From the NCBI GenBank assembly GCA_015064485.1, contig SVSD01000004.1, positions 62,001 through 126,000 on the forward strand: 64,000 bases of DNA. Direction: 5' to 3'. This stretch comes from Oscillospiraceae bacterium. GTDB lineage: Bacteria; Bacillota; Clostridia; Oscillospirales; CAG-382. Position 1 is the first letter of the stretch. The number at the start of each line of letters is the position of its first letter. A program made the translations under genes and the position numbers. Shown here one piece after another: positions 1-64,000 of the stretch. The notes below the pieces were generated by a model, which did not search any database, was not told the origin of the DNA, and was given only the letters and a program-made list of their open reading frames with translations.

Positions 1-394
1 AAGGTCGCTTTTGTTAAGTGCTACGATATAAGGAGTTTTTTTATCCTCAAAGAGCTTTATCAGCTCTTTTTCATATTTTCCTATATCCTTTTCCGCATCG
101 CAGACAATTACCGCAATATCTGTCTTTGCCATTACTTCTTTTGTCTTTTCGACACGCATAAGGCCAAGATTTCCTTCATCGTCAAGACCCGCCGTATCAA
201 TTATCACAACCGGGCCTATAGGCAAAAGCTCCATCGCTTTTTTTACAGGGTCGGTCGTTGTGCCCAAAACATCAGACACAACCGAAAGCTTTTGACCGGT
301 AACGGCATTTACAAGGCTTGATTTTCCCGCATTTCTGACACCGAAAAAGCCGATATGAACTCTTTCGGATGACGGTGTTTCATTAAGTCCCATA
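1..394 (-). CDS. hydF: [FeFe] hydrogenase H-cluster maturation GTPase HydF (partial, runs off window start)
   Basis: Reverse-strand translation from ATG at 394: MGLNETPSSERVHIGFFGVRNAGKSSLVNAVTGQKLSVVSDVLGTTTDPVKKAMELLPIGPVVIIDTAGLDDEG; P-loop and G3 motifs; adjacent to hydG and hydE. Confidence 0.9.
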
Positions 395-404
395 TGCCCT
401 CCAT

Positions 405-1862
405 TTAAAATCTGAAATCACGACGGTTTGAATTTTTGATAGCAATAATATTTTCTTTTGCAATCCCCTTTACTTTTTCCTTCGGGATTTTTTCAAGCTC
501 TTTTTCTATCATTCTGTATCCCACTTCTTTTGTTTCGGGGGATGCATAGTCTACAAGATATTCTGTAAGTGTCATCAAGGCGTTCGGATGACAGCAGTTT
601 AATATCTGTCCGGATTTACAAAGGCTCATAAATCTGTCGCCCGTTCTTCCCTCTCTGTAACAAGCGGTACAGAAAGACGGAATATGTCCGTTTTCCATAA
701 GCCATCTTACAACTTCGTCAAGGCTTCTCTGGTCAGAAACATCGAACTGTTCGGTATCATGCGGGCGCTCATCGGCAGAGTATCCTGCATAACCGCCGAC
801 GGATGTTCTTGAACCGCCCGAAACCTGAGAAATACCGAGATGCAAAAGTCTTGATCTTACCTGTTCGTTTTCTCTTGTTGAGATTATCATTCCCGTATAC
901 GGAACGGCAAGTCTGATACAAGCTGTAATCTTTGCAAAAGTATCATCATCAATACCGTTATCAAACTGCGATGGGTCGATATCATCTGCTCTTTTAAGTC
1001 TCGGAACGCTTATTGTGTGAGGTCCGACACCGTGCACTGCTTCAAGATGCTCTGCGTGCATTAAAAGCCCCGCAAATTCGTATTTGTAAAGTTCAAGCCC
1101 GAACAAAACTCCGAGTCCAACATCATCAATACCACCCTGCATTGCTCTGTCCATCGCCTCGGTATGGTATGCGTAATCGTGTTTCGGCCCTGTGGGATGA
1201 AGCTCAAGATAGCTTTCCTTATGATAGGTTTCCTGGAAAAGAATATATGTGCCGATACCTGCATCCTTTAGTTTTCGGTAATTTTCAACTGTAGTTGCGG
1301 CAATATTTACATTTACTCTTCTTATATCACCGTTTTTATGGTGAACGCTGTATATCGTCTTGATACAGTCAAGGATATATTCTATCGGGTTGTTTTTTGG
1401 ATCCTCGCCCGCCTCAATTGCAAGGCGCTTATGTCCCATATCCTGAAGTGCGATAACTTCCGCTTTTACTTCTTCCTGCGTAAGCTTCTTTCTCGGAATA
1501 CACTTGTTTTTAATGTGATACGGGCAGTAAACGCATCCGTTTACGCAATAATTTGAAAGGTAAAGGGGCGCAAATATAACTATACGGTTGCCGTAAAATG
1601 CAAGCTTTATTTCGTTTGCGATTTTATAGATTTCTTCAATTTTTTCAGGAATCTCGCAGGCGAGAAGAACAGACGCCTCTCTATGTGAAAGTCCTTTACA
1701 AACATACCCTGTTTCTGTCTTCTGCGGGCGGGCTTTATCTAATATCCGGTCGATAAGCTCAATGTTGTTTTTGTTTTCCTCGGCATATTTTATTGTATCA
1801 AGAATTTCTTCGTGGTTTATAAATTCTTCGGCTTTTAAAGATTTGGGGTCATAAATTGCCAT
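405..1862 (-). CDS. hydG: [FeFe] hydrogenase H-cluster radical SAM maturase HydG
   Basis: Radical SAM CxxxCxxC (CVNGCVYCPYH) and C-terminal CTACYREGRTGDRFM motif; start set at MAIYDPKSL with AAAGGAG RBS rather than the upstream ORF start at 1898. Confidence 0.94.
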   Translation of the reverse strand: MAIYDPKSLKAEEFINHEEILDTIKYAEENKNNIELIDRILDKARPQKTETGYVCKGLSHREASVLLACEIPEKIEEIYKIANEIKLAFYGNRIVIFAPLYLSNYCVNGCVYCPYHIKNKCIPRKKLTQEEVKAEVIALQDMGHKRLAIEAGEDPKNNPIEYILDCIKTIYSVHHKNGDIRRVNVNIAATTVENYRKLKDAGIGTYILFQETYHKESYLELHPTGPKHDYAYHTEAMDRAMQGGIDDVGLGVLFGLELYKYEFAGLLMHAEHLEAVHGVGPHTISVPRLKRADDIDPSQFDNGIDDDTFAKITACIRLAVPYTGMIISTRENEQVRSRLLHLGISQVSGGSRTSVGGYAGYSADERPHDTEQFDVSDQRSLDEVVRWLMENGHIPSFCTACYREGRTGDRFMSLCKSGQILNCCHPNALMTLTEYLVDYASPETKEVGYRMIEKELEKIPKEKVKGIAKENIIAIKNSNRRDFRF

Positions 1863-1875
1863 AATTTTATCTCCT

Positions 1876-2922
1876 TTATTTTTTGATATGTCCGACATCC
1901 GTTACAACCTCGTAACCGATATCCGACATCCTCTTTTTTAGTATTTCTATACTTTGCGCCGATTCAGCACCGTCGCAAAGCTTATTATCGTAAAGCGCAT
2001 ATTTTTTTCTTACAGATTTCGGCGAAAGATTCGGCATTACAACATTTGCACCCGAAAGAATTCCCATCTCCCGCCCTTGCGGATGAAGTGTACCGAGCGC
2101 CGTTGTGGCGGGCAAAAGCACATTGGGCTTTAATATTCTTATAACCGAAAGAAGAAAAAGGCAAAGATTTACACTTCCGGGAGGATTATCTCCAAAAACA
2201 GTATCACAATGCGGAATGAACGGTCCGATACCGCACATATCGGGAGAAAATTCTTTTATAAAAAGCAGATCTTCTGCTATATTTTCTGTCGTCTGAAACG
2301 GAGAACCCACCATAAATCCGCAGCCTGTCTGAAATCCGATATCTTTTAAATCGTAAAGACATTTTATGCGGTTTTCGTACGACATTTCTTTCGGATGAAG
2401 CTTTTCATAATGCTCTTTGTTGGCAGTTTCGTGCCTTAAAAGATATCTGTCCGCACCTGCATCATAAAGTTTTTTGTAGCTTTCCTTTGACCGTTCGCCC
2501 AAAGAGAGGGTTACCGCACAATCAGGATACTTGTTTTTAATATTCTTAACCGTTTCGCAAATGATCTTATCAGAATAAAAACCGTCCTCGCCGCCCTGCA
2601 AAACAAAGGTGCGCATACCGAGCTCATACCCTTCGTCGCAACACTCGTATATCTCATCGGGGGCAAGTCTATACCTTTCGCAATTTTTATTGCTCTTTCT
2701 TATTCCGCAGTAAAGACAGTCATTTTTACAGATATTGCTTATTTCAATAAGTCCTCTTATATAGACCGAATTTCCGTATATTTCCTTGCGAAGCCGTACC
2801 GCCTCGGATTTCAAAAGCTCTTCCGTTTCCTCGCATCTTCCGTCAATAAGTGAAACAAATTCATCTTTCGAAAGAGTTTTTTCACAGATGAGTTTTTTTG
2901 CAAGTTCTATATTATTTTTCAT
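1876..2922 (-). CDS. hydE: [FeFe] hydrogenase H-cluster radical SAM maturase HydE
   Basis: NICKNDCLYCGIRKSN radical SAM motif, HydE-like core, between hydG and a TM1266-type regulator. Confidence 0.93.
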   Translation of the reverse strand: MKNNIELAKKLICEKTLSKDEFVSLIDGRCEETEELLKSEAVRLRKEIYGNSVYIRGLIEISNICKNDCLYCGIRKSNKNCERYRLAPDEIYECCDEGYELGMRTFVLQGGEDGFYSDKIICETVKNIKNKYPDCAVTLSLGERSKESYKKLYDAGADRYLLRHETANKEHYEKLHPKEMSYENRIKCLYDLKDIGFQTGCGFMVGSPFQTTENIAEDLLFIKEFSPDMCGIGPFIPHCDTVFGDNPPGSVNLCLFLLSVIRILKPNVLLPATTALGTLHPQGREMGILSGANVVMPNLSPKSVRKKYALYDNKLCDGAESAQSIEILKKRMSDIGYEVVTDVGHIKK

Positions 2923-3173
2923 TTTGATGTAACCGCCGAAAAGGCTGTTTTTACGCTTACTCCGGCAAGATTTCCTGCCTTTCCCGAAAGAGATGATATT
3001 ACATCCTGCGGAGCATCGATTGCAATACTTATTATGTTTATTCCCCTCTCACGGTAAGGAATACCCATTCTGCCGATTATATATTCGCCGTGTTCGTGGA
3101 AAAGCGCATTGAGCTTTTCTACAGAATCACCATTTTCGACGATTATGCTCATCACAGCTACTCTTGTTTCCAT
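2919..3173 (-). CDS. TM1266-type iron-only hydrogenase system regulator (ACT-like small protein)
   Basis: METRVAVMSIIVENGDSVEKLNALFHEHGEYIIGRMGIPYRERGINIISIAIDAPQDVISSLSGKAG; internal ATG at 3173 preceded by GGAGG; overlaps hydE start. Confidence 0.85.
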   Translation of the reverse strand: METRVAVMSIIVENGDSVEKLNALFHEHGEYIIGRMGIPYRERGINIISIAIDAPQDVISSLSGKAGNLAGVSVKTAFSAVTSK

Positions 3174-3182
3174 TTTATTCCT

Positions 3183-3214
3183 CCATAAAAACACCGCACC
3201 CCGAAAAGGTGCGG
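3183..3214 (-). terminator. Rho-independent terminator-like hairpin in the 5' leader of the TM1266-hydE-hydG operon
   Basis: Minus strand CCGCACC-TTTTCGG-GGTGCGG followed by TGTTTTTATGG, ending just before the RBS of the 2919..3173 gene. Confidence 0.65.
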
Positions 3215-3426
3215 CAAGATAAAACTTTTTTGATGTTTCTTTTGCACCTTTCGCTTCGGCTTCCGCTTGACGGCAGGGATAGAAAGATATTAAAAAAATA
3301 TAAGCAGTTCTGCCCGAATTGACCGACAAAGCATCTTATTATTCCTTTTTTCTTATTATATCACAAATTTTAAAATTTGTATATAGCTTTCAAAAACTTT
3401 TTATAAAAACGGCAATAATAATCTGA

Positions 3427-3455
3427 TTGAAAAAACAAATACTTTGTGGTACAAT
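3427..3455 (+). promoter_or_regulatory. Sigma-A type promoter for uvrB
   Basis: TTGAAA (3427-3432), 17-nt spacer, TACAAT (3450-3455). Confidence 0.7.
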
Positions 3456-3487
3456 AAACATAAGATTTTTCAAGAAGGAAAAGACAG

Positions 3488-5458
3488 ATGGAAAAATTCA
3501 AACTTGTATCCCCTTTTTCGGCAACAGGCGACCAGCCTCAGGCAATAAAAGAGCTTTCAGACGGTATTTTAGCCGGAAAAAGTGCTCAGACGCTTTTAGG
3601 TGTAACAGGCTCGGGAAAAACCTTTACAATGGCAAATATCATCGAAAAAGTTAACCGCCCGACCCTTGTTCTTGCTCACAATAAAACCCTTGCCGCCCAG
3701 CTTTGTGCGGAATTCCGTGAATTTTTTCCCGAAAATGCCGTTGAATATTTTGTTTCTTACTATGACTACTATCAGCCCGAAGCATACATTCCGGGTAAAG
3801 ATGCCTATATCGAAAAAGACTCCTCGATAAATGACGAGATAGATAAGCTCCGACACAGTGCAACCTCCGCTTTAATGGAGCGCAGAGATGTAATCGTAGT
3901 TTCCAGTGTTTCCTGTATATACTCCCTCGGCGACCCGGAAGAATACCGCAGATCGGTAATTTCATTGCGTCCCGGCATCGAAATGTCAAGGGATGATTTC
4001 ATCGCAAAACTTGTTGAGCTTCATTATGAGAGAAACGATATCCTTTTTGAAAGAAATAAGTTCAGAATCCGCGGCGATGTTGTCGAGATTTGTCTTTCAA
4101 GTGAATCGACCGTCGGTATCAGAGTTGAATTTTTCGGCGATGAGATAGATTCTGTTTCGGAATTTAATCCCGTAACAGGTGCTGTTATCCGTCCCCTTTC
4201 CTACGCCGCGGTTCATCCCGCAACTCATTATATGACAGATGCGGAGAAAAAAGAGAAGGCTCTTGAGGAAATACGCCGCGAAATGCTTGAACGGGAAGCT
4301 TTTTTCAAGGAACAGAATAAGTTTATCGAAGCTCAGCGCATCCGAGAAAGAACTATGTACGATATCGAAATGATATCGGAAATAGGCTACTGTTCTGGGG
4401 TTGAAAACTATTCAAGAGTGCTTGAAGGAAGAGCGCCGGGAAGCCGTCCCCATACCCTTCTTGATTATTTTCCCAGTGATTTTCTTATGTTTATTGACGA
4501 ATCTCATGTTACTCTTCCTCAGGTTCACGGTATGTATGCAGGCGACAGAGCAAGAAAGACAAACCTTATCGAATACGGATTCCGTCTGCCCTCAGCCTTT
4601 GACAACAGACCACTGCGTTTTGACGAATTTGAAGAAAAACTTAATCAGGTTATCTTCGTAAGCGCAACCCCGGGTCAATATGAAAAGGAAAAGAGCCAGA
4701 GTATATCCGAACAGCTCATCCGCCCCACAGGCCTTGTTGATCCTGAAATAGAAGTGCGTCCCGTAGAAGGTCAGATAGACGACCTTATGGGAGAAATACG
4801 GCTTCGTGCGAAAAACGGAGAAAGAGTTTTGATAACTACCCTTACCAAAAAAATGGCTGAGGACTTAACCGAATTTCTTGAGGAAAACGAAGTCAAATGC
4901 CGGTATATGCATTTCGGTGTGGACACAATGGAACGAATGGAGATAATAAGAGATTTAAGACTCGGCGTTTTTGATGTTTTAATCGGAATCAATCTTTTGC
5001 GTGAAGGTCTTGATATTCCCGAAGTTTCGCTCGTTGCAATACTTGATGCCGACAAGGAAGGTTTTTTGCGAAGCGAAACCTCGCTTATACAGACAATAGG
5101 CAGAGCCGCAAGAAACGCAAAAGGCAAGGTCATAATGTATGCCGACACAATTACGGGTTCTATGCAGCGCGCAATCACCGAAACCGAGAGAAGACGGAAA
5201 AAACAGCAGGATTACAACGAAAAGCACTCTATAATCCCGAAAACCATAATAAAAGAAGTCAGAGATATCATCGAAATTTCGGCAAAAGACAGCAAGAAAG
5301 GCAAAAACAAGCCTATGTCAGAAAAAGACAAGAAACAGCTTATTGCAAATCTTACTGCAGAAATGAAAGAGTGTGCCAAAAAGCTTGATTTCGAGCGTGC
5401 GGCATATTTGCGTGACGAAATAGTAAAACTTTCGTCAAGAATACCCGATAAAAAATAG
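3488..5458 (+). CDS. uvrB: Excinuclease ABC subunit UvrB
   Basis: [42 protein letters not shown]-terminal UVR motif ([11 protein letters not shown]). Confidence 0.98.
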
Positions 5459-5476
5459 AAAACCATATTTTTTACC

Positions 5477-5512
5477 AAAAGAGCTTTGTAATATACAAGG
5501 CTCTTTTTTATG
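5477..5512 (+). terminator. Terminator after uvrB
   Basis: AAAAGAGCTTTGTAATATACAAGGCTCTTTTTT hairpin plus T-tract. Confidence 0.75.
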
Positions 5513-5552
5513 CAATAAATTATATATTATTTAATTAAATGTAAAAAAATAC

Positions 5553-5581
5553 TTTACTTTTTTGTATTTGGGTGATATAAT
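5553..5581 (+). promoter_or_regulatory. Sigma-A type promoter for the ruvCAB operon
   Basis: TTTACT, 17-nt spacer, TATAAT. Confidence 0.6.
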
Positions 5582-5622
5582 GATATAGTTAATAATATGG
5601 ATTATTATGGAGTTTTGTACCT

Positions 5623-6120
5623 ATGATTATTTTGGGTATCGACCCCGGATACGCCATTGTGGGCTTTGGCGTTATCGGTTATGATGACAGAAGTATGAAG
5701 CTCACGCCCATCGAATACGGAGCGGTCACAACTCCTGCTCATGTAAAAACCGAATTAAGACTTAATGAGATATACGACGGAATATGCGAGCTTTGCGAAA
5801 GGTTTCATCCCGACGCTATATCAATAGAAGAACTTTTTTTCAACAGCAACGCCAAAACCGCCGTTAATGTATGTCAGGCAAGAGGAGTCATTCTCCTTGC
5901 CGCAACAAAAGCAAACATCCCCGTCTTTGAATATACCCCTTTGCAGATAAAGCAATCTGTTACAGGCTACGGCAGAGCCGAAAAGCATCAGGTCATCTCG
6001 ATGGTAACAACCCTTCTTGAACTTAAAGCCCCGCCAAAACCCGATGATACGGCAGACGCACTTGCCGCCGCCATTTGCCACGCATACAGCTCGTCATCAC
6101 AGCTGTTCGGATTAAAATAA
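5623..6120 (+). CDS. ruvC: Crossover junction endodeoxyribonuclease RuvC
   Basis: MIILGIDPGYAIVGFGVI, SIEELFFNSNAKTA, DDTADALAAAICH. Confidence 0.97.
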   Translation: MIILGIDPGYAIVGFGVIGYDDRSMKLTPIEYGAVTTPAHVKTELRLNEIYDGICELCERFHPDAISIEELFFNSNAKTAVNVCQARGVILLAATKANIPVFEYTPLQIKQSVTGYGRAEKHQVISMVTTLLELKAPPKPDDTADALAAAICHAYSSSSQLFGLK

Positions 6121-6135
6121 ATTTTTGGAGTAAAT

Positions 6136-6765
6136 ATGTTTTATTACATTTCGGGAAAACTTACCCTTTTGCGTTCCGATTTTGCCGTAATTGATTGCGG
6201 CGGCGTCGGATACAGACTTTCAATAAGCGCAACAACATATGCAAGAGTTTCAGCAAAACACCAGACACTCCCCGACGGTTCATGCGACGGGAAAGAATTA
6301 AAGCTCTATACTTTTTTCTCGGTCAAGGAAGATTCACAGGAGCTTTTCGGTTTCTATGATGAAGAAGAAAAAGATATCTTCAAGCTTCTTATCACAGTTT
6401 CGGGAATAGGACCGAAGGGTGCGCTTTCAATACTTTCGGTTATGACTCCTGCTGAAATCGCAGTTGCCTGTGCTTCAGATGATGCAAAGGCAATCTCCCG
6501 TGCAAACGGTATAGGGCTTAAAACAGCACAAAAGGTAATCATAGAATTAAAAGACAAAATTGCAAAAGCGGTTTCTTCGGTTCCCGAACTTGTAAATGAG
6601 GATACGGGAGAAATCATAACAACCGCCGCAAATGCAAACGATGCAATATCCGCACTTGTTGTCCTGGGCTATTCAAAACAACAGGCAGCAAAGGCAGTAA
6701 AAGCCGCCGGTAACGGAAGCGTAGAAGAATTAATAAGAAAAGCACTTGCTCTTCTGATGAAGTAA
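6136..6765 (+). CDS. ruvA: Holliday junction branch migration protein RuvA
   Basis: MFYYISGKL, VSGIGPKGALSILS, GIGLKTAQKVIIELKDK; between ruvC and ruvB. Confidence 0.97.
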   Translation: MFYYISGKLTLLRSDFAVIDCGGVGYRLSISATTYARVSAKHQTLPDGSCDGKELKLYTFFSVKEDSQELFGFYDEEEKDIFKLLITVSGIGPKGALSILSVMTPAEIAVACASDDAKAISRANGIGLKTAQKVIIELKDKIAKAVSSVPELVNEDTGEIITTAANANDAISALVVLGYSKQQAAKAVKAAGNGSVEELIRKALALLMK

Positions 6766-6777
6766 AGGAGCACAGAT

Positions 6778-7872
6778 TTGATTAAGAGTACAAGAAACGA
6801 AAATTTTGACGAAAACGAATTTGATTTTGAATCAAGAATAATTTCGTCAAGAGAAATAACGGAAGACAGCGAAAACGAAATATCACTTCGCCCGAAAACA
6901 CTTTCGGAATATGTAGGGCAAAAAGGTGTCAAGGAAAAGCTTTCTATTTCGATGGAAGCGGCAAAGATGCGAGGAGAATGTCTTGACCACATTCTTTTAC
7001 ACGGCCCCCCCGGCCTTGGCAAAACCACCCTTTCGGCAATTATCGCATCTGAAATGGGTGCCGGTATCCGCATAACATCAGGACCCGCAATTGAAAAGCA
7101 GGGCGACCTTGCGGCACTTCTTACAAACCTTAAGGAAAACGATATTTTATTCATCGACGAAATACACCGTCTTCCAAGACAGGTCGAGGAGATCCTTTAT
7201 CCCGCAATGGAAGATTTTAATCTTGATATAATTATGGGAAAAGGTCCTTCCGCGCGAAGCATCCGCCTTCCCTTGCCGCATTTCACCCTTGTGGGTGCGA
7301 CAACAAGAGCGGGCCAGCTTACTTCTCCTTTGAGAGACAGATTCGGTCATCTTTTAAGACTTGAGCTTTACAGCGTTGAAGACCTTGCAGATATCGTAAC
7401 GAGAAGCGCAGGAATCTTAGAGATGCCGATAGAAAAAGACGGTGCTTTAGAGATCGCGCGCCGCTCAAGAGGAACTCCCCGTATTGCAAACCGTCTTTTG
7501 AAGCGTGTGCGTGATTATGCGCAAGTCAAAGGTAACGGAGTTATAACAAAGGAAATGGCAAACGGTGCTTTGAATCTTCTTGAAATCGACAGTCTTGGTC
7601 TTGACAGCATCGACAGAAGAATGTTAACTTCGATCATCAAATTCTTCGGAGGCGGCCCTGTAGGGCTTGAAACCCTTTCTGCCACAATCGGAGAAGAAGC
7701 AATAACTCTTGAGGATGTCTACGAGCCCTATCTTTTACAGCTGGGCTTTTTAAACCGCACCCCCAGAGGCAGATGTGCAACAGCAAGAGCCTACGAGCAT
7801 CTCGGTATCCCCTTTACCGAAAACTGCAAATGCACACCAACAGAGAACACATCTCTTTTTGACATAGAATAA
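6778..7872 (+). CDS. ruvB: Holliday junction branch migration DNA helicase RuvB
   Basis: [33 protein letters not shown] start. Confidence 0.97.
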
Positions 7873-7893
7873 ACATTTGAAAAGGAATATAAA

Positions 7894-10155
7894 ATGGCTG
7901 AAAAGAAATCACCGAAAAGAAAAGGCAAAAAGGTAGCTGAGGAAATACTTCCCCCCGCCCCCGCTCTTGATCAGGCAATAACAGACACACTTCGTGTCAA
8001 TTATATGCCGTATGCCATGAGCGTTATCATCTCCCGTGCCATCCCCGATATCGACGGCTTCAAGCCTTCTCAGAGAAAACTTCTTTATACGATGTACGAT
8101 ATGGGTCTTATGCACGGTCCGAGAACAAAATCGGCAAATGTTGCGGGCGCTACAATGCATCTTCATCCGCACGGCGATGCTTCCATATACGAAACCCTTG
8201 TCCGTCTTACTACGGGTAACGAATCGCTTCTTCACCCCTTTATAGATTCAAAAGGTACATTCGGTAAGCGTTATTCCACAATGGCATACGCTGCTGCAAG
8301 ATATACGGAATGCCGCCTTGATCCTTTTTGCGAAACCATTTTCGGGGGTATAGATAAAGATGCTGTTGACTTTGTAGACAACTACGACGGCACAATGAAA
8401 GAACCCACACTTTTGCCTACAGCATTTCCAAACATTTTAGTTTCGGCAAATCTCGGTATCGCCGTCGGTATGGCTACAAATATCTGCTCTTTCAACCTCG
8501 GTGAAATATGCGATGCAACATGCGAGCTTATGAAAAATCCCGATGCGGATTTGATCGACATCATAAAAGCTCCCGACTTTTCTACAGGCGGCCTTCTTTT
8601 GTACGACCGCGAACAGATGAAGGGCATTTACGAAACGGGCAAAGGCTCCTTTAGAGTAAGAGCAAGATATTCTTATGACAAAAAAGAAAACTGCATCGAA
8701 GTTACACAGATCCCTTATACAACAACAGTTGAAGCAGTTATCGCAAAAATCGCCAAATCCATGAAAGAAGGAAAATTCAAGGAAATTTCGGATGTGCGTG
8801 ATGAAATCGACCTTAACGGTATGAAACTCACCATCGACCTTAAAAGAGGTGCCGATCCCGAAAAGCTTATGCAGAAGCTTTTCCGTTCCACTCCCCTTGA
8901 AGACACCTTCCCCTGCAATTTCAATGTTCTTATATGCGGAAGCCCCAAAACTCTCGGCGTGCGCGATATTTTAAACGAATGGATTGCTTGGCGTACAGAC
9001 TGTGTAAAGCGTGAGCTTTATTACAATCTCTGCCGTATGGAAGAAAAACTGCATCTGCTTTACGGTCTTCGCGAGCTTCTTTGCGATATCGACAAAGCTA
9101 TAAAGATAATCCGCGAGACAGAAAGCGAAAAACAGGTTGTGCCCAACCTTATGGCAGGCTTTAATATTGATGAAATTCAGGCAGAATATATTGCTGAAAT
9201 AAAACTCCGCAATCTCAACCGCGAGCATATTTTAAAGCGTATTGCAGAAACAGAAAAGCTTGAACAGGATATTGCAGATACAAAGGATAAACTTTCTTCA
9301 TCAAGAAAGATCCATTCCATCATCGCAAAACAGCTTCAGGAAATAAAGAAAAAATATGCAAAGCCCAGAAAAACCCAGCTTATTTACACAGAAGACGAAC
9401 CGGAGATCATAGAGCCCGAAAAGGAAGCATATCCCGTAATCGTCGTTATGTCAAAAGAGGGCTATTTCAAAAAGCTTATTCCTTACAAGGGAAATCTGCC
9501 CCAAAACAACGAGCAGAAGCTTAAAGACGGCGACTCTATCGTTTTGAAAGAAGAAACAACCAGCGAATGTGAAATTCTTTTCTTCACCGACAAATGCCAG
9601 TGCTACAAGGCAAAGGCAGACGATTTTGAAACCCATAAAGCATCAATGCTCGGAGAATATGTTCCCGCAAAGCTTGGTTTTGACGATGGTGAAAATGTTG
9701 TAGCTACCCTTCTTGCAAAAGACTACAAGGGATCCGTAGCCTTCTTCTTCAAAAACGGAAAGGCAGTCAGCGTTCCTCTCAATTCGTATGCTACAAAGCT
9801 CAACCGCAAGAAACTTACAAACGCATACAGCGATGACAGTCCGGCTGTCGGAATATTCTTTGTCCCTGAAAAAGAGGGCAAAAAACCGGTTTGTGAATTT
9901 TTGCTCCGCTCGACTCAGGGCAAAGCAATAATTATGAACTCTGATCAGCTTGCCGCAAAAGCAACGAGAACAGCGTCCGGCGTTTATGTTTTCACCCTTA
10001 AAAAGGGAATTTCGGTTGAGAATGTTTCGGTATTCTGCGACGACGGCTCAGAAGAAATGAAAAAGTATGCAAAATACAGAAAATCAAAGCTGCCGAGCAC
10101 CGGAACTTTACTCGAAGCCTTTGATATAAATGCACAGCAGGTAAAACTTTTCTAA
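7894..10155 (+). CDS. parC: DNA topoisomerase IV subunit A (ParC/GyrA family)
   Basis: NYMPYAMSVIISRAIPDIDGFKPSQRKLLYTM, HGDASIYETLVRL, AARYTECRLDPF catalytic Tyr region. Confidence 0.88.
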   Translation: MAEKKSPKRKGKKVAEEILPPAPALDQAITDTLRVNYMPYAMSVIISRAIPDIDGFKPSQRKLLYTMYDMGLMHGPRTKSANVAGATMHLHPHGDASIYETLVRLTTGNESLLHPFIDSKGTFGKRYSTMAYAAARYTECRLDPFCETIFGGIDKDAVDFVDNYDGTMKEPTLLPTAFPNILVSANLGIAVGMATNICSFNLGEICDATCELMKNPDADLIDIIKAPDFSTGGLLLYDREQMKGIYETGKGSFRVRARYSYDKKENCIEVTQIPYTTTVEAVIAKIAKSMKEGKFKEISDVRDEIDLNGMKLTIDLKRGADPEKLMQKLFRSTPLEDTFPCNFNVLICGSPKTLGVRDILNEWIAWRTDCVKRELYYNLCRMEEKLHLLYGLRELLCDIDKAIKIIRETESEKQVVPNLMAGFNIDEIQAEYIAEIKLRNLNREHILKRIAETEKLEQDIADTKDKLSSSRKIHSIIAKQLQEIKKKYAKPRKTQLIYTEDEPEIIEPEKEAYPVIVVMSKEGYFKKLIPYKGNLPQNNEQKLKDGDSIVLKEETTSECEILFFTDKCQCYKAKADDFETHKASMLGEYVPAKLGFDDGENVVATLLAKDYKGSVAFFFKNGKAVSVPLNSYATKLNRKKLTNAYSDDSPAVGIFFVPEKEGKKPVCEFLLRSTQGKAIIMNSDQLAAKATRTASGVYVFTLKKGISVENVSVFCDDGSEEMKKYAKYRKSKLPSTGTLLEAFDINAQQVKLF

Positions 10156-10180
10156 TCCCACTTCGGAGGACTAATACAAT

Positions 10181-11338
10181 TTGAAAAAACAAAACGACTT
10201 TTTATTTGACAACGAAGACGAAAACTCAACCCCTTCCGATCAGAACGGCGATGAAACAACCGAAGATAATAACGAAAACGGGGATAAGGATATTCCCATA
10301 AACGAATTTTTCCCTTTTCACAGCAATATGACAAAGGAAGAAATGGAAGCCCGCGGCTTCAAAGTAAAAACAATACGGTTTACTCCCTTTGACCTTCTTA
10401 TAATGCTGGTATGTATGTTTTTATTTACCTTGGCGGGATGCGGTCTTTCACTCGTTTCGTTTTTAGCTCTTATAATATCCGCTCCTTTATACGCAACATT
10501 TTCTTACCGTATAAGCAACAATTTTTCTTTCTTTGTACCTCTTGCGGCAATTGTTGCGTGCGGTTTTATTACAAAAAGCCCTATTATGCCTCTCGGTGTA
10601 CTTCTTGCAACCGGGATGTCGTATATTATGCTTTATTCAGTAAACAACAAACCTGAATCTGCAAAGACTTCAGCGGTTGTAGGCTGTTGCGTTTCTATGG
10701 GCATATATCTTCTTGCGGCATATTTTATCGGAGATCTGATGAATAAAATTTCGGAACGGGAAATTATGTCTGCAATAAATTCTCTCTTCGAAAATATGGA
10801 AGCCCAAGCCTTGGGAATATATACGGAAATGGCCAAATCCGGAATTGATCTTGGACTTAGCGATGCAGAGCTTGAAAATGCAGCAAAACTTTTTGCACAA
10901 AGCTCCCGTTCGCTTTTGCCTTCCGTTATTATCATCTGCTTTATGATAATTTCGTATATTTCGGCATCTTTGCTTCCGCTTTTCTCAAAGCTTTTAAGAG
11001 CAAAGGAAATGCTCGGCAACATATGCTATGAAATAAAGCTTTCGAAAATAGCCGTTGTCGTATATCTAATATCCTGGTTCGGTTCCTTATTCGGAACAGG
11101 CATTTTCTCTGTCGCTTTCAGAAATATTATATCAATTCTTGCTCCCGCACTTTCACTTTGCGGAATAAAACAGATAGGCGAATTCTTACATTCCAAAGGA
11201 ACACCAAAAATTATATCGGCATTTGTTCAGCTGATAAGCATTTTCGCCGCTTTTGTTCTTGGTGATATAGGACTTTCGGTTCTTATGATGTTCGGTGTTT
11301 TCCACACCTTAAAAACCTCTACCCCCAACAATATGTAA
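10181..11338 (+). CDS. YybS-like multi-spanning membrane protein (DUF2232 family)
   Basis: Acidic N-terminus, multiple hydrophobic segments; position immediately upstream of gdpP-rplI-dnaB. Confidence 0.7.
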   Translation: MKKQNDFLFDNEDENSTPSDQNGDETTEDNNENGDKDIPINEFFPFHSNMTKEEMEARGFKVKTIRFTPFDLLIMLVCMFLFTLAGCGLSLVSFLALIISAPLYATFSYRISNNFSFFVPLAAIVACGFITKSPIMPLGVLLATGMSYIMLYSVNNKPESAKTSAVVGCCVSMGIYLLAAYFIGDLMNKISEREIMSAINSLFENMEAQALGIYTEMAKSGIDLGLSDAELENAAKLFAQSSRSLLPSVIIICFMIISYISASLLPLFSKLLRAKEMLGNICYEIKLSKIAVVVYLISWFGSLFGTGIFSVAFRNIISILAPALSLCGIKQIGEFLHSKGTPKIISAFVQLISIFAAFVLGDIGLSVLMMFGVFHTLKTSTPNNM

Positions 11339-11363
11339 AACCTTTAAAACGGAGGTGAACTGC

Positions 11364-13376
11364 TTGAAAGAGCTATTTAAACAGCTTCGGGCGATGACCT
11401 GGAGAAAGAGTATAATTTGCGCAATAATCGTTCTTGTAATATATACCGCTCTGTCCGGCTTTATAGATGCAAGAATTCTCCCCATAGGTCTTGTCCTTAT
11501 TATCGCTTACATAATAGCGGCAATGGTCCTTTTGCGCTTTGACCTTAAAACAGACGGGCTTGTGTCTGAGAATTCCGCTATGCTCGGCATTACAATGGAT
11601 TTCGTTACAAAGCTCCGTTCCCCTGTTATTATCATCGGCTTTGACGGTACTATAAACTGGTACAACACAGCATTTGTAGCAATAAACGAATCTCACCTTT
11701 CCTCCTTCGGAAAAACTCCCGCCGATGCTATTGACCCTGCTTTTTCTCCCCAAAGAATAAATCAGCTCAAGGAAGGCGCAACTTTCCTTCTCAACTACAA
11801 GGACACCGATTATGAAATAAGCGGTTATTCGCTCCAGTCAAACGGAAAAAACTTCTGTATGATAGTTTTTGACGACAGAAGCGAACTTGTGAAAACAAAA
11901 AAGCAACTTGCAGACAAAAACGCAGTTGTTGCTCTTATTGTACTTGATAATTTGGGCGATTCCTTTACATTTTCACAAGATAAATACCGCAACGCAACTG
12001 CCCATATCGCAGGACTTGTTTCCGAATGGGGCAAATCGCTCGGCGGTATGGTAAAGGAATACGACAGAGATAAATTCATCGTTGTTTTCGAAGAAAAACA
12101 TCTTCAGTCGGTTCTGAATTCAAAATTTGATATTCTTGACAGCATAAGGGAAACCGAGCTTGATGAGCTTACATCCCCCATCACCGCATCTATCGGTATC
12201 AGCAACATAAAAGGTTCTCTTGCCGAAAAAGAAGATGCCGCAAGAAATGCGCTTGAACTCGCTTTGCAAAGAGGCGGCGACCAGGCTGTTCTTAAGACTG
12301 CAGAAACTACCGAATACTACGGCGGCAAAACCAAAACCGTACAGAAAAAGACAAAGATCCGTTCAAGAACAGTTGCCGGCGACCTTGTAAAACACATAAA
12401 ACAAAGCGGAAATGTCCTTATTATGGGTCATAAATTCAGCGACCATGACAGCATTGCTTCGTGTGTTGCTATGGCAAGAATTGCAGCAAGTTACGGAAAA
12501 CCCGCAAAGATCGTTGTAAATCTTCACGATACAAACTTAAAGCCCATTTTTTCAAAAATGAGAGGATATAACTATTACGACGGTCTTTTCACAGATGCTC
12601 CCGCAGCTCAGGATATGATACGGTCGGATACTCTTCTCATAATTTGCGATACAAATAATCCCGACCTTTTTGAATCAAGGGAAATTTATGAAAACTGCGT
12701 ATCGTTTATAATAATCGACCACCACAGAAAAGTTCAGGAGGATTATATTCTGCCTCCGAAGCTTGCGTATATCGAACCATCGGCATCTTCTGCATCTGAA
12801 ATGATATGCGAGATCGCCGAATATGCCATTCCCTCGGGAAGCCTTACAAAAATCGAAGCCGAGCTTCTTTTTGCAGGTATTATACTTGATACCAACAATT
12901 TCAAAAAGAATACGGGTGTCGGAACATTCAGTGCCGCACTTTATTTAAGGGCGCAAGGCGCAGACCCGAATGAAGCTCAAGGCTTTTTCCGTACAAATCT
13001 CGACGAATTCGTTTATGAAGCCGATATAGAAAGCAACATATCGATATACCGCGAAAATATCATTATAGCCACAAGCGATATAGAATCAAGCGATGCAGGA
13101 CAAACTAAAGTTGTGTCCTCAAAGAGCGCCGACAGACTTCTCAATATATCGGGAGTTGATGCGGTATTTGTTCTTGCAACAGTCGGCAGAGATATAAATA
13201 TCTCCGCCCGTTCAACAGACAAGATAAATGTTCAACTGATTATGGAAGCTCTCGGTGGAGGAGGACATTTTGATTCCGCAGGTGCGTTTTTGCGTGACAC
13301 AGAGCTTTCCGAGGCTGTCGAATTGTTAAAGGCGGAAATAAACAATATTATCAAAAACAAAACTGACAATAACTAA
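11364..13376 (+). CDS. gdpP: GdpP-type cyclic-di-AMP phosphodiesterase (PAS, degenerate GGDEF, DHH-DHHA1)
   Basis: [37 protein letters not shown]; two N-terminal TM helices; TTG start after GGAGG. Confidence 0.9.
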
Positions 13377-13399
13377 CATACAATTTGGAGGTATATAAA

Positions 13400-13849
13400 A
13401 TGAAAGTATTACTTTTGCAGGATGTAAAAGCACAAGGAAAAAAAGGCGAAGTAGTAAATGTTTCCGACGGATACGCAAGAAACTTCCTTTTCCCCAAGAA
13501 ACTCGCATGTGAACTTACTCCCACAATAATCAACGATCTTAAAAACAAAGAAGCCGCAAAGGCTCACAAACTCGCTGAAGAAAAGAAGCTTGCGGGAGAA
13601 AATGCGCAGAAGCTTCAGTCAATTACTGTAAAGATCTATGCTACAAGCGGTGCTGATTCCCGTCTTTACGGTGCAATCACATCAAAAGAAATCGCAGAAG
13701 AGCTCAAAAAGCAGCATAATATTGATGTTGATAAGCGCAAGATAGTTCTTGATTCTGCTATCAAATCCTACGGCAGCTACACTCTTGATGTTAAGCTTCA
13801 TCCCGAAATCACAGGCAAACTTTCGGTTGTTGTCGCTTCCAAGGACTAA
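13400..13849 (+). CDS. rplI: 50S ribosomal protein bL9
   Basis: [44 protein letters not shown]. Confidence 0.97.
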
Positions 13850-13858
13850 GGTGGCGTG

Positions 13859-15199
13859 ATGGCACAGGACATCATAAATATTGACAGCCCCAGAGCCTTG
13901 CCCGTTTCAACAGAAGCTGAAATGGCGCTTCTCGGGGCAATCCTTCTTGACCCTGAGCGCATAAAGGATGTAACAAATATAATAAGTGCGGAAGATTTTT
14001 ATCTCGAACGAAACAAAACCGTATATGAAGCGATGAGAACTCTTTTCAATTTCAGCCGCACCATTGAAGTTGTAACACTTCTTGATGCACTTGACCAGGC
14101 AGGCGAAAACACAGCAGAAATGAAAGGGTATATAAAGCTTCTTGCCGATTCCGTATCCACTTCGTCCAACATTCTTGACTATGCAAAGATTGTCAGAGAT
14201 AAATCAACCCTCAGAAAAATAATATCCGTCGCAGGCGAGATAAATGAAATGGCATACGCCGCAGAAGGCGATGTTGCTACAATTCTCGACAGTGCCGAGC
14301 AGAAAATTTTTGATATCTCATCAAGTACAACAGTCAAAGGCTTTGCACACATCTCGGATGTTATTCTTGCAAACTATGCCCATTTGCAGGAACTTATAAC
14401 AAACAAAGAAGCTGCTATGGGTGTGCCTACCCATTTCAGCGGAATAGATAAGCTTATTGTTGGTATGCACGAATCCGACCTTATTGTTGTCGGTGCACGC
14501 CCCGGTATGGGTAAAACCGCCTTTGGTCTTAATATTGCAGTAAATGTTGCAAAGGCAAACAAAAAGAAGGTTGCAATTTTCTCGCTTGAAATGTCAAATG
14601 AGCAGGTAGTACAAAGAATGCTCTCAAGCGAAGCCTATATCGACAGCTACAAAATGAGAAGCGGAGAGCTTGATTCTGAGGACTGGAACAAACTTGCCGC
14701 CGCCGCAGGCGTACTTTCCCAGACAGACATATATCTTGACGATACTGCGGGTATATCTGTTATGGGTATGAAATCAAAGCTTCGCCGAATAAAGGACCTG
14801 GGGCTTGTTATCATCGACTATCTCGGTCTTATGAGCTCGGATAAAAATATCGACAACCGAGTTCAGGAAGTCAGCGATATTTCAAAGAACTTAAAGCGTA
14901 TGGCAAAGGATCTTAAGGTTCCCGTTATTGCCCTTGCACAGCTTAACCGAGGAGTTGAAGGCCGTACCGATAAAACACCTATGGCCTCCGACCTTCGCGA
15001 TTCGGGTGCTATCGAACAGGACGCCGATATAATCATGTTTTTATACAGAGATGATTATTACAACAATGACCCTGCAAACCAAAACACTGCTCAGTGTATC
15101 ATAGCCAAAAACCGACACGGTTCGACGGGCAAAGTCGATCTTGGCTGGTACGGACAGTATACAAAATTTATTTCTGTGGATACATCCCATGCCGAATAA
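13859..15199 (+). CDS. dnaB: Replicative DNA helicase DnaB
   Basis: VGARPGMGKTAFGLNIA, VIIDYLGLM, LRDSGAIEQDADIIMFLYRDDYY. Confidence 0.97.
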   Translation: MAQDIINIDSPRALPVSTEAEMALLGAILLDPERIKDVTNIISAEDFYLERNKTVYEAMRTLFNFSRTIEVVTLLDALDQAGENTAEMKGYIKLLADSVSTSSNILDYAKIVRDKSTLRKIISVAGEINEMAYAAEGDVATILDSAEQKIFDISSSTTVKGFAHISDVILANYAHLQELITNKEAAMGVPTHFSGIDKLIVGMHESDLIVVGARPGMGKTAFGLNIAVNVAKANKKKVAIFSLEMSNEQVVQRMLSSEAYIDSYKMRSGELDSEDWNKLAAAAGVLSQTDIYLDDTAGISVMGMKSKLRRIKDLGLVIIDYLGLMSSDKNIDNRVQEVSDISKNLKRMAKDLKVPVIALAQLNRGVEGRTDKTPMASDLRDSGAIEQDADIIMFLYRDDYYNNDPANQNTAQCIIAKNRHGSTGKVDLGWYGQYTKFISVDTSHAE

Positions 15200-16619
15200 T
15201 TATAATGACTTTTCTGATTTCTTTTGCGAAAAGGTAAAGGAAACAATAAAAAAATATTCTCTTGCGGAAAAAAACGGACAAATTACAGTTGCCCTTTCGG
15301 GCGGTGCTGATTCTGTTGCACTTTTATTGTCCTTGTTAAAAATCAAAGACAAAAAAGATTTATCTTTTTCTGTTTCCGCCTGTCATCTTAATCACGGCAT
15401 AAGAGATCTCGGTGCAATAAGGGATGAAAATTTCACAAAGACACTTTGTGAAAAATTTTCTGTTCCTGTTTATACGGAAAAAATCGACATTCCAAAGCTG
15501 TGTGAAACACAAAAAGGAAGTGTTGAAACTGTGGCAAGAAATGAGAGATACGAGTTTTTCAGACGCGCTTCGGTACATTTCGGAAACAGCCTTATAGCTA
15601 CAGCCCACACTATGTCGGATAACGCCGAAACTCTGCTTTTCAACATTGCAAGAGGCACAGGTCCGGACGGCATCTGCGGAATACCGCCGAAAAGGGATAT
15701 TTTCATCCGTCCGCTCATACAACTAAAAAGAGCCGATGTTGAAAAATTCTTATCAGAGCAATCGCAAGATTATATGACAGACGAAACCAACTGCGATGAG
15801 GAGTATTCGAGAAACTTTATCCGTCATAACATAGTTCCGAAATTAAAAGAGCTCAATCCCGCTTTTGAAGAAGCGGTTTTCAGACTTTCGGAAAGCGCAA
15901 GAAAGGACAAAGAATATTTTGACATAAAAATGAAAGATATGTCAGAAAACTTTTGTGATATAACTAACCTTTCACAGCTTCATCCGTCTTCTCTTTCGCG
16001 ATATATCCGTTTTATATGTGAAGAAAGCGATCCTCTTATGCGTCTTTCTTCAGAAAGAGTCGACGCAATATCACAAGCGGTAGCTTCCACTTCCCGCGAC
16101 GGAATTATAAGGGATATTTCTCTTCCCCGAAAAAAGAAAGCCGTAATTTCAAAAAATGGTATTCGTATTATGGAAAATTGCGATGATACAGCAAAAAAGA
16201 ACTCTTTTAAGTTTAATATTCCCTTGTCTTTTGGGGAAAATATCATAAATGACACATATGCGGTTTTTCTGTCCTCTGAATATGAGGAAAATGCTCCGGT
16301 ACTTTGCAATGTTATTGAAAACGAAGATATTGTTTACAAATTGTATATAACTTGTGAAGTACAATCTGATATAATTAATAACAGTTTATTTGCAAGACCG
16401 AGAATTGAAGGGGATTTTATCCGCCTTGGCGGTATTACGCGTAAACTCAAAAAAGTATATTCCGAAAAGCATATAGCTGTTTCCGAAAGAAATCTTTTGC
16501 CTGTAATATGCGATAAAAACGGAAGTGTTATATCAACTCCCCTTTTTTCGTCAGCTTGCGATACGGCAAAACCGCAAAAATCGGATAAGAAAGTTACTTT
16601 AGCTTTTTATAAAGCATAA
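15189..16619 (+). CDS. tilS: tRNA(Ile)-lysidine synthetase TilS
   Basis: VALSGGADSVALL PP-loop motif, HLNHGIRD, ATAHTMSDNAETLLFNIARGTG; overlaps dnaB 3' end. Confidence 0.93.
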   Translation: MPNNYNDFSDFFCEKVKETIKKYSLAEKNGQITVALSGGADSVALLLSLLKIKDKKDLSFSVSACHLNHGIRDLGAIRDENFTKTLCEKFSVPVYTEKIDIPKLCETQKGSVETVARNERYEFFRRASVHFGNSLIATAHTMSDNAETLLFNIARGTGPDGICGIPPKRDIFIRPLIQLKRADVEKFLSEQSQDYMTDETNCDEEYSRNFIRHNIVPKLKELNPAFEEAVFRLSESARKDKEYFDIKMKDMSENFCDITNLSQLHPSSLSRYIRFICEESDPLMRLSSERVDAISQAVASTSRDGIIRDISLPRKKKAVISKNGIRIMENCDDTAKKNSFKFNIPLSFGENIINDTYAVFLSSEYEENAPVLCNVIENEDIVYKLYITCEVQSDIINNSLFARPRIEGDFIRLGGITRKLKKVYSEKHIAVSERNLLPVICDKNGSVISTPLFSSACDTAKPQKSDKKVTLAFYKA

Positions 16620-16641
16620 ATTCCAGCATTTCAATTAAGGA

Positions 16642-18792
16642 GTGATGATTCAGTTAATGAAGAAGAACATCAAAATCGTTATTTTCTATCTTATACTGTT
16701 CATATCAATTATTATTGTTTCCTCATGGATATTGGGCGGTACGGATGATGAAAAATTAACCTATACAGACATCAAACAGTATTTTTACGATGAAAAGGTC
16801 GAGGAGTTCCTTATAACAAACGATAACACCTTGATACTCACACTTCGCGAAAATACTGCCGATTCTACCGACGCAGACAATAAAACCGCATCTTCAGAAA
16901 CAAGCGGAAATGATTCGGCAAAAAAAGAACAGATTGAATATAAGCTTCGCAGTGCCGACTGGTTTATGCAGGATTTAAAGCCTGTAATCGACGAACAGTT
17001 TGAAAACGGCACTCTGACTTATGAACTCGAAGCGCCTGTTCAGGTCGCATGGTGGGTATCCTTCCTTCCCTATCTTCTCATTCTTGTATTTATTGTAGTT
17101 ATCTACTTTGTATCAATAAATCAGGCTATGGGCGGCAAGGGCGGCAGAATAAACAGCTTCGGAAAATCCCGTGCACATCTTATGTCTGACAGTAAAAACA
17201 AAGTCAGATTTGCGGATGTTGCAGGCGCAGACGAAGAAAAAGAAGAACTTAAAGAAGTTGTGGAATTTTTGAAAAATCCCGCCCGTTTCAACGAGCTCGG
17301 TGCAAGAATTCCAAGAGGCGTACTTCTTTTCGGCCCTCCCGGTACAGGTAAAACATTACTTGCAAAAGCAGTTGCGGGCGAGGCAGGAGTTCCTTTCTAC
17401 TCAATTTCCGGTTCGGATTTCGTTGAAATGTATGTAGGTGTCGGAGCTTCCCGTGTACGCGACCTTTTTGAAAACGCAAAGAAGAATGCACCTGCCATAA
17501 TCTTTATCGACGAAATCGATGCTGTGGGACGCCATAGAGGCGCAGGTCTTGGCGGCGGACACGATGAAAGAGAACAGACTTTAAATCAGCTCCTTGTTGA
17601 AATGGACGGTTTCGGAAGCAATGAGGGTGTAATAGTAATTGCAGCAACAAACCGCCCCGACATACTTGACCCTGCACTTTTGCGTCCGGGCCGTTTTGAC
17701 AGACAAATAACCGTAAACTATCCCGATCTCAAGGGAAGATGTGAAATTCTGAAGGTTCATGCCAAGGGCAAACCCTTTGAAGAGGCTGTTGACCTTGAAA
17801 AAATTGCTCAGACAACTGTGGGCTTTACCGGTGCCGACCTTGCAAATCTTCTCAATGAAGCAGCGCTGCATGCGGCAAGAAAGAAAAAGAAGCTTATCGG
17901 TATGCCCGATATCGAAGAAGCCGCTCTTAAGATAATGGTGGGCACTCAGAAGAAGAACAGAAAATTCAAGCCCGAGGAAAAGAAAAAGACCGCTTATCAT
18001 GAAGCAGGTCATGCGGTTCTTGCCCATATTCTTCCCTCAGTCGATCCTGTCCGCCAGATATCCATTATCCCCAGCGGCAGAGCTTTGGGATATACCTTAA
18101 CAGTTCCGCTTGAGGATAAATACAGTGTTTACAAAAAAGGCCTTATGGAAGAGATCACAATGATCCTCGGCGGCCGTGTTGCCGAAAAAGTATTTTTCGA
18201 CGATATATCGGGCGGTGCTTCAAACGATATCCAAAGAGCTACTGCAATCGCAAAAAATATGGTTACCCGTTACGGTATGAGCGACAAGCTCGGTCCAATT
18301 GCTTTTGCAAACGAGCGCTCGGATGATGAAGTTTTCCTCGGCCGTGATTTCAACAACACAAAGAATTACTCCGAAGAAACTGCGGCACTTATTGATGCGG
18401 AAATAAAGCGAATTATCGACGAATGCTTTGTTGAAGCCGAAAGACTTATAAGAGAAAACGAAGAAAAGATGCATACGATCGCAGAATTTCTTATTCAGTT
18501 TGAGAGTATGGACGAAGATCAGTTCAAATTCCTTATGGACACAGACCCCACTCCCTCGATTGAAGAAATTGCCGCAATTGCAGAAGCTAAAAAACAGCAG
18601 AGCGACAGCGAAAATGCCAAAAAGCGTCAGAAAATATTTACTGTAAGATCCGAAAGCACCTCTTCCGATGAGGAACCTGAGGATGCAGAAGATGCTGAAA
18701 CTGTTGAAGAAAACGAAACAGCTGTAACTCCCGAAAACAAGAAACCTTCCGATTCGGACAAAATGGAAGACGACAGCAATCTTCCCTTTTAA
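16642..18792 (+). CDS. ftsH: ATP-dependent zinc metalloprotease FtsH
   Basis: [48 protein letters not shown]; exact start ambiguous (16642, 16645 or 16657). Confidence 0.97.
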
Positions 18793-18800
18793 AACAAAAT

Positions 18801-18840
18801 AAAAAATCCCAAAAGTTTAAAACTTTTGGGATTTTATTTT
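18801..18840. terminator. Bidirectional terminator between ftsH and galE
   Basis: AAAATCCCAAAAGTTTAAAACTTTTGGGATTTTATTTTT palindrome between convergent genes. Confidence 0.85.
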
Positions 18841-18856
18841 TATCAGAATTCTGTTT

Positions 18857-19870
18857 TTATTTGTCATAACCGTTGGGGTTATTCTTCTGCCAGTTCCATG
18901 TGTCACGGCACATATCGTCGATATTTTTCTTTGCAGACCAACCTAAAACTTCCTTTGCTTTTGTAGGATCTGCATAGCACTGTGCAACATCTCCCGGGCG
19001 TCTTTCTGTAAGTACATAAGGAATCTTGATATCATTTACTCGCTCAAATGATTTTACAAGGTCAAGAACGCTGTAACCTGTTCCTGTGCCCAAATTTACA
19101 ATTTCAGCACCCTTTGTCTTTGCAGCATAATCGATTGCCGCAACATGACCGCAAGCAAGGTCTACAACATGGATATAATCACGCACACCTGTGCCGTCAT
19201 GTGTAGGATAATCGCTGCCAAATACAGAAAGCTTTTCACGCTTACCTACCGCAACCTGTGCAATATATGGCATAAGGTTGTTGGGTATACCGTTGGGGGC
19301 TTCACCAATAAGTCCGGATTCGTGTGCTCCGATGGGGTTGAAGTATCTGAGAAGAACAACAGAAAGCTCAGGATCGGCTTTTGCCGCATCTACAAGAATC
19401 TGTTCATTCATATATTTTGTCCAGCCGTAAGGATTTGTGCAGCCCGTAGGCATATCTTCTGTGATCGGCACTCTTTCGGGCACACCGTAAACTGTAGCAG
19501 ATGAGCTGAAAACTATATTATGTACTGCGTGTTTTTTCATCACTTCAAGAACTGTAAGTGTAGAATCAATATTGTTGCGGTAGTAAGCAACAGGAATAGC
19601 GCATGACTCACCGACAGCCTTATATCCCGCAAAATGAATTACAGCATCAAACTTTTCTGCCTCAAACATTTCATCGCAAAGCTTATAGTCGCAAACATCG
19701 ATATTATAAACTTTTACGCTCTTTCCCGATATTTTTTCTATTCTTTCAACAACTGCCATTGAAGAATTCGAAAAATTATCTGCAATAACTACTTCATGAT
19801 TACATTTCATAAGTTCAATTGCGGTATGTGAACCGATAAATCCGGCACCGCCTGTAAGTAATATTTTCAT
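18857..19870 (-). CDS. galE: UDP-glucose 4-epimerase GalE
   Basis: MKILLTGGAGFIGSHTAIELM, SSSATVYGVP, YGWTKYMNEQIL, LRYFNPIGAHESGLIGE. Confidence 0.96.
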   Translation of the reverse strand: MKILLTGGAGFIGSHTAIELMKCNHEVVIADNFSNSSMAVVERIEKISGKSVKVYNIDVCDYKLCDEMFEAEKFDAVIHFAGYKAVGESCAIPVAYYRNNIDSTLTVLEVMKKHAVHNIVFSSSATVYGVPERVPITEDMPTGCTNPYGWTKYMNEQILVDAAKADPELSVVLLRYFNPIGAHESGLIGEAPNGIPNNLMPYIAQVAVGKREKLSVFGSDYPTHDGTGVRDYIHVVDLACGHVAAIDYAAKTKGAEIVNLGTGTGYSVLDLVKSFERVNDIKIPYVLTERRPGDVAQCYADPTKAKEVLGWSAKKNIDDMCRDTWNWQKNNPNGYDK

Positions 19871-20012
19871 AATTTATAAACTCCCTTTACAAAATCATTA
19901 CCAAAAATAGTATATCACAGCGATCAGATTATGTCAATTGAATAATTCATTTATTTTTTGGATTATATGTTCAAAAAATAACCCTTACGAATTAATATAT
20001 TTGTTTCACCGC

Positions 20013-20041
20013 TTGAAATATGTAAAAAAAGATGTTATAAT
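20013..20041 (+). promoter_or_regulatory. Sigma-A type promoter for galK
   Basis: TTGAAA, 17-nt spacer, TATAAT. Confidence 0.7.
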
Positions 20042-20088
20042 AAATATGTATGTTAAATAATTTTAAAACTTTCCGGAGGAAGAATAAT

Positions 20089-21399
20089 ATGAAGTATTCA
20101 TCTCTCATAAACGAAATCAAAACAGGCGCATACGACAACGCATTTATAAAGCTTTACGGTCAGGATTGCGATATCGCAAGCGTCAGAGAAAGATATATTA
20201 AAGCTGCAAAAGGCTTTGAAGAAACTTACGGCAGCCTTATGACTCCCGATACTGAAATATCGCTTTTTTCCGTTCCCGGCAGAAGTGAAATTTCGGGCAA
20301 TCATACCGACCACAACTGCGGCAAAGTTATTGCCGCATCAATAAGCCTTGATATAATTGCAATTGCGGCAAAGACCGACAAAGCCGAAATAAGAGTAAAA
20401 TCCGAAGGCTTCCCCGAGGATATTGTTTCTCTTGAAGATGTTAAAACTGTAGATGAATCAAAGTTTTATAAAGCTTCTGCGATAATCAAGGGCGTTTGCG
20501 ACGGGTTCGGCAAAAACGGCTTCGCCTTCGGCGGTTTTTATGCATATACAACCTCAAGCGTTTTGAAGGGTTCGGGTCTTTCGTCTTCTGCTGCCTTTGA
20601 AGATATGATCGGAAATATCCTCAATCATTACTACAACGACGGAAATATAAACTATATAGAAATTTCAAAAATTTCCCAATATGCGGAGAATGTTCATTTT
20701 GGCAAACCCTGCGGACTTATGGATCAGATGGCTTGTGCTGCAGGCGGATTCGTTGCTATTGATTTCAAAGATCCCAAAAACCCGGTCGTTGAAAAACCCG
20801 ATTTTGACCTTTCTTCTCACGGTTATTCCCTTTGCATTGTAAATACAGGCGGAAATCATGCTGACTTAAACGAAGATTACGCTTCTATCCCCTTCGAGAT
20901 GAAAAGCGTTGCAAAATTCTTCGGGAAAGAAGTTTTGCGTGATGTAGAAAAGGCTGATGTTATCGCAAACATCCCCGCACTTCGAGAAAAATGCGGCGAT
21001 CGTGCCATAATGCGCGCAATTCATTTCTTCAATGAAAACGAAAGAGTTGAAAAAGCAACTGCAGGTCTTAAAAACGACGATATAAACGAATTCCTTTCAT
21101 ACATAAAAGAGTCTGGGCTTTCCTCTTCCTGCCTTCTCCAGAACACCTATACAACAAAAAATGTTTCTGAACAGGGCATATCCCTTGCTCTTGCTGCAGC
21201 AGGCGAAGTTTTGAACAACAAACCCGGCACTGCGTACCGCGTTCACGGCGGTGGATTTGCAGGAACAATTCAGGCGTTTGTTCCCAACGAATATGTAACA
21301 GAATTTAACAAAATGATGACTTCTGTTTTCGGTGAAGGCAATGCTTATGTTCTCAAAGTTCGTTTGATCGGTGCAACAATGCTTGACAAATTGATATAA
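20089..21399 (+). CDS. galK: Galactokinase (GHMP kinase family)
   Basis: PGRSEISGNHTDHNCGKV, GSGLSSSAAFEDMIG, RVHGGGFAGTIQAFV; ATG preceded by CCGGAGG. Confidence 0.9.
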   Translation: MKYSSLINEIKTGAYDNAFIKLYGQDCDIASVRERYIKAAKGFEETYGSLMTPDTEISLFSVPGRSEISGNHTDHNCGKVIAASISLDIIAIAAKTDKAEIRVKSEGFPEDIVSLEDVKTVDESKFYKASAIIKGVCDGFGKNGFAFGGFYAYTTSSVLKGSGLSSSAAFEDMIGNILNHYYNDGNINYIEISKISQYAENVHFGKPCGLMDQMACAAGGFVAIDFKDPKNPVVEKPDFDLSSHGYSLCIVNTGGNHADLNEDYASIPFEMKSVAKFFGKEVLRDVEKADVIANIPALREKCGDRAIMRAIHFFNENERVEKATAGLKNDDINEFLSYIKESGLSSSCLLQNTYTTKNVSEQGISLALAAAGEVLNNKPGTAYRVHGGGFAGTIQAFVPNEYVTEFNKMMTSVFGEGNAYVLKVRLIGATMLDKLI

Positions 21400-21400
21400 T

Positions 21401-21798
21401 ATGGCAAAAAAGTATTCTCTGAAAAAGCCCGAAACATTTAAAAAAAGAATTATCAATAACAAAAAACTGCAATAAGGCTGCTTGTCAGCCTTGTTGTGTT
21501 TTTGTCGGTATACTTTTTTTGTATCCGTTCGGGGCTTTATATTATTCAGGACATTTATATTTTTTCTTCCTTTGTTTTAGCGATGGTTTATGCCGTATGT
21601 GCTCTTTATGCGGCAAAAATCAAGCAGAACAAAAAAGAAAGTCAACTTACCGAAAAAGAAAAAGAAGCTTTATCAAAGCTCAGTTTTCTGATAAAGCATC
21701 TTATAATAATTTTTCTGCCAATGTTTGCGGCAATTGTCATTGATGCTGTCATTCTCTTTTACGACAGCTTCGGAATATCCCAATTTTTAGGAATATAA
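21401..21798 (+). CDS. Small two- to three-TM membrane protein, apparently frameshifted at an A6 run
   Basis: Frame 1 MAKKYSLKKPETFKKRIINNKKLQ* (21401-21475); -1 frame continues as TAIRLLVSLVVFLSVYFFCIRSGLYIIQD...GISQFLGI to 21798. The ORF track lists only 21496..21798. Confidence 0.5.
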
Positions 21799-21808
21799 AG
21801 GTAAAAAA

Positions 21809-22594
21809 ATGCTCGAAATCACCCCTCTCTTTTCCGGTTCATCGGGAAATTCAATACATATAAAATACAATAGCTTTGAACTTCTGATCGATGCCGGTGT
21901 GTCCTGCCGTTCTATATGTACGGCTTTGCAAAAAATAGGCACGGGTATAGAAAATATTTCGATGGTTCTTGTAACTCATGAGCACAGCGACCATATATCA
22001 GGGCTCGAAACGATCTGCAAAAAAACTCATATGCCGGTTTATATAAACGAATGTTCTGCGGCTTATATAAAAAACAACAAAAACTATCCTTTCCTTTGTT
22101 CTTGCCTTAAGCCATTTAACGCAGGCGAGGACATTTCCCCCTGCGAAGGCCTTATAATTCATGCATTTAAAACACCTCACGATTCTTGCGGAAGCGTCGG
22201 ATACAGCATAAAATGTGCCGACGGGGACAGCTTTTCTTATGTTACCGATATCGGTTATGTTACCCGTGATATAGCAAAAAACATTTTCGGTTCAAAAACA
22301 GTTATATTTGAATCAAATCACGATATAGATATGCTCAAAAACGGCTTATATCCCGATTTCTTGAAAAACCGTATTCTTTCTCAGAAAGGACATCTTTCAA
22401 ACGAAGCTTGTGCCGCTTTTATCCCTCATCTTGCCAAAAACGGTACCAAAAAAATAATTCTCGCCCATCTCTCAAAAGACAACAACACAAGGGCTCTTGC
22501 ATTTGAAACAAACCGTGCCGTTCTTGACAGCGAAGGTTTTGAAGAAGTTGTTCTTGAAGTGGCAAAAAGGAGTATACTTGACGATGCGACTTGA
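21809..22594 (+). CDS. MBL-fold metallohydrolase, YycJ/WalJ-like
   Basis: FSGSSGNSIHI, VLVTHEHSDHISGLE, VTDIGYVTRDI, ESNHDIDML. Confidence 0.9.
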   Translation: MLEITPLFSGSSGNSIHIKYNSFELLIDAGVSCRSICTALQKIGTGIENISMVLVTHEHSDHISGLETICKKTHMPVYINECSAAYIKNNKNYPFLCSCLKPFNAGEDISPCEGLIIHAFKTPHDSCGSVGYSIKCADGDSFSYVTDIGYVTRDIAKNIFGSKTVIFESNHDIDMLKNGLYPDFLKNRILSQKGHLSNEACAAFIPHLAKNGTKKIILAHLSKDNNTRALAFETNRAVLDSEGFEEVVLEVAKRSILDDAT

Positions 22595-23288
22595 TAAATA
22601 TATTTCGGATGCTATGATCTGCTCGAGAAGCGAAGCAGACAGATATATAAAAACCGGGAAAATTACCGTTGACGGAAAAACTGTCAAAAAGCCGGATCAC
22701 AAAGTAACCGAAAAAAACGAAATTTGTTTTAACGGCGAAAAGCTTTTCTATTCCGAATTTATATACATTATGATGAATAAACCTCAGGGAGTAATTTCTG
22801 CAACCGATGACCCTAAAAATATAGAAAAGACCGTACTTTCTCTTCTTCCCGAAAATTACCTTACAAAAGGTCTTTTTCCGGCAGGCCGTCTTGACAAGGA
22901 TACCGTCGGTCTTCTTATTTTGACAAACGACGGCAAAAGCGCTCACAGACTTCTTTCTCCAAAACATCATGTTGACAAAACATATTATGTTGAATGTGAC
23001 AAAGATTTTGCCGAAAAGGATATTGAGATATGCAAAAACGGAGTCATTCTTGACGGTGAACTCACAAAACCCTGTATTCTGACTATAGACTGCGAAAAGA
23101 AAAATTGCGGGACTATGGTTCTTACCGAGGGAAAATATCATGAGATAAAGCGCATATGCAATCACCTTGGTAAAAATGTTACCTTCCTTGAAAGAATAAC
23201 ATTCGGAAATCTTTCGCTTGACAGAAACCTTGAAAGAGGTATGTGGAGACATCTTACCCCCGGGGAAGTTGGGGTGCTTTTAAAATAA
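22584..23288 (+). CDS. RsuA-family 16S rRNA pseudouridine synthase
   Basis: S4 domain MRLDKYISDAMICSRSEADRYI; MMNKPQGVISAT; AGRLDKDTVGLLILTNDG; overlaps preceding stop. Confidence 0.9.
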   Translation: MRLDKYISDAMICSRSEADRYIKTGKITVDGKTVKKPDHKVTEKNEICFNGEKLFYSEFIYIMMNKPQGVISATDDPKNIEKTVLSLLPENYLTKGLFPAGRLDKDTVGLLILTNDGKSAHRLLSPKHHVDKTYYVECDKDFAEKDIEICKNGVILDGELTKPCILTIDCEKKNCGTMVLTEGKYHEIKRICNHLGKNVTFLERITFGNLSLDRNLERGMWRHLTPGEVGVLLK

Positions 23289-23304
23289 ACTTATAAATAA
23301 GAAT

Positions 23305-23335
23305 AAGAGGCAGATAACTGCCTCTTGTTTTTTAT
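23305..23335 (+). terminator. Terminator after the pseudouridine synthase
   Basis: AAGAGGCAG-ATAA-CTGCCTCTT followed by GTTTTTTATT. Confidence 0.85.
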
Positions 23336-23568
23336 TATGCAACAAATATAACGCTTCATGTTGTTCAAAGGTTTCATTCTTTTAGCGCTTGAGCGTTCTA
23401 ATCAGATGAAATCAAAAACTCTTGATGCTAAAACTTATTTTGATGACATTGCGGGTGATGTTAATAGTGATAAGATTGATGTTTAATTTTTTACAAGCTG
23501 CCGATTGGCAATTATCTCTTTTGATAATTTAACCCCCTTGAGGGGGTGTGGGGGTGAGAGTGGGGTGT

Positions 23569-23602
23569 TAAAGAGGGGTGTGCGATAACACCCCTCTTTA
23601 TA
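23569..23602. repeat. Perfect inverted repeat next to a G-rich tract
   Basis: AAAGAGGGGTGT-GCGATA-ACACCCCTCTTT, 12-bp arms. Confidence 0.8.
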
Positions 23603-23631
23603 ACGCAAGACGGCAAACATATAACAAATAT

Positions 23632-23668
23632 AAAAAAGCTGTAAATTCCTTTACAGCTTTTTCTTTTT
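23632..23668. terminator. Bidirectional terminator downstream of mgsA
   Basis: AAAAAGCTGTAAA-TTCC-TTTACAGCTTTTT plus T-rich tail. Confidence 0.8.
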
Positions 23669-23674
23669 TCTTAT

Positions 23675-24097
23675 TTATCTTGCTCTGTTCATCTTGGAAC
23701 GGGGATTTACAAGATCGCGCCAATCAAGGCTTCCCTGATCAAGTGCAAGTATCAAAGCTTCGGCGGTCGCAATATTTGTAGCAACAGGGATGTTATGAAC
23801 ATCGCAAAGTCTTAAAATATTCGCCTCGTTTTCTGTAAATCCGTTAAGATTTCTTGTGTCTCTGAAATACAAAAGTATATCTATTTCATTAAAGGATATT
23901 CTGGAAGCTATCTGTTCTTCTCCGCCCTGTGAACCTGCCAAAAGACGCTCAATATTAAGACCTGTAGCTTCTGTAATGAATTTACCTGTAATATCTGTGG
24001 CGTATAGATTGTGTTTGCTCAAAATACCGCAATATGCGATACAAAACTGCGTCATAATCTCTTTTTTTGTGTCGTGAGCAATTATTGCTATTTCCAT
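23675..24097 (-). CDS. mgsA: Methylglyoxal synthase
   Basis: MEIAIIAHDTKK, ATDITGKFITEATGL, LAGSQGGEEQIASRI, LLYFRDTRNLNGFTENEANILRLCDVHNIPVATNIATAEAL. Confidence 0.95.
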   Translation of the reverse strand: MEIAIIAHDTKKEIMTQFCIAYCGILSKHNLYATDITGKFITEATGLNIERLLAGSQGGEEQIASRISFNEIDILLYFRDTRNLNGFTENEANILRLCDVHNIPVATNIATAEALILALDQGSLDWRDLVNPRSKMNRAR

Positions 24098-24132
24098 TTC
24101 AGTCTATCCTTTCTGTGTTATTTTATAAATGG

Positions 24133-24996
24133 TTATGTAAGTCTTGTTTTAGAAACATCAAGCTTCAATCCCGAAAGGAGCGGAACTTGATTTTCGGTAA
24201 ATCGTTTTGCTACATTGCATATGGCACGGTTAAAATTATTCTTTCCTTTATTTACCTGATATGCAAGAAGTCCGTTTTCCTGCCCTCTTGCCATATCCGC
24301 ATCATACGGTAAAACACCGATAAGTCTTACCGAGGTTTTATTTATAACTTCATATATTGAAGGACGAACGCCGTCAACAGCATCTCTTGCCATAAAGCTG
24401 TTTATAACAAGTCTTGTTTTGAGGTTTTTTGTGAGATATTCATCATCACCCTCGCCGCATCCAAGCTCTTCAAGAGCCATGGCGGTCTTTTCAGCCGCCC
24501 TGATTGAAGCCGCTGTATGAAGCGACACAACAAGCGCGTAATTTGAAAACTTTACAAGCGATTTGTAAAGCTTATCAGGCCTTGCGGGAAGATCGAATAT
24601 TACAAAATCGTAATTCAACTTCAATCTGAAAACAAGATCCTTTACTTTGTCGTCTGTGAATTCAAATTCGTCATTCACAAGCGAATAATATGCAGGCGCC
24701 GCAATAAATGAAAGATTACGGCAACGGGGATCTGTTACTGCAGCCTCCTCTATCGTACATTTACCTGTAATTACTTCGCAAATGTTGTAAAGTGTAGCGT
24801 TTTCAAGGCCGAGAGCGATATCAAGACATCGGGATTCAAGGTCGCAGTCGATTGCTATAACCTTAAAACCCATCTGAGCAAGTGCCATCGAAAGATTTGC
24901 GGACACAGTAGTTTTACCAACACCGCCCTTGAAAGATGTAACCATTACGGCTCTGCCCAAGAAGCTCACTCCTATCTTAAAATTCTTTTCACACAT
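24133..24996 (-). CDS. MinD/ParA-like P-loop ATPase
   Basis: MVTSFKGGVGKTTVSANLSMALAQMGFKVIAIDCDLESRCLDIALGLE; DFVIFDLPA; next to mgsA. Confidence 0.85.
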   Translation of the reverse strand: MCEKNFKIGVSFLGRAVMVTSFKGGVGKTTVSANLSMALAQMGFKVIAIDCDLESRCLDIALGLENATLYNICEVITGKCTIEEAAVTDPRCRNLSFIAAPAYYSLVNDEFEFTDDKVKDLVFRLKLNYDFVIFDLPARPDKLYKSLVKFSNYALVVSLHTAASIRAAEKTAMALEELGCGEGDDEYLTKNLKTRLVINSFMARDAVDGVRPSIYEVINKTSVRLIGVLPYDADMARGQENGLLAYQVNKGKNNFNRAICNVAKRFTENQVPLLSGLKLDVSKTRLT

Positions 24997-25135
24997 ACAA
25001 ACTCATTATATCAAAGATTTCTTGTTTTGTCAATTAAAAAACATAAATGAAAGTGCTTTTTTATCGAATTTTAAAAAATTATTTTCCGATATAAAATGGG
25101 AGCTTACGCTCCCATTTTTAACATTTTTTCATCTT

Positions 25136-25660
25136 TTATTCTTCATTTGAAAAATACATATCACATATTTCGCAAACATACATCATATGGAAATCCCCCG
25201 ACGGGTAATGCATCGGGATTATTTCCGGGTCAATAAAGGCATCCTTTGAAAGATTTTGAGCAAAAAGTTTTTTGCCGACAACAGTAAGCTTTGCTTCTTT
25301 GAAAAACACCGCTCCGTCTTTTTCGTATGCGGAAAGTCCCGCTTTTTCGATTTTGTCACAATCTCTTCCCGACACTCTTCCGCAAAGGGTAAGAGCATCT
25401 TTTTTCGACTCATCAAAAAACGAAAGGGTTACCGTATCGGAATTATCTACAAATTCCTTTGTATATCTTTGAGGTCTTATAAAACAAAAAAACACATTTT
25501 TGTTCCACAAAACACCGACACCGCCCCAACTGGCTGTCATCGTATTGATCTTATTTCCTTCTTTTTCGCTGTCAAACGCAGATATCAGCATCCATTCCTT
25601 GCCGATCTTTTCAAAAGGATTAAAGCTGTATTCATTAGGGGAAATTCTTTTCAAATTCAT
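25136..25660 (-). CDS. Flavin reductase-like / FMN-binding split-barrel protein
   Basis: NTMTASWGGVGVLWNKNVFFCFIRPQRYTKEFVDNSDTVTLSFF, FKEAKLTVVGKKLF; start at MNLKRISPNEY. Confidence 0.8.
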   Translation of the reverse strand: MNLKRISPNEYSFNPFEKIGKEWMLISAFDSEKEGNKINTMTASWGGVGVLWNKNVFFCFIRPQRYTKEFVDNSDTVTLSFFDESKKDALTLCGRVSGRDCDKIEKAGLSAYEKDGAVFFKEAKLTVVGKKLFAQNLSKDAFIDPEIIPMHYPSGDFHMMYVCEICDMYFSNEE

Positions 25661-25740
25661 ATTTTTCTCGCTTTCGTGGGTTTTATTATATTTTATGCGA
25701 TTTATTAAAATATAGTATCGCAAATAGCGAATATTTAAAA

Positions 25741-25776
25741 CAAAAAGCCCGACTGGTGTCGGGCAAAAAGATTCGA
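25741..25776 (-). terminator. Terminator after rpmE
   Basis: Minus strand GCCCGACACCAGTCGGGC followed by TTTTTGTTTT. Confidence 0.85.
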
Positions 25777-25791
25777 TTATCTTTTTCAGAA

Positions 25792-25992
25792 TCAACCGAG
25801 GTTGAACTTCTTCTTGAACTTGTCAACGCGTCCGCCGGCATCAACAAACTTCTGCTTACCGGTGAAGAAAGGATGACACTTTGAGCAGATGTCAACGCGG
25901 AGCTCGTCCTTTGTGGATCTTGTAACGAATGTTTCGCCGCAAGCGCACTTTACTGTTACTTCCTTATATTCCGGATGGAGATTTTCCTTCAT
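25792..25992 (-). CDS. rpmE: 50S ribosomal protein bL31 (zinc-binding type)
   Basis: [63 protein letters not shown]. Confidence 0.97.
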
Positions 25993-26156
25993 GAGTTTCC
26001 CTCCTTGTTACAATGTAATTTCGCTGTCTTAATCGACTGCATTTCTTCAACGCCTAATATTATATCACAACAAAATGAAGATTGCAAGACCTTTTTTGAA
26101 TTTATTTCTTGTTTTTTGGAATAAAATACAAAATTATTTCGCTTTTTTTAGTGAAA

Positions 26157-26852
26157 TCAACAAAGCACAGGAATATGGCAAAGCAAAATCGGCATAAAAA
26201 TCGCAGGAACCATATCCATCAGCTTGATTTTTGTAATTCCAAGCATATTAAGTCCTATCGCCATAATGAGAAGAGAGCCAACGCAGGTCATCTCATTTAT
26301 TACAACATCAGATAAAAATGGCTTTATGTAAACAGCAAGAAGAGTGATCGAGCCTTGATACAGCATAATGAAACCTGCAGAAAATAAAACTCCGACTCCG
26401 AGACTTGAAGCAAAAACCACAGCTCCTATTCCGTCAAGAAGCGCTTTCGTATACTGAGTGGTATTGTTGCCGGTAAGACCGCTGTCAAGAGGGCCTGTTA
26501 TTGACATCGCTCCCACACAGAACAGCAAACTTGACGAAACAAACCCTTTTGCAATTCTTCCGTCGCCGTTTTTTGAAACTGCATCCTCAAGTTTTTTGCC
26601 CAATAACATAACACCGTCTTCAAGATGCAAAACAGTTCCGATAACTGTGCCGATTGCAATTGAAATTATGGTAATAACTGTATTTTCTCCTTTGAACGCA
26701 CCTGAAATGCCGATATAGATTACTACAAGCGCAAGACCTGTCATAACAGCATCACCAAGTTTTTTATTGAGCGCTTTTCCGATGAGAAGACCTGCAAGCC
26801 CTCCTATCAGAACCGCAACAGCATTGACTGTTGCTCCAAGTAAACCGTACAT
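26157..26852 (-). CDS. DUF554 family membrane protein
   Basis: GLLGATVNAVAVLIGGLAGLLIGK; hydrophobic; CVGAMSITGPLDSGLTGN; characteristic DUF554 pattern. Confidence 0.85.
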   Translation of the reverse strand: MYGLLGATVNAVAVLIGGLAGLLIGKALNKKLGDAVMTGLALVVIYIGISGAFKGENTVITIISIAIGTVIGTVLHLEDGVMLLGKKLEDAVSKNGDGRIAKGFVSSSLLFCVGAMSITGPLDSGLTGNNTTQYTKALLDGIGAVVFASSLGVGVLFSAGFIMLYQGSITLLAVYIKPFLSDVVINEMTCVGSLLIMAIGLNMLGITKIKLMDMVPAIFMPILLCHIPVLC

Positions 26853-28112
26853 TTATTTGTTCTCCTTAACCTCTTTTATAATCATTTCCCGATATACTTT
26901 TGCCGCCTGTTCGGTCTTGTTATCGCCGAATTCATAATACTTTCTGTCTTTTATATCATCGGGAAGATATTGCTGCAAAACATAATGATTCGGGTACGGA
27001 TGGGGATATATATATCCTTTATTTTTATCGGATGCCGGCTGCATCGAATCTCTCAGATAGTCGGGCATTCTGACACCCTTTCCCGTTCTTACATCTGCCG
27101 CCGCCGCATCATATGCAAGATATGCGCTGTTTGATTTCGGAGATGTGGCAAGAAGAACCACCGCCTGAGAAAGCGGTATTCTCGCCTCGGGAAGTCCGAG
27201 CTGTTTTGCGGTATCAACAAGCGATGCGACAATTACCGATGCCATCGGATATGCAAGTCCGATATCTTCGGATGCAATAACAAGAAGCCTTCTGCAAGGA
27301 GAGAGAAGATCTCCGCCCTCAAGAAGCTTTGCAAGATAGAAAAGTGCTGCATTTTCATCAGAGCCGCGAATGGATTTCTGAAGTCCCGATAAAAGATCGT
27401 AATGCTCGTTTCCGTCTCTGTCAAGCTTCAGTGCAAAGTCGCCTATCGCCTCGTATGCCGCCTTTTCGTTTATCTCCCCTCCTGTTCCGAGGAAACATAT
27501 CTCAAGTGCACCCAAAGCCCTTCTTACATCTCCTGTGCAGTTTGATGCGATAAGATCAAGCGCTTTTTCCTTATCTTCGCTTTCCTTATTCTCGCTCATA
27601 TAGTTTTCGCACAAAAGGTCATACGCTCTTTTCAGAGCTTTTTTCACCTCGTCCTTTTCAACCGATTTGAATTCAAATACATTTGAGCGGGAAAGTATAG
27701 CGGGATATATTGCAAAATAGGGATTTTCGGTAGTTGAACAGATAAGAGTTATTCTTCCGTCCTCGATAAATTCGAGAAGCGACTGCTGCTGCTTTTTATT
27801 GAAATACTGAATTTCATCAATATAAAGAAGTATACCGTCGCTTGTGAAAACAGAGCCTGTTTCGGCACACACATTCTTTATATCCGAAAGAGATGCATTT
27901 GTAGCATTGATCTTTCTCAAAGTTTTATCACAGCTTTTTGCAATTATTTCTGCAACTGTGGTTTTTCCGACGCCCGAAGGACCGAAAAAAACCATATTCG
28001 GAACATTTCCCGATTCAATAACCTTGCGAAAAAGGCTGTTTTTTGAGAGCAAATGTTTTTGTCCGACCACCTCGTCAAGAGTGCGCGGTCTTATTTTATC
28101 TGCAAGAGGCAT
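26853..28112 (-). CDS. rarA: Replication-associated recombination protein RarA (AAA ATPase)
   Basis: MPLADKIRPRTLDEVVGQKHLL, FFGPSGVGKTTVAEIIA, LYIDEIQYFNKKQQQSLL, YIYPHPYPNHYVLQQYLPD. Confidence 0.95.
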   Translation of the reverse strand: MPLADKIRPRTLDEVVGQKHLLSKNSLFRKVIESGNVPNMVFFGPSGVGKTTVAEIIAKSCDKTLRKINATNASLSDIKNVCAETGSVFTSDGILLYIDEIQYFNKKQQQSLLEFIEDGRITLICSTTENPYFAIYPAILSRSNVFEFKSVEKDEVKKALKRAYDLLCENYMSENKESEDKEKALDLIASNCTGDVRRALGALEICFLGTGGEINEKAAYEAIGDFALKLDRDGNEHYDLLSGLQKSIRGSDENAALFYLAKLLEGGDLLSPCRRLLVIASEDIGLAYPMASVIVASLVDTAKQLGLPEARIPLSQAVVLLATSPKSNSAYLAYDAAAADVRTGKGVRMPDYLRDSMQPASDKNKGYIYPHPYPNHYVLQQYLPDDIKDRKYYEFGDNKTEQAAKVYREMIIKEVKENK

Positions 28113-28127
28113 TTTTGATCCTTTCGT

Positions 28128-29999
28128 TTATTTTAAACTGTCTAAATATATCAGAAGTACCGATATATCCGCAGGGCTGACACCTGAAATGCGGGATGCC
28201 TGCCCGATGTTCTTGGGGCGGAATTTTGTAAGCTTCTGCTGAGTTTCCGCGCGGATACCCTTTACTGCGTAATAATCAATATCCTCGGGTAAAACCTTCT
28301 TTTCAAGTTTTGTAAAGCGCTCGGCTTCGGCAAGTTCTTTCTTTATGTAGCCTTCGTATTTTATCTCAATTTCCACCGCCTGCTTTTCACGGTCGGAAAG
28401 ATTTGCCGGTCTTTCCTTATCAATAGGTGCAAGACATTCATATGTAATCTCAGGTCTGCGCAGAAGATCCGCCATCTTGATACCGTTTGAAACCGGTGTT
28501 GAATTTCTCTCTTCAAGAATTTTTGAAAGATCCTCAGAAGGACCGAATCCTGTATTTTTAATTCTTTCGATCTCATCTTCGATATGCTTCTTTTTGAGAA
28601 TAAACCGCTCGTAGGCTTCATCATCAACAAGCCCGACACTTCTTCCGATTTCTGTAAGTCTTCTGTCCGCATTATCCTGACGAAGCAAAAGTCGGTATTC
28701 CGAACGGCTTGTCATAATACGGTATGGTTCGTTTGTTCCCTTTGTAACAAGGTCATCAATCAAAGTTCCGATATAAGACGAATTTCTCGGCAAAACAAGC
28801 TTTTCTTTTCCCAAAACACGCATTGCGGCATTTATTCCCGCAACAAGACCTTGTGCTGCCGCCTCCTCGTAACCTGATGTGCCGTTAAACTGTCCGGCAC
28901 CGAAAAGTCCCTTAAATTCTTTGAACTCAAGGCCTGCATCAAGGCTTAACGGATCGGTACAGTCGTATTCAATAGCATACGCATTTCTCATAACAACAGC
29001 GTTTTCAAGACCCTTTATCGAATGAAGCATCTCAAGCTGTACATCCTCGGGCAGTGATGAGCTGAAACCTTGCAGATATACTTCCTTTGTATCATCCCCC
29101 ATCGGCTCAACAAAAAGCTGATGTCTTTGTTTATCCGCAAAGCGGACAACTTTATCTTCGATACTCGGACAGTATCTCGGGCCTACGCCCTTTATATGTC
29201 CCGAATAGAGAGGAGAACGGTGCAGGTTATCACGAATTATACGATGAGTTTCTTCGTTGGTATATGCTATATAACAAGGCATTTCGGCGATTGTCGAAAA
29301 CCCTTCCTCAACAGAGGAAAAATGTTCGGCATTCTTGTCGCCTTCCTGTATTTCAAGCACCGAATAATCTATCGAATCCGCATGTATTCTTGCAGGAGTG
29401 CCTGTCTTAAATCTTACAAGCGGTACCCCGAGTTTTCTTAGGTTTTCGGAAAGAATGTCTGACGGAAACATTCCGTCGGGGCCGGATGAATATGCAACAT
29501 CTCCTACAATTATTGAACCGCAAAGATATGTACCAGAACATATAACAACACTCTTTGCCGACCATACAGCGCCGAGTCTTGTAACAACATTCCATATCTC
29601 GCCGTCTTTTCTTATATCAACTATCTCCGCCTGAATAAGCGAAAGGTTTTCACAATTTTCGATAACCTTCTTCATTTCAAGGCGGTATTTTACTCTGTCT
29701 GCCTGCATTCTCAAAGAATGAACAGCAGGGCCTTTGCCGCGGTTGAGCATACGGCTCTGTAAACACACTTTGTCGGCGGTTTTTCCCATCTGTCCGCCGA
29801 GAGCCTCTATTTCATAAACAAGATGTCCTTTGCCTGTACCGCCGATAGACGGATTACAAGGCATATTTCCGACAGCATCAAGATTAAGGGTAAAAAGAAC
29901 TGTTTTACATCCAAGTCTTGCGGAGGCGAGTGCCGCTTCTATTCCTGCGTGACCGGCACCGACAATTATTACATCAACTGACTGAGCTATATATTCCAA
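28128..29999 (-). CDS. mnmG: tRNA uridine-5-carboxymethylaminomethyl(34) synthesis enzyme MnmG
   Basis: VIIVGAGHAGIEAALASARLG, NPSIGGTGKGHLVYEIEALGGQMGKTAD, GLFGAGQFNGTSGYEEAAAQGLVAGINA. Confidence 0.97.
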   Translation of the reverse strand: MEYIAQSVDVIIVGAGHAGIEAALASARLGCKTVLFTLNLDAVGNMPCNPSIGGTGKGHLVYEIEALGGQMGKTADKVCLQSRMLNRGKGPAVHSLRMQADRVKYRLEMKKVIENCENLSLIQAEIVDIRKDGEIWNVVTRLGAVWSAKSVVICSGTYLCGSIIVGDVAYSSGPDGMFPSDILSENLRKLGVPLVRFKTGTPARIHADSIDYSVLEIQEGDKNAEHFSSVEEGFSTIAEMPCYIAYTNEETHRIIRDNLHRSPLYSGHIKGVGPRYCPSIEDKVVRFADKQRHQLFVEPMGDDTKEVYLQGFSSSLPEDVQLEMLHSIKGLENAVVMRNAYAIEYDCTDPLSLDAGLEFKEFKGLFGAGQFNGTSGYEEAAAQGLVAGINAAMRVLGKEKLVLPRNSSYIGTLIDDLVTKGTNEPYRIMTSRSEYRLLLRQDNADRRLTEIGRSVGLVDDEAYERFILKKKHIEDEIERIKNTGFGPSEDLSKILEERNSTPVSNGIKMADLLRRPEITYECLAPIDKERPANLSDREKQAVEIEIKYEGYIKKELAEAERFTKLEKKVLPEDIDYYAVKGIRAETQQKLTKFRPKNIGQASRISGVSPADISVLLIYLDSLK

Positions 30000-30016
30000 A
30001 AGTTTTTCCTCTTTTC

Positions 30017-30667
30017 TTATTCAAGGGTTGTCCATACACAAAAGGTTTCGCTCTTTTCGAGAAGTTTGAATCTATCATCAAAAAGAGAAACTGTAAGGGG
30101 CGAAATATCGCCGCAAATTCCATAATCTTCTTCTATTGCAAAAAGAGCGTCGGAAACATTACCGTACAAATTAAGGTCGGTAAGATTTGAAGAGTTAAAA
30201 TATCTCTTAAAATAGTCCATATTAATCTTTTCTTCTTCCAGTGAGTATTCATCAAGATTTTCCCCCAAAACTCTTCGTGTACAAACCTTTCCGTTTGCAG
30301 CAATGCCGAATATTAAGGCATCCGAATCCTCAAGAACACAAAAAACACATGGTTTATCAAAAACTTCGCTGTAAGACGCTGCTTTATCCTGTATTTCCTG
30401 CACTTCGCAGTCTTCAAAAAGGACTGATACATAATCGTCAAAAAGAACAATTGCCTTGTCCTGGGATAATGCATCACCGAAAGAACTTGCTACTTCTTCG
30501 TATATTTTATTAAACTCTTCACCCTTGATTTCACCAATATCCGTTTCTTCATCAAGAGCTCTCTTTATACGGGCGGCATTCTCCGCATCTCTCATAGAAG
30601 CTTTTATAAGCGTCATTATTTTTGCTTTTCGGTCGGTAAGAATATGAATTCCGGCAACTGTTGACAT
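30017..30667 (-). CDS. Hypothetical protein, no family recognised
   Basis: Clean 216-aa ORF in the intergenic interval upstream of mnmG, RBS-like AAGGAG before ATG. Confidence 0.65.
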   Translation of the reverse strand: MSTVAGIHILTDRKAKIMTLIKASMRDAENAARIKRALDEETDIGEIKGEEFNKIYEEVASSFGDALSQDKAIVLFDDYVSVLFEDCEVQEIQDKAASYSEVFDKPCVFCVLEDSDALIFGIAANGKVCTRRVLGENLDEYSLEEEKINMDYFKRYFNSSNLTDLNLYGNVSDALFAIEEDYGICGDISPLTVSLFDDRFKLLEKSETFCVWTTLE

Positions 30668-30800
30668 ATGCTTTCTCCTTGCTGAAAATTATACATCTTA
30701 TATTATATAACAAACAAAACAAAAATTCAATACGGGCTTTCGGATTTTCAAAAAAATAAAGGGATAAAATGCAAAATTTGCATCTTCTCCCTTTAAAATT

Positions 30801-31856
30801 TTATTCGTATGATTCTTCCGGAAATTCAAAAACCTCAAGTGGAAGCATATCAAAAAAGTATTCAATAAGTACTGCTTTATATTTCGTTGCACATTTTATA
30901 ACTATACTGTTGAATTCCGCAGTACAGTCGTCACAAAGACCGCTGTATTCTTTTTTTACCGCCCTCATATCATCTCCGTATTCGGAGGAAACATATCCTT
31001 GCGTTATGATAGTAGTTTCGCTGTCAGCAATTATTGAGCGGAGGATGTCTTTTACATTGTTATAAAAAGGCACAAATTCTTCAAAGTGATAAAACCGCTT
31101 GTAAGTATCAAGCTCTGCAACAAGGTTTTTGAGTTCCTCAATCGCCGCATCGTCAACAGACGGATCGGTCGGATCATACGGTGTGATGCTTCCCGGAACG
31201 AATATGCCGTCGGTATTCAGAATTGCATCCAAAAAAGGGGCAAAAACATACGAAAACTCTCTGCGGGTTATGGGAACGGTCGCTCTGAAGGCATTTCCCT
31301 CCTCGAGCGGCATAAGACCGTTTGATATAACTTTTTCAACGCTCTCATACGCCCATGTGCTCACTTCGTCTGTTATTTCAACATCATAAAGCTTGTAAAG
31401 ACCGTTAATTCTGTCAAGAATAACACACACCTGCTGGCGTGTCAGAAGCTCATTTCCGTGAAAATTGCCGTCTTCAAAACCTTTTATATATCCGTAGTTT
31501 TTCGCAATCAGAACTTCCTCGTAAAACCAGTCGGCTTGTGTAACATCCGGAAAATTTGATTTTGCGGGAGTAGAAAATCCGAAAAGTTTGTTTGTCATTT
31601 TGCAAAATTCCGCTCTTGTGAGATTTGCATAAGGTCTGAAACTGCCGTCTTCATAGCCGTTCACTATTCCTGCATTTTTCAGTTTTGTAAGCACCATATC
31701 AAACTGAGAGCCTTTTATTACATCATTAAAAGATGCCTGCGTTGCTGCAGGTGCGGGGGATATCAATAAAGTTTCATCCGCAAAAGAAAAAACATTTAAA
31801 CTTGTTATAACTGTTAAACCTAAAAGAATAAAAACTAAAATCTTTTTCATATTCAT
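30801..31856 (-). CDS. SLH-domain surface protein with signal peptide
   Basis: MNMKKILVFILLGLTVITSLNVFSFA signal; GIVNGYEDGSFRPYANLTRAEFCKM, YGYIKGFEDGNFHGNELLTRQQVCVIL repeats. Confidence 0.88.
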   Translation of the reverse strand: MNMKKILVFILLGLTVITSLNVFSFADETLLISPAPAATQASFNDVIKGSQFDMVLTKLKNAGIVNGYEDGSFRPYANLTRAEFCKMTNKLFGFSTPAKSNFPDVTQADWFYEEVLIAKNYGYIKGFEDGNFHGNELLTRQQVCVILDRINGLYKLYDVEITDEVSTWAYESVEKVISNGLMPLEEGNAFRATVPITRREFSYVFAPFLDAILNTDGIFVPGSITPYDPTDPSVDDAAIEELKNLVAELDTYKRFYHFEEFVPFYNNVKDILRSIIADSETTIITQGYVSSEYGDDMRAVKKEYSGLCDDCTAEFNSIVIKCATKYKAVLIEYFFDMLPLEVFEFPEESYE

Positions 31857-31908
31857 CACATTATACTTTGTGGGCAAACTTGTTTGTTTGCCCACATAAG
31901 GTTTTTGA

Positions 31909-34900
31909 TTATTTAAGAATTACTTTGAAAGAAAGGTAATCGCTGTTTATTTTGAGTTTATAGCTTGACAAGGTAGTAGCTCCGCCTTCCTCTTCGACAA
32001 CATTGATAACAAAATCGTTGCCGATGGTATCTGCAATATTGTTTATAATTGCAGCGAAATTGACAAATTCGGCAGCCTGCTCGTTAACTTTGATCTCGAC
32101 TGTATTGCCGTCCTGTACCATCTTTATTGTACCGTCAGACTTAATAGTTATCGAAATGTTTTGATTGATATCAAAACCGCAAGTGTTAACAGCATTTACG
32201 AAATCCGCATAAGAAAGATCTATATTTTCGATCATTCTTTCACTGGTTGTTTCGCCTAACTTTTCAAATGAGAATGCGCCGAGAAGACCTGTGAAGAGAG
32301 AGAAGTCTGCGCCGGATTCAAATAAAGCGTTCTTGATATTTGAAAGCTTTGTGTTGTTTGCAATCATATCCTGACCGACAATATTCATCACAGTATCAGA
32401 GCCTGATGCTTGTGTATAATCATACAACAAAACTGCGGTTTTATATAAGATGTCTGCGTATTCGCTTCCGCTCAATACTCTATATCCGCTGCCCTCTGCC
32501 ACAGTATCAAAAAGCGATACTTCGGGATCAAGAAGGTCGTTTATCATATCGATATAGGGAGAAGCTTCATCCAAAAGTCTGAACTTTTCCATAGAAGGAA
32601 TAAGAATATGCTCAATAGGATTGATGATAACTTCGACATGGCTGGGGATTTCTATAAGATCGCCGTCCTGATATGTGGGTGACTCAACTTCTGCTTTTGC
32701 GTCATCCAAAATCGACTTATACGATGCAATAGTTTGTGTAATTACATCCTTAATGAGACTTTCGGTAAACACAGCCTTTACAACATCAGGAAGCTCGTCG
32801 TACATTTCATCAACGATATCTGCCTGATTAAGTTTATAAAGAATAGCATCAAGAATAAGCTCGCGGTTGTTATCAACATCGGCAGATTTATTTACATAGT
32901 AAAAATCATTTGTAGAAGCATTTACCATAAATTCTTCAATAAGAACTTCGTAAATTTCTTCCGCCACAACAAGGAGTTCATCGTAATAGTTTGTATACGC
33001 TTCTTTTCCTGCCTGTTTGTAATCGGCAATATTATCAAGGATCATATCAACGATTTCGTGGATATATCCTTCTGTGACATTCCCAGAGAACGAAGGATCG
33101 TATTCATCCAAAAAGGCTTCAAGTTTTTCTGTAGTAAGAATTCCGCCGTTATATTTGCCGATTGCTCTTTTTATCGACTGATATATAAGAGTTTCGTTTG
33201 TGGGGAAATAGTTTGCTACGGACTTTGCTGTATATTCATCAACTGTGTCGCCTTCAAGAAGATTGTAAAGGCGGTAATTATATACGATATTGTTTATAAC
33301 ACCGTCATCAATAAGGTCAAATACAAAAATTTCCTTATCGTTACCTTCACCCGAAATGCTGAAATTCTGCTCTTCAAGAACGCCGATAAACGCATCGATC
33401 GTAGCCGCAATCGTATCCTTGTTTCTGTAAATACCGTCGAGATGAGTTACAGGAGAATCTACTATAGCATCAAAGGGAACTTCATATGCAAGGTAAGCAA
33501 AATCATTGCCGAGAGTCTGCGAAAGCTTCAAAAGGATGTTAACATAATTAAACATATAGTAAACATCAGTGTTCTTTGTAACAATAGTATCTTTCGTAAA
33601 CACTTTGTATTCATTTCCGTCGAGGTAATACCAATTACCGAACATTTTATGGTCTACATCTTTGTCATACCCCGAACCTATAGTATCTTCGTTTGCCACA
33701 TATCCCTGTTCAACGGGATTTGCAAGGGCATTATTTGCATTGGTAAGTGCTTCATTCAAAACAGCTTCATTAGATGTGTTCTTTTCTACACTTACGGAAT
33801 AAAGGGAAGGATCTCCGTCGTATTCAAAAAATCTAACGGTTGCGTATTTGCTTTCGGATGTTCCGGGATAAACGGGACCTGCAGGAAGGCCGGGAGTTAT
33901 GCCTCCGCCTTCGGTTTTTACACCAGTACCCGCATCTACTCTACCCAAAACTTTTGTGTCGTGATCAAAGCCAAGACCTTTACCCGATGCTGTTCCTCCT
34001 GCCACTTCTCTGTCAAGGAAGGTTACGGGAGTATTATATACGCCGTCTCTGAAGAACGGTTCATCGCTGTAATGATAGAAGTTTATAGTACCGTTATAGT
34101 CGTTTACAACAAGAAGGTCTGTTCTTTGTGTGTTGACAAAATAAACTCTGCGGTCTTCACCGCCTCTGAATACTATTCGTCCGTTTACGGTAACATTATC
34201 CATTGTAACATTTGTTGAACCAACGCCGTCACCGATAATAAGGTCTCCGTTTACAACTGTGTTGTGCAAATAAACTTCGTCGCCTGTGAGCATTACTTCG
34301 CCTTCAACCTCGCCGAGAGTGATAGCTCCGTTATCTCTCACATACATAGAAAAGATATTTGCCATAATCTGCGCAAATTCTTCTCTTGAAATACTGTTTA
34401 CGGGACGGAGAGAGCCGTCTTCGTAACCGTGAATATAGCCTCTGCCGAGGAATGCGGCAATATAGCCTTTTGCATAATCCGCAACAAGGTTGCTGTCATA
34501 GAAAGCATCAATTGATGTTGTATCGTCTTTTTCAATAACAAGTGCTCTTGCAAGAATTACGATGGCATCCTGACGGGTGATGGAGGCGTTGGGATTCATA
34601 ATTCCTCCGCCCTGACCTTCAGCAATTCTCATTTTTATTGCTTTTGCAATATCCGTATAGAACCAATCATCAGATTCGACATCCGAGAACTTGCCCTCGA
34701 TATATGCCATTCTTTCAGCACCGAAAGCTCTTGTTATTACAGCACACATTTCGGCTCTTGTAAGAAGACCTTTGGGTCTTACTGTGTTATCTTCGTAGCC
34801 GTAAATAATACCGCCTTCAACGCCTTCTTTCATCGCAGCATAAGACCAATGATCCTCTGCAGGGAAATCGGTCAATGCTTCAATCGAAACCTGCGAATCT

Positions 34901-34983
34901 GCAGATACTGCCATAAAAGGCATCGCAGAAAACACGAGTACCGCTGCAAGAACTACAGACAGCAATTTTCTGAAATTCTTCAT
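31909..34983 (-). CDS. Large SLH-domain surface protein, three N-terminal SLH repeats plus long C-terminal region
   Basis: MKNFRKLLSVVLAAVLVFSAMPFMAVSADS signal; YGYEDNTVRPKGLLTRAEMCAVITRAFG etc.; GAAAGG RBS before ATG at 34983. Confidence 0.9.
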   Translation of the reverse strand: MKNFRKLLSVVLAAVLVFSAMPFMAVSADSQVSIEALTDFPAEDHWSYAAMKEGVEGGIIYGYEDNTVRPKGLLTRAEMCAVITRAFGAERMAYIEGKFSDVESDDWFYTDIAKAIKMRIAEGQGGGIMNPNASITRQDAIVILARALVIEKDDTTSIDAFYDSNLVADYAKGYIAAFLGRGYIHGYEDGSLRPVNSISREEFAQIMANIFSMYVRDNGAITLGEVEGEVMLTGDEVYLHNTVVNGDLIIGDGVGSTNVTMDNVTVNGRIVFRGGEDRRVYFVNTQRTDLLVVNDYNGTINFYHYSDEPFFRDGVYNTPVTFLDREVAGGTASGKGLGFDHDTKVLGRVDAGTGVKTEGGGITPGLPAGPVYPGTSESKYATVRFFEYDGDPSLYSVSVEKNTSNEAVLNEALTNANNALANPVEQGYVANEDTIGSGYDKDVDHKMFGNWYYLDGNEYKVFTKDTIVTKNTDVYYMFNYVNILLKLSQTLGNDFAYLAYEVPFDAIVDSPVTHLDGIYRNKDTIAATIDAFIGVLEEQNFSISGEGNDKEIFVFDLIDDGVINNIVYNYRLYNLLEGDTVDEYTAKSVANYFPTNETLIYQSIKRAIGKYNGGILTTEKLEAFLDEYDPSFSGNVTEGYIHEIVDMILDNIADYKQAGKEAYTNYYDELLVVAEEIYEVLIEEFMVNASTNDFYYVNKSADVDNNRELILDAILYKLNQADIVDEMYDELPDVVKAVFTESLIKDVITQTIASYKSILDDAKAEVESPTYQDGDLIEIPSHVEVIINPIEHILIPSMEKFRLLDEASPYIDMINDLLDPEVSLFDTVAEGSGYRVLSGSEYADILYKTAVLLYDYTQASGSDTVMNIVGQDMIANNTKLSNIKNALFESGADFSLFTGLLGAFSFEKLGETTSERMIENIDLSYADFVNAVNTCGFDINQNISITIKSDGTIKMVQDGNTVEIKVNEQAAEFVNFAAIINNIADTIGNDFVINVVEEEGGATTLSSYKLKINSDYLSFKVILK

Positions 34984-35077
34984 ACTTTTCATCCTTTCAA
35001 AGCTTAGCTTTTTAAATTCCGGAGAAGTGATACGGCTTTGTATTATACCCCACTGTATCACTATTATACTAACATAT

Positions 35078-35106
35078 ATAATATAATAAAATATGCGTTT
35101 TGTCAA
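35078..35106 (-). promoter_or_regulatory. Sigma-A type promoter for the large SLH gene
   Basis: Minus strand TTGACA (35106-35101), 17-nt spacer, TATTAT (35083-35078). Confidence 0.65.
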
Positions 35107-35129
35107 GTGAAAAGATTGACAAAACGCAT
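35093..35129. repeat. 14-bp perfect inverted repeat (terminator-like or operator-like)
   Basis: ATGCGTTTTGTCAA-GTGAAAAGA-TTGACAAAACGCAT. Confidence 0.85.
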
Positions 35130-35159
35130 TTTCAAAACGATTATTGAAAAGTTAAAACA

Positions 35160-35738
35160 TCACTTTTTTCTGTGCTTTTTCTTTTTTCTGACCGAATAAC
35201 CGAAATATCCGAGTTTTCTGCCCAAAGAAAAATACTCGCCGTGAGCAAAAGCCGCAAGATGAGCCTTATCAAGCCTCATTCTTCCCGAAAAATCAATAAG
35301 ATCTTCGTTGACAGAAACACCTACTATATCTGCAAGTATCATATCGTGGCTGCCCAAAGGGATTATTCTGTCAACCTTACATTCAAGACAAAGGGGACTT
35401 TGCTCAATAAGCGGACAATCGACCTTAAAAGCCTTTTCTTTTTTAAGACCGCAAAGCTCGAATTTATCAACATCCCTGCCGCTTCTAACTCCGCAGGTAT
35501 CCGCCGCTTTTACAAGCCCCTCGGTGGTCAGATTAACAACAAAACATCCCGATCTTTTTATGATGTCATATGAAAACCTTGACGGTCTTACGGATATATA
35601 TGTTTTTGGCGGCTGTGTACAGGTAATGCCCGTCCAGGCAACAGTAAAAACATTATCTGTTTCACCGTCCGAACAGGTCACAAGTGCAGGCGGCACAGGA
35701 GCTGTCAGTGCTCCGCCTTTCCAGTTTATTTTACTCAT
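35160..35738 (-). CDS. Flavin reductase family protein
   Basis: NVFTVAWTGITCTQPPKTYISVRPSRFSYDIIKRSGCFVVNLTTEGL, CGVRSGRDVDKFE; start at MSKINWKGG. Confidence 0.88.
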   Translation of the reverse strand: MSKINWKGGALTAPVPPALVTCSDGETDNVFTVAWTGITCTQPPKTYISVRPSRFSYDIIKRSGCFVVNLTTEGLVKAADTCGVRSGRDVDKFELCGLKKEKAFKVDCPLIEQSPLCLECKVDRIIPLGSHDMILADIVGVSVNEDLIDFSGRMRLDKAHLAAFAHGEYFSLGRKLGYFGYSVRKKKKHRKK

Positions 35739-35850
35739 ATCAGATTCCTTTTTTCTACATTCAAGTCTTTTCTTCATATATCATAACAGTATAACCTGTA
35801 TTTGTCAACCAAGGTTTTTACCATTATTTTAAGTTTTTTCAAAAAAACTA

Positions 35851-35879
35851 TTGCAAAATGCAAAAAGTTGTGATATACT
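35851..35879 (+). promoter_or_regulatory. Sigma-A type promoter for rimP-nusA-infB operon
   Basis: TTGCAA, 17-nt spacer, TATACT. Confidence 0.7.
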
Positions 35880-35903
35880 TAACAAAGAAAATACAGTAGA
35901 GTA

Positions 35904-35929
35904 AAAGAGCGGTTGCAAAACCGCTCTTT
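35904..35929 (+). promoter_or_regulatory. 5' leader hairpin of rimP operon (attenuator-like)
   Basis: AAAGAGCGGTT-GCAA-AACCGCTCTTT, 11-bp perfect stem with GCAA tetraloop about 20 nt after the -10. Confidence 0.6.
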
Positions 35930-35971
35930 ACGATTTATTTAAGGCACTTTTGAGAAAGGAAGGTCTTCCTG

Positions 35972-36454
35972 ATGGAAAAAAAGCCGAAGAAGAAAAATAT
36001 CGCTGAAACAGTGCGCGAACTTGTAAAAGACGCTGTCGAAGAATGCGGATGCGAACTTTGGGATGTTGAATATGTAAAAGAACCCACAGGCTGGAATCTT
36101 ATCATCTACATCGACAAAGAAGAAGGAATAAGTCTTACAGACTGCGAGATGGTAAATGACGCCGTTGAGCCGATAATCGACGAAGCTGACCCGATCGAAG
36201 GCAGCTATTGTCTTGAAATATCATCGCCGGGTCTTGAAAGAGATCTTAAAAATCATTCTCACATCGAAGCATTTGTCGGTGTGCAGGTAAGCGTTAAGCT
36301 TTATACAGCTTTTGAAGGCTCGAAAAGCTTTGTTGCTGAAATCACTTCCCACGACGAAGAAAACGATACCGTAACTTTCGCTATGAGCGACGGAAATATG
36401 CATACCTTTGAAAGAAAAGCTCTTGCAAAGATTTCCACAATTGCAGAATTTTGA
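35972..36454 (+). CDS. rimP: Ribosome maturation factor RimP
   Basis: CGCELWDVEYVKEPTGWNLIIYIDKEEGISLTDCEMVNDAVEPIIDE; upstream of nusA. Confidence 0.95.
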   Translation: MEKKPKKKNIAETVRELVKDAVEECGCELWDVEYVKEPTGWNLIIYIDKEEGISLTDCEMVNDAVEPIIDEADPIEGSYCLEISSPGLERDLKNHSHIEAFVGVQVSVKLYTAFEGSKSFVAEITSHDEENDTVTFAMSDGNMHTFERKALAKISTIAEF

Positions 36455-36495
36455 AAATAAAAAATAATATATAAATCTTAACGGAGGATACTGAA

Positions 36496-37728
36496 ATGGC
36501 AAAGGACCAGAAAGAGTTTTTCAGAGCTCTTGACCTGCTCGAAAAAGAAAAGGGCATTCCCAAGGAATATATGATCGAAAAGATCGAAGCTGCGCTTCTT
36601 ACAGCTTTCAAAAAAGAAACAGGAAGCTCAAATATGAAGGTTGTTCTCAACCCCGAAAAATTCCAGATCAAAGTTTACAAGCTTTTGGAGGTTGTTGATC
36701 CCGAATCTCTCACAATTGTAAACGAAGTTTCCGAAGATGACGACGATGTGGATTTCGACTTTTATGATGACGGGGATGAACCTTTTGACACATTCGACCC
36801 GGAAACACAGATAAAGCTTGAAGATGCAAGAAAGCTCAGCTCAAAATACAATGTGGGCGATTTTGTACAGGTTGAAATCAACCCCAAGGCGTTCAAGCGT
36901 ATTCCCGCACAGACAGCAAAGCAGGTTATCATTCAGGGTATCCGCGAAGCTGAACGCAAGAATATGATCAGCGAATACGAAAACAAGAAGGAAGATGTTG
37001 TTACTGCAGAAGTTACAAGAATCGATCCCGCAACAGGAAATGTCGGACTTCTCATCGGCAAGAACGAAGTAACTCTCTTTAAAAACGAACAGATCCCCGG
37101 CGAAACCTTCAAAGAAGGCGAACTTATCAAGGTTTATGTTCTTGAAGTTAAAAAAGACACTCCCGGTCCTGCGGTTCTTCTTTCCAGAACTCATCCCGGT
37201 CTTGTAAAAAGACTTTTTGAAATCGAAATCCCCGAAATTCAGGACGGCACTGTTGTTATCCGTTCTATCGCAAGAGAAGCGGGCAGCCGTACAAAGATAG
37301 CTGTTGAATCAAGAGATCCCGATGTCGAAGCAGTCGGTGCTCTTATCGGTTCTAAAAACACAAGAAAGAATTCCGTAATGAAGGAACTTCGCGGCGAAAA
37401 GATCGATATCATAAAATACAGCGACGATATTAAAGAATATGTTAAATCCGCTCTTTCAACAGCAAATGTTATTTCTGTTGAAATGCTCGCAGAACGCTCC
37501 TGCAAGGTTATCGTTTCCGACGATCAGCTTTCCCTTGCCATCGGTGTAAAGGGACAGAATGCCCGTCTCGCAGCAAAGCTTACCGGATGCAAGATAGATA
37601 TCAAGAGCTCTTCCGAAGAAAAGAAGGCTGCATTTGATGCAATTATGAACGGAACTGCTCAAAACACAACCACTCTCGGTGAAAAGCTCGCCGAGGCTTT
37701 GAAAAACAAAAACGGCTCTGAGGAATAA
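36496..37728 (+). CDS. nusA: Transcription termination/antitermination protein NusA
   Basis: GTVVIRSIAREAGSRTKIAVESRDPDVEAVGALIGSK, GEKIDIIKYSDD, LAIGVKGQNARLAAKLTGCKIDIKS. Confidence 0.97.
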   Translation: MAKDQKEFFRALDLLEKEKGIPKEYMIEKIEAALLTAFKKETGSSNMKVVLNPEKFQIKVYKLLEVVDPESLTIVNEVSEDDDDVDFDFYDDGDEPFDTFDPETQIKLEDARKLSSKYNVGDFVQVEINPKAFKRIPAQTAKQVIIQGIREAERKNMISEYENKKEDVVTAEVTRIDPATGNVGLLIGKNEVTLFKNEQIPGETFKEGELIKVYVLEVKKDTPGPAVLLSRTHPGLVKRLFEIEIPEIQDGTVVIRSIAREAGSRTKIAVESRDPDVEAVGALIGSKNTRKNSVMKELRGEKIDIIKYSDDIKEYVKSALSTANVISVEMLAERSCKVIVSDDQLSLAIGVKGQNARLAAKLTGCKIDIKSSSEEKKAAFDAIMNGTAQNTTTLGEKLAEALKNKNGSEE

Positions 37729-37779
37729 AGACCGCTCAAAAGTGTATTTTACGGAAGAAAGGATACGGCTCATTTCATA

Positions 37780-38064
37780 ATGAATAAAAAAGTACCCGAA
37801 AGAAAATGTATGGGTTGTAACATACGCCGCCCCAAAGGCGAACTTGTGCGAGTTGTAAGAATCAAGGACGGAAGCGTTGTGCTTGATAAAACAGGAAAAG
37901 TTTCCGGACGCGGCGCATATATATGCCCCGATATAAAATGCTACAACAAGGCACGGAAAGCAAAAAGATTTGAAACAAACCTTGAAATTTCAATACCCGA
38001 AGAAATATACGACGCACTTGCATCACAGCTTGAACAAGGAGGCGGAGATAAGAACAATGGCTAA
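37780..38064 (+). CDS. ylxR: YlxR family RNA-binding protein (DUF448)
   Basis: RKCMGCNIRRPKGELVRVVR, DKTGKVSGRGAYICPDIKCYNKARKAKRFE. Confidence 0.92.
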   Translation: MNKKVPERKCMGCNIRRPKGELVRVVRIKDGSVVLDKTGKVSGRGAYICPDIKCYNKARKAKRFETNLEISIPEEIYDALASQLEQGGGDKNNG

Positions 38065-38470
38065 AATAAGAAAAGAACTTCCAAAAGGCAATATTCTCTA
38101 CCCCGATTCAAAAGAAGCTCTTGAAAAGAATATCGATAAAATACTCGGAGCTTTAGGTCTTGCAATGAGAGCAGGCGGACTTGCCGTAGGCACAGAAGCC
38201 GTAACTCAGGCAGTCGATAAAGGTAAAGCACGCATAGTGTTTCTCGCAGAAAACATATCCGACGGAACAAAGGATAAGCTTTTATCAAAGCTCGTATATA
38301 AAGAAATAAAATATATACTTCTCCCCTGTTCTATGGAAATGCTTTCAAAACGCCTCGGCAAAAGCGGAAATATAAGTGCTGCAGCTCTTATCCGTCCCGG
38401 TTTTGAAAAAATAATATTCAAATGTATGGATACCCCTACCGTAAACTGCACTAATATCGGAAAGGAATGA
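38057..38470 (+). CDS. L7Ae-family ribosomal protein (YlxQ-like)
   Basis: LGLAMRAGGLAVGTEAVTQAVDKGKARIVFLAENISDGTKDKL; between ylxR and infB. Confidence 0.85.
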   Translation: MAKIRKELPKGNILYPDSKEALEKNIDKILGALGLAMRAGGLAVGTEAVTQAVDKGKARIVFLAENISDGTKDKLLSKLVYKEIKYILLPCSMEMLSKRLGKSGNISAAALIRPGFEKIIFKCMDTPTVNCTNIGKE

Positions 38471-38478
38471 TTTAATAT

Positions 38479-41379
38479 ATGGCAACAACAACAAAAACTA
38501 AAGTCAATTCCCTTGCAAAAGATCTCGGAGTAAAAGGTAAAGAAATTGTTGATCTTTTAAATTCAAAGGGCATTGCAGATAAAACAACTTCCGCTACTCT
38601 TGAAGACAGCGAAATAAGCCTTGTGCTCAATCATTTTACAAAGAAATACGAACTTTCGGATATAAGTGCGTATTTTGCATTGAAAGATACAAAGGTTCAG
38701 GAAAAAACCGAAAAGAAGGAAAAGGCTGAAAAACCCGAACAGGAAAAGAAAACCGAACCCAAAGAAGCAAAAATCGAAGAAAAAGAAATAAAAACAGAAG
38801 AAAAAGCAGAAACTACAAAGACCGAAGCTCCCAAAAAGAACACCGTTTCTCAGTCTGCTATAAATACAGCAAACGCAATTGCAAAAAGAGCGGCTGAACT
38901 TGCAAACAAGAATGCACAGAATCAGCCCCGCCGCGACAGAAACGACGAAAGACCTCAAAAGAGCTTCGACAAAAACGGCGACAGACCTCAGAGAAACTTT
39001 GACAAGAACGACAGATTCGGTAAAAAGCCCGCCCAGGATTCTGTTCAGACACAGTATCAGCCCCCCAAGACCGAAATTTTCGGCAAAGACGGTTTTGTTA
39101 AAGTCGAAAATCCCAACAAGCAGTTCCAGAAACCCAAAAACGGTTTCAACAAAAACGGTCAGGGTAAATTCGGCAAACCCGGTCAGCGCCCCGGCTCCGA
39201 CAAGGATGACGATTACGGACAGTCTGTTCGTCAACCCAGCATCCGTCCTATTTATGACAAGGACGGCAGAGCCAGAAGCCGTTATGCTTCCGAAAACATA
39301 AAGGAAGCCGAAGTTAAGCGTCCCGACAGCGGCGTAAGAAATGATTCAAATGTACGCCTTGTAGATATCCGTTCTCACGAAGTCGACCTTTCCAAGTACG
39401 ATGAAAGACTTGACAATCTCGTTCCCGACGAAGTAAGAGATGACGGCGGAAAGAAGAAGCAGAAGAAGGGTTCAAATCAGTCTTCTTCTAAGGGTGCAGG
39501 CGGAAGAATCAACAGAAACGAAGCCGCTGCAAGAAATGTTACCTTCCAGCCCAAGGGCAAGGCAGGTAAAAAGGGCAAGGGTGCTCCTGCAAAGGAAATG
39601 CCCGAAGTCAAGAAATTCACAGGACCTATCACTCTTCCCGAAGAAATAATGATCTCCGATCTTGCCGCAAAGCTCAAGATAACCACAGGCGAAGTTGTTA
39701 AAAAGCTTCTTATGATGGGACTTGGTATGGATGCTGTCGGTGCAAACAAATATGTTGATTTCGATACAGCATATCTTCTTGCTGACGAAATGGGCATTGT
39801 TGCTGAAAAGGAAGTTGTGATCTCCCTTGAAGAAAAGCTCTTCTCGGATGAAGAAGACAAGGCAGAAGACCTTAAGGAAAGAAGCCCTGTTGTCTGCGTT
39901 ATGGGCCATGTTGACCACGGTAAAACATCCTTGCTTGATGCTATCCGTCACACAAATGTAACAGCAGGCGAAGCCGGCGGTATTACCCAGGCTATCGGTG
40001 CTTACAGAGTTAAAGTCAACGGCAGAGATATCACTTTCCTCGACACCCCCGGTCACGAAGCATTTACCGCTATGCGTGCAAGAGGTGCAAAGGCCACAGA
40101 TATTGCAATTCTTGTAGTTGCGGCAGACGACGGTATAATGCCCCAGACAATTGAAGCTATAAACCACGCAAAAGCGGCAGGAATCACAATCATCGTCGCT
40201 ATCAATAAAATGGATAAAGTCGGTGCAAACCCCGATGCTGTAAAACAGAATCTTACAGCACATGAACTTGTTCCGGAAGAATGGGGCGGCGACACAATTT
40301 GTGTTCCCGTATCCGCTCTCAAGCGTCAGGGTATTGACGAGCTTCTTGAGATGGTACTTCTTGTTGCTGATATGCAGGACCTCAAAGCAAATCCCGACAG
40401 AGAAGCAAAAGGTATTGTTATTGAAGCAAAACTTGACAAAGGAAGAGGCCCTGTTGCTACAATGCTCGTTCAGAACGGTACTCTTCATCAGGGCGATGTG
40501 GTTATCGCAGGAACTGCAATAGGTCATGTTCGTTCTATGTGCGATGAAAACGGCAGAAGCCTCAAAACCGCAGGTCCTTCCGTTCCCGTTGAAATCACAG
40601 GCCTTTCGGAAGTTCCCGAAGCAGGTGACGAATTCCGTGCAGTTGAAAACGAAAGAATGGCAAGAGAACTTGTTGAAAAGAGAAAGAACGATGCCAAGGA
40701 AGAAGAATTCCGTGCAAACGCAAAGGTTTCTCTTGATACTCTCTTTGATCAGATAAACGAAGGTACAAAGGAACTTACAATTATCGTAAAAGCCGATGTT
40801 CAGGGTTCTGCAGAAGCTGTCAAGTCTTCTCTTGAAAAGCTTTCAAACGACGAAGTAAGAGTCCGTGTAATCCATTCCGCAGTCGGCGGTATCAAGGAAA
40901 GCGATGTTATGCTTGCCGATGCATCAAACGCCATCATCGTAGGCTTTAATGTTCGTCCCGATAAGGTTGCCGTAACTTCTGCAGAACAGAAAAAGGTCGA
41001 TATCCGCACATATCGTATCATCTACGATTGTATCGAAGAGATAACTGCGGCTATCAACGGTATGCTTGCTCCCGAATTCAAGGAAGTTGTTCTCGGTCAG
41101 GCTCAGGTTCGCCAGACTATTCATGTCCCCAACATCGGATTTATCGCAGGTTCTTATGTTCAGGACGGTAAGATTACAAGAAATGCCCAGATAAGAGTAG
41201 TTCGTGACGGTATCGTTATTTACGAAGACAAGATCGCTTCATTGCGCCGTTTCAAAGATGATGTAAAGGAAGTAGCACAAGGCTTCGAATGCGGTATTGC
41301 GCTTGAACGCTTCAATGATATCAAAGAAAACGACATTCTTGAAGCATTCGTTATGGAAGAAATCAAACGCGAACTTTAA
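38479..41379 (+). CDS. infB: Translation initiation factor IF-2
   Basis: [61 protein letters not shown]; charged N-terminal extension. Confidence 0.98.
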
Positions 41380-41396
41380 TAATTTCCAAAATACAA

Positions 41397-41434
41397 AAAG
41401 CCCCACGCCTATGCGATATATTGCGTGGGGCTTT
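41397..41434 (+). repeat. Stem-loop between infB and rbfA
   Basis: AAAGCCCCACGC-CTATGCGATATATT-GCGTGGGGCTTT; no T-tract. Confidence 0.75.
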
Positions 41435-41457
41435 GCAAACACGAAAGGATTTTTATA

Positions 41458-41850
41458 ATGCCACAAAAAAACAGAGCAGGATCGGCTTTTAAAAAGGCAA
41501 GAATAAACGAAGAAATTGCAAAAGAACTCGGCGCAATACTCCGTACAGTAAAAGATCCGAGAATAAGCACAGGTTTTTTGAGTATTGTCGGAGTTGATAC
41601 AACACCTGATCTTAAATTCTGCAAAGTCCGTTTCAGCCTTTTTGGCGGAGATTCAAAGGAAGCCGCAAAAGGACTTAAAAGCGCCTCGGGCTATATACGG
41701 CATGAACTTGCAAGCCGCCTTAATTTAAGACTCACCCCCGAGCTTACCTTTATCCCCGACACAAGCATCGAACACGGAGCTCACATTTCCGCTCTCATCG
41801 ACAGTTTGCACAAGGAAGAAAAGAAAACCGAAGATAAAGAAAGCGAATAA
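41458..41850 (+). CDS. rbfA: Ribosome-binding factor A
   Basis: RINEEIAKELGAILRTVKDPRISTGFLSIVGVDTTPDLKFCKVRFSLFG; start at MPQKNRAG. Confidence 0.94.
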   Translation: MPQKNRAGSAFKKARINEEIAKELGAILRTVKDPRISTGFLSIVGVDTTPDLKFCKVRFSLFGGDSKEAAKGLKSASGYIRHELASRLNLRLTPELTFIPDTSIEHGAHISALIDSLHKEEKKTEDKESE

Positions 41851-41878
41851 TCTATTTTATCAACGAAAGGAGCAAAAA

Positions 41879-43261
41879 ATGGAAAAGATAAGAAAAAAGC
41901 ATATTCTTGGGGCAATCGAAATATCTGTTATCGCAGTTCTAACACTTGCCCTCATTATAATGTTTGCAAGTTACTGTTTCTTTACAAGCTCGTCATCATC
42001 TGTGCCGTCTTATAAAGACACCCTTTATGCCGAATCCATATTTGCTCCCGTTGATAATACGAAGAATGAAAAACAGCTGATTTCTCCTTCATTTATAGGT
42101 ATTTGTTTTGAAAAGGCGCTCTCCCCCGCTTCTCCTTCTTCGAGAAACGCACTCATAAACGAAATCTTGCCGTTTGTTTCGCATCTTTTTTCGGATGTAA
42201 GTACAACGCTTGAGTTTTCATCCCCAAAAAGCGCATTTGAATATGTGGAAAATGAGATCGCTCAGCACAGCGAATATCTTTATCTTTCATTTCCGTGTGA
42301 TATTCCCGCCTCCTGTGTCAGCCCCCTTTTAGGAGCGGATAGCATTCGGGAAACCACTCATGCTTTTTTAGTAAAGGACCTTTATATCTTTTGCGACGAA
42401 AACGGTTATTTATCAGGCATCTGTACGGATAAAAACGGCAACGCAGCAACCCTCGCATCAAGAACAAAATCTCTGTTGTCTTTTGAAACATTGCGCCGTT
42501 TTGCCGATGATTCGGAGGAAATGACCCGTTTCGAATTTGTAACTGCAGGCGAAAGAAAATACCCTGTTTTCTCATCCTCTGTTTCAAATTTCAACATCAT
42601 AGCATATAATGAATCAGGAGCCGATACTCTTGAAAACGAACAAGGTTTAAGAGATATTGTTTCCTCTTTCGGTTTTAACCCGAATAACACAAGATTCTTC
42701 CGCACACAGAACTCAATAACTTATGTTGAACAATTCGGAGAACTTACAATTTACGAAAACGGAGATGTTTTATATACGCCCGAATCTATCGGTGTTCCGC
42801 TTTCCGAGCTTTGCGGTAAAATCAAAGAGAATTATTCTTTTGCAGACAAAATAAGCGCAGCGTATAATATTATCTCCTCCCTCGACAGAAACACTTTCGG
42901 CGGTTATTCTTCTCTTTGCGTTGACGATATAAGCTATACCGACGGTCTTCTTAATATCGGATTTTCGTATTATGCCGACGGTATCGGTATTGAAAGCGGA
43001 GAAAATGCCGCAAATCTTACTTTTGACAGCAATTCCCTTGTATCAGCAAATGTTTATGCAAACAGTTATGCTGTCATAAACACAACATATTCCGATATTC
43101 CCCAAAAATTGTTGTTTTCTCTCTTTAAAACTGAATTTGAAAATAATCTGCCCCATTCATTTTTACCTGTTTATACAGCAAACGGCGGAGATGAAATATA
43201 CAGCGCAAAATACGCTTTTGTATTTGATTCGGAAGTTAAAGAGGAGGTCAGCGAAAAATGA
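41879..43261 (+). CDS. YycH-like membrane-anchored protein
   Basis: Single N-terminal TM, long extracytoplasmic domain; ATGA-coupled to a YycI-like gene. Confidence 0.6.
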   Translation: MEKIRKKHILGAIEISVIAVLTLALIIMFASYCFFTSSSSSVPSYKDTLYAESIFAPVDNTKNEKQLISPSFIGICFEKALSPASPSSRNALINEILPFVSHLFSDVSTTLEFSSPKSAFEYVENEIAQHSEYLYLSFPCDIPASCVSPLLGADSIRETTHAFLVKDLYIFCDENGYLSGICTDKNGNAATLASRTKSLLSFETLRRFADDSEEMTRFEFVTAGERKYPVFSSSVSNFNIIAYNESGADTLENEQGLRDIVSSFGFNPNNTRFFRTQNSITYVEQFGELTIYENGDVLYTPESIGVPLSELCGKIKENYSFADKISAAYNIISSLDRNTFGGYSSLCVDDISYTDGLLNIGFSYYADGIGIESGENAANLTFDSNSLVSANVYANSYAVINTTYSDIPQKLLFSLFKTEFENNLPHSFLPVYTANGGDEIYSAKYAFVFDSEVKEEVSEK

Positions 43262-44238
43262 ATTGGCATAAAACAAACCTCGCATTGATTATGATTCTTT
43301 GCATAATCGACATCTTTCTTGCAATTTTCTTATATAACGCATATAAAAAGACAGAGCTTGTTCCCGACAACCTCATAGTTGAAGCAACAGAAAACCTTGC
43401 AATGCGCGGTATAACCTTTGATAAAGAAATAATTGACACAAAAAAGCATCAAAAATATGTTTATCTGTATTCAGCGGATACGGCTTTTGCCAAAGAGATG
43501 AAAGAGGATGCAAAAAACTCATCACCTTCTCTCATTTCCGCAATAGCCTTTTTATCGGGGATCTCGGAAAATGACGAAACAAACAGCATCAAGTATTTTG
43601 ATATCCCCACAGGTACCTCCATCTCTGTAACCGACCGGGAAGAAAAGGTTCTCGGTTCTGCGGCAATAACCGGCATTACGGGTTTCGAATATACAAGCGC
43701 CGGTTTTGACAGCACAAAAGTTGCAGAAATAATAAAGAAAGATAAGCTCTATGCGGACTGCTCCGCAAAAGCGCAAAAACTCCCCTCGATAATCAAAAGC
43801 TTTTTTGAAAAAACATACGGAAATACTGTTTCGGGAAAAGCTGTTCACATTTCCCAGTATGACGGCGGAAAGATAGTCACAACGCTTCTTTGTGCCGACG
43901 GAGTTTATGTGCACAATATGATACTTAGTTTTTACATCAAAAACAATGAAATCCTTTATGTTGAAGGAAATATGTTTTTTGACGAGCCGGCAAAAGACAC
44001 AGATACCCGTATAACAGACGGAATAAACATTCTTTTCAACCTTCCCGAAAATACTGAAGGCGATATATATGTAACTTCTCAGCACCTTGAATATACGCTG
44101 TTTGAGGCTTCCTCGAAGCAGAATTATCTTGTGCCCTCCTGGATCATCACATATATTTCCTCAGAAAATCCAAACGAAGAAAAACATATCATTCTCAATG
44201 CAATTACAGGAAGCTCTATTGAAAGAGTATTGTATTAA
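43258..44238 (+). CDS. YycI-like membrane-anchored protein
   Basis: MNWHKTNLALIMILCIIDIFLAIFLYNAYKK N-terminal TM typical of YycI. Confidence 0.68.
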   Translation: MNWHKTNLALIMILCIIDIFLAIFLYNAYKKTELVPDNLIVEATENLAMRGITFDKEIIDTKKHQKYVYLYSADTAFAKEMKEDAKNSSPSLISAIAFLSGISENDETNSIKYFDIPTGTSISVTDREEKVLGSAAITGITGFEYTSAGFDSTKVAEIIKKDKLYADCSAKAQKLPSIIKSFFEKTYGNTVSGKAVHISQYDGGKIVTTLLCADGVYVHNMILSFYIKNNEILYVEGNMFFDEPAKDTDTRITDGINILFNLPENTEGDIYVTSQHLEYTLFEASSKQNYLVPSWIITYISSENPNEEKHIILNAITGSSIERVLY

Positions 44239-44334
44239 TATTTTTTAAATTTTTCAGCAAAACTATTCCATTTTAGGAATATCCGTGCTATACTGTATGT
44301 GTATAGTTGTGATTATTATGTAAACATATATATT

Positions 44335-44372
44335 TCCGTCAAGTTGGTTTGACGGATACCGTATTTTACGGT
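44335..44372 (+). repeat. Two tandem small stem-loops in the murA 5' leader
   Basis: TCCGTCAA-GTTGGT-TTGACGGA and ACCGTA-TTT-TACGGT. Confidence 0.65.
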
Positions 44373-44397
44373 TAAAAAGCAAGTCAGGAGATAACAA

Positions 44398-45696
44398 ATG
44401 GAAAGAGAAAAGTTAGTCATAAACGGCGGAAACCCGCTGACAGGTGAAATAGAAGTCAGCGGTATGAAAAATTCTGCTGTGGCGATCATTTTCGGCACTA
44501 TCCTCACAGAAGGCAAATGCGTTATTGAAAATCTCCCCGATATAAGCGATGTTTCCGATTCGCTTGAAATTTTATCAAGCATCGGCGCAAAGATAAAAAG
44601 ACTTAACAAGACAACATATGAAATAGATACAAGCGTAATACGCCCCGGTTCCTCTCCGTATAATCTTGTGCGTAAAATGCGTGCTTCTTATTACATTCTC
44701 GGAGCAGAACTCGGAAGATTCGGCAAAGCTCATGCAGCCTATCCCGGTGGATGCGATTTCGGTACACGCCCTATCGACCAGCACATAAAAGGCTTTGAAG
44801 CACTCGGAGCAAAAGTTGATTTTGAAAACGGATATATCGATGCCGATACAGACGGCAAGGGTATGTGCGGTTCAAACATTTATATGGACTGCGTAACCGT
44901 CGGTGCTACTATCAATATTATGCTTGCTGCCTGCCGTGCAAAGGGCACAACCATCATCGATAATGCCGCACGCGAACCTCATGTTGTTGACCTTGCAAAC
45001 TTTTTGAACGCTTCGGGAGCAAATATATCGGGGGCAGGTACGGATGTAATAAAGATAAAAGGCGTAGAACAGCTTCACGGAGTTGATTATGCCGTTATTC
45101 CCGATATGATCGAAGCCGGTACATTTATGGTCGCAGCAGCAGCAACAGGCGGAGATCTTCTTATAACAAATGTAATCCCCAAACATATGGAATCTGTTTC
45201 TGCGAAGTTAATCGAAATGGGCGTAAATGTTGAAGAATACGACGATTCAATAAGAATCTCAAGAAACGGCCCCCTTTCTAAAATCGCAGTAAAAACCCTT
45301 CCCTACCCCGGTTTTCCTACAGATATGAACCCTCAGATGTGTGTTCTTATGTGTCTTGCAAACGGTGTCAGCACTATGACAGAAGGTGTTTGGGATAACA
45401 GATTCAGATATGTTGAAGAGCTTAGCCTGATGGGTGCAAAAATCACCGTAAACGGCAAGACCGCAACCATCGAAGGTCCGACCAATTTCTCCGGAGCTCC
45501 TGTAAAGGCTGTTGATTTAAGAGCCGGAGCCGCTATGATCATCGCAGGACTTATCGCAAACGGAAAAACCGAGATAGATAATATCCGCCATATTCAGAGA
45601 GGATATGAAAATATAGTCGAAAAGCTTTCCGGGGCAGGCGCGGATATTCGCCTTGTAACCTTTGCGGAAGATACTTCAGTTTCTGTTATGAATTAA
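44398..45696 (+). CDS. murA: UDP-N-acetylglucosamine 1-carboxyvinyltransferase
   Basis: VINGGNPLTGEIEVSGMKNSAVAIIF, HAAYPGGCDFGTRPIDQH, DLRAGAAMIIAGLIANGKTEI. Confidence 0.95.
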   Translation: MEREKLVINGGNPLTGEIEVSGMKNSAVAIIFGTILTEGKCVIENLPDISDVSDSLEILSSIGAKIKRLNKTTYEIDTSVIRPGSSPYNLVRKMRASYYILGAELGRFGKAHAAYPGGCDFGTRPIDQHIKGFEALGAKVDFENGYIDADTDGKGMCGSNIYMDCVTVGATINIMLAACRAKGTTIIDNAAREPHVVDLANFLNASGANISGAGTDVIKIKGVEQLHGVDYAVIPDMIEAGTFMVAAAATGGDLLITNVIPKHMESVSAKLIEMGVNVEEYDDSIRISRNGPLSKIAVKTLPYPGFPTDMNPQMCVLMCLANGVSTMTEGVWDNRFRYVEELSLMGAKITVNGKTATIEGPTNFSGAPVKAVDLRAGAAMIIAGLIANGKTEIDNIRHIQRGYENIVEKLSGAGADIRLVTFAEDTSVSVMN

Positions 45697-45706
45697 ATAT
45701 TAATAT

Positions 45707-45735
45707 AAAAAAGACCGCATAAGCGGTCTTTTTTT
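45707..45735 (+). terminator. Terminator after murA
   Basis: AAAAAAGACCGCATAAGCGGTCTTTTTTTG. Confidence 0.85.
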
Positions 45736-45790
45736 GTATCTTAAAACATTTTTATAAATGCAGCTTACAATTTCAAAGCTTTTATATCTA

Positions 45791-45819
45791 TTGACACAAA
45801 AAAACATTTGCATTATAAT
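45791..45819 (+). promoter_or_regulatory. Consensus sigma-A promoter for the ABC exporter operon
   Basis: TTGACA, 17-nt spacer, TATAAT. Confidence 0.8.
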
Positions 45820-45856
45820 ATTATATAGGAGAATATTTCAAAAATCAGAGGAAAAA

Positions 45857-48145
45857 ATGAAAAAAACAAATCGATTACCTTCATACATACTCCCTTTTTT
45901 TGAAAAGAGAGGAGTTTATGAAAAGGATATTATAATATTCGTAAAAAGCGATCTGGATATGGACTTCAGATATACAGATGTCTTTTGTGTAGCAACCTGC
46001 GATACTCTTTGCGTCCTTTCGGGAAAAAATACAGTCAGCGGCACAAAAAGATTTTTTGGTTCTATGAAGGCTGATATAACCTTTGAAGAATATGCATATG
46101 ACGAATACGCACTTTCGGAATTGGAAAACCCGCTTTGTATGATGAACCTTTCGTCCGGCATTTTTACAGCCGACATATGCGGTGAACACAAAGGGCTTTT
46201 CCGCTTTACCATGTCTTCAAAAAACAAAGTATATACATTTTTAGACAATCTGAAAAAGCTTAAAGAAGACGGAAAGCTTCTTCCCGAGGACATAAAAACC
46301 GATGACCGCGAAGTCTGCTGTCCTAAATGCGGTACCCGTTATACAGATTCAAAGCGTAAAATTTGCCCGAAATGTATGGACAAGTCAAAGCTTATGCGCC
46401 GTTTATCCGTATTCTTTTTAAAATACAAATTTTATATTCTCATATCCTTTATAAGTCTTGTTGCAACAACAGCTCTTGCGGCTCTCTTGCCTTACATAAA
46501 AGGCTCTGTCTTATACAACGAGGTTCTTGAAGTCGGCGGCAAATACTACGGTAAGATGCTTTATGTAGTTCTGCTTATAATATCTACAAAATTCCTTTCG
46601 GTTGCAGCATCAATAGTTAACGGTATTGTAACCTCTAAAATTTCTGCAAAAGTCGTATATGATATAAAAAAGACAGTTTTTTCTTCCATTTCAAAACTTT
46701 CCTACGGTTTTTTTACATCAAGACAGACAGGCGGTCTTATGACCTCGGTAAACGGAGATGCAAACTCTATTTATTTCTTCTTTTGCGACGGACTGCCGTA
46801 TCTTATCATAAACATTGTTCAGTTTACAGTAATTACAGGTATTATGATAAGTATTCATCCGCTTATGACACTTGCGGCATTTATCACAGTCCCCGTATTT
46901 GTTTTACTCTATCGCGGCATACTTTTGATGTTTGACAAGCTGTATGCCAAAAACTTTTCAAAAAGGCGTTCTTTTAATTCACTTATAACCGATGTTCTTT
47001 CGGGAATCAGAGTGGTCAAAGCGTTTGCAAGAGAAGAAACCGAAGAAAAGCGATTTGAGCGCAAAAGCTCTGATTTTGCTTTATCTGACAGAAAGATCGG
47101 CGTTTTGAATTCAAGCATTTTCCCGTTTATCGGTTTTATACTTCATATCGGAAACTTTGTTGTATGGACATACGGCGGATGGCTTGTTATGTCCGGCGAC
47201 CCAAAGATGGATCTCGGTCTTCTTATGACATTTATCGGCTATCTCGGTATGCTATACGAACCTTTGGGATTTTTCTCGGAGGTTTCAAGATGGTGGGCGG
47301 AATGTATGAATGCGGTAAGCCGTGTTTTTGAGATACTTGATTCCATTCCCGAAGTCGAGGAAAGCGAAAATCCCATTTCTCTTGAAACAGTAAAGGGTGA
47401 GATAGAATTTTCAAATGTATCCTTTGGATACGACAAAACAAGAAAGATCCTTGAGGATATAAGCTTTAAGGTTTCCCCCGGAGAAACTATCGGTATCGTC
47501 GGAGAAACGGGTGCGGGAAAAAGCACTCTTGTGAACCTTCTTATCCGTCTTTACGATACAGAAAACGGCTCTGTTTCCATCGACGGTATAAATGTAAAAG
47601 ACCTCTCCTTTAACGACCTTCACAAAGCCGTTGCCATCGTATCTCAGGAAACCTACCTTTTTGAAGGTACAATAATGGAAAATATCCGATATGCTAAGCC
47701 TTGTGCTACAAACGAAGAGGTTTTTGCCGCAGCAAAAGCCGCAGACGCACATAGCTTTATCATCAAATACCCCGACGGATATGAAACGCTTGTCGGCAGA
47801 GGAAACAAAGCTCTTTCAGGCGGCGAATGTCAGAGAATATCAATAGCAAGAGCGATTTTAAAAGATCCCAAAATACTTATACTAGACGAAGCGACAAGCG
47901 CAATGGATACGAAAACGGAAAGAAATATCCAAAAAGCGCTCGGTGTTCTTACTGAAGGGCGTACAACCCTTATGATAGCACACAGGCTCTCAACTCTTCG
48001 GGATGCGGACAAGATTGTTGTTATTGAAAACGGCAAAATGCCCGAATACGGTACACACCGCGAGCTTCTTGACAAACGCGGCGTTTACTACAAACTATAT
48101 AAACTTCAGGCACAAGCTTTAAAATCCATCGGGATAGAAGGCTGA
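45857..48145 (+). CDS. ABC exporter half-transporter with N-terminal domain and zinc ribbon
   Basis: CCPKCGTRYTDSKRKICPKCMD; GIVGETGAGKSTLVNLL; LSGGECQRISIARAILKDPKILILDEATSAMD. Confidence 0.92.
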   Translation: MKKTNRLPSYILPFFEKRGVYEKDIIIFVKSDLDMDFRYTDVFCVATCDTLCVLSGKNTVSGTKRFFGSMKADITFEEYAYDEYALSELENPLCMMNLSSGIFTADICGEHKGLFRFTMSSKNKVYTFLDNLKKLKEDGKLLPEDIKTDDREVCCPKCGTRYTDSKRKICPKCMDKSKLMRRLSVFFLKYKFYILISFISLVATTALAALLPYIKGSVLYNEVLEVGGKYYGKMLYVVLLIISTKFLSVAASIVNGIVTSKISAKVVYDIKKTVFSSISKLSYGFFTSRQTGGLMTSVNGDANSIYFFFCDGLPYLIINIVQFTVITGIMISIHPLMTLAAFITVPVFVLLYRGILLMFDKLYAKNFSKRRSFNSLITDVLSGIRVVKAFAREETEEKRFERKSSDFALSDRKIGVLNSSIFPFIGFILHIGNFVVWTYGGWLVMSGDPKMDLGLLMTFIGYLGMLYEPLGFFSEVSRWWAECMNAVSRVFEILDSIPEVEESENPISLETVKGEIEFSNVSFGYDKTRKILEDISFKVSPGETIGIVGETGAGKSTLVNLLIRLYDTENGSVSIDGINVKDLSFNDLHKAVAIVSQETYLFEGTIMENIRYAKPCATNEEVFAAAKAADAHSFIIKYPDGYETLVGRGNKALSGGECQRISIARAILKDPKILILDEATSAMDTKTERNIQKALGVLTEGRTTLMIAHRLSTLRDADKIVVIENGKMPEYGTHRELLDKRGVYYKLYKLQAQALKSIGIEG

Positions 48146-48166
48146 TATAAGCCGAAAGGAAAAAAT

Positions 48167-48901
48167 ATGGACAGCATAAAAAACATAAAAGTGCAGGACA
48201 CAACATCCTTTACGGATATTGTGGATATAGTCTACCTCACAAAAGAGGATTCTTGGTTTTCTTTGACGGAAAACGGTTTTCTTACTCTTGTTTCCACAAA
48301 GGATATAAAACCCGAAAAGATCTTTGACGAAGGTGAAAACTCCGGCGATATGCCGTCGCCGCCGCAAAGCGGCGGGAACGGAGGTTTTAAAGCCGCATCC
48401 GCCGACAGTGAAGACAACAAAAATAATAAACCTTCAAAATCCCGTCACGATTTCCGTAAACCTCCGTGCGAGGTGAAATACACCTCCGACGGCAAGAGGG
48501 ACTACGGAAGAGTTGTTCTCCACAGAGCCTTTCCGTTTGACTCTCCCGACAAGGTTATTTCCGTTCAGCAGGAAGACGGTTTTGAGATCGGTGTTATAAG
48601 AGATATAAACGAATTTGATGCAGAAACTGTCAAAATACTTTCTGCAAGTCTTGATAAAAAATATTTTGTTCCCGAAATCACAAAGATAGTTTCAACAAAA
48701 GACCGTTTCGGTTTTGTTTATTTCAAATGCGAAACCGACTGCGGACTTTGTGAATTTGTTGTCCGCAACCCTTTCGGAAGCATACTTCGTGTAAGCGAAA
48801 CAAAAATATTTATTATCGATATCGACGGCAACAGATACTCGGTAAAAGATGTTTCAAAACTCGATAAAAAGAGCTATCGCAAGATAGAGCTTTATATCTG
48901 A
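48167..48901 (+). CDS. DUF1854 domain protein
   Basis: HRAFPFDSPDKVISVQQEDGFEIGVIRDINEFDAETVKILSASLDKKYFVPEITKIVSTKDRFGFVYFKCETDCGLCEFVVRNPFGSILRVSETKIFIIDIDGNRYSVKDVSKLDKKS. Confidence 0.85.
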   Translation: MDSIKNIKVQDTTSFTDIVDIVYLTKEDSWFSLTENGFLTLVSTKDIKPEKIFDEGENSGDMPSPPQSGGNGGFKAASADSEDNKNNKPSKSRHDFRKPPCEVKYTSDGKRDYGRVVLHRAFPFDSPDKVISVQQEDGFEIGVIRDINEFDAETVKILSASLDKKYFVPEITKIVSTKDRFGFVYFKCETDCGLCEFVVRNPFGSILRVSETKIFIIDIDGNRYSVKDVSKLDKKSYRKIELYI

Positions 48902-48931
48902 TTCCAACAGAAGTCAAAACGGAGAAAAATA

Positions 48932-51175
48932 ATGCTTTTTAAAAGAAAACGAAAACGCACTCTTTCCCAGATCGTTCTTGAAAAGCTGCGTGAGAAGATA
49001 AAAACCGTAACAGGTAATGAGATCCCGATATATAATTTTCCTTTTGATCTTAGTCCCGGCAACAAAAAAATATACGGTCTTTGTGCCATAACAAAAGAGA
49101 TTTTGTTAGTTGCAAAAACCGATGCTCCAAACGGCGAGATCATACTTGAAACTTATAATATTGAAGATCTTTATGATGTAAATTACACCAAGCTTTACGG
49201 TGCAATAACCTTTGAATACAGAGATAAAAACGGTGTTCTTCACGAAATTTGCCGTGCAACCTCGGGCAAAAAAGATTTTGTTATTGACGGTTGCCGGTAT
49301 GTCTTCACTCTTCACAACAAAAACGAAATAAAAAAACGGGACAAAAAGAAATTAAATACCTGTCCGAAATGCGGAAGACCCTATAGAAGGAATTCTTCCA
49401 CATGCCTTCATTGCGGAGGAGCAAAAAAAGCCCTTAAAAATCTTTTTAATATAGCAAAGCCTTATACTTTACAGCTTATGCTTTCGATGGTTTTGTTTTT
49501 TATTGTAAGCTTACTCAATATACTTATTCCGGCAATAAACAAATATCTTATAGATGATGTTATAAAAGCCCCGAATGCCGGAGAGCTTGGTTTTAAAGTG
49601 CTTTTCTTTGTAGTTCTTTCAATTGCACTGACACAGCTGTTTATAAATATTTTCTCGGTTCTCAGAAACATTTTGATGCTTGGTACAAGCTCAAAAATGC
49701 TTGTAAAAATTCGCTCTATGCTCTTTTCCAAAGTGCAGAAAATGTCGATCGGAAGAATTTCAGAACATACTCCCGGCGACCTTATAACAAGAATAACATC
49801 AGACACTCAGGTTTTAAACAGCTTTCTTACATATGACCTTCCCGAATGTATGCAGCAAGCCATCCTTCTTACAGGCGTCCTTATATTTATGCTGATAAAA
49901 CAGCCCGTAATCACATTGCTTGCTGTTATCCCCTGTCCGTTTGTTGTTATTATGTTTAATGTAATACATAAGCTTATGGGGAAATTATACAGACGCCAGT
50001 GGTTTATCGGAATGAAAGCAAATTCCATAATGCACGATATTTTCCAGGGTATTCGTGTTGTAAAGGTTTTCGGTATGGAGGATGCAGAAACCGAAAAATA
50101 CGGAAAAACAATTTTTGAAGAAGCAAGGATTCGCCAAAGAAACGAAACTTTATGGAATCTGATCATACCGAGTGCAAATTTCTTAATGGGAGTCGGAGAA
50201 TTTATCGTTGTATACTTTGTAGGTATAAAGATACTTGACCCTTCCTCCTCTATGACGCTGGGTGATCTTACTCAGATGACAAGTTATATAACCCTTTTAT
50301 ACGGACCTTTGAGATATTTTTCAAGACTTCCGAGAAAGCTTGTGCAAACTGCAACTTCAACGGTAAAGATTTTTGAAATAATAGATGAAGAAGATGATGT
50401 TGCGGATATCGCAGACGCAAAGGAAATAGATATTCAGGGGCATGTGGAATTCAAAGATGTTTCTTTCGGATATAATGAAAACGAAAAAGTTCTCGAAAAC
50501 ATTTCTTTTACAGCCGAAAAGGGCGAAATGATAGGCATCGTAGGTCTTTCGGGTACGGGAAAAAGTACGCTTATAAATCTTTTGATGCGTCTTTATGATG
50601 TCGATTCGGGACAGATATTGATAGACGGGGTAGATATCCGTGATATAGCTCAGGAATCTTTACGCCGGCAGACGGGTGTTGTATTACAGGAAACATTCCT
50701 TTTCACAGGTACAATATATGACAATATAGCATATGCAGCACCAAAATCCACCCGGGATGAAGTAATACGAGCCGCAAAACTTGCAGGAGCTCATAAATTC
50801 ATAATCAAGCTTCCCGATGCATACAACACGATAGTGGGAGAAAGAGGATTTACCCTTTCCGGCGGTGAGCGACAGAGAATCGCAATTGCCCGTGCAATTC
50901 TCTGCAACCCCAAAATTCTTATTCTTGATGAAGCAACAAGTGCTCTTGATACGATAACAGAGAAAAATATACAGGATGCTCTTTCTCAGCTCACAAAAAA
51001 CAGAACGACCTTTGCGATTGCTCACAGGCTATCAACCTTGCGAAACGCCACAAAGCTTATTGTTCTTGACAAAGGCGAGATTGCTGAAGTTGGCACTCAC
51101 GATGAGCTTATACGCAAAAAAGGAATATATTACAGCCTTGTAATGGCTCAAAGACAAATGTCAAAAATGAGCTGA
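48932..51175 (+). CDS. ABC exporter half-transporter with N-terminal domain and zinc ribbon
   Basis: NTCPKCGRPYRRNSSTCLHCGGAKK; GIVGLSGTGKSTLINLL; LSGGERQRIAIARAILCNPKILILDEATSALD. Confidence 0.92.
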   Translation: MLFKRKRKRTLSQIVLEKLREKIKTVTGNEIPIYNFPFDLSPGNKKIYGLCAITKEILLVAKTDAPNGEIILETYNIEDLYDVNYTKLYGAITFEYRDKNGVLHEICRATSGKKDFVIDGCRYVFTLHNKNEIKKRDKKKLNTCPKCGRPYRRNSSTCLHCGGAKKALKNLFNIAKPYTLQLMLSMVLFFIVSLLNILIPAINKYLIDDVIKAPNAGELGFKVLFFVVLSIALTQLFINIFSVLRNILMLGTSSKMLVKIRSMLFSKVQKMSIGRISEHTPGDLITRITSDTQVLNSFLTYDLPECMQQAILLTGVLIFMLIKQPVITLLAVIPCPFVVIMFNVIHKLMGKLYRRQWFIGMKANSIMHDIFQGIRVVKVFGMEDAETEKYGKTIFEEARIRQRNETLWNLIIPSANFLMGVGEFIVVYFVGIKILDPSSSMTLGDLTQMTSYITLLYGPLRYFSRLPRKLVQTATSTVKIFEIIDEEDDVADIADAKEIDIQGHVEFKDVSFGYNENEKVLENISFTAEKGEMIGIVGLSGTGKSTLINLLMRLYDVDSGQILIDGVDIRDIAQESLRRQTGVVLQETFLFTGTIYDNIAYAAPKSTRDEVIRAAKLAGAHKFIIKLPDAYNTIVGERGFTLSGGERQRIAIARAILCNPKILILDEATSALDTITEKNIQDALSQLTKNRTTFAIAHRLSTLRNATKLIVLDKGEIAEVGTHDELIRKKGIYYSLVMAQRQMSKMS

Positions 51176-51215
51176 AAGGATATTGATAATCGATATTAAT
51201 TATAAATCCCAAAGG

Positions 51216-51244
51216 TTGATTTTTGATATTTTGTGTGTTATAAT
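51216..51244 (+). promoter_or_regulatory. Sigma-A type promoter for glyA
   Basis: TTGATT, 17-nt spacer, TATAAT. Confidence 0.75.
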
Positions 51245-51292
51245 ATAAAAATATTGGAATTAAATTATACTAAACATAAAATGAGGTAAAAA

Positions 51293-52489
51293 ATGGAAAG
51301 TAAAGTTTTTGAATTTATTGCAAAAGAACAGGAAAGACAGGATAAGAATGTCGAACTTATCGCAAGTGAAAATTTCGTTTCTGAAAATGTTTTGAAAGCT
51401 GTCGGCTCTTGTTTTACAAACAAATACTGCGAAGGATATCCTTATGTAAGAACATCGGGAAGAACAGGCAGATACTACGGCGGTACTATGTATGCAGACG
51501 AGCTTGAAGAATACTGCTGTGATATGTGGAAAAAAGTATACAATACAGATTATCATGTAAATGTACAGCCTCATTCCGGATCTCAGGCAAATTTTGCAGC
51601 ATATATGAGCGTTATCAAGCCCGGCGACACAATCCTTGCCATGAGCCTTGAAAACGGCGGTCATCTTACACACGGTTCTTCCGTAAACTTCAGCGGTAAA
51701 ATGTATAATATGCAGTTCTACGGAGTTGATGAAAACGGTTTTATCGATTACGACGATATGGAAAAGAAAATAAAAGAATTCCGTCCCGCAATCGTTCTTG
51801 CCGGAGCTTCCGCATATTCAAGAGTTATAAAATTTGACCTTATTAAGGAAATCATCGACAGATGTGTTACAGAAGATTACCCCCGTCCTTACTTCGTAGT
51901 TGATATGGCTCATATCGCAGGTCTTATCGCAGGCGGAGCTCATCCTTCCCCGTTTGGAATTGCAGATATTATAACAACAACCACACATAAGACATTAAGA
52001 GGTCCCAGAGGCGGTCTTATATTCTGCCGCCCCGAACTTGCAAAGAAGGTAGACGGAGCAATCTTCCCCGGTGCTCAGGGCGGTCCTTTGATGCATGTTA
52101 TCGCAGGCAAGGCTATTTGTGCCGAGGAAGCGCTTTCCCCTGAGTTCAAAGAATATGCCGCAAATGTTGTTAAGAACGCCGCAGCTATGTGTGCTGAATT
52201 TGTAAAGATGGGCTACCATATTGTAACCGGAGGAACCGATAATCATCTTTTCCTTCTCGATCTCTCCGAAACTCACCCGAATCTTACAGGAAAAATGCTT
52301 CAGGAAGAGCTTGACAAACATCATATAACACTTAACAAAAACTGTGTTCCCAACGAAAAGAGAACTCCTGCCGAAACCTCAGGCGTCAGAATCGGTACTG
52401 CTGCTATGACAACAAAAGGCTGGAAAGAAAAGGACTTTATCGAAACCGCAAAGAAGATCGACGAAATAATAAAGGCAATAAAATATTAA
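51293..52489 (+). CDS. glyA: Serine hydroxymethyltransferase
   Basis: LIASENFVSENVLKAVGSCFTNKYCEGYP, NVQPHSGSQANFAAY, TTTTHKTLRGPRGGLI. Confidence 0.97.
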   Translation: MESKVFEFIAKEQERQDKNVELIASENFVSENVLKAVGSCFTNKYCEGYPYVRTSGRTGRYYGGTMYADELEEYCCDMWKKVYNTDYHVNVQPHSGSQANFAAYMSVIKPGDTILAMSLENGGHLTHGSSVNFSGKMYNMQFYGVDENGFIDYDDMEKKIKEFRPAIVLAGASAYSRVIKFDLIKEIIDRCVTEDYPRPYFVVDMAHIAGLIAGGAHPSPFGIADIITTTTHKTLRGPRGGLIFCRPELAKKVDGAIFPGAQGGPLMHVIAGKAICAEEALSPEFKEYAANVVKNAAAMCAEFVKMGYHIVTGGTDNHLFLLDLSETHPNLTGKMLQEELDKHHITLNKNCVPNEKRTPAETSGVRIGTAAMTTKGWKEKDFIETAKKIDEIIKAIKY

Positions 52490-52500
52490 TATAAATAAAA

Positions 52501-52530
52501 TCGGGAAGGCTTTCGCCTTCCCGATTTTTA
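52501..52530. terminator. Bidirectional terminator between convergent glyA and sigG
   Basis: TCGGGAAGGC-TTTC-GCCTTCCCGATTTTTA. Confidence 0.88.
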
Positions 52531-53301
52531 TATCTGTTTTCTTATCCGCAAAAGAGCTCCTTTTTCAAGGCGTGAAACCTGAGCCTGACTTATGTTTATC
52601 TCTTTTGCCACTTCCATCTGAGTTTTACCTTCAAAAAAGCGAAGCTCGATAATATTTCTTTCTCTTTCCGAAAGAGTTTTTATTGCCTCGGATATGGCAA
52701 TTTTTGTAAGCCAGCTCTCATCAGTGTTTTTTGTGTCGCTTATCTGATCCATAACATAAATCGAATCGCCGTTTTCCGAAAAAACAGGTTCATATAACGA
52801 AATCGGATCTACTATCGCATCAAGGGCATTTACGATCTCTTCCTTTGTTACTTCAAGTTGCTTTGCTATCTCCTCTATTTTCGGTTCTCTCCCAAGCTTT
52901 AACGAAAGTGTTTCTTTTACTCCCAGCGCTTTATACGCAAGATCCCTTACGGAACGGGAAACTCTTATTGCATTATTATCTCTTAAAAATCTGCGAAGTT
53001 CCCCGATTATCATCGGAACGGCGTATGTGCTGAACTGCACACCTAATGTAATATCAAAATTGTCAATTGCCTTTATCAGTCCGATACAGCCTATCTGAAA
53101 AAGATCGTCGGGGTTTTCTCCCCTTGATGAAAACCTTTTAATTACACTTAATACAAGCTTTAAATTCCCGTTTATTAATTCATCCCGCGCTAAAGTATCT
53201 CCTTCTTTTACTCTTTTTAAAAGTTCGGTTTTTTCGCTTGTGGTGAGAGTTTTTAGCCTTGATGTGTTTACGCCGCATATTTCAACTTTACCGCTATGCA
53301 T
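52528..53301 (-). CDS. sigG: RNA polymerase sporulation sigma factor SigG
   Basis: VEICGVNTSRLKTLT N-terminus typical of SigG; NPDDLFQIGCIGLIKAIDNFD; C-terminal HTH. Confidence 0.93.
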   Translation of the reverse strand: MHSGKVEICGVNTSRLKTLTTSEKTELLKRVKEGDTLARDELINGNLKLVLSVIKRFSSRGENPDDLFQIGCIGLIKAIDNFDITLGVQFSTYAVPMIIGELRRFLRDNNAIRVSRSVRDLAYKALGVKETLSLKLGREPKIEEIAKQLEVTKEEIVNALDAIVDPISLYEPVFSENGDSIYVMDQISDTKNTDESWLTKIAISEAIKTLSERERNIIELRFFEGKTQMEVAKEINISQAQVSRLEKGALLRIRKQI

Positions 53302-53469
53302 ACTAACCTCTTTGTATATTTTTATATACAAAGTATTTCCCTTTTGCGGTAAAAAATGCAGATATTTTGATTATTGATTTTTGTCGAATTCTCTGTTTTG
53401 TTACATCTAAGTAGATTTATGTTACGGATTTTTAATATATGCATAATATAATTAGAAAAAGCATATGGA

Positions 53470-54255
53470 GTGATTTTGTTGAAAAAAATTTTTTTATCAT
53501 CTATAAAAAGAAAAGGTATTGTTAATACGGTTTTATCTTTTATAGTAACATCTGTTCTTATTGCAAGGTTTTTAAGAGGAGATTATTGGTCGGTATTTTT
53601 GTGTGTACTTACACTTTTGCTTTTTAACATACCTGTTCTTGTAAAAAGATGGTTCAAAGTAGAACTTTCAAAAGAACTTGAAGTTATTATTCTTCTTTTT
53701 ATCTTCTGCGCTGAAATTTTAGGCGAAATCGGAAGTTTCTATACCCACATCCCTTGGTGGGACACCATGCTGCACACCACAAACGGTTTTCTTATGGGCG
53801 CTATCGGATTTGCTCTTATTGATATTTTAAATAAATCCCCGAATTTCCATATCAGCCTGTCCCCCGTTTTTGTGGCGGTTGTTGCATTATGCATTTCTAT
53901 GACTGTAGGGGTTGCATGGGAATTTTTCGAATTCGGAATGGATACATTTTTCAAAACAGATATGCAAAAAGACCGCACTGTTTCTTATATTTCTTCGGTA
54001 GCATTAAATCCCGACGGTATAAATAACCCGATAATTGCAGAAGATATTGCGAAAACCATCCTTTTTGACAAAGACGGAAAAGAAATTGCAATTATAGAAA
54101 ACGGATATCTTGATATCGGAATAATTGACACAATGAAAGACCTTTTTGTGAACTTCATAGGCGCTGCCGTTTTTTCTGTTATAGGATATTTCTACCTTTT
54201 GGGAAGAGACAAGGTTAATGTAGCAAAAAGATTTATACCGAAACTCATTTCTTAA
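53470..54255 (+). CDS. Multi-spanning membrane protein (DUF2238-like)
   Basis: FYTHIPWWDTMLHTTNGFLMGAIGFALIDILN, VAWEFFEFGMD; several TM helices. Confidence 0.65.
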   Translation: MILLKKIFLSSIKRKGIVNTVLSFIVTSVLIARFLRGDYWSVFLCVLTLLLFNIPVLVKRWFKVELSKELEVIILLFIFCAEILGEIGSFYTHIPWWDTMLHTTNGFLMGAIGFALIDILNKSPNFHISLSPVFVAVVALCISMTVGVAWEFFEFGMDTFFKTDMQKDRTVSYISSVALNPDGINNPIIAEDIAKTILFDKDGKEIAIIENGYLDIGIIDTMKDLFVNFIGAAVFSVIGYFYLLGRDKVNVAKRFIPKLIS

Positions 54256-54305
54256 CAATATAAGAAGAGCTGTGAAAATTCACAGCTCTTTTTGCTTTTA
54301 AAATC

Positions 54306-55493
54306 TTATGCTATCTGCAATATTACAAGATGGGAAGATGCGGGAAGTTCGCCGGCTCCGGATGCCGAAATTGTTACAGGCGCCACACTGCTTGTGGAAT
54401 TGGACAGTGTAAGAAGTGAATTTTCTTCAGTTGTCGTTACAAGAACAGAACCGTTCACAGGTGTAACTCCGTCTACAACAGGAGGATTTGCAGTGTATAA
54501 GAGTTCTGTTCCGTTGAGAGTAAGAACAAGTTGACCGGTTCCTTCTATATAAGTGTTGAAGAGAACCAAATAAGTTCCTATTTCAGGAAGATTAAATGTG
54601 CTTGTATCGGTTCTTGTTATAACTCCGTTTGTCGGGCCGTCCTGAGGGAATTCAACATTTTCTCCTGCAGCTATTTCTGCAGCATTATCAGCAGGAGCAA
54701 GGGCATAAAAATCAGAAAAGTTTATAACTCCTGCGGGGCCTTGGGGACCTGTAGGACCTGCGGGACCTTGGGGACCTTCAGGGCCTGTGGGACCTGTCGC
54801 ACCTACAGGACCTTGGGGGCCTGTCGCACCTACCGGACCTTGAGGACCTGCGGGGCCTTCGGGACCTGTTGCGCCTACAGGACCTTGAGGGCCTGCGGGA
54901 CCTTCGGGGCCTGTTGCGCCTACCGGACCTTGAGGACCTGCGGGACCTTCGGGGCCTGTCGCACCTACCGGACCCTGAGGACCTTCAGGACCTGTGGGAC
55001 CTGTCGCACCTACCGGACCTTGGGGACCTGCGGGACCTTCGGGGCCTGTTGCACCTACCGGACCTTGGGGACCTGCGGGACCTTCGGGACCTGTTGCGCC
55101 TACAGGACCTTGGGGACCTGTTGCACCTACCGGACCTTGAGGGCCTGCGGGGCCTGTTGCTCCTGTTTCACCGACGGGTCCTTCCGGGCCTTGGGGGCCG
55201 ATCGGCCCTTGCGGGCCCTGTGGACCTTGAGGACCTTGAGGACCTGCTACACCCTGAGGACCTCTTGGTCCTACACAACAGCAATTTGCGTTGTTACAAC
55301 AGTTTCTGCAGTTTGTGATTCCGTTCGTACTACACGAAAGAACATTTCCATTATTAGAATTGCAACTGCAATTATTTGCACAGTTAGTAGTGCTGTTTGA
55401 ATTACTGTTAACACAGCAAGTTGTGGTGCAGTTAGCAGTACTGTTTGTGCATCCGCAAAGCGAACTTAAATTGTTATGGCAATAACGATTCAT
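54306..55493 (-). CDS. Collagen-like (G-X-Y) repeat protein with Cys-rich N-terminus and BclA-like C-terminal domain
   Basis: About 60 uninterrupted GPxGPx triplets; N-terminus rich in C/N/S/T; C-terminal beta-rich domain; GAAAGGTG RBS before ATG at 55493. Confidence 0.9.
54729..55270 (-). repeat. Tandem collagen-coding repeats (about 45-bp unit, [15 protein letters not shown])
   Basis: Near-identical DNA units such as ggacctgcgggaccttcggggcctgttgcacctaccggaccttgg repeated. Confidence 0.9.
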
Positions 55494-55606
55494 ATAATCA
55501 CCTTTCAAACCTGCTTTTTTCGCAGGTAGTGTATTATATGACGAAATATTGAATTTTGATAGTAGTAAATAGAGCGTTCTCTTCTGAGAAACTATACACC
55601 TTCTCC

Positions 55607-56488
55607 TTAACTTCTTCCGTATATCTGTTTTTTAAAGCTATAAGGAGTTTCCCCCGTCATCTTTTTAAATACCGAAATATAATAACTTGTCGTTGAAAAG
55701 CCTGTATTCATCGCAATTTGTGTAATCGACTGATCACAGCTGACAAGAAGTCTTTTGCTTTCGTTGATGCGTATGCTGTTGACATATTCTGAAAAGCTTT
55801 GCGAAAAAGTCTTTTTGAAAAGCTTGGAAAAATAGGCATAGCTCAAATTGCATCTTTTAGCCGCAGCACGAGAGTTTGCGTTTGCATATTCATTTTGTGC
55901 ATATTCAAGAGCAGGTTTTAATACATCAATATGCGTTTCAAACTCTTCCGAAATGATCCCCTTGCTTTTCCATTTTCTCACTATCCACAAAAACACCCTT
56001 AAAAGCTCTGCTTTCATCGCAAATTCGAAGCCATATTCCCCTTTTTCACATTCCTTCGCACCGTTTTTAAGTGCGTAAGGCACATATGTGTTTTCTATTT
56101 CATATCGTCTGAAAATACAATCTTTGTTTTTTATCCCATACATAACAGGCATAATATAGACAAAATTTTTAGCATATCCGTCGCTCATATATAATGTATC
56201 GGGTTCAAATTTTACAACGAGTTCTTTTGTGGTTTTGCCTGTTGCCTTGCTCTCATGCGGAATGCCCGAATTAATTATTATCATATCGCCCTTTAAAAGA
56301 GTATATTCCTTATCATCAGCGTATACACAGGAACCGCCTTCAAGCACATAGATTATTTCAATACATGAATGGTAATGCAGACTTTCTATTTCATCATTCC
56401 CCTTGCTGTGAATCATATAAAAAATAGGCATTTCCACATTGTTATAAACATCTTTAAGTTCAAGCTTCCGATCTTTCATATTTGACAC
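55607..56488 (-). CDS. AraC-family transcriptional regulator with cupin sensor domain
   Basis: [20 protein letters not shown] cupin; [38 protein letters not shown]. Confidence 0.92.
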
Positions 56489-56595
56489 CTATGACTAATT
56501 TTTAATATTTTTTGACATTATCATTATATCATTTTTTCTTTCTGTTGTCTATATTAAATTTAAGGGAGATTAAAAAACAAAAGGAGTCAAAGATT

Positions 56596-58980
56596 ATGCA
56601 ATACTTAAACGAAAAGTACATAATGAAAGTAACGCCTGTTGCGAAAAATGAAGCAATGATTGCAGGCGAAAAATACCGTTTTACCGTTCTCACCGACCGC
56701 TTGATCAGAATTGAGTACAACGAAGACGGAATATTTGAGGACAGAGCAACGCAAATCGTTGTTAACCGAGATTTCGAAGTTCCGAAATTCGAGCTTAAGC
56801 AGGATAATGAGAAAATCGAAATCGTTACAGAATATATGACTCTTATTTATTATACCGGACGCAAATTTACCCCTAATTCACTTTTTGCAAAATTCAGGGG
56901 CAAAAATGCAAACTCTATAAACGACTGGCGTTACGGTGACGGAAACAAGAAAAACCTCAAGGGTACTGCGAGAACTCTTGATGAAGTAAACGGAGAATGT
57001 AAGCTTGACTCGGGAATTCTCAGCCGTAAGAATTTCGCACAGATCGACGACAGCCGTTCGCTTATTCTTGAAGAAAACGGTACCCTTACTCCAAGAAAGA
57101 ATGAAGTAACAGATATTTACCTATTCGGATATGCTGATGACTACTATGCTGCTTTGAGAGATTTTTATGAACTTACGGGTAAAGCTCCCCTTCTTCCCAG
57201 ATATGCTCTTGGAAATATGTGGTCAAGATATCACAGATACACACAAAAAGAATACATCGACCTTATGGACAGATTCGAAAAAGAAGGATGTCCTTTCTCC
57301 GTATCGGTTATTGATATGGACTGGCATCTTGTAAATTACGATCCCCGTTACGGCGACGGCTGGACAGGATATACCTGGAATACGGAACTTTTTCCCGATT
57401 ACAAAAAGTTCTTAAAAGACCTGCACAAAAGAGATCTTGAAGTCACACTCAATCTTCATCCTGCCGACGGTGTTGTTCCTTACGAAGATATGTACGAAGA
57501 AATGGCAGAAGCTATGGGCGTTTCTGACGGCACTGCTGTTAAATTCGATATAACAGACGCAAAGTTTGTTGAAAACTATTTTAAGATTCTCCATCATCCT
57601 TACGAAGAAGACGGTGTAAGCTTCTGGTGGATGGATTGGCAGCAGGGCAATAATACAAAAACTGAAAACCTTGATCCTTTGTGGATGCTCAACCATTATC
57701 ATATGCTTGATATGCAAAACAGAGGCAAGCGCCCTTTAATGCTTTCGAGATATTCGGGTCTTGGCTCACACCGTTATCCTATCGGTTTTTCGGGCGATAC
57801 TATTATCACCTGGGATAGCCTCAAATTCCAGCCTTACTTTACAGCAACAGCTTCAAATGCGGGCTATTCCTGGTGGAGCCACGATATCGGCGGTCATATG
57901 ATGGGTATCCGTGATGATGAAATGACAGCAAGATGGGTTCAGCTTGGAGTATTCTCTCCAATCAACCGTCTTCACAGCACAAACCATCCTCTTCAAGGCA
58001 AGGAACCCTGGAACTACAGCAAGGATACCGAAGAAGTTATGAAAAATTTCTTGAGACTGCGTCATGAGCTTATTCCATATATCTATACAATGAATTACAG
58101 AACTTGCAAAGATGCAAAGCCCCTTGTTTCTCCTCTTTATTACAATCACCCCGAGCTTGATGAAGCATATATGGAAGAATACCGCAACCAATACTACTTC
58201 GGTACCGAAATGCTTGTTTCTCCCATCACACATCCCGCAAATCAAATTACAAACTCCGCATATGCCTCAACTTATATTCCTGAAGGTGAATGGATCGATT
58301 TCTTCAACGGCAGACGCTATAAGGGCGGAAAGGTTTTAAGACTTTACCGCGACCTTTATACAATGCCCGTACTTGTAAAAGCAGGCGGTATTATACCAAT
58401 GGCAAACGACGGTATAAAAAACAGCACTAAGAATCCCGAAAACCTTAAAGTAAGAGTGTTCTCGGGGGCTGACAACATCTTTGAGCTTTACGAAGACGAC
58501 GGTATTTCCCGAAACTACGAAAACGGCTCTTTCGCAATCACAAAGTTCGAACTGAAGGACAAAAAAGAATTTATCATTCACGCTCCCGAAGGCGATACCT
58601 CCGTTATCCCCGAAAACAGAAGCTATACCGTCGAGTTTAACGGATATACAGGTATTTGTTTTGAAGTTTCTGTTGACGGAAAGACTTGTGATTTCGAAAC
58701 ATTTGAAGAAAACGGAAAAGTTTCTGTTATAATTAAAAACGCTAAAGGTACAGTAAATATTAAGTTTACATCTGTTCCCCGCATCCGTTCCAACGATACA
58801 GAAATTGAAGCTATAGAGTTTACAAAGAGATTCTACGGAAGCTATGTATATAAGTTCAAGCTTTACGATCTTATCATTAAAAAAGCTCCTGTTTCTGACA
58901 TCCTCATTTCTCTTGCACAGAATGATGTTGATGAAAATGTATTCCACGCACTCGCAGAAATTCTTACAGCGCTTAATTGA
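56596..58980 (+). CDS. Glycoside hydrolase family 31 (alpha-glucosidase/xylosidase-like)
   Basis: ALGNMWSRYHRYTQKEYIDLMDRFEKEGCPFSVSVIDMDWH, RYSGLGSHRYPIGFSGDT, YSWWSHDIGGHMMG. Confidence 0.92.
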   Translation: MQYLNEKYIMKVTPVAKNEAMIAGEKYRFTVLTDRLIRIEYNEDGIFEDRATQIVVNRDFEVPKFELKQDNEKIEIVTEYMTLIYYTGRKFTPNSLFAKFRGKNANSINDWRYGDGNKKNLKGTARTLDEVNGECKLDSGILSRKNFAQIDDSRSLILEENGTLTPRKNEVTDIYLFGYADDYYAALRDFYELTGKAPLLPRYALGNMWSRYHRYTQKEYIDLMDRFEKEGCPFSVSVIDMDWHLVNYDPRYGDGWTGYTWNTELFPDYKKFLKDLHKRDLEVTLNLHPADGVVPYEDMYEEMAEAMGVSDGTAVKFDITDAKFVENYFKILHHPYEEDGVSFWWMDWQQGNNTKTENLDPLWMLNHYHMLDMQNRGKRPLMLSRYSGLGSHRYPIGFSGDTIITWDSLKFQPYFTATASNAGYSWWSHDIGGHMMGIRDDEMTARWVQLGVFSPINRLHSTNHPLQGKEPWNYSKDTEEVMKNFLRLRHELIPYIYTMNYRTCKDAKPLVSPLYYNHPELDEAYMEEYRNQYYFGTEMLVSPITHPANQITNSAYASTYIPEGEWIDFFNGRRYKGGKVLRLYRDLYTMPVLVKAGGIIPMANDGIKNSTKNPENLKVRVFSGADNIFELYEDDGISRNYENGSFAITKFELKDKKEFIIHAPEGDTSVIPENRSYTVEFNGYTGICFEVSVDGKTCDFETFEENGKVSVIIKNAKGTVNIKFTSVPRIRSNDTEIEAIEFTKRFYGSYVYKFKLYDLIIKKAPVSDILISLAQNDVDENVFHALAEILTALN

Positions 58981-59006
58981 AAAGAATCAAAATGTTGTAA
59001 ATAACA

Positions 59007-59036
59007 AAAAAGAGGTCGGTTTTTCCGGCCTCTTTT
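59007..59036 (+). terminator. Terminator after GH31 gene
   Basis: AAAAGAGGTCGG-TTTTT-CCGGCCTCTTTT. Confidence 0.8.
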
Positions 59037-59065
59037 ACTTTCAGTCTTCAAGTTCCTCCTAATCA

Positions 59066-59101
59066 AAAAGAAAAAGTACCCTCTCGGGTACTTTTCTTTT
59101 T
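59066..59101. terminator. Second terminator-like inverted repeat
   Basis: AAAAAGAAAAAGTACCC-TCTC-GGGTACTTTTCTTTTT, one bulged base. Confidence 0.7.
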
Positions 59102-59127
59102 GGGAAATAACTCTAATTTTGATAAAA

Positions 59128-59179
59128 TGCACCCCCTGTAAGGGATTTTGCACCCCCTTATAGTGAAAATGCACCCCCT
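59128..59179 (+). repeat. Three direct repeats TGCACCCCCT with exact 21-bp period
   Basis: Copies at 59128-59137, 59149-59158, 59170-59179, each preceded by an A/T-rich tetranucleotide. Confidence 0.9.
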
Positions 59180-59213
59180 AAAGAAAAAGGAGGGGCTACT
59201 CCACTCCTTTTAA

Positions 59214-61091
59214 TTATTGCTTTTTTCGACCCGAACAATACGGGCATCCACGACCTTTATTTCTATGATATATCGCCGCTTGCCACTCGTGTCCCTTTTC
59301 ACATTTCCACCATACTTTTTTGTTGCTATTTGCTGCAAAATGCTCAGGTTTCAGATTGCCATTCTTTTCATAATTCCATTCTTTTGCTACTTGAGGATTA
59401 GAAAACAAAAGAGAATTTGCTTTTTCTGTGTGCTCACGCAAATTATCTATAGCAATAGTGTCTCTTTCAAGGTTGACATCAACACTCGTTCCGATTATTT
59501 CACTTAATACTTCTTCTAGTATTTTGGGCAAATCTTTTTGGCTTTTTTGAACGACATAATCTATAGAACTGTCATTTAACTTAGGTAGATCCTCTCTTAT
59601 TCTGTATAATTTGATTCCATCTTTTTTACACTTTTGATTTTTCTCTAAATCTTTTTCTGTTTTATTTTTGTGCCAATAACAACCATCATATTCTATTGCG
59701 ATTTTTTTATAAGGAATATAAACATCTAATTCGTAACCTTGCTCTCTATACGAATGTACTACCTCTAACCCATGTTTTTCAAGATAGTATACAAGTGCAT
59801 ATTCAGGAAAAGAAGTGTTGCGTTCAGAATTACAAACGGGACATCCGCGGCCATTATTCCTATTTGATATTTTAGCTCGCCATTCGTGTCCTTTGTTACA
59901 TTTCCACCACACAGTTATATTGCTGTTTGCCATAATATTTTCTGGTTTTAGCTCGCCGTTCTTTTCGTAATTCCATTCTTTTGCTAAAACTGGATTAACC
60001 GTTTGTAAATCATTTTCACCTTTAACGGCATATCGACCCGAGCAATACGGGCATCCGATTCCAGAATTTCGACTGTCTATCGTTGCCTGCCACTCGTGTC
60101 CTTTGTTGCACTTCCACCATACTTTTTTGTGGCTATTTGCTAAAAACCTTTCCGGTATTAAGTTGCCGTTTTTTTCATAATTCCATTCTTTTGCTAAAAC
60201 CGGATTAACCGTTTGTAAATCATTTTCACCTTTAACAGCATATCGACCCGAGCAGTACGGGCATTCAATCCCAGTATTTCTACTATATATCGTTGCCTGC
60301 CACTCGTGTCCTGTGTCACACTTCCACCAGACCTTTTTATTGCTATTAGACAATACTTCATCAGGAGTTAATCCTGTATTCTTTTCATAATTCCATTCTT
60401 TCGCTAAAGTTGGATTAACTGTTTGTAAATCATTCTCACCTTTAACAGTGAATAAACCCGAGCAATACGGGCATCCGTTCCCATTATTCCTGCTATCTAT
60501 CCTTGCTTGCCACTCATGTCCCTTTTCGCATTTCCACCAAACTTTTTTTGAGCTATTAGGCGTTACGTCCACAGGAGTTAATCCATTATTTTTTTGATAA
60601 TTCCATTCCTTGGATAAAATAGGATTTGACTTTTGTAAATCATTATACCCTTTTAAAATCTTTTTACTTGAACAATATGGACATCCACTCCCATTGTTTC
60701 TGCTATTTATCGTTGCCTGCCATTCGTGTTTCTTTTCGCATTTCCACCATACCTTTTCAGTACTGTTCGCAGAAAAATTTTCAGGTTTTAAATCACCGTT
60801 TTTTTCATAATTCCATCCGCTTGCTAAAATTGGATTAACTGTTTGTAAATCATTATATCCCTTTAAAACTTTTTTTCCTGAACAATATGGACAACCGCGT
60901 CCATTGGTTCTATTGCATATAGTCGCTTGCCATTCGTGTCCTTTGTTGCATTTCCACCAAACTTTCTGTCCGCTACCTATGGTTATTTGCGATGGATCAA
61001 CATCTGCATTTCTTTCCCAGTTCCATTCAGCCATAAGTTGAGCATTATCGCTCACATATTGTTTTTCTTTCTTTTCTGCCACAATGCCCAC
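59214..61091 (-). CDS. Multi-zinc-ribbon (DUF4379-like) protein with embedded Vsr-like / PD-(D/E)XK-like nuclease domain
   Basis: Seven copies of a roughly 65-70 aa unit WNYEKNGxLxPexxxaNSxKKVWWKCxKGHEWQAxIxxRNxGxGCPYCSG; between copies 6 and 7: SFPEYALVYYLEKHGLEVVHSYREQGYELDVYIPYKKIAIEYDGCYWHKNKTEKDLEKNQKCKKDGIKLYRIRE. Confidence 0.85.
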   Translation of the reverse strand: MGIVAEKKEKQYVSDNAQLMAEWNWERNADVDPSQITIGSGQKVWWKCNKGHEWQATICNRTNGRGCPYCSGKKVLKGYNDLQTVNPILASGWNYEKNGDLKPENFSANSTEKVWWKCEKKHEWQATINSRNNGSGCPYCSSKKILKGYNDLQKSNPILSKEWNYQKNNGLTPVDVTPNSSKKVWWKCEKGHEWQARIDSRNNGNGCPYCSGLFTVKGENDLQTVNPTLAKEWNYEKNTGLTPDEVLSNSNKKVWWKCDTGHEWQATIYSRNTGIECPYCSGRYAVKGENDLQTVNPVLAKEWNYEKNGNLIPERFLANSHKKVWWKCNKGHEWQATIDSRNSGIGCPYCSGRYAVKGENDLQTVNPVLAKEWNYEKNGELKPENIMANSNITVWWKCNKGHEWRAKISNRNNGRGCPVCNSERNTSFPEYALVYYLEKHGLEVVHSYREQGYELDVYIPYKKIAIEYDGCYWHKNKTEKDLEKNQKCKKDGIKLYRIREDLPKLNDSSIDYVVQKSQKDLPKILEEVLSEIIGTSVDVNLERDTIAIDNLREHTEKANSLLFSNPQVAKEWNYEKNGNLKPEHFAANSNKKVWWKCEKGHEWQAAIYHRNKGRGCPYCSGRKKQ

Positions 61092-61161
61092 CTACTTTCA
61101 TAATCCTATTATACTAAAAAACGAACAAAAAGTCTATATAAAACAAGTAAATTATATCATC

Positions 61162-61211
61162 TGAACACTTTTTGCGCTATATGAACCCTATTTAAGGCAT
61201 ATGAACCCTTT
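61162..61211 (+). repeat. Three direct repeats TGAAC[AC]CT with exact 20-bp period
   Basis: TGAACACTTT 61162, TGAACCCTAT 61182, TGAACCCTTT 61202. Confidence 0.85.
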
Positions 61212-61319
61212 TACATTTATAAAAAATCGTAAAAACAAGAAAAAGCACTTCAACTCACCTTTGAATCGGTGAAAATTTTGAATCCAAAGTACCGAAAAGC
61301 CTTATTTTAAGCCAAAAAT

Positions 61320-61355
61320 TAATAACCCCAACTTTTTATCAAAGTTAGGGTTATA
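61320..61355 (-). terminator. Terminator downstream of tRNA-Leu
   Basis: Minus strand ATAACCCTAACTTTGATAAAAAGTTGGGGTTATTAATTTTT. Confidence 0.75.
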
Positions 61356-61358
61356 ATA

Positions 61359-61442
61359 TGGTGCGGCTGAAGGGACTTGAACCCCCACGTCGTTGACACC
61401 GGTTCCTAAGACCGGCGCGTCTGCCAGTTCCGCCACAGCCGC
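61359..61442 (-). tRNA. tRNA-Leu (anticodon UAG), CCA encoded
   Basis: Minus strand GCGGCTGTGGCGGAACTGGCAGACGCGCCGGTCTTAGGAACCGGTGTCAACGACGTGGGGGTTCAAGTCCCTTCAGCCGCACCA; 7-bp acceptor stem, anticodon loop CTTAGGA, long variable arm. Confidence 0.95.
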
Positions 61443-61555
61443 AAATATTTATGTCGCCTATATATAATACCACAAATGTTTTCTAAAGTCAACCGCAAAA
61501 TCCGCTTTTTACAAATTATCTTTCTACATATCGGCAGTATTAATATAAGCAGTAA

Positions 61556-61584
61556 AAAACGCCCCTTTCAGGGCGTTTTATTTA
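61556..61584 (-). terminator. Terminator of stalk-domain gene
   Basis: AAAACGCCC-CTTTCA-GGGCGTTTT with flanking A/T tracts. Confidence 0.82.
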
Positions 61585-63960
61585 TCTTGTTTTTCCGACG
61601 GGAACTATCATAAATCCTTTTTCGGTCATAACAGTTTCAACCTTACTGAGTTTTTCGTTATACAAAGCACCGTTCCAATTTTCATCAGAAAGTGTTACTG
61701 CCTGTCCGCACCAAAAATCTTCAATCTTTCCGTCCTCATACTGCACTGTTATCTTACCGATTATAACAGTATCGGAACCTTCCGGAACAGATACGAGAAA
61801 ATGATCGGCAAATTCCGAATGTCCAAGCATTTTTCCGTTTTCAACAGGTGCCGACATATCTTCAAAGTTTTTGATATATGTACCGTCCTGGGGAATATAA
61901 TACTCAATTCTGTAATTATCAATAGTCTTGCCCGAAACATTTTCGGGATGCCAATAGAGTCTATATGAATATACACTCCAGACATTTGCCCTTTCAAGGC
62001 GCATATCATCATTTATTTTTATCGGGAAAGCTATCATTTTCCAGCCGTTTTCGATGTATTTTCCTTCATCGGATTTTAAACCTTTGACTTTTCCCGTCAA
62101 CGAGAAATACGAACGGTAAAAATCTTCTTCAGAAAGTGCCCATCCATCTGAAATAAAGCTTTCGCAAAGTGCTTTTTCTACAACCTTAACTTCTCCGTTT
62201 TCGTTATATACATACAAAACAGGAACAAGATACCAGCCAGCTTCTGTATATTCCGGTTTCTGATACGGTAGAATTTTTTCACATCTTCCGTCGGGATGAT
62301 ACACTTCAAAATAAAGGCTGTCAAGACTTGCAAGAAAACCTTTAGCAATATAGCTTTCCTTTTCTTCGAGCTTTATTGCTTTGCCGTAGCCTGCGCTGTC
62401 ATATACCGTCGTCACAGGATATTCGCTCCAGCCTGCCGAAAGATAGCTTTCAAGCTGAGTATTGAGTATCTTTATAGAAGTTTCATTCGGGGAATATACG
62501 GTTGTCAGTATTTCCTCAATGTCTTTATGCCAGCCCGAATTCAGGTATTCCTGCACCTGTGCTTCTTCTACGGCGACTGTTGTTCCGTCATCTGCATAAA
62601 GCACCTTTATCGGAACTTTATATTCCTTATATCCCGAACTTAAAGCATCATAAAGCTGCGCCGGGTGAACCGATGTGATATTTCCGGCATTATCGTATAC
62701 CTTAACAAGAATGTCGTTGATATCGTCTTTCAGACCTTCTTTTAGAAGTTCTTCTTTTTTATCGGCTGCGGCAATTACAACAGATCCGTCTTGGCAATAC
62801 ATCATAATTGCAGGCGTTAAATACCAGCCCTCATTTTTTAAAGTTTCAAATTCTTCAAGCGTTGCTTTCTTTGTTTCGCCTTCGGTGTTGTAGACATTAT
62901 ATATTATACTACCTCTGCCGCTTTCTTCCGAAGGCTTAAGGTTGCTGTCATAAACGGTACCGTCCCATTTATCGCCCTCGGTAAGTGCTTGTCCGCACCA
63001 GAACTTTTGAGTATTTCCGTCTCTGTATCTCAAAGTCACATTACCGATAAGAATTCGGGAACATTCACCTAACGAAGTAAGTTCAAAGAAGCAGCTTTCG
63101 GGGTCACTTGAAATTATTCCGAACTTTTCTCCGTTTTTGATCTGTCCGCTTAAGGACATCTGTCTTGTTTGAAACCCTTTATTTGAATCTTTTTCAACAT
63201 AATATATTTCTACGGTATATTTTGAGATTGTCTTGCCTGATGTGTTTTGAGGATGCCAGAAGATTTTTGTGACATTACCGGCTCTTTCATAAAAGCTTTC
63301 GTCATTTATGCTTATCGAGCTTTTTTTCTCTGACCAGCCGTTTAGCATATTTTCCTCTACGGTATCTATCGGAATTTCTGCCTGTGTCATAGAAGAATAA
63401 AGTGTTTTATACAATCCGTCTATCGACTCTTTAAAGCCGAGAGCAAGGTAATCTTCATAAAAAGCTTTGTCTATTTCTACTTCTTCGTGATTAAGATTAA
63501 AAAGAATTGCTTTTTCTATTTCTTTAGTGTTTATTGAAACGGTTTTAATATCAGAATACCAATTAACATCAACATCAAGGGCTTCTGCTACTGCTCTTAA
63601 CGGCACAAGAGTTCTTCCGTTTCTTATAATTGCAGGAACATCAAGGGCTTCTTTCTTACCGTTTACAAGCATTTCGCTTTCGCCGACCGAAAGCTTTATT
63701 TCGGTTTTGTCGGTATATGCGGAAACTGTCTTTGCAGAATCGTCCCATTCAACCTCAGCACCGAGCGATTCAAATATCGCTCTCATCGGCACCATAGTTC
63801 TTCCCTCAATTATTACAGGTGCAGTATCAGCGACTAATTTTTCTCCGTCGATACTTACCGAAACACCTCCGAAATCCGCAAATGCCGGAATTGACAGAAG
63901 GCAAAAAGATGTTAAGGCACCAAAAGCAAAGCATATTATTTTTTTCTTCAAATTTATCAC
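61582..63960 (-). CDS. Secreted stalk-domain (copper amine oxidase N-terminal-like) protein with internal repeats
   Basis: Signal peptide; VIIEGRTMVPMRAIFESLGAEVEWDDSAKTV and AIIRNGRTLVPLRAVAEALDVDVNWYSDIKTVSI; repeated VYxxxG...GW units and two FW[HP]-type domains. Confidence 0.85.
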   Translation of the reverse strand: MINLKKKIICFAFGALTSFCLLSIPAFADFGGVSVSIDGEKLVADTAPVIIEGRTMVPMRAIFESLGAEVEWDDSAKTVSAYTDKTEIKLSVGESEMLVNGKKEALDVPAIIRNGRTLVPLRAVAEALDVDVNWYSDIKTVSINTKEIEKAILFNLNHEEVEIDKAFYEDYLALGFKESIDGLYKTLYSSMTQAEIPIDTVEENMLNGWSEKKSSISINDESFYERAGNVTKIFWHPQNTSGKTISKYTVEIYYVEKDSNKGFQTRQMSLSGQIKNGEKFGIISSDPESCFFELTSLGECSRILIGNVTLRYRDGNTQKFWCGQALTEGDKWDGTVYDSNLKPSEESGRGSIIYNVYNTEGETKKATLEEFETLKNEGWYLTPAIMMYCQDGSVVIAAADKKEELLKEGLKDDINDILVKVYDNAGNITSVHPAQLYDALSSGYKEYKVPIKVLYADDGTTVAVEEAQVQEYLNSGWHKDIEEILTTVYSPNETSIKILNTQLESYLSAGWSEYPVTTVYDSAGYGKAIKLEEKESYIAKGFLASLDSLYFEVYHPDGRCEKILPYQKPEYTEAGWYLVPVLYVYNENGEVKVVEKALCESFISDGWALSEEDFYRSYFSLTGKVKGLKSDEGKYIENGWKMIAFPIKINDDMRLERANVWSVYSYRLYWHPENVSGKTIDNYRIEYYIPQDGTYIKNFEDMSAPVENGKMLGHSEFADHFLVSVPEGSDTVIIGKITVQYEDGKIEDFWCGQAVTLSDENWNGALYNEKLSKVETVMTEKGFMIVPVGKTR

Positions 63961-64000
63961 ATCCGTATAAAAATTTTATCTTATATAGTTAGACGAAAAT

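What the first reader, a model, noticed from the sequence alone, without database searches (positions are those of the whole stretch)
59214..61091. Seven zinc-ribbon repeats with an embedded Vsr-like nuclease domain: candidate uncharacterised nucleic-acid targeting or defence protein
Direct reading shows six tandem units (KVWWKCxKGHEWQAxIxxRNxGxGCPYCSG), then a domain carrying ELDVYIPYKKIAIEYDGCYWHKNKTEKDLEKNQKCKKDGIKLYRIRE, which matches the D...E-x-D/H pattern of Vsr/DUF559-type PD-(D/E)XK nucleases, then a seventh unit. From family knowledge, such zinc-ribbon units (DUF4379-like) occur in phage, giant-virus and bacterial proteins and have little functional characterisation. Inference: an array of DNA- or RNA-binding fingers delivering a nuclease, possibly defence, restriction-like or homing.
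Basis: partly seen in the sequence, partly recalled or inferred. Interest (0 to 1): 0.78.

Follow-up and report, generated by a model that had tools for sequence, protein, structure and literature searches.

The report
Finger-array nuclease in tRNA-anchored mobile cassette
The gene encodes a DNA-cutting domain set within seven zinc fingers, and it sits in a 2.3-kb mobile cassette inserted exactly at the end of a tRNA gene; sister cassettes with the same ends carry known anti-phage systems, so it is probably part of a little-known way gut bacteria trade phage-defence genes.

Summary
In detail: one ORF (59214-61091, minus strand, 625 aa) holds six DUF4379 treble-clef units at an exact 70-aa period, a Vsr/EDxHD nuclease domain, and a seventh unit. 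A confident AlphaFold2 model matches the I-Bth0305I and Vsr nucleases, and the E-D-(ExD)-H residues are invariant in 75 homologues.

The larger finding is the context. The gene fills a 2.26-kb cassette that starts directly after the CCA of tRNA-Leu and ends in a conserved arm plus CCA, just before a strong terminator. About 17 cassettes with the same ends lie behind Ser, Leu, Gln, Trp and Met tRNAs in many clostridial genomes, some in tandem, with unrelated cargo. That cargo includes SNIPE/PD-lambda-1 (also in this genome) and MjaI-type restriction-modification. A second end type moved a DUF4379-Vsr gene between tRNA-Tyr and tRNA-Leu sites of two species at 99.92% identity. No recombinase lies inside any cassette.

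Best reading: a mobile, probably anti-phage nuclease carried as cargo. A selfish homing endonuclease is the main rival; neither was tested experimentally. The protein architecture has relatives already in print; I found no description of the cassette family.

The parts
59101..61358 (-). whole mobile cassette, from the base after the tRNA CCA to the CCA of its right end (2,258 bp)
   Evidence: Both boundaries found by alignment with the homologous cassette at tRNA-Ser in L050
61359..61442 (-). tRNA-Leu (tag); the cassette starts directly after its encoded CCA
   Evidence: ARAGORN (anticodon); Rfam RF00005
61321..61358 (-). left end (LE): CCA-N3-arm ATAACCCTAACTTTGATAAAA, folded into the cassette's own terminator hairpin (stem 14 bp)
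   Evidence: terminator scan; same motif after CCA in about 16 cassettes
61158..61208 (-). three subterminal direct repeats GGGTTCAtAtg (61199-61208, 61179-61188, 61158-61168), period 20-21 bp
   Evidence: all three also in L050
61108..61136 (-). candidate promoter TAGACT-17-TATAAT for the nuclease gene
   Evidence: consensus scan only, not above chance
59214..61091 (-). 625-aa DUF4379(x7)-Vsr/EDxHD nuclease gene
59832..61043 (-). six tandem DUF4379 treble-clef units (about residues 17-420)
59535..59822 (-). Vsr/EDxHD nuclease domain (about residues 424-519); invariant E430, D456, E467, D469, H474, K484, R497
59229..59396 (-). seventh DUF4379 unit
59128..59178 (-). three subterminal direct repeats GGGGGTGCA (59170-59178, 59149-59157, 59128-59136), period 21 bp
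59101..59127 (-). right end (RE): TTTTATCAAAATTAGAGTTATT-TC-CCA
59070..59096 (-). strong terminator directly after RE, read as the native tRNA-Leu terminator displaced by the insertion
   Evidence: 28 of 32 REs are followed by such a hairpin

Best explanation
The gene is cargo of a small recombinase-less mobile cassette that inserts between a tRNA gene's CCA and its terminator. The protein is a modular nuclease: an array of treble-clef fingers binds nucleic acid (most likely DNA) and positions a Vsr/EDxHD nuclease that nicks or cuts it. Its most likely role is restriction-like defence against phage DNA. A recombinase supplied in trans moves the cassette; the tRNA CCA and the CCA of the right end form the short shared core, while the cassette brings its own terminator so that the tRNA stays functional. 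Shown here: domains, predicted fold, invariant residues, cassette boundaries, the same cassettes at different tRNA genes and in different species, and defence genes in sister cassettes. Inferred: DNA rather than RNA as target, the defence function, the trans-acting recombinase, and the role of CCA as crossover core.
For: Fold and residues: model pLDDT 91.3, best PDB matches I-Bth0305I (prob 1.0) and E. coli Vsr (prob 0.99); E430, D456, E467, D469 and H474 invariant. Cassette: similarity with L050 (tRNA-Ser) starts at the tRNA CCA and stops at RE-CCA. Of 30 hits to the 22-bp RE arm found without using CCA, 10 have CCA at exactly +2 and 8 have TGG next to the arm, the sign of a left end behind CCA. 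28 of 32 RE sites are followed at once by a hairpin, median z -6.6. A 2,518-bp DUF4379-Vsr + DUF2513 cassette is 99.92% identical at tRNA-Tyr and at a tRNA-Leu 3' remnant in two species. 23 of 78 DUF4379-Vsr loci but 1 of 165 control genes lie within 700 nt of an upstream same-strand tRNA (Fisher p = 6e-12). Cargo with the same ends: PD-lambda-1/SNIPE in three cassettes (E down to 1.5e-162, one in this genome), MjaI-type R-M in two, AAA ATPase in one; SNIPE is a proven anti-phage nuclease (PMC13190303).
Against: No phage or DNA target and no activity was tested. Several cassettes carry non-defence or unknown cargo (ankyrin, methyltransferase, small proteins), so defence by association is not compelling. 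The same domain combination has been assigned to homing endonucleases. DUF4379 relatives solved so far are mitoribosome factors, which points to RNA. No recombinase could be tied to the cassettes. No empty site homologous on both sides was found.
Confidence: 0.58

Rival explanations
1. Free-standing homing endonuclease: the finger array recognises the tRNA 3' region (or the empty insertion site), the Vsr/EDxHD domain cuts it, and repair copies the gene; defence plays no part.
For: EDxHD is a homing-endonuclease family (I-Bth0305I is the top structural match). Phage group II introns carry CapR/DUF4379/DUF723-like arrays plus EDxHD/Vsr as homing genes (PMC12350094). Top PHROG matches include families annotated as endonucleases, one as a homing endonuclease. 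DUF4379-Vsr genes cluster behind tRNAs in several cassette end types.
Against: The same cassette ends carry unrelated cargo in genomes with no match to this gene, such as G004, G006, G023 and G038, so the ends do not depend on this nuclease. Insertion at many different tRNAs is not homing to one allele. About half of the close clostridial relatives show no tRNA within 1 kb.
Confidence: 0.27
2. RNA-directed nuclease: the fingers bind structured RNA (tRNA or phage RNA) and the Vsr-like domain acts on RNA or is only an RNA-binding scaffold, as proposed for Vsr-like RAP domains of mitochondrial proteins.
For: Solved relatives of DUF4379 are mitoribosome proteins (6sga, 7aor). Lower-ranked fold matches are T. 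gondii mitoribosomal proteins (9i05). The human Vsr-like protein FASTKD4 regulates RNA (PMC11879112, title only).
Against: The acidic and His residues of the DNA-cutting Vsr/EDxHD family are invariant here, and the closest folds are DNA nucleases.
Confidence: 0.1
3. The cassettes are remnants of ordinary prophages or ICEs integrated at tRNA genes; the precise ends are just attL and attR with the middle deleted.
For: Some DUF4379-Vsr genes sit beside integrases, at tRNA-Pro in L004 and L031, or beside a large serine recombinase (L263). tRNA 3' remnants near several cassettes are typical of such integrations.
Against: Independent deletions would not give the same compact end-cargo-end units with many different cargos, tandem units sharing an RE-CCA-LE junction, or a 99.92% identical unit at two tRNAs.
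Confidence: 0.15

Closest known systems
EDxHD/Vsr homing endonucleases (I-Bth0305I) and the DUF4379/CapR-array outgroup in phage group II introns (PMC12350094)
   Same: finger arrays fused to an EDxHD/Vsr nuclease; same fold and catalytic-type residues
   Different: there 3-5 units precede a C-terminal nuclease inside an intron; here 1-8 units lie before and 0-9 after the nuclease, and the gene is free-standing in a tRNA cassette
E. coli Vsr mismatch endonuclease
   Same: nuclease fold, E-D-H residues
   Different: far below the Vsr family cut-off (20.1 of 97.85 bits); added finger array
SNIPE / PD-lambda-1 (PMC13190303)
   Same: carried in cassettes with the same ends, one in this genome; DNA-binding module plus nuclease
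   Different: membrane anchor, DUF4041 and a GIY-YIG nuclease instead of fingers and Vsr
Integron gene cassettes
   Same: small units without their own recombinase, joined in tandem through short conserved sites
   Different: no integron integrase found; anchored at tRNA CCA ends; left end carries its own terminator
CIMEs / hitcher elements and the Dehalococcoides ssrA islands (PMC3146451, PMC11389934)
   Same: elements with attachment ends, tandem arrays behind a structural RNA gene, helper needed
   Different: about 0.5-4 kb with one to a few genes, no recombination module, many different tRNAs used, only CCA shared with the target at the far end rather than a tRNA segment

Membership tests
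DUF4379 (PF14311) | score over the Pfam cut-off, repeated units with C-H-C-C ligands | tested here: met
   497.5 bits against 24.5, seven stretches; ligands in all units
Vsr/EDxHD nuclease fold | three-dimensional match to I-Bth0305I or Vsr | tested here: met
   Foldseek prob 1.0 to 3r3p, target TM-score 0.65-0.66; prob 0.99 to 1vsr; E-values only 2e-3 to 3e-2
Vsr/EDxHD nuclease fold | catalytic E, D and H residues conserved | tested here: met
   E430, D456, E467, D469, H474 invariant and D481 nearly so in 75 sequences
Vsr mismatch endonuclease (TIGR00632) | score over the NCBIfam cut-off | tested here: not met
   20.1 bits against 97.85
Homing endonuclease | cuts the cassette-free allele and is copied into it | not testable with these tools
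   needs cleavage and homing assays
Homing endonuclease | mobility depends on its own nuclease | tested here: inconclusive
   cassettes with the same ends lack the gene, but action in trans cannot be excluded
Anti-phage defence gene | reduces phage plaquing | not testable with these tools
   needs plaque assays
Anti-phage defence gene | linked to known defence genes on a shared carrier | tested here: met
   PD-lambda-1 x3, type II R-M x2 in cassettes with the same ends; cargo also includes unknowns and no enrichment test against a background was made
Integron | integron integrase next to the array | tested here: not met
   G000 has only two tyrosine recombinases, XerC/XerD-like, with no RE motif nearby
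tRNA-integrating island with tRNA-segment att core | 3' tRNA segment repeated at the far end | tested here: not met
   only CCA is shared at the far end; tRNA remnants occur on the left side in some loci

The most novel reading that the evidence does not exclude
A so far undescribed cassette system of clostridia uses the universal CCA end of tRNA genes as its recombination core. Any tRNA gene with an encoded CCA, and any earlier cassette ending in CCA, can then accept a new unit between the tRNA and its terminator, building integron-like arrays. The system carries mainly anti-phage genes, among them a finger-array Vsr nuclease whose repeat array is reshuffled around the nuclease core.
Probability: 0.4. 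Interest if true: 0.85.

Novelty: new variant of a known kind. Interest (0 to 1): 0.7.

Why it matters
If right, tRNA ends are general docking sites through which gut clostridia swap single defence genes. The RE arm (TTKTATSAWAATTASRGTYATT-NN-CCA) then becomes a simple sequence tag for finding new defence genes: cargo behind it includes SNIPE, restriction systems and many unknowns. It would also place a large family of finger-array EDxHD/Vsr nucleases, so far called homing endonucleases or hypothetical proteins, in a testable anti-phage setting.

Tried and rejected
Conserved operon partner: neighbours of the kept loci are mostly unrelated; only DUF2513 (4 of 63 downstream neighbours by Pfam, six loci by clustering) and serine recombinases (10 loci) recur. 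Resident integrase: two tyrosine recombinases in G000, XerC/XerD-like, no RE motif near the integrase loci fetched. Large serine recombinase: present in 11 of 15 cassette genomes, absent in G038 with its three cassettes, no RE or LE beside any LSR locus fetched; one prophage-like end (L263) has an LSR beside a DUF4379-Vsr gene and RE but no LE on its contig. Vehicle: no LE or full junction in viral contigs, no RE in plasmids. Empty site homologous on both sides: the right flanks of window versus G002 and of G461 versus G598 did not exceed, or barely exceeded, shuffled sequence, though G598 shows a cassette-free tRNA-Ser locus homologous on the left (81% over 745 bp). Known RNA family in the ends: none. 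A finger 'code': variable positions +14, +18, +20 after WW noted, not tested further. Literature: nothing on such cassettes in the held library.

Full report
Observation. The window holds one uninterrupted ORF, 59214-61091 on the minus strand, 625 aa from a GTG start; it is present once in its genome, G000. DUF4379 matches seven times (E = 6.4e-153); the WWxC motif falls at 45, 115, 185, 255, 325, 395 and 594, so six units run at a strict 70-residue period and a seventh follows the inserted domain. The units are treble-clef fingers by Pfam's description, with ligands C-H-C-C.

Nuclease. The inserted domain scores as REase_MTES_1575, Vsr and 'homing endonuclease', the first two below curated cut-offs. 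An alignment of 75 homologues leaves E430, D456, E467, D469, G470, H474, K484 and R497 invariant in window numbering. The AlphaFold2 model of this segment is confident (pLDDT 91.3, pTM 0.86). Its best PDB matches are I-Bth0305I (prob 1.0, target TM-score 0.65), R.BspD6I small subunit and E. coli Vsr. The full-length model has confident units with undefined mutual placement (pLDDT 90.5, pTM 0.45). The number of units before and after the nuclease varies widely among homologues (23 combinations; window 6+1, L050 3+4, commonest 3+3), so the array is reshuffled around a fixed core. Whether the fingers read DNA, and how, is inferred.

Relatives and distribution. 214 stretches encode relatives in one bacterial and archaeal collection, with further matches in 304 phage and 96 plasmid records, all below 60% identity. 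Among 60 relatives of the same order, 15 genomes match and none of four congeners does. This is a horizontally moving family. A 2025 paper describes phage intron homing genes with CapR/DUF4379/DUF723-like arrays and a C-terminal EDxHD/Vsr domain as a large unrecognised outgroup (PMC12350094), so the domain combination is not new.

The cassette. tRNA-Leu ends 268 bp upstream on the same strand. Searching congeners with the intergenic DNA showed the same flanks around other genes behind other tRNAs. Alignment with L050, a relative behind tRNA-Ser, fixes the boundaries: similarity begins right after the tRNA CCA and ends at RE ...TTAGAGTTATTTCCCA, and unrelated terminators follow. LE is CCA-N3-AWRACYSYAAYTTTGATAMAAAG and forms the cassette's own terminator. 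RE is the inverted arm TTKTATSAWAATTASRGTYATT-N2-CCA. Direct repeats with a period of 20-21 bp lie inside both ends (GGGTTCA left, GGGGGTGCA right).

Is this more than chance? The first arm search used no CCA: of 30 hits, 10 carry CCA at exactly +2 and 8 more carry the TGG expected of a left end behind CCA, against about one in 64 expected for a fixed trinucleotide. Later searches included CCA in the pattern and cannot be used for that count; they gave 22 hits in 17 of 394 order genomes and further ones in the class, with no hit to the reversed control. 28 of 32 RE sites are followed directly by a strong hairpin, median z -6.6. Empty tRNA loci in relatives show CCA followed directly by such a terminator. 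I read this as insertion between the tRNA and its terminator.

Cargo and arrays. Around 17 cassettes with both ends were read, behind tRNA-Leu, Ser, Gln, Trp and Met or behind a tRNA 3' remnant. Tandem units share one RE-CCA-LE junction in G004, G023 and G229. That junction is two inverted 22-bp arms around an 8-bp spacer NNCCANNN, a geometry that would suit a tyrosine or large serine recombinase (my inference). Cargo includes PD-lambda-1 in three cassettes, one of them in this very genome (L179), MjaI-type R-M in two, an AAA ATPase, ankyrin proteins, a methyltransferase and unknowns. PD-lambda-1 is SNIPE, a membrane-bound nuclease that cuts phage DNA on entry (PMC13190303). In L272 the terminator and tRNA remnant are repeated on both sides of the R-M unit.

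A second end type. L060 (tRNA-Tyr; the same sequence as L003 of G005) and L036 (tRNA-Leu remnant), from two different species representatives, share a 2,518-bp DUF4379-Vsr + DUF2513 cassette at 99.92% identity that begins exactly at the tRNA CACCA. Its right end, ATATCTTTTTTATAGYCCTTACACA, recurs in G005, G033 and G035 before terminators, in G033 with other cargo. It does not end in CCA, so the CCA rule holds on the left side for both types but on the right for the first type only. Over all families, 23 of 78 DUF4379-Vsr loci and 1 of 165 control genes have a same-strand tRNA end within 700 nt upstream (p = 6e-12; the loci are not fully independent).

What moves it is open. No cassette carries a recombinase, G000 has only XerC/XerD-like tyrosine recombinases, and no LSR locus fetched from the cassette genomes has the ends beside it. 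One prophage-like end (L263) places an LSR gene beside a DUF4379-Vsr gene and RE.

Verdict. The protein is a new member of a large, barely characterised nuclease family; the setting is the new part. I give the cassette's mobility about 0.9, defence as the main role about 0.55-0.6, homing about 0.27. The claim that CCA is the recombination core is an inference from junctions and needs direct proof.

Noticed in passing
G000:C21:1530-3208 (L179): A second cassette with the same ends in the window's own genome, carrying PD-lambda-1/SNIPE (DUF4041-T5orf172), behind a tRNA 3' remnant ending CCCGACCA.
   Followed up: yes
L272 4087-6304 and L273 2998-5992: MjaI-type restriction-modification units in cassettes behind tRNA-Leu(tag), with the tRNA terminator duplicated on both sides.
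   Followed up: partly
L032, L040, L045 (upstream neighbour) and L284 2-550: A conserved protein of about 180-230 aa (motif ECDFxDxVxxEKFDxKxPI) sits directly upstream of DUF4379-Vsr genes and also in a cassette with a 608-aa protein; possible partner.
   Followed up: no
L002, L003, L023, L036, L060, L078: A DUF2513-type gene follows the DUF4379-Vsr gene in six loci and moves with it in the second cassette type.
   Followed up: partly
L004, L031, L042: Integrase genes (Tn916-type by eye) lie convergent to DUF4379-Vsr genes, next to tRNA-Pro in L004 and L031.
   Followed up: partly
window 54306-55508 (-): 400-aa collagen-like protein with long GPxGPx repeats and a Cys/Asn-rich N-terminus.
   Followed up: no
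window 61582-63960 (-): 792-aa surface-type protein with an N-terminal copper-amine-oxidase-like repeat domain (by eye); several relatives per genome in congeners.
   Followed up: no
L265 1478-4691 (-): Three-gene cassette behind a tRNA-Ser remnant with an AAA-type ATPase similar to candidate defence ATPases.
   Followed up: partly
G005:C20 and G005:C53 (L301, L302): Contigs end 115 bp inside the second-type right end in both places, as expected for a multi-copy repeat that broke the assembly.
   Followed up: no
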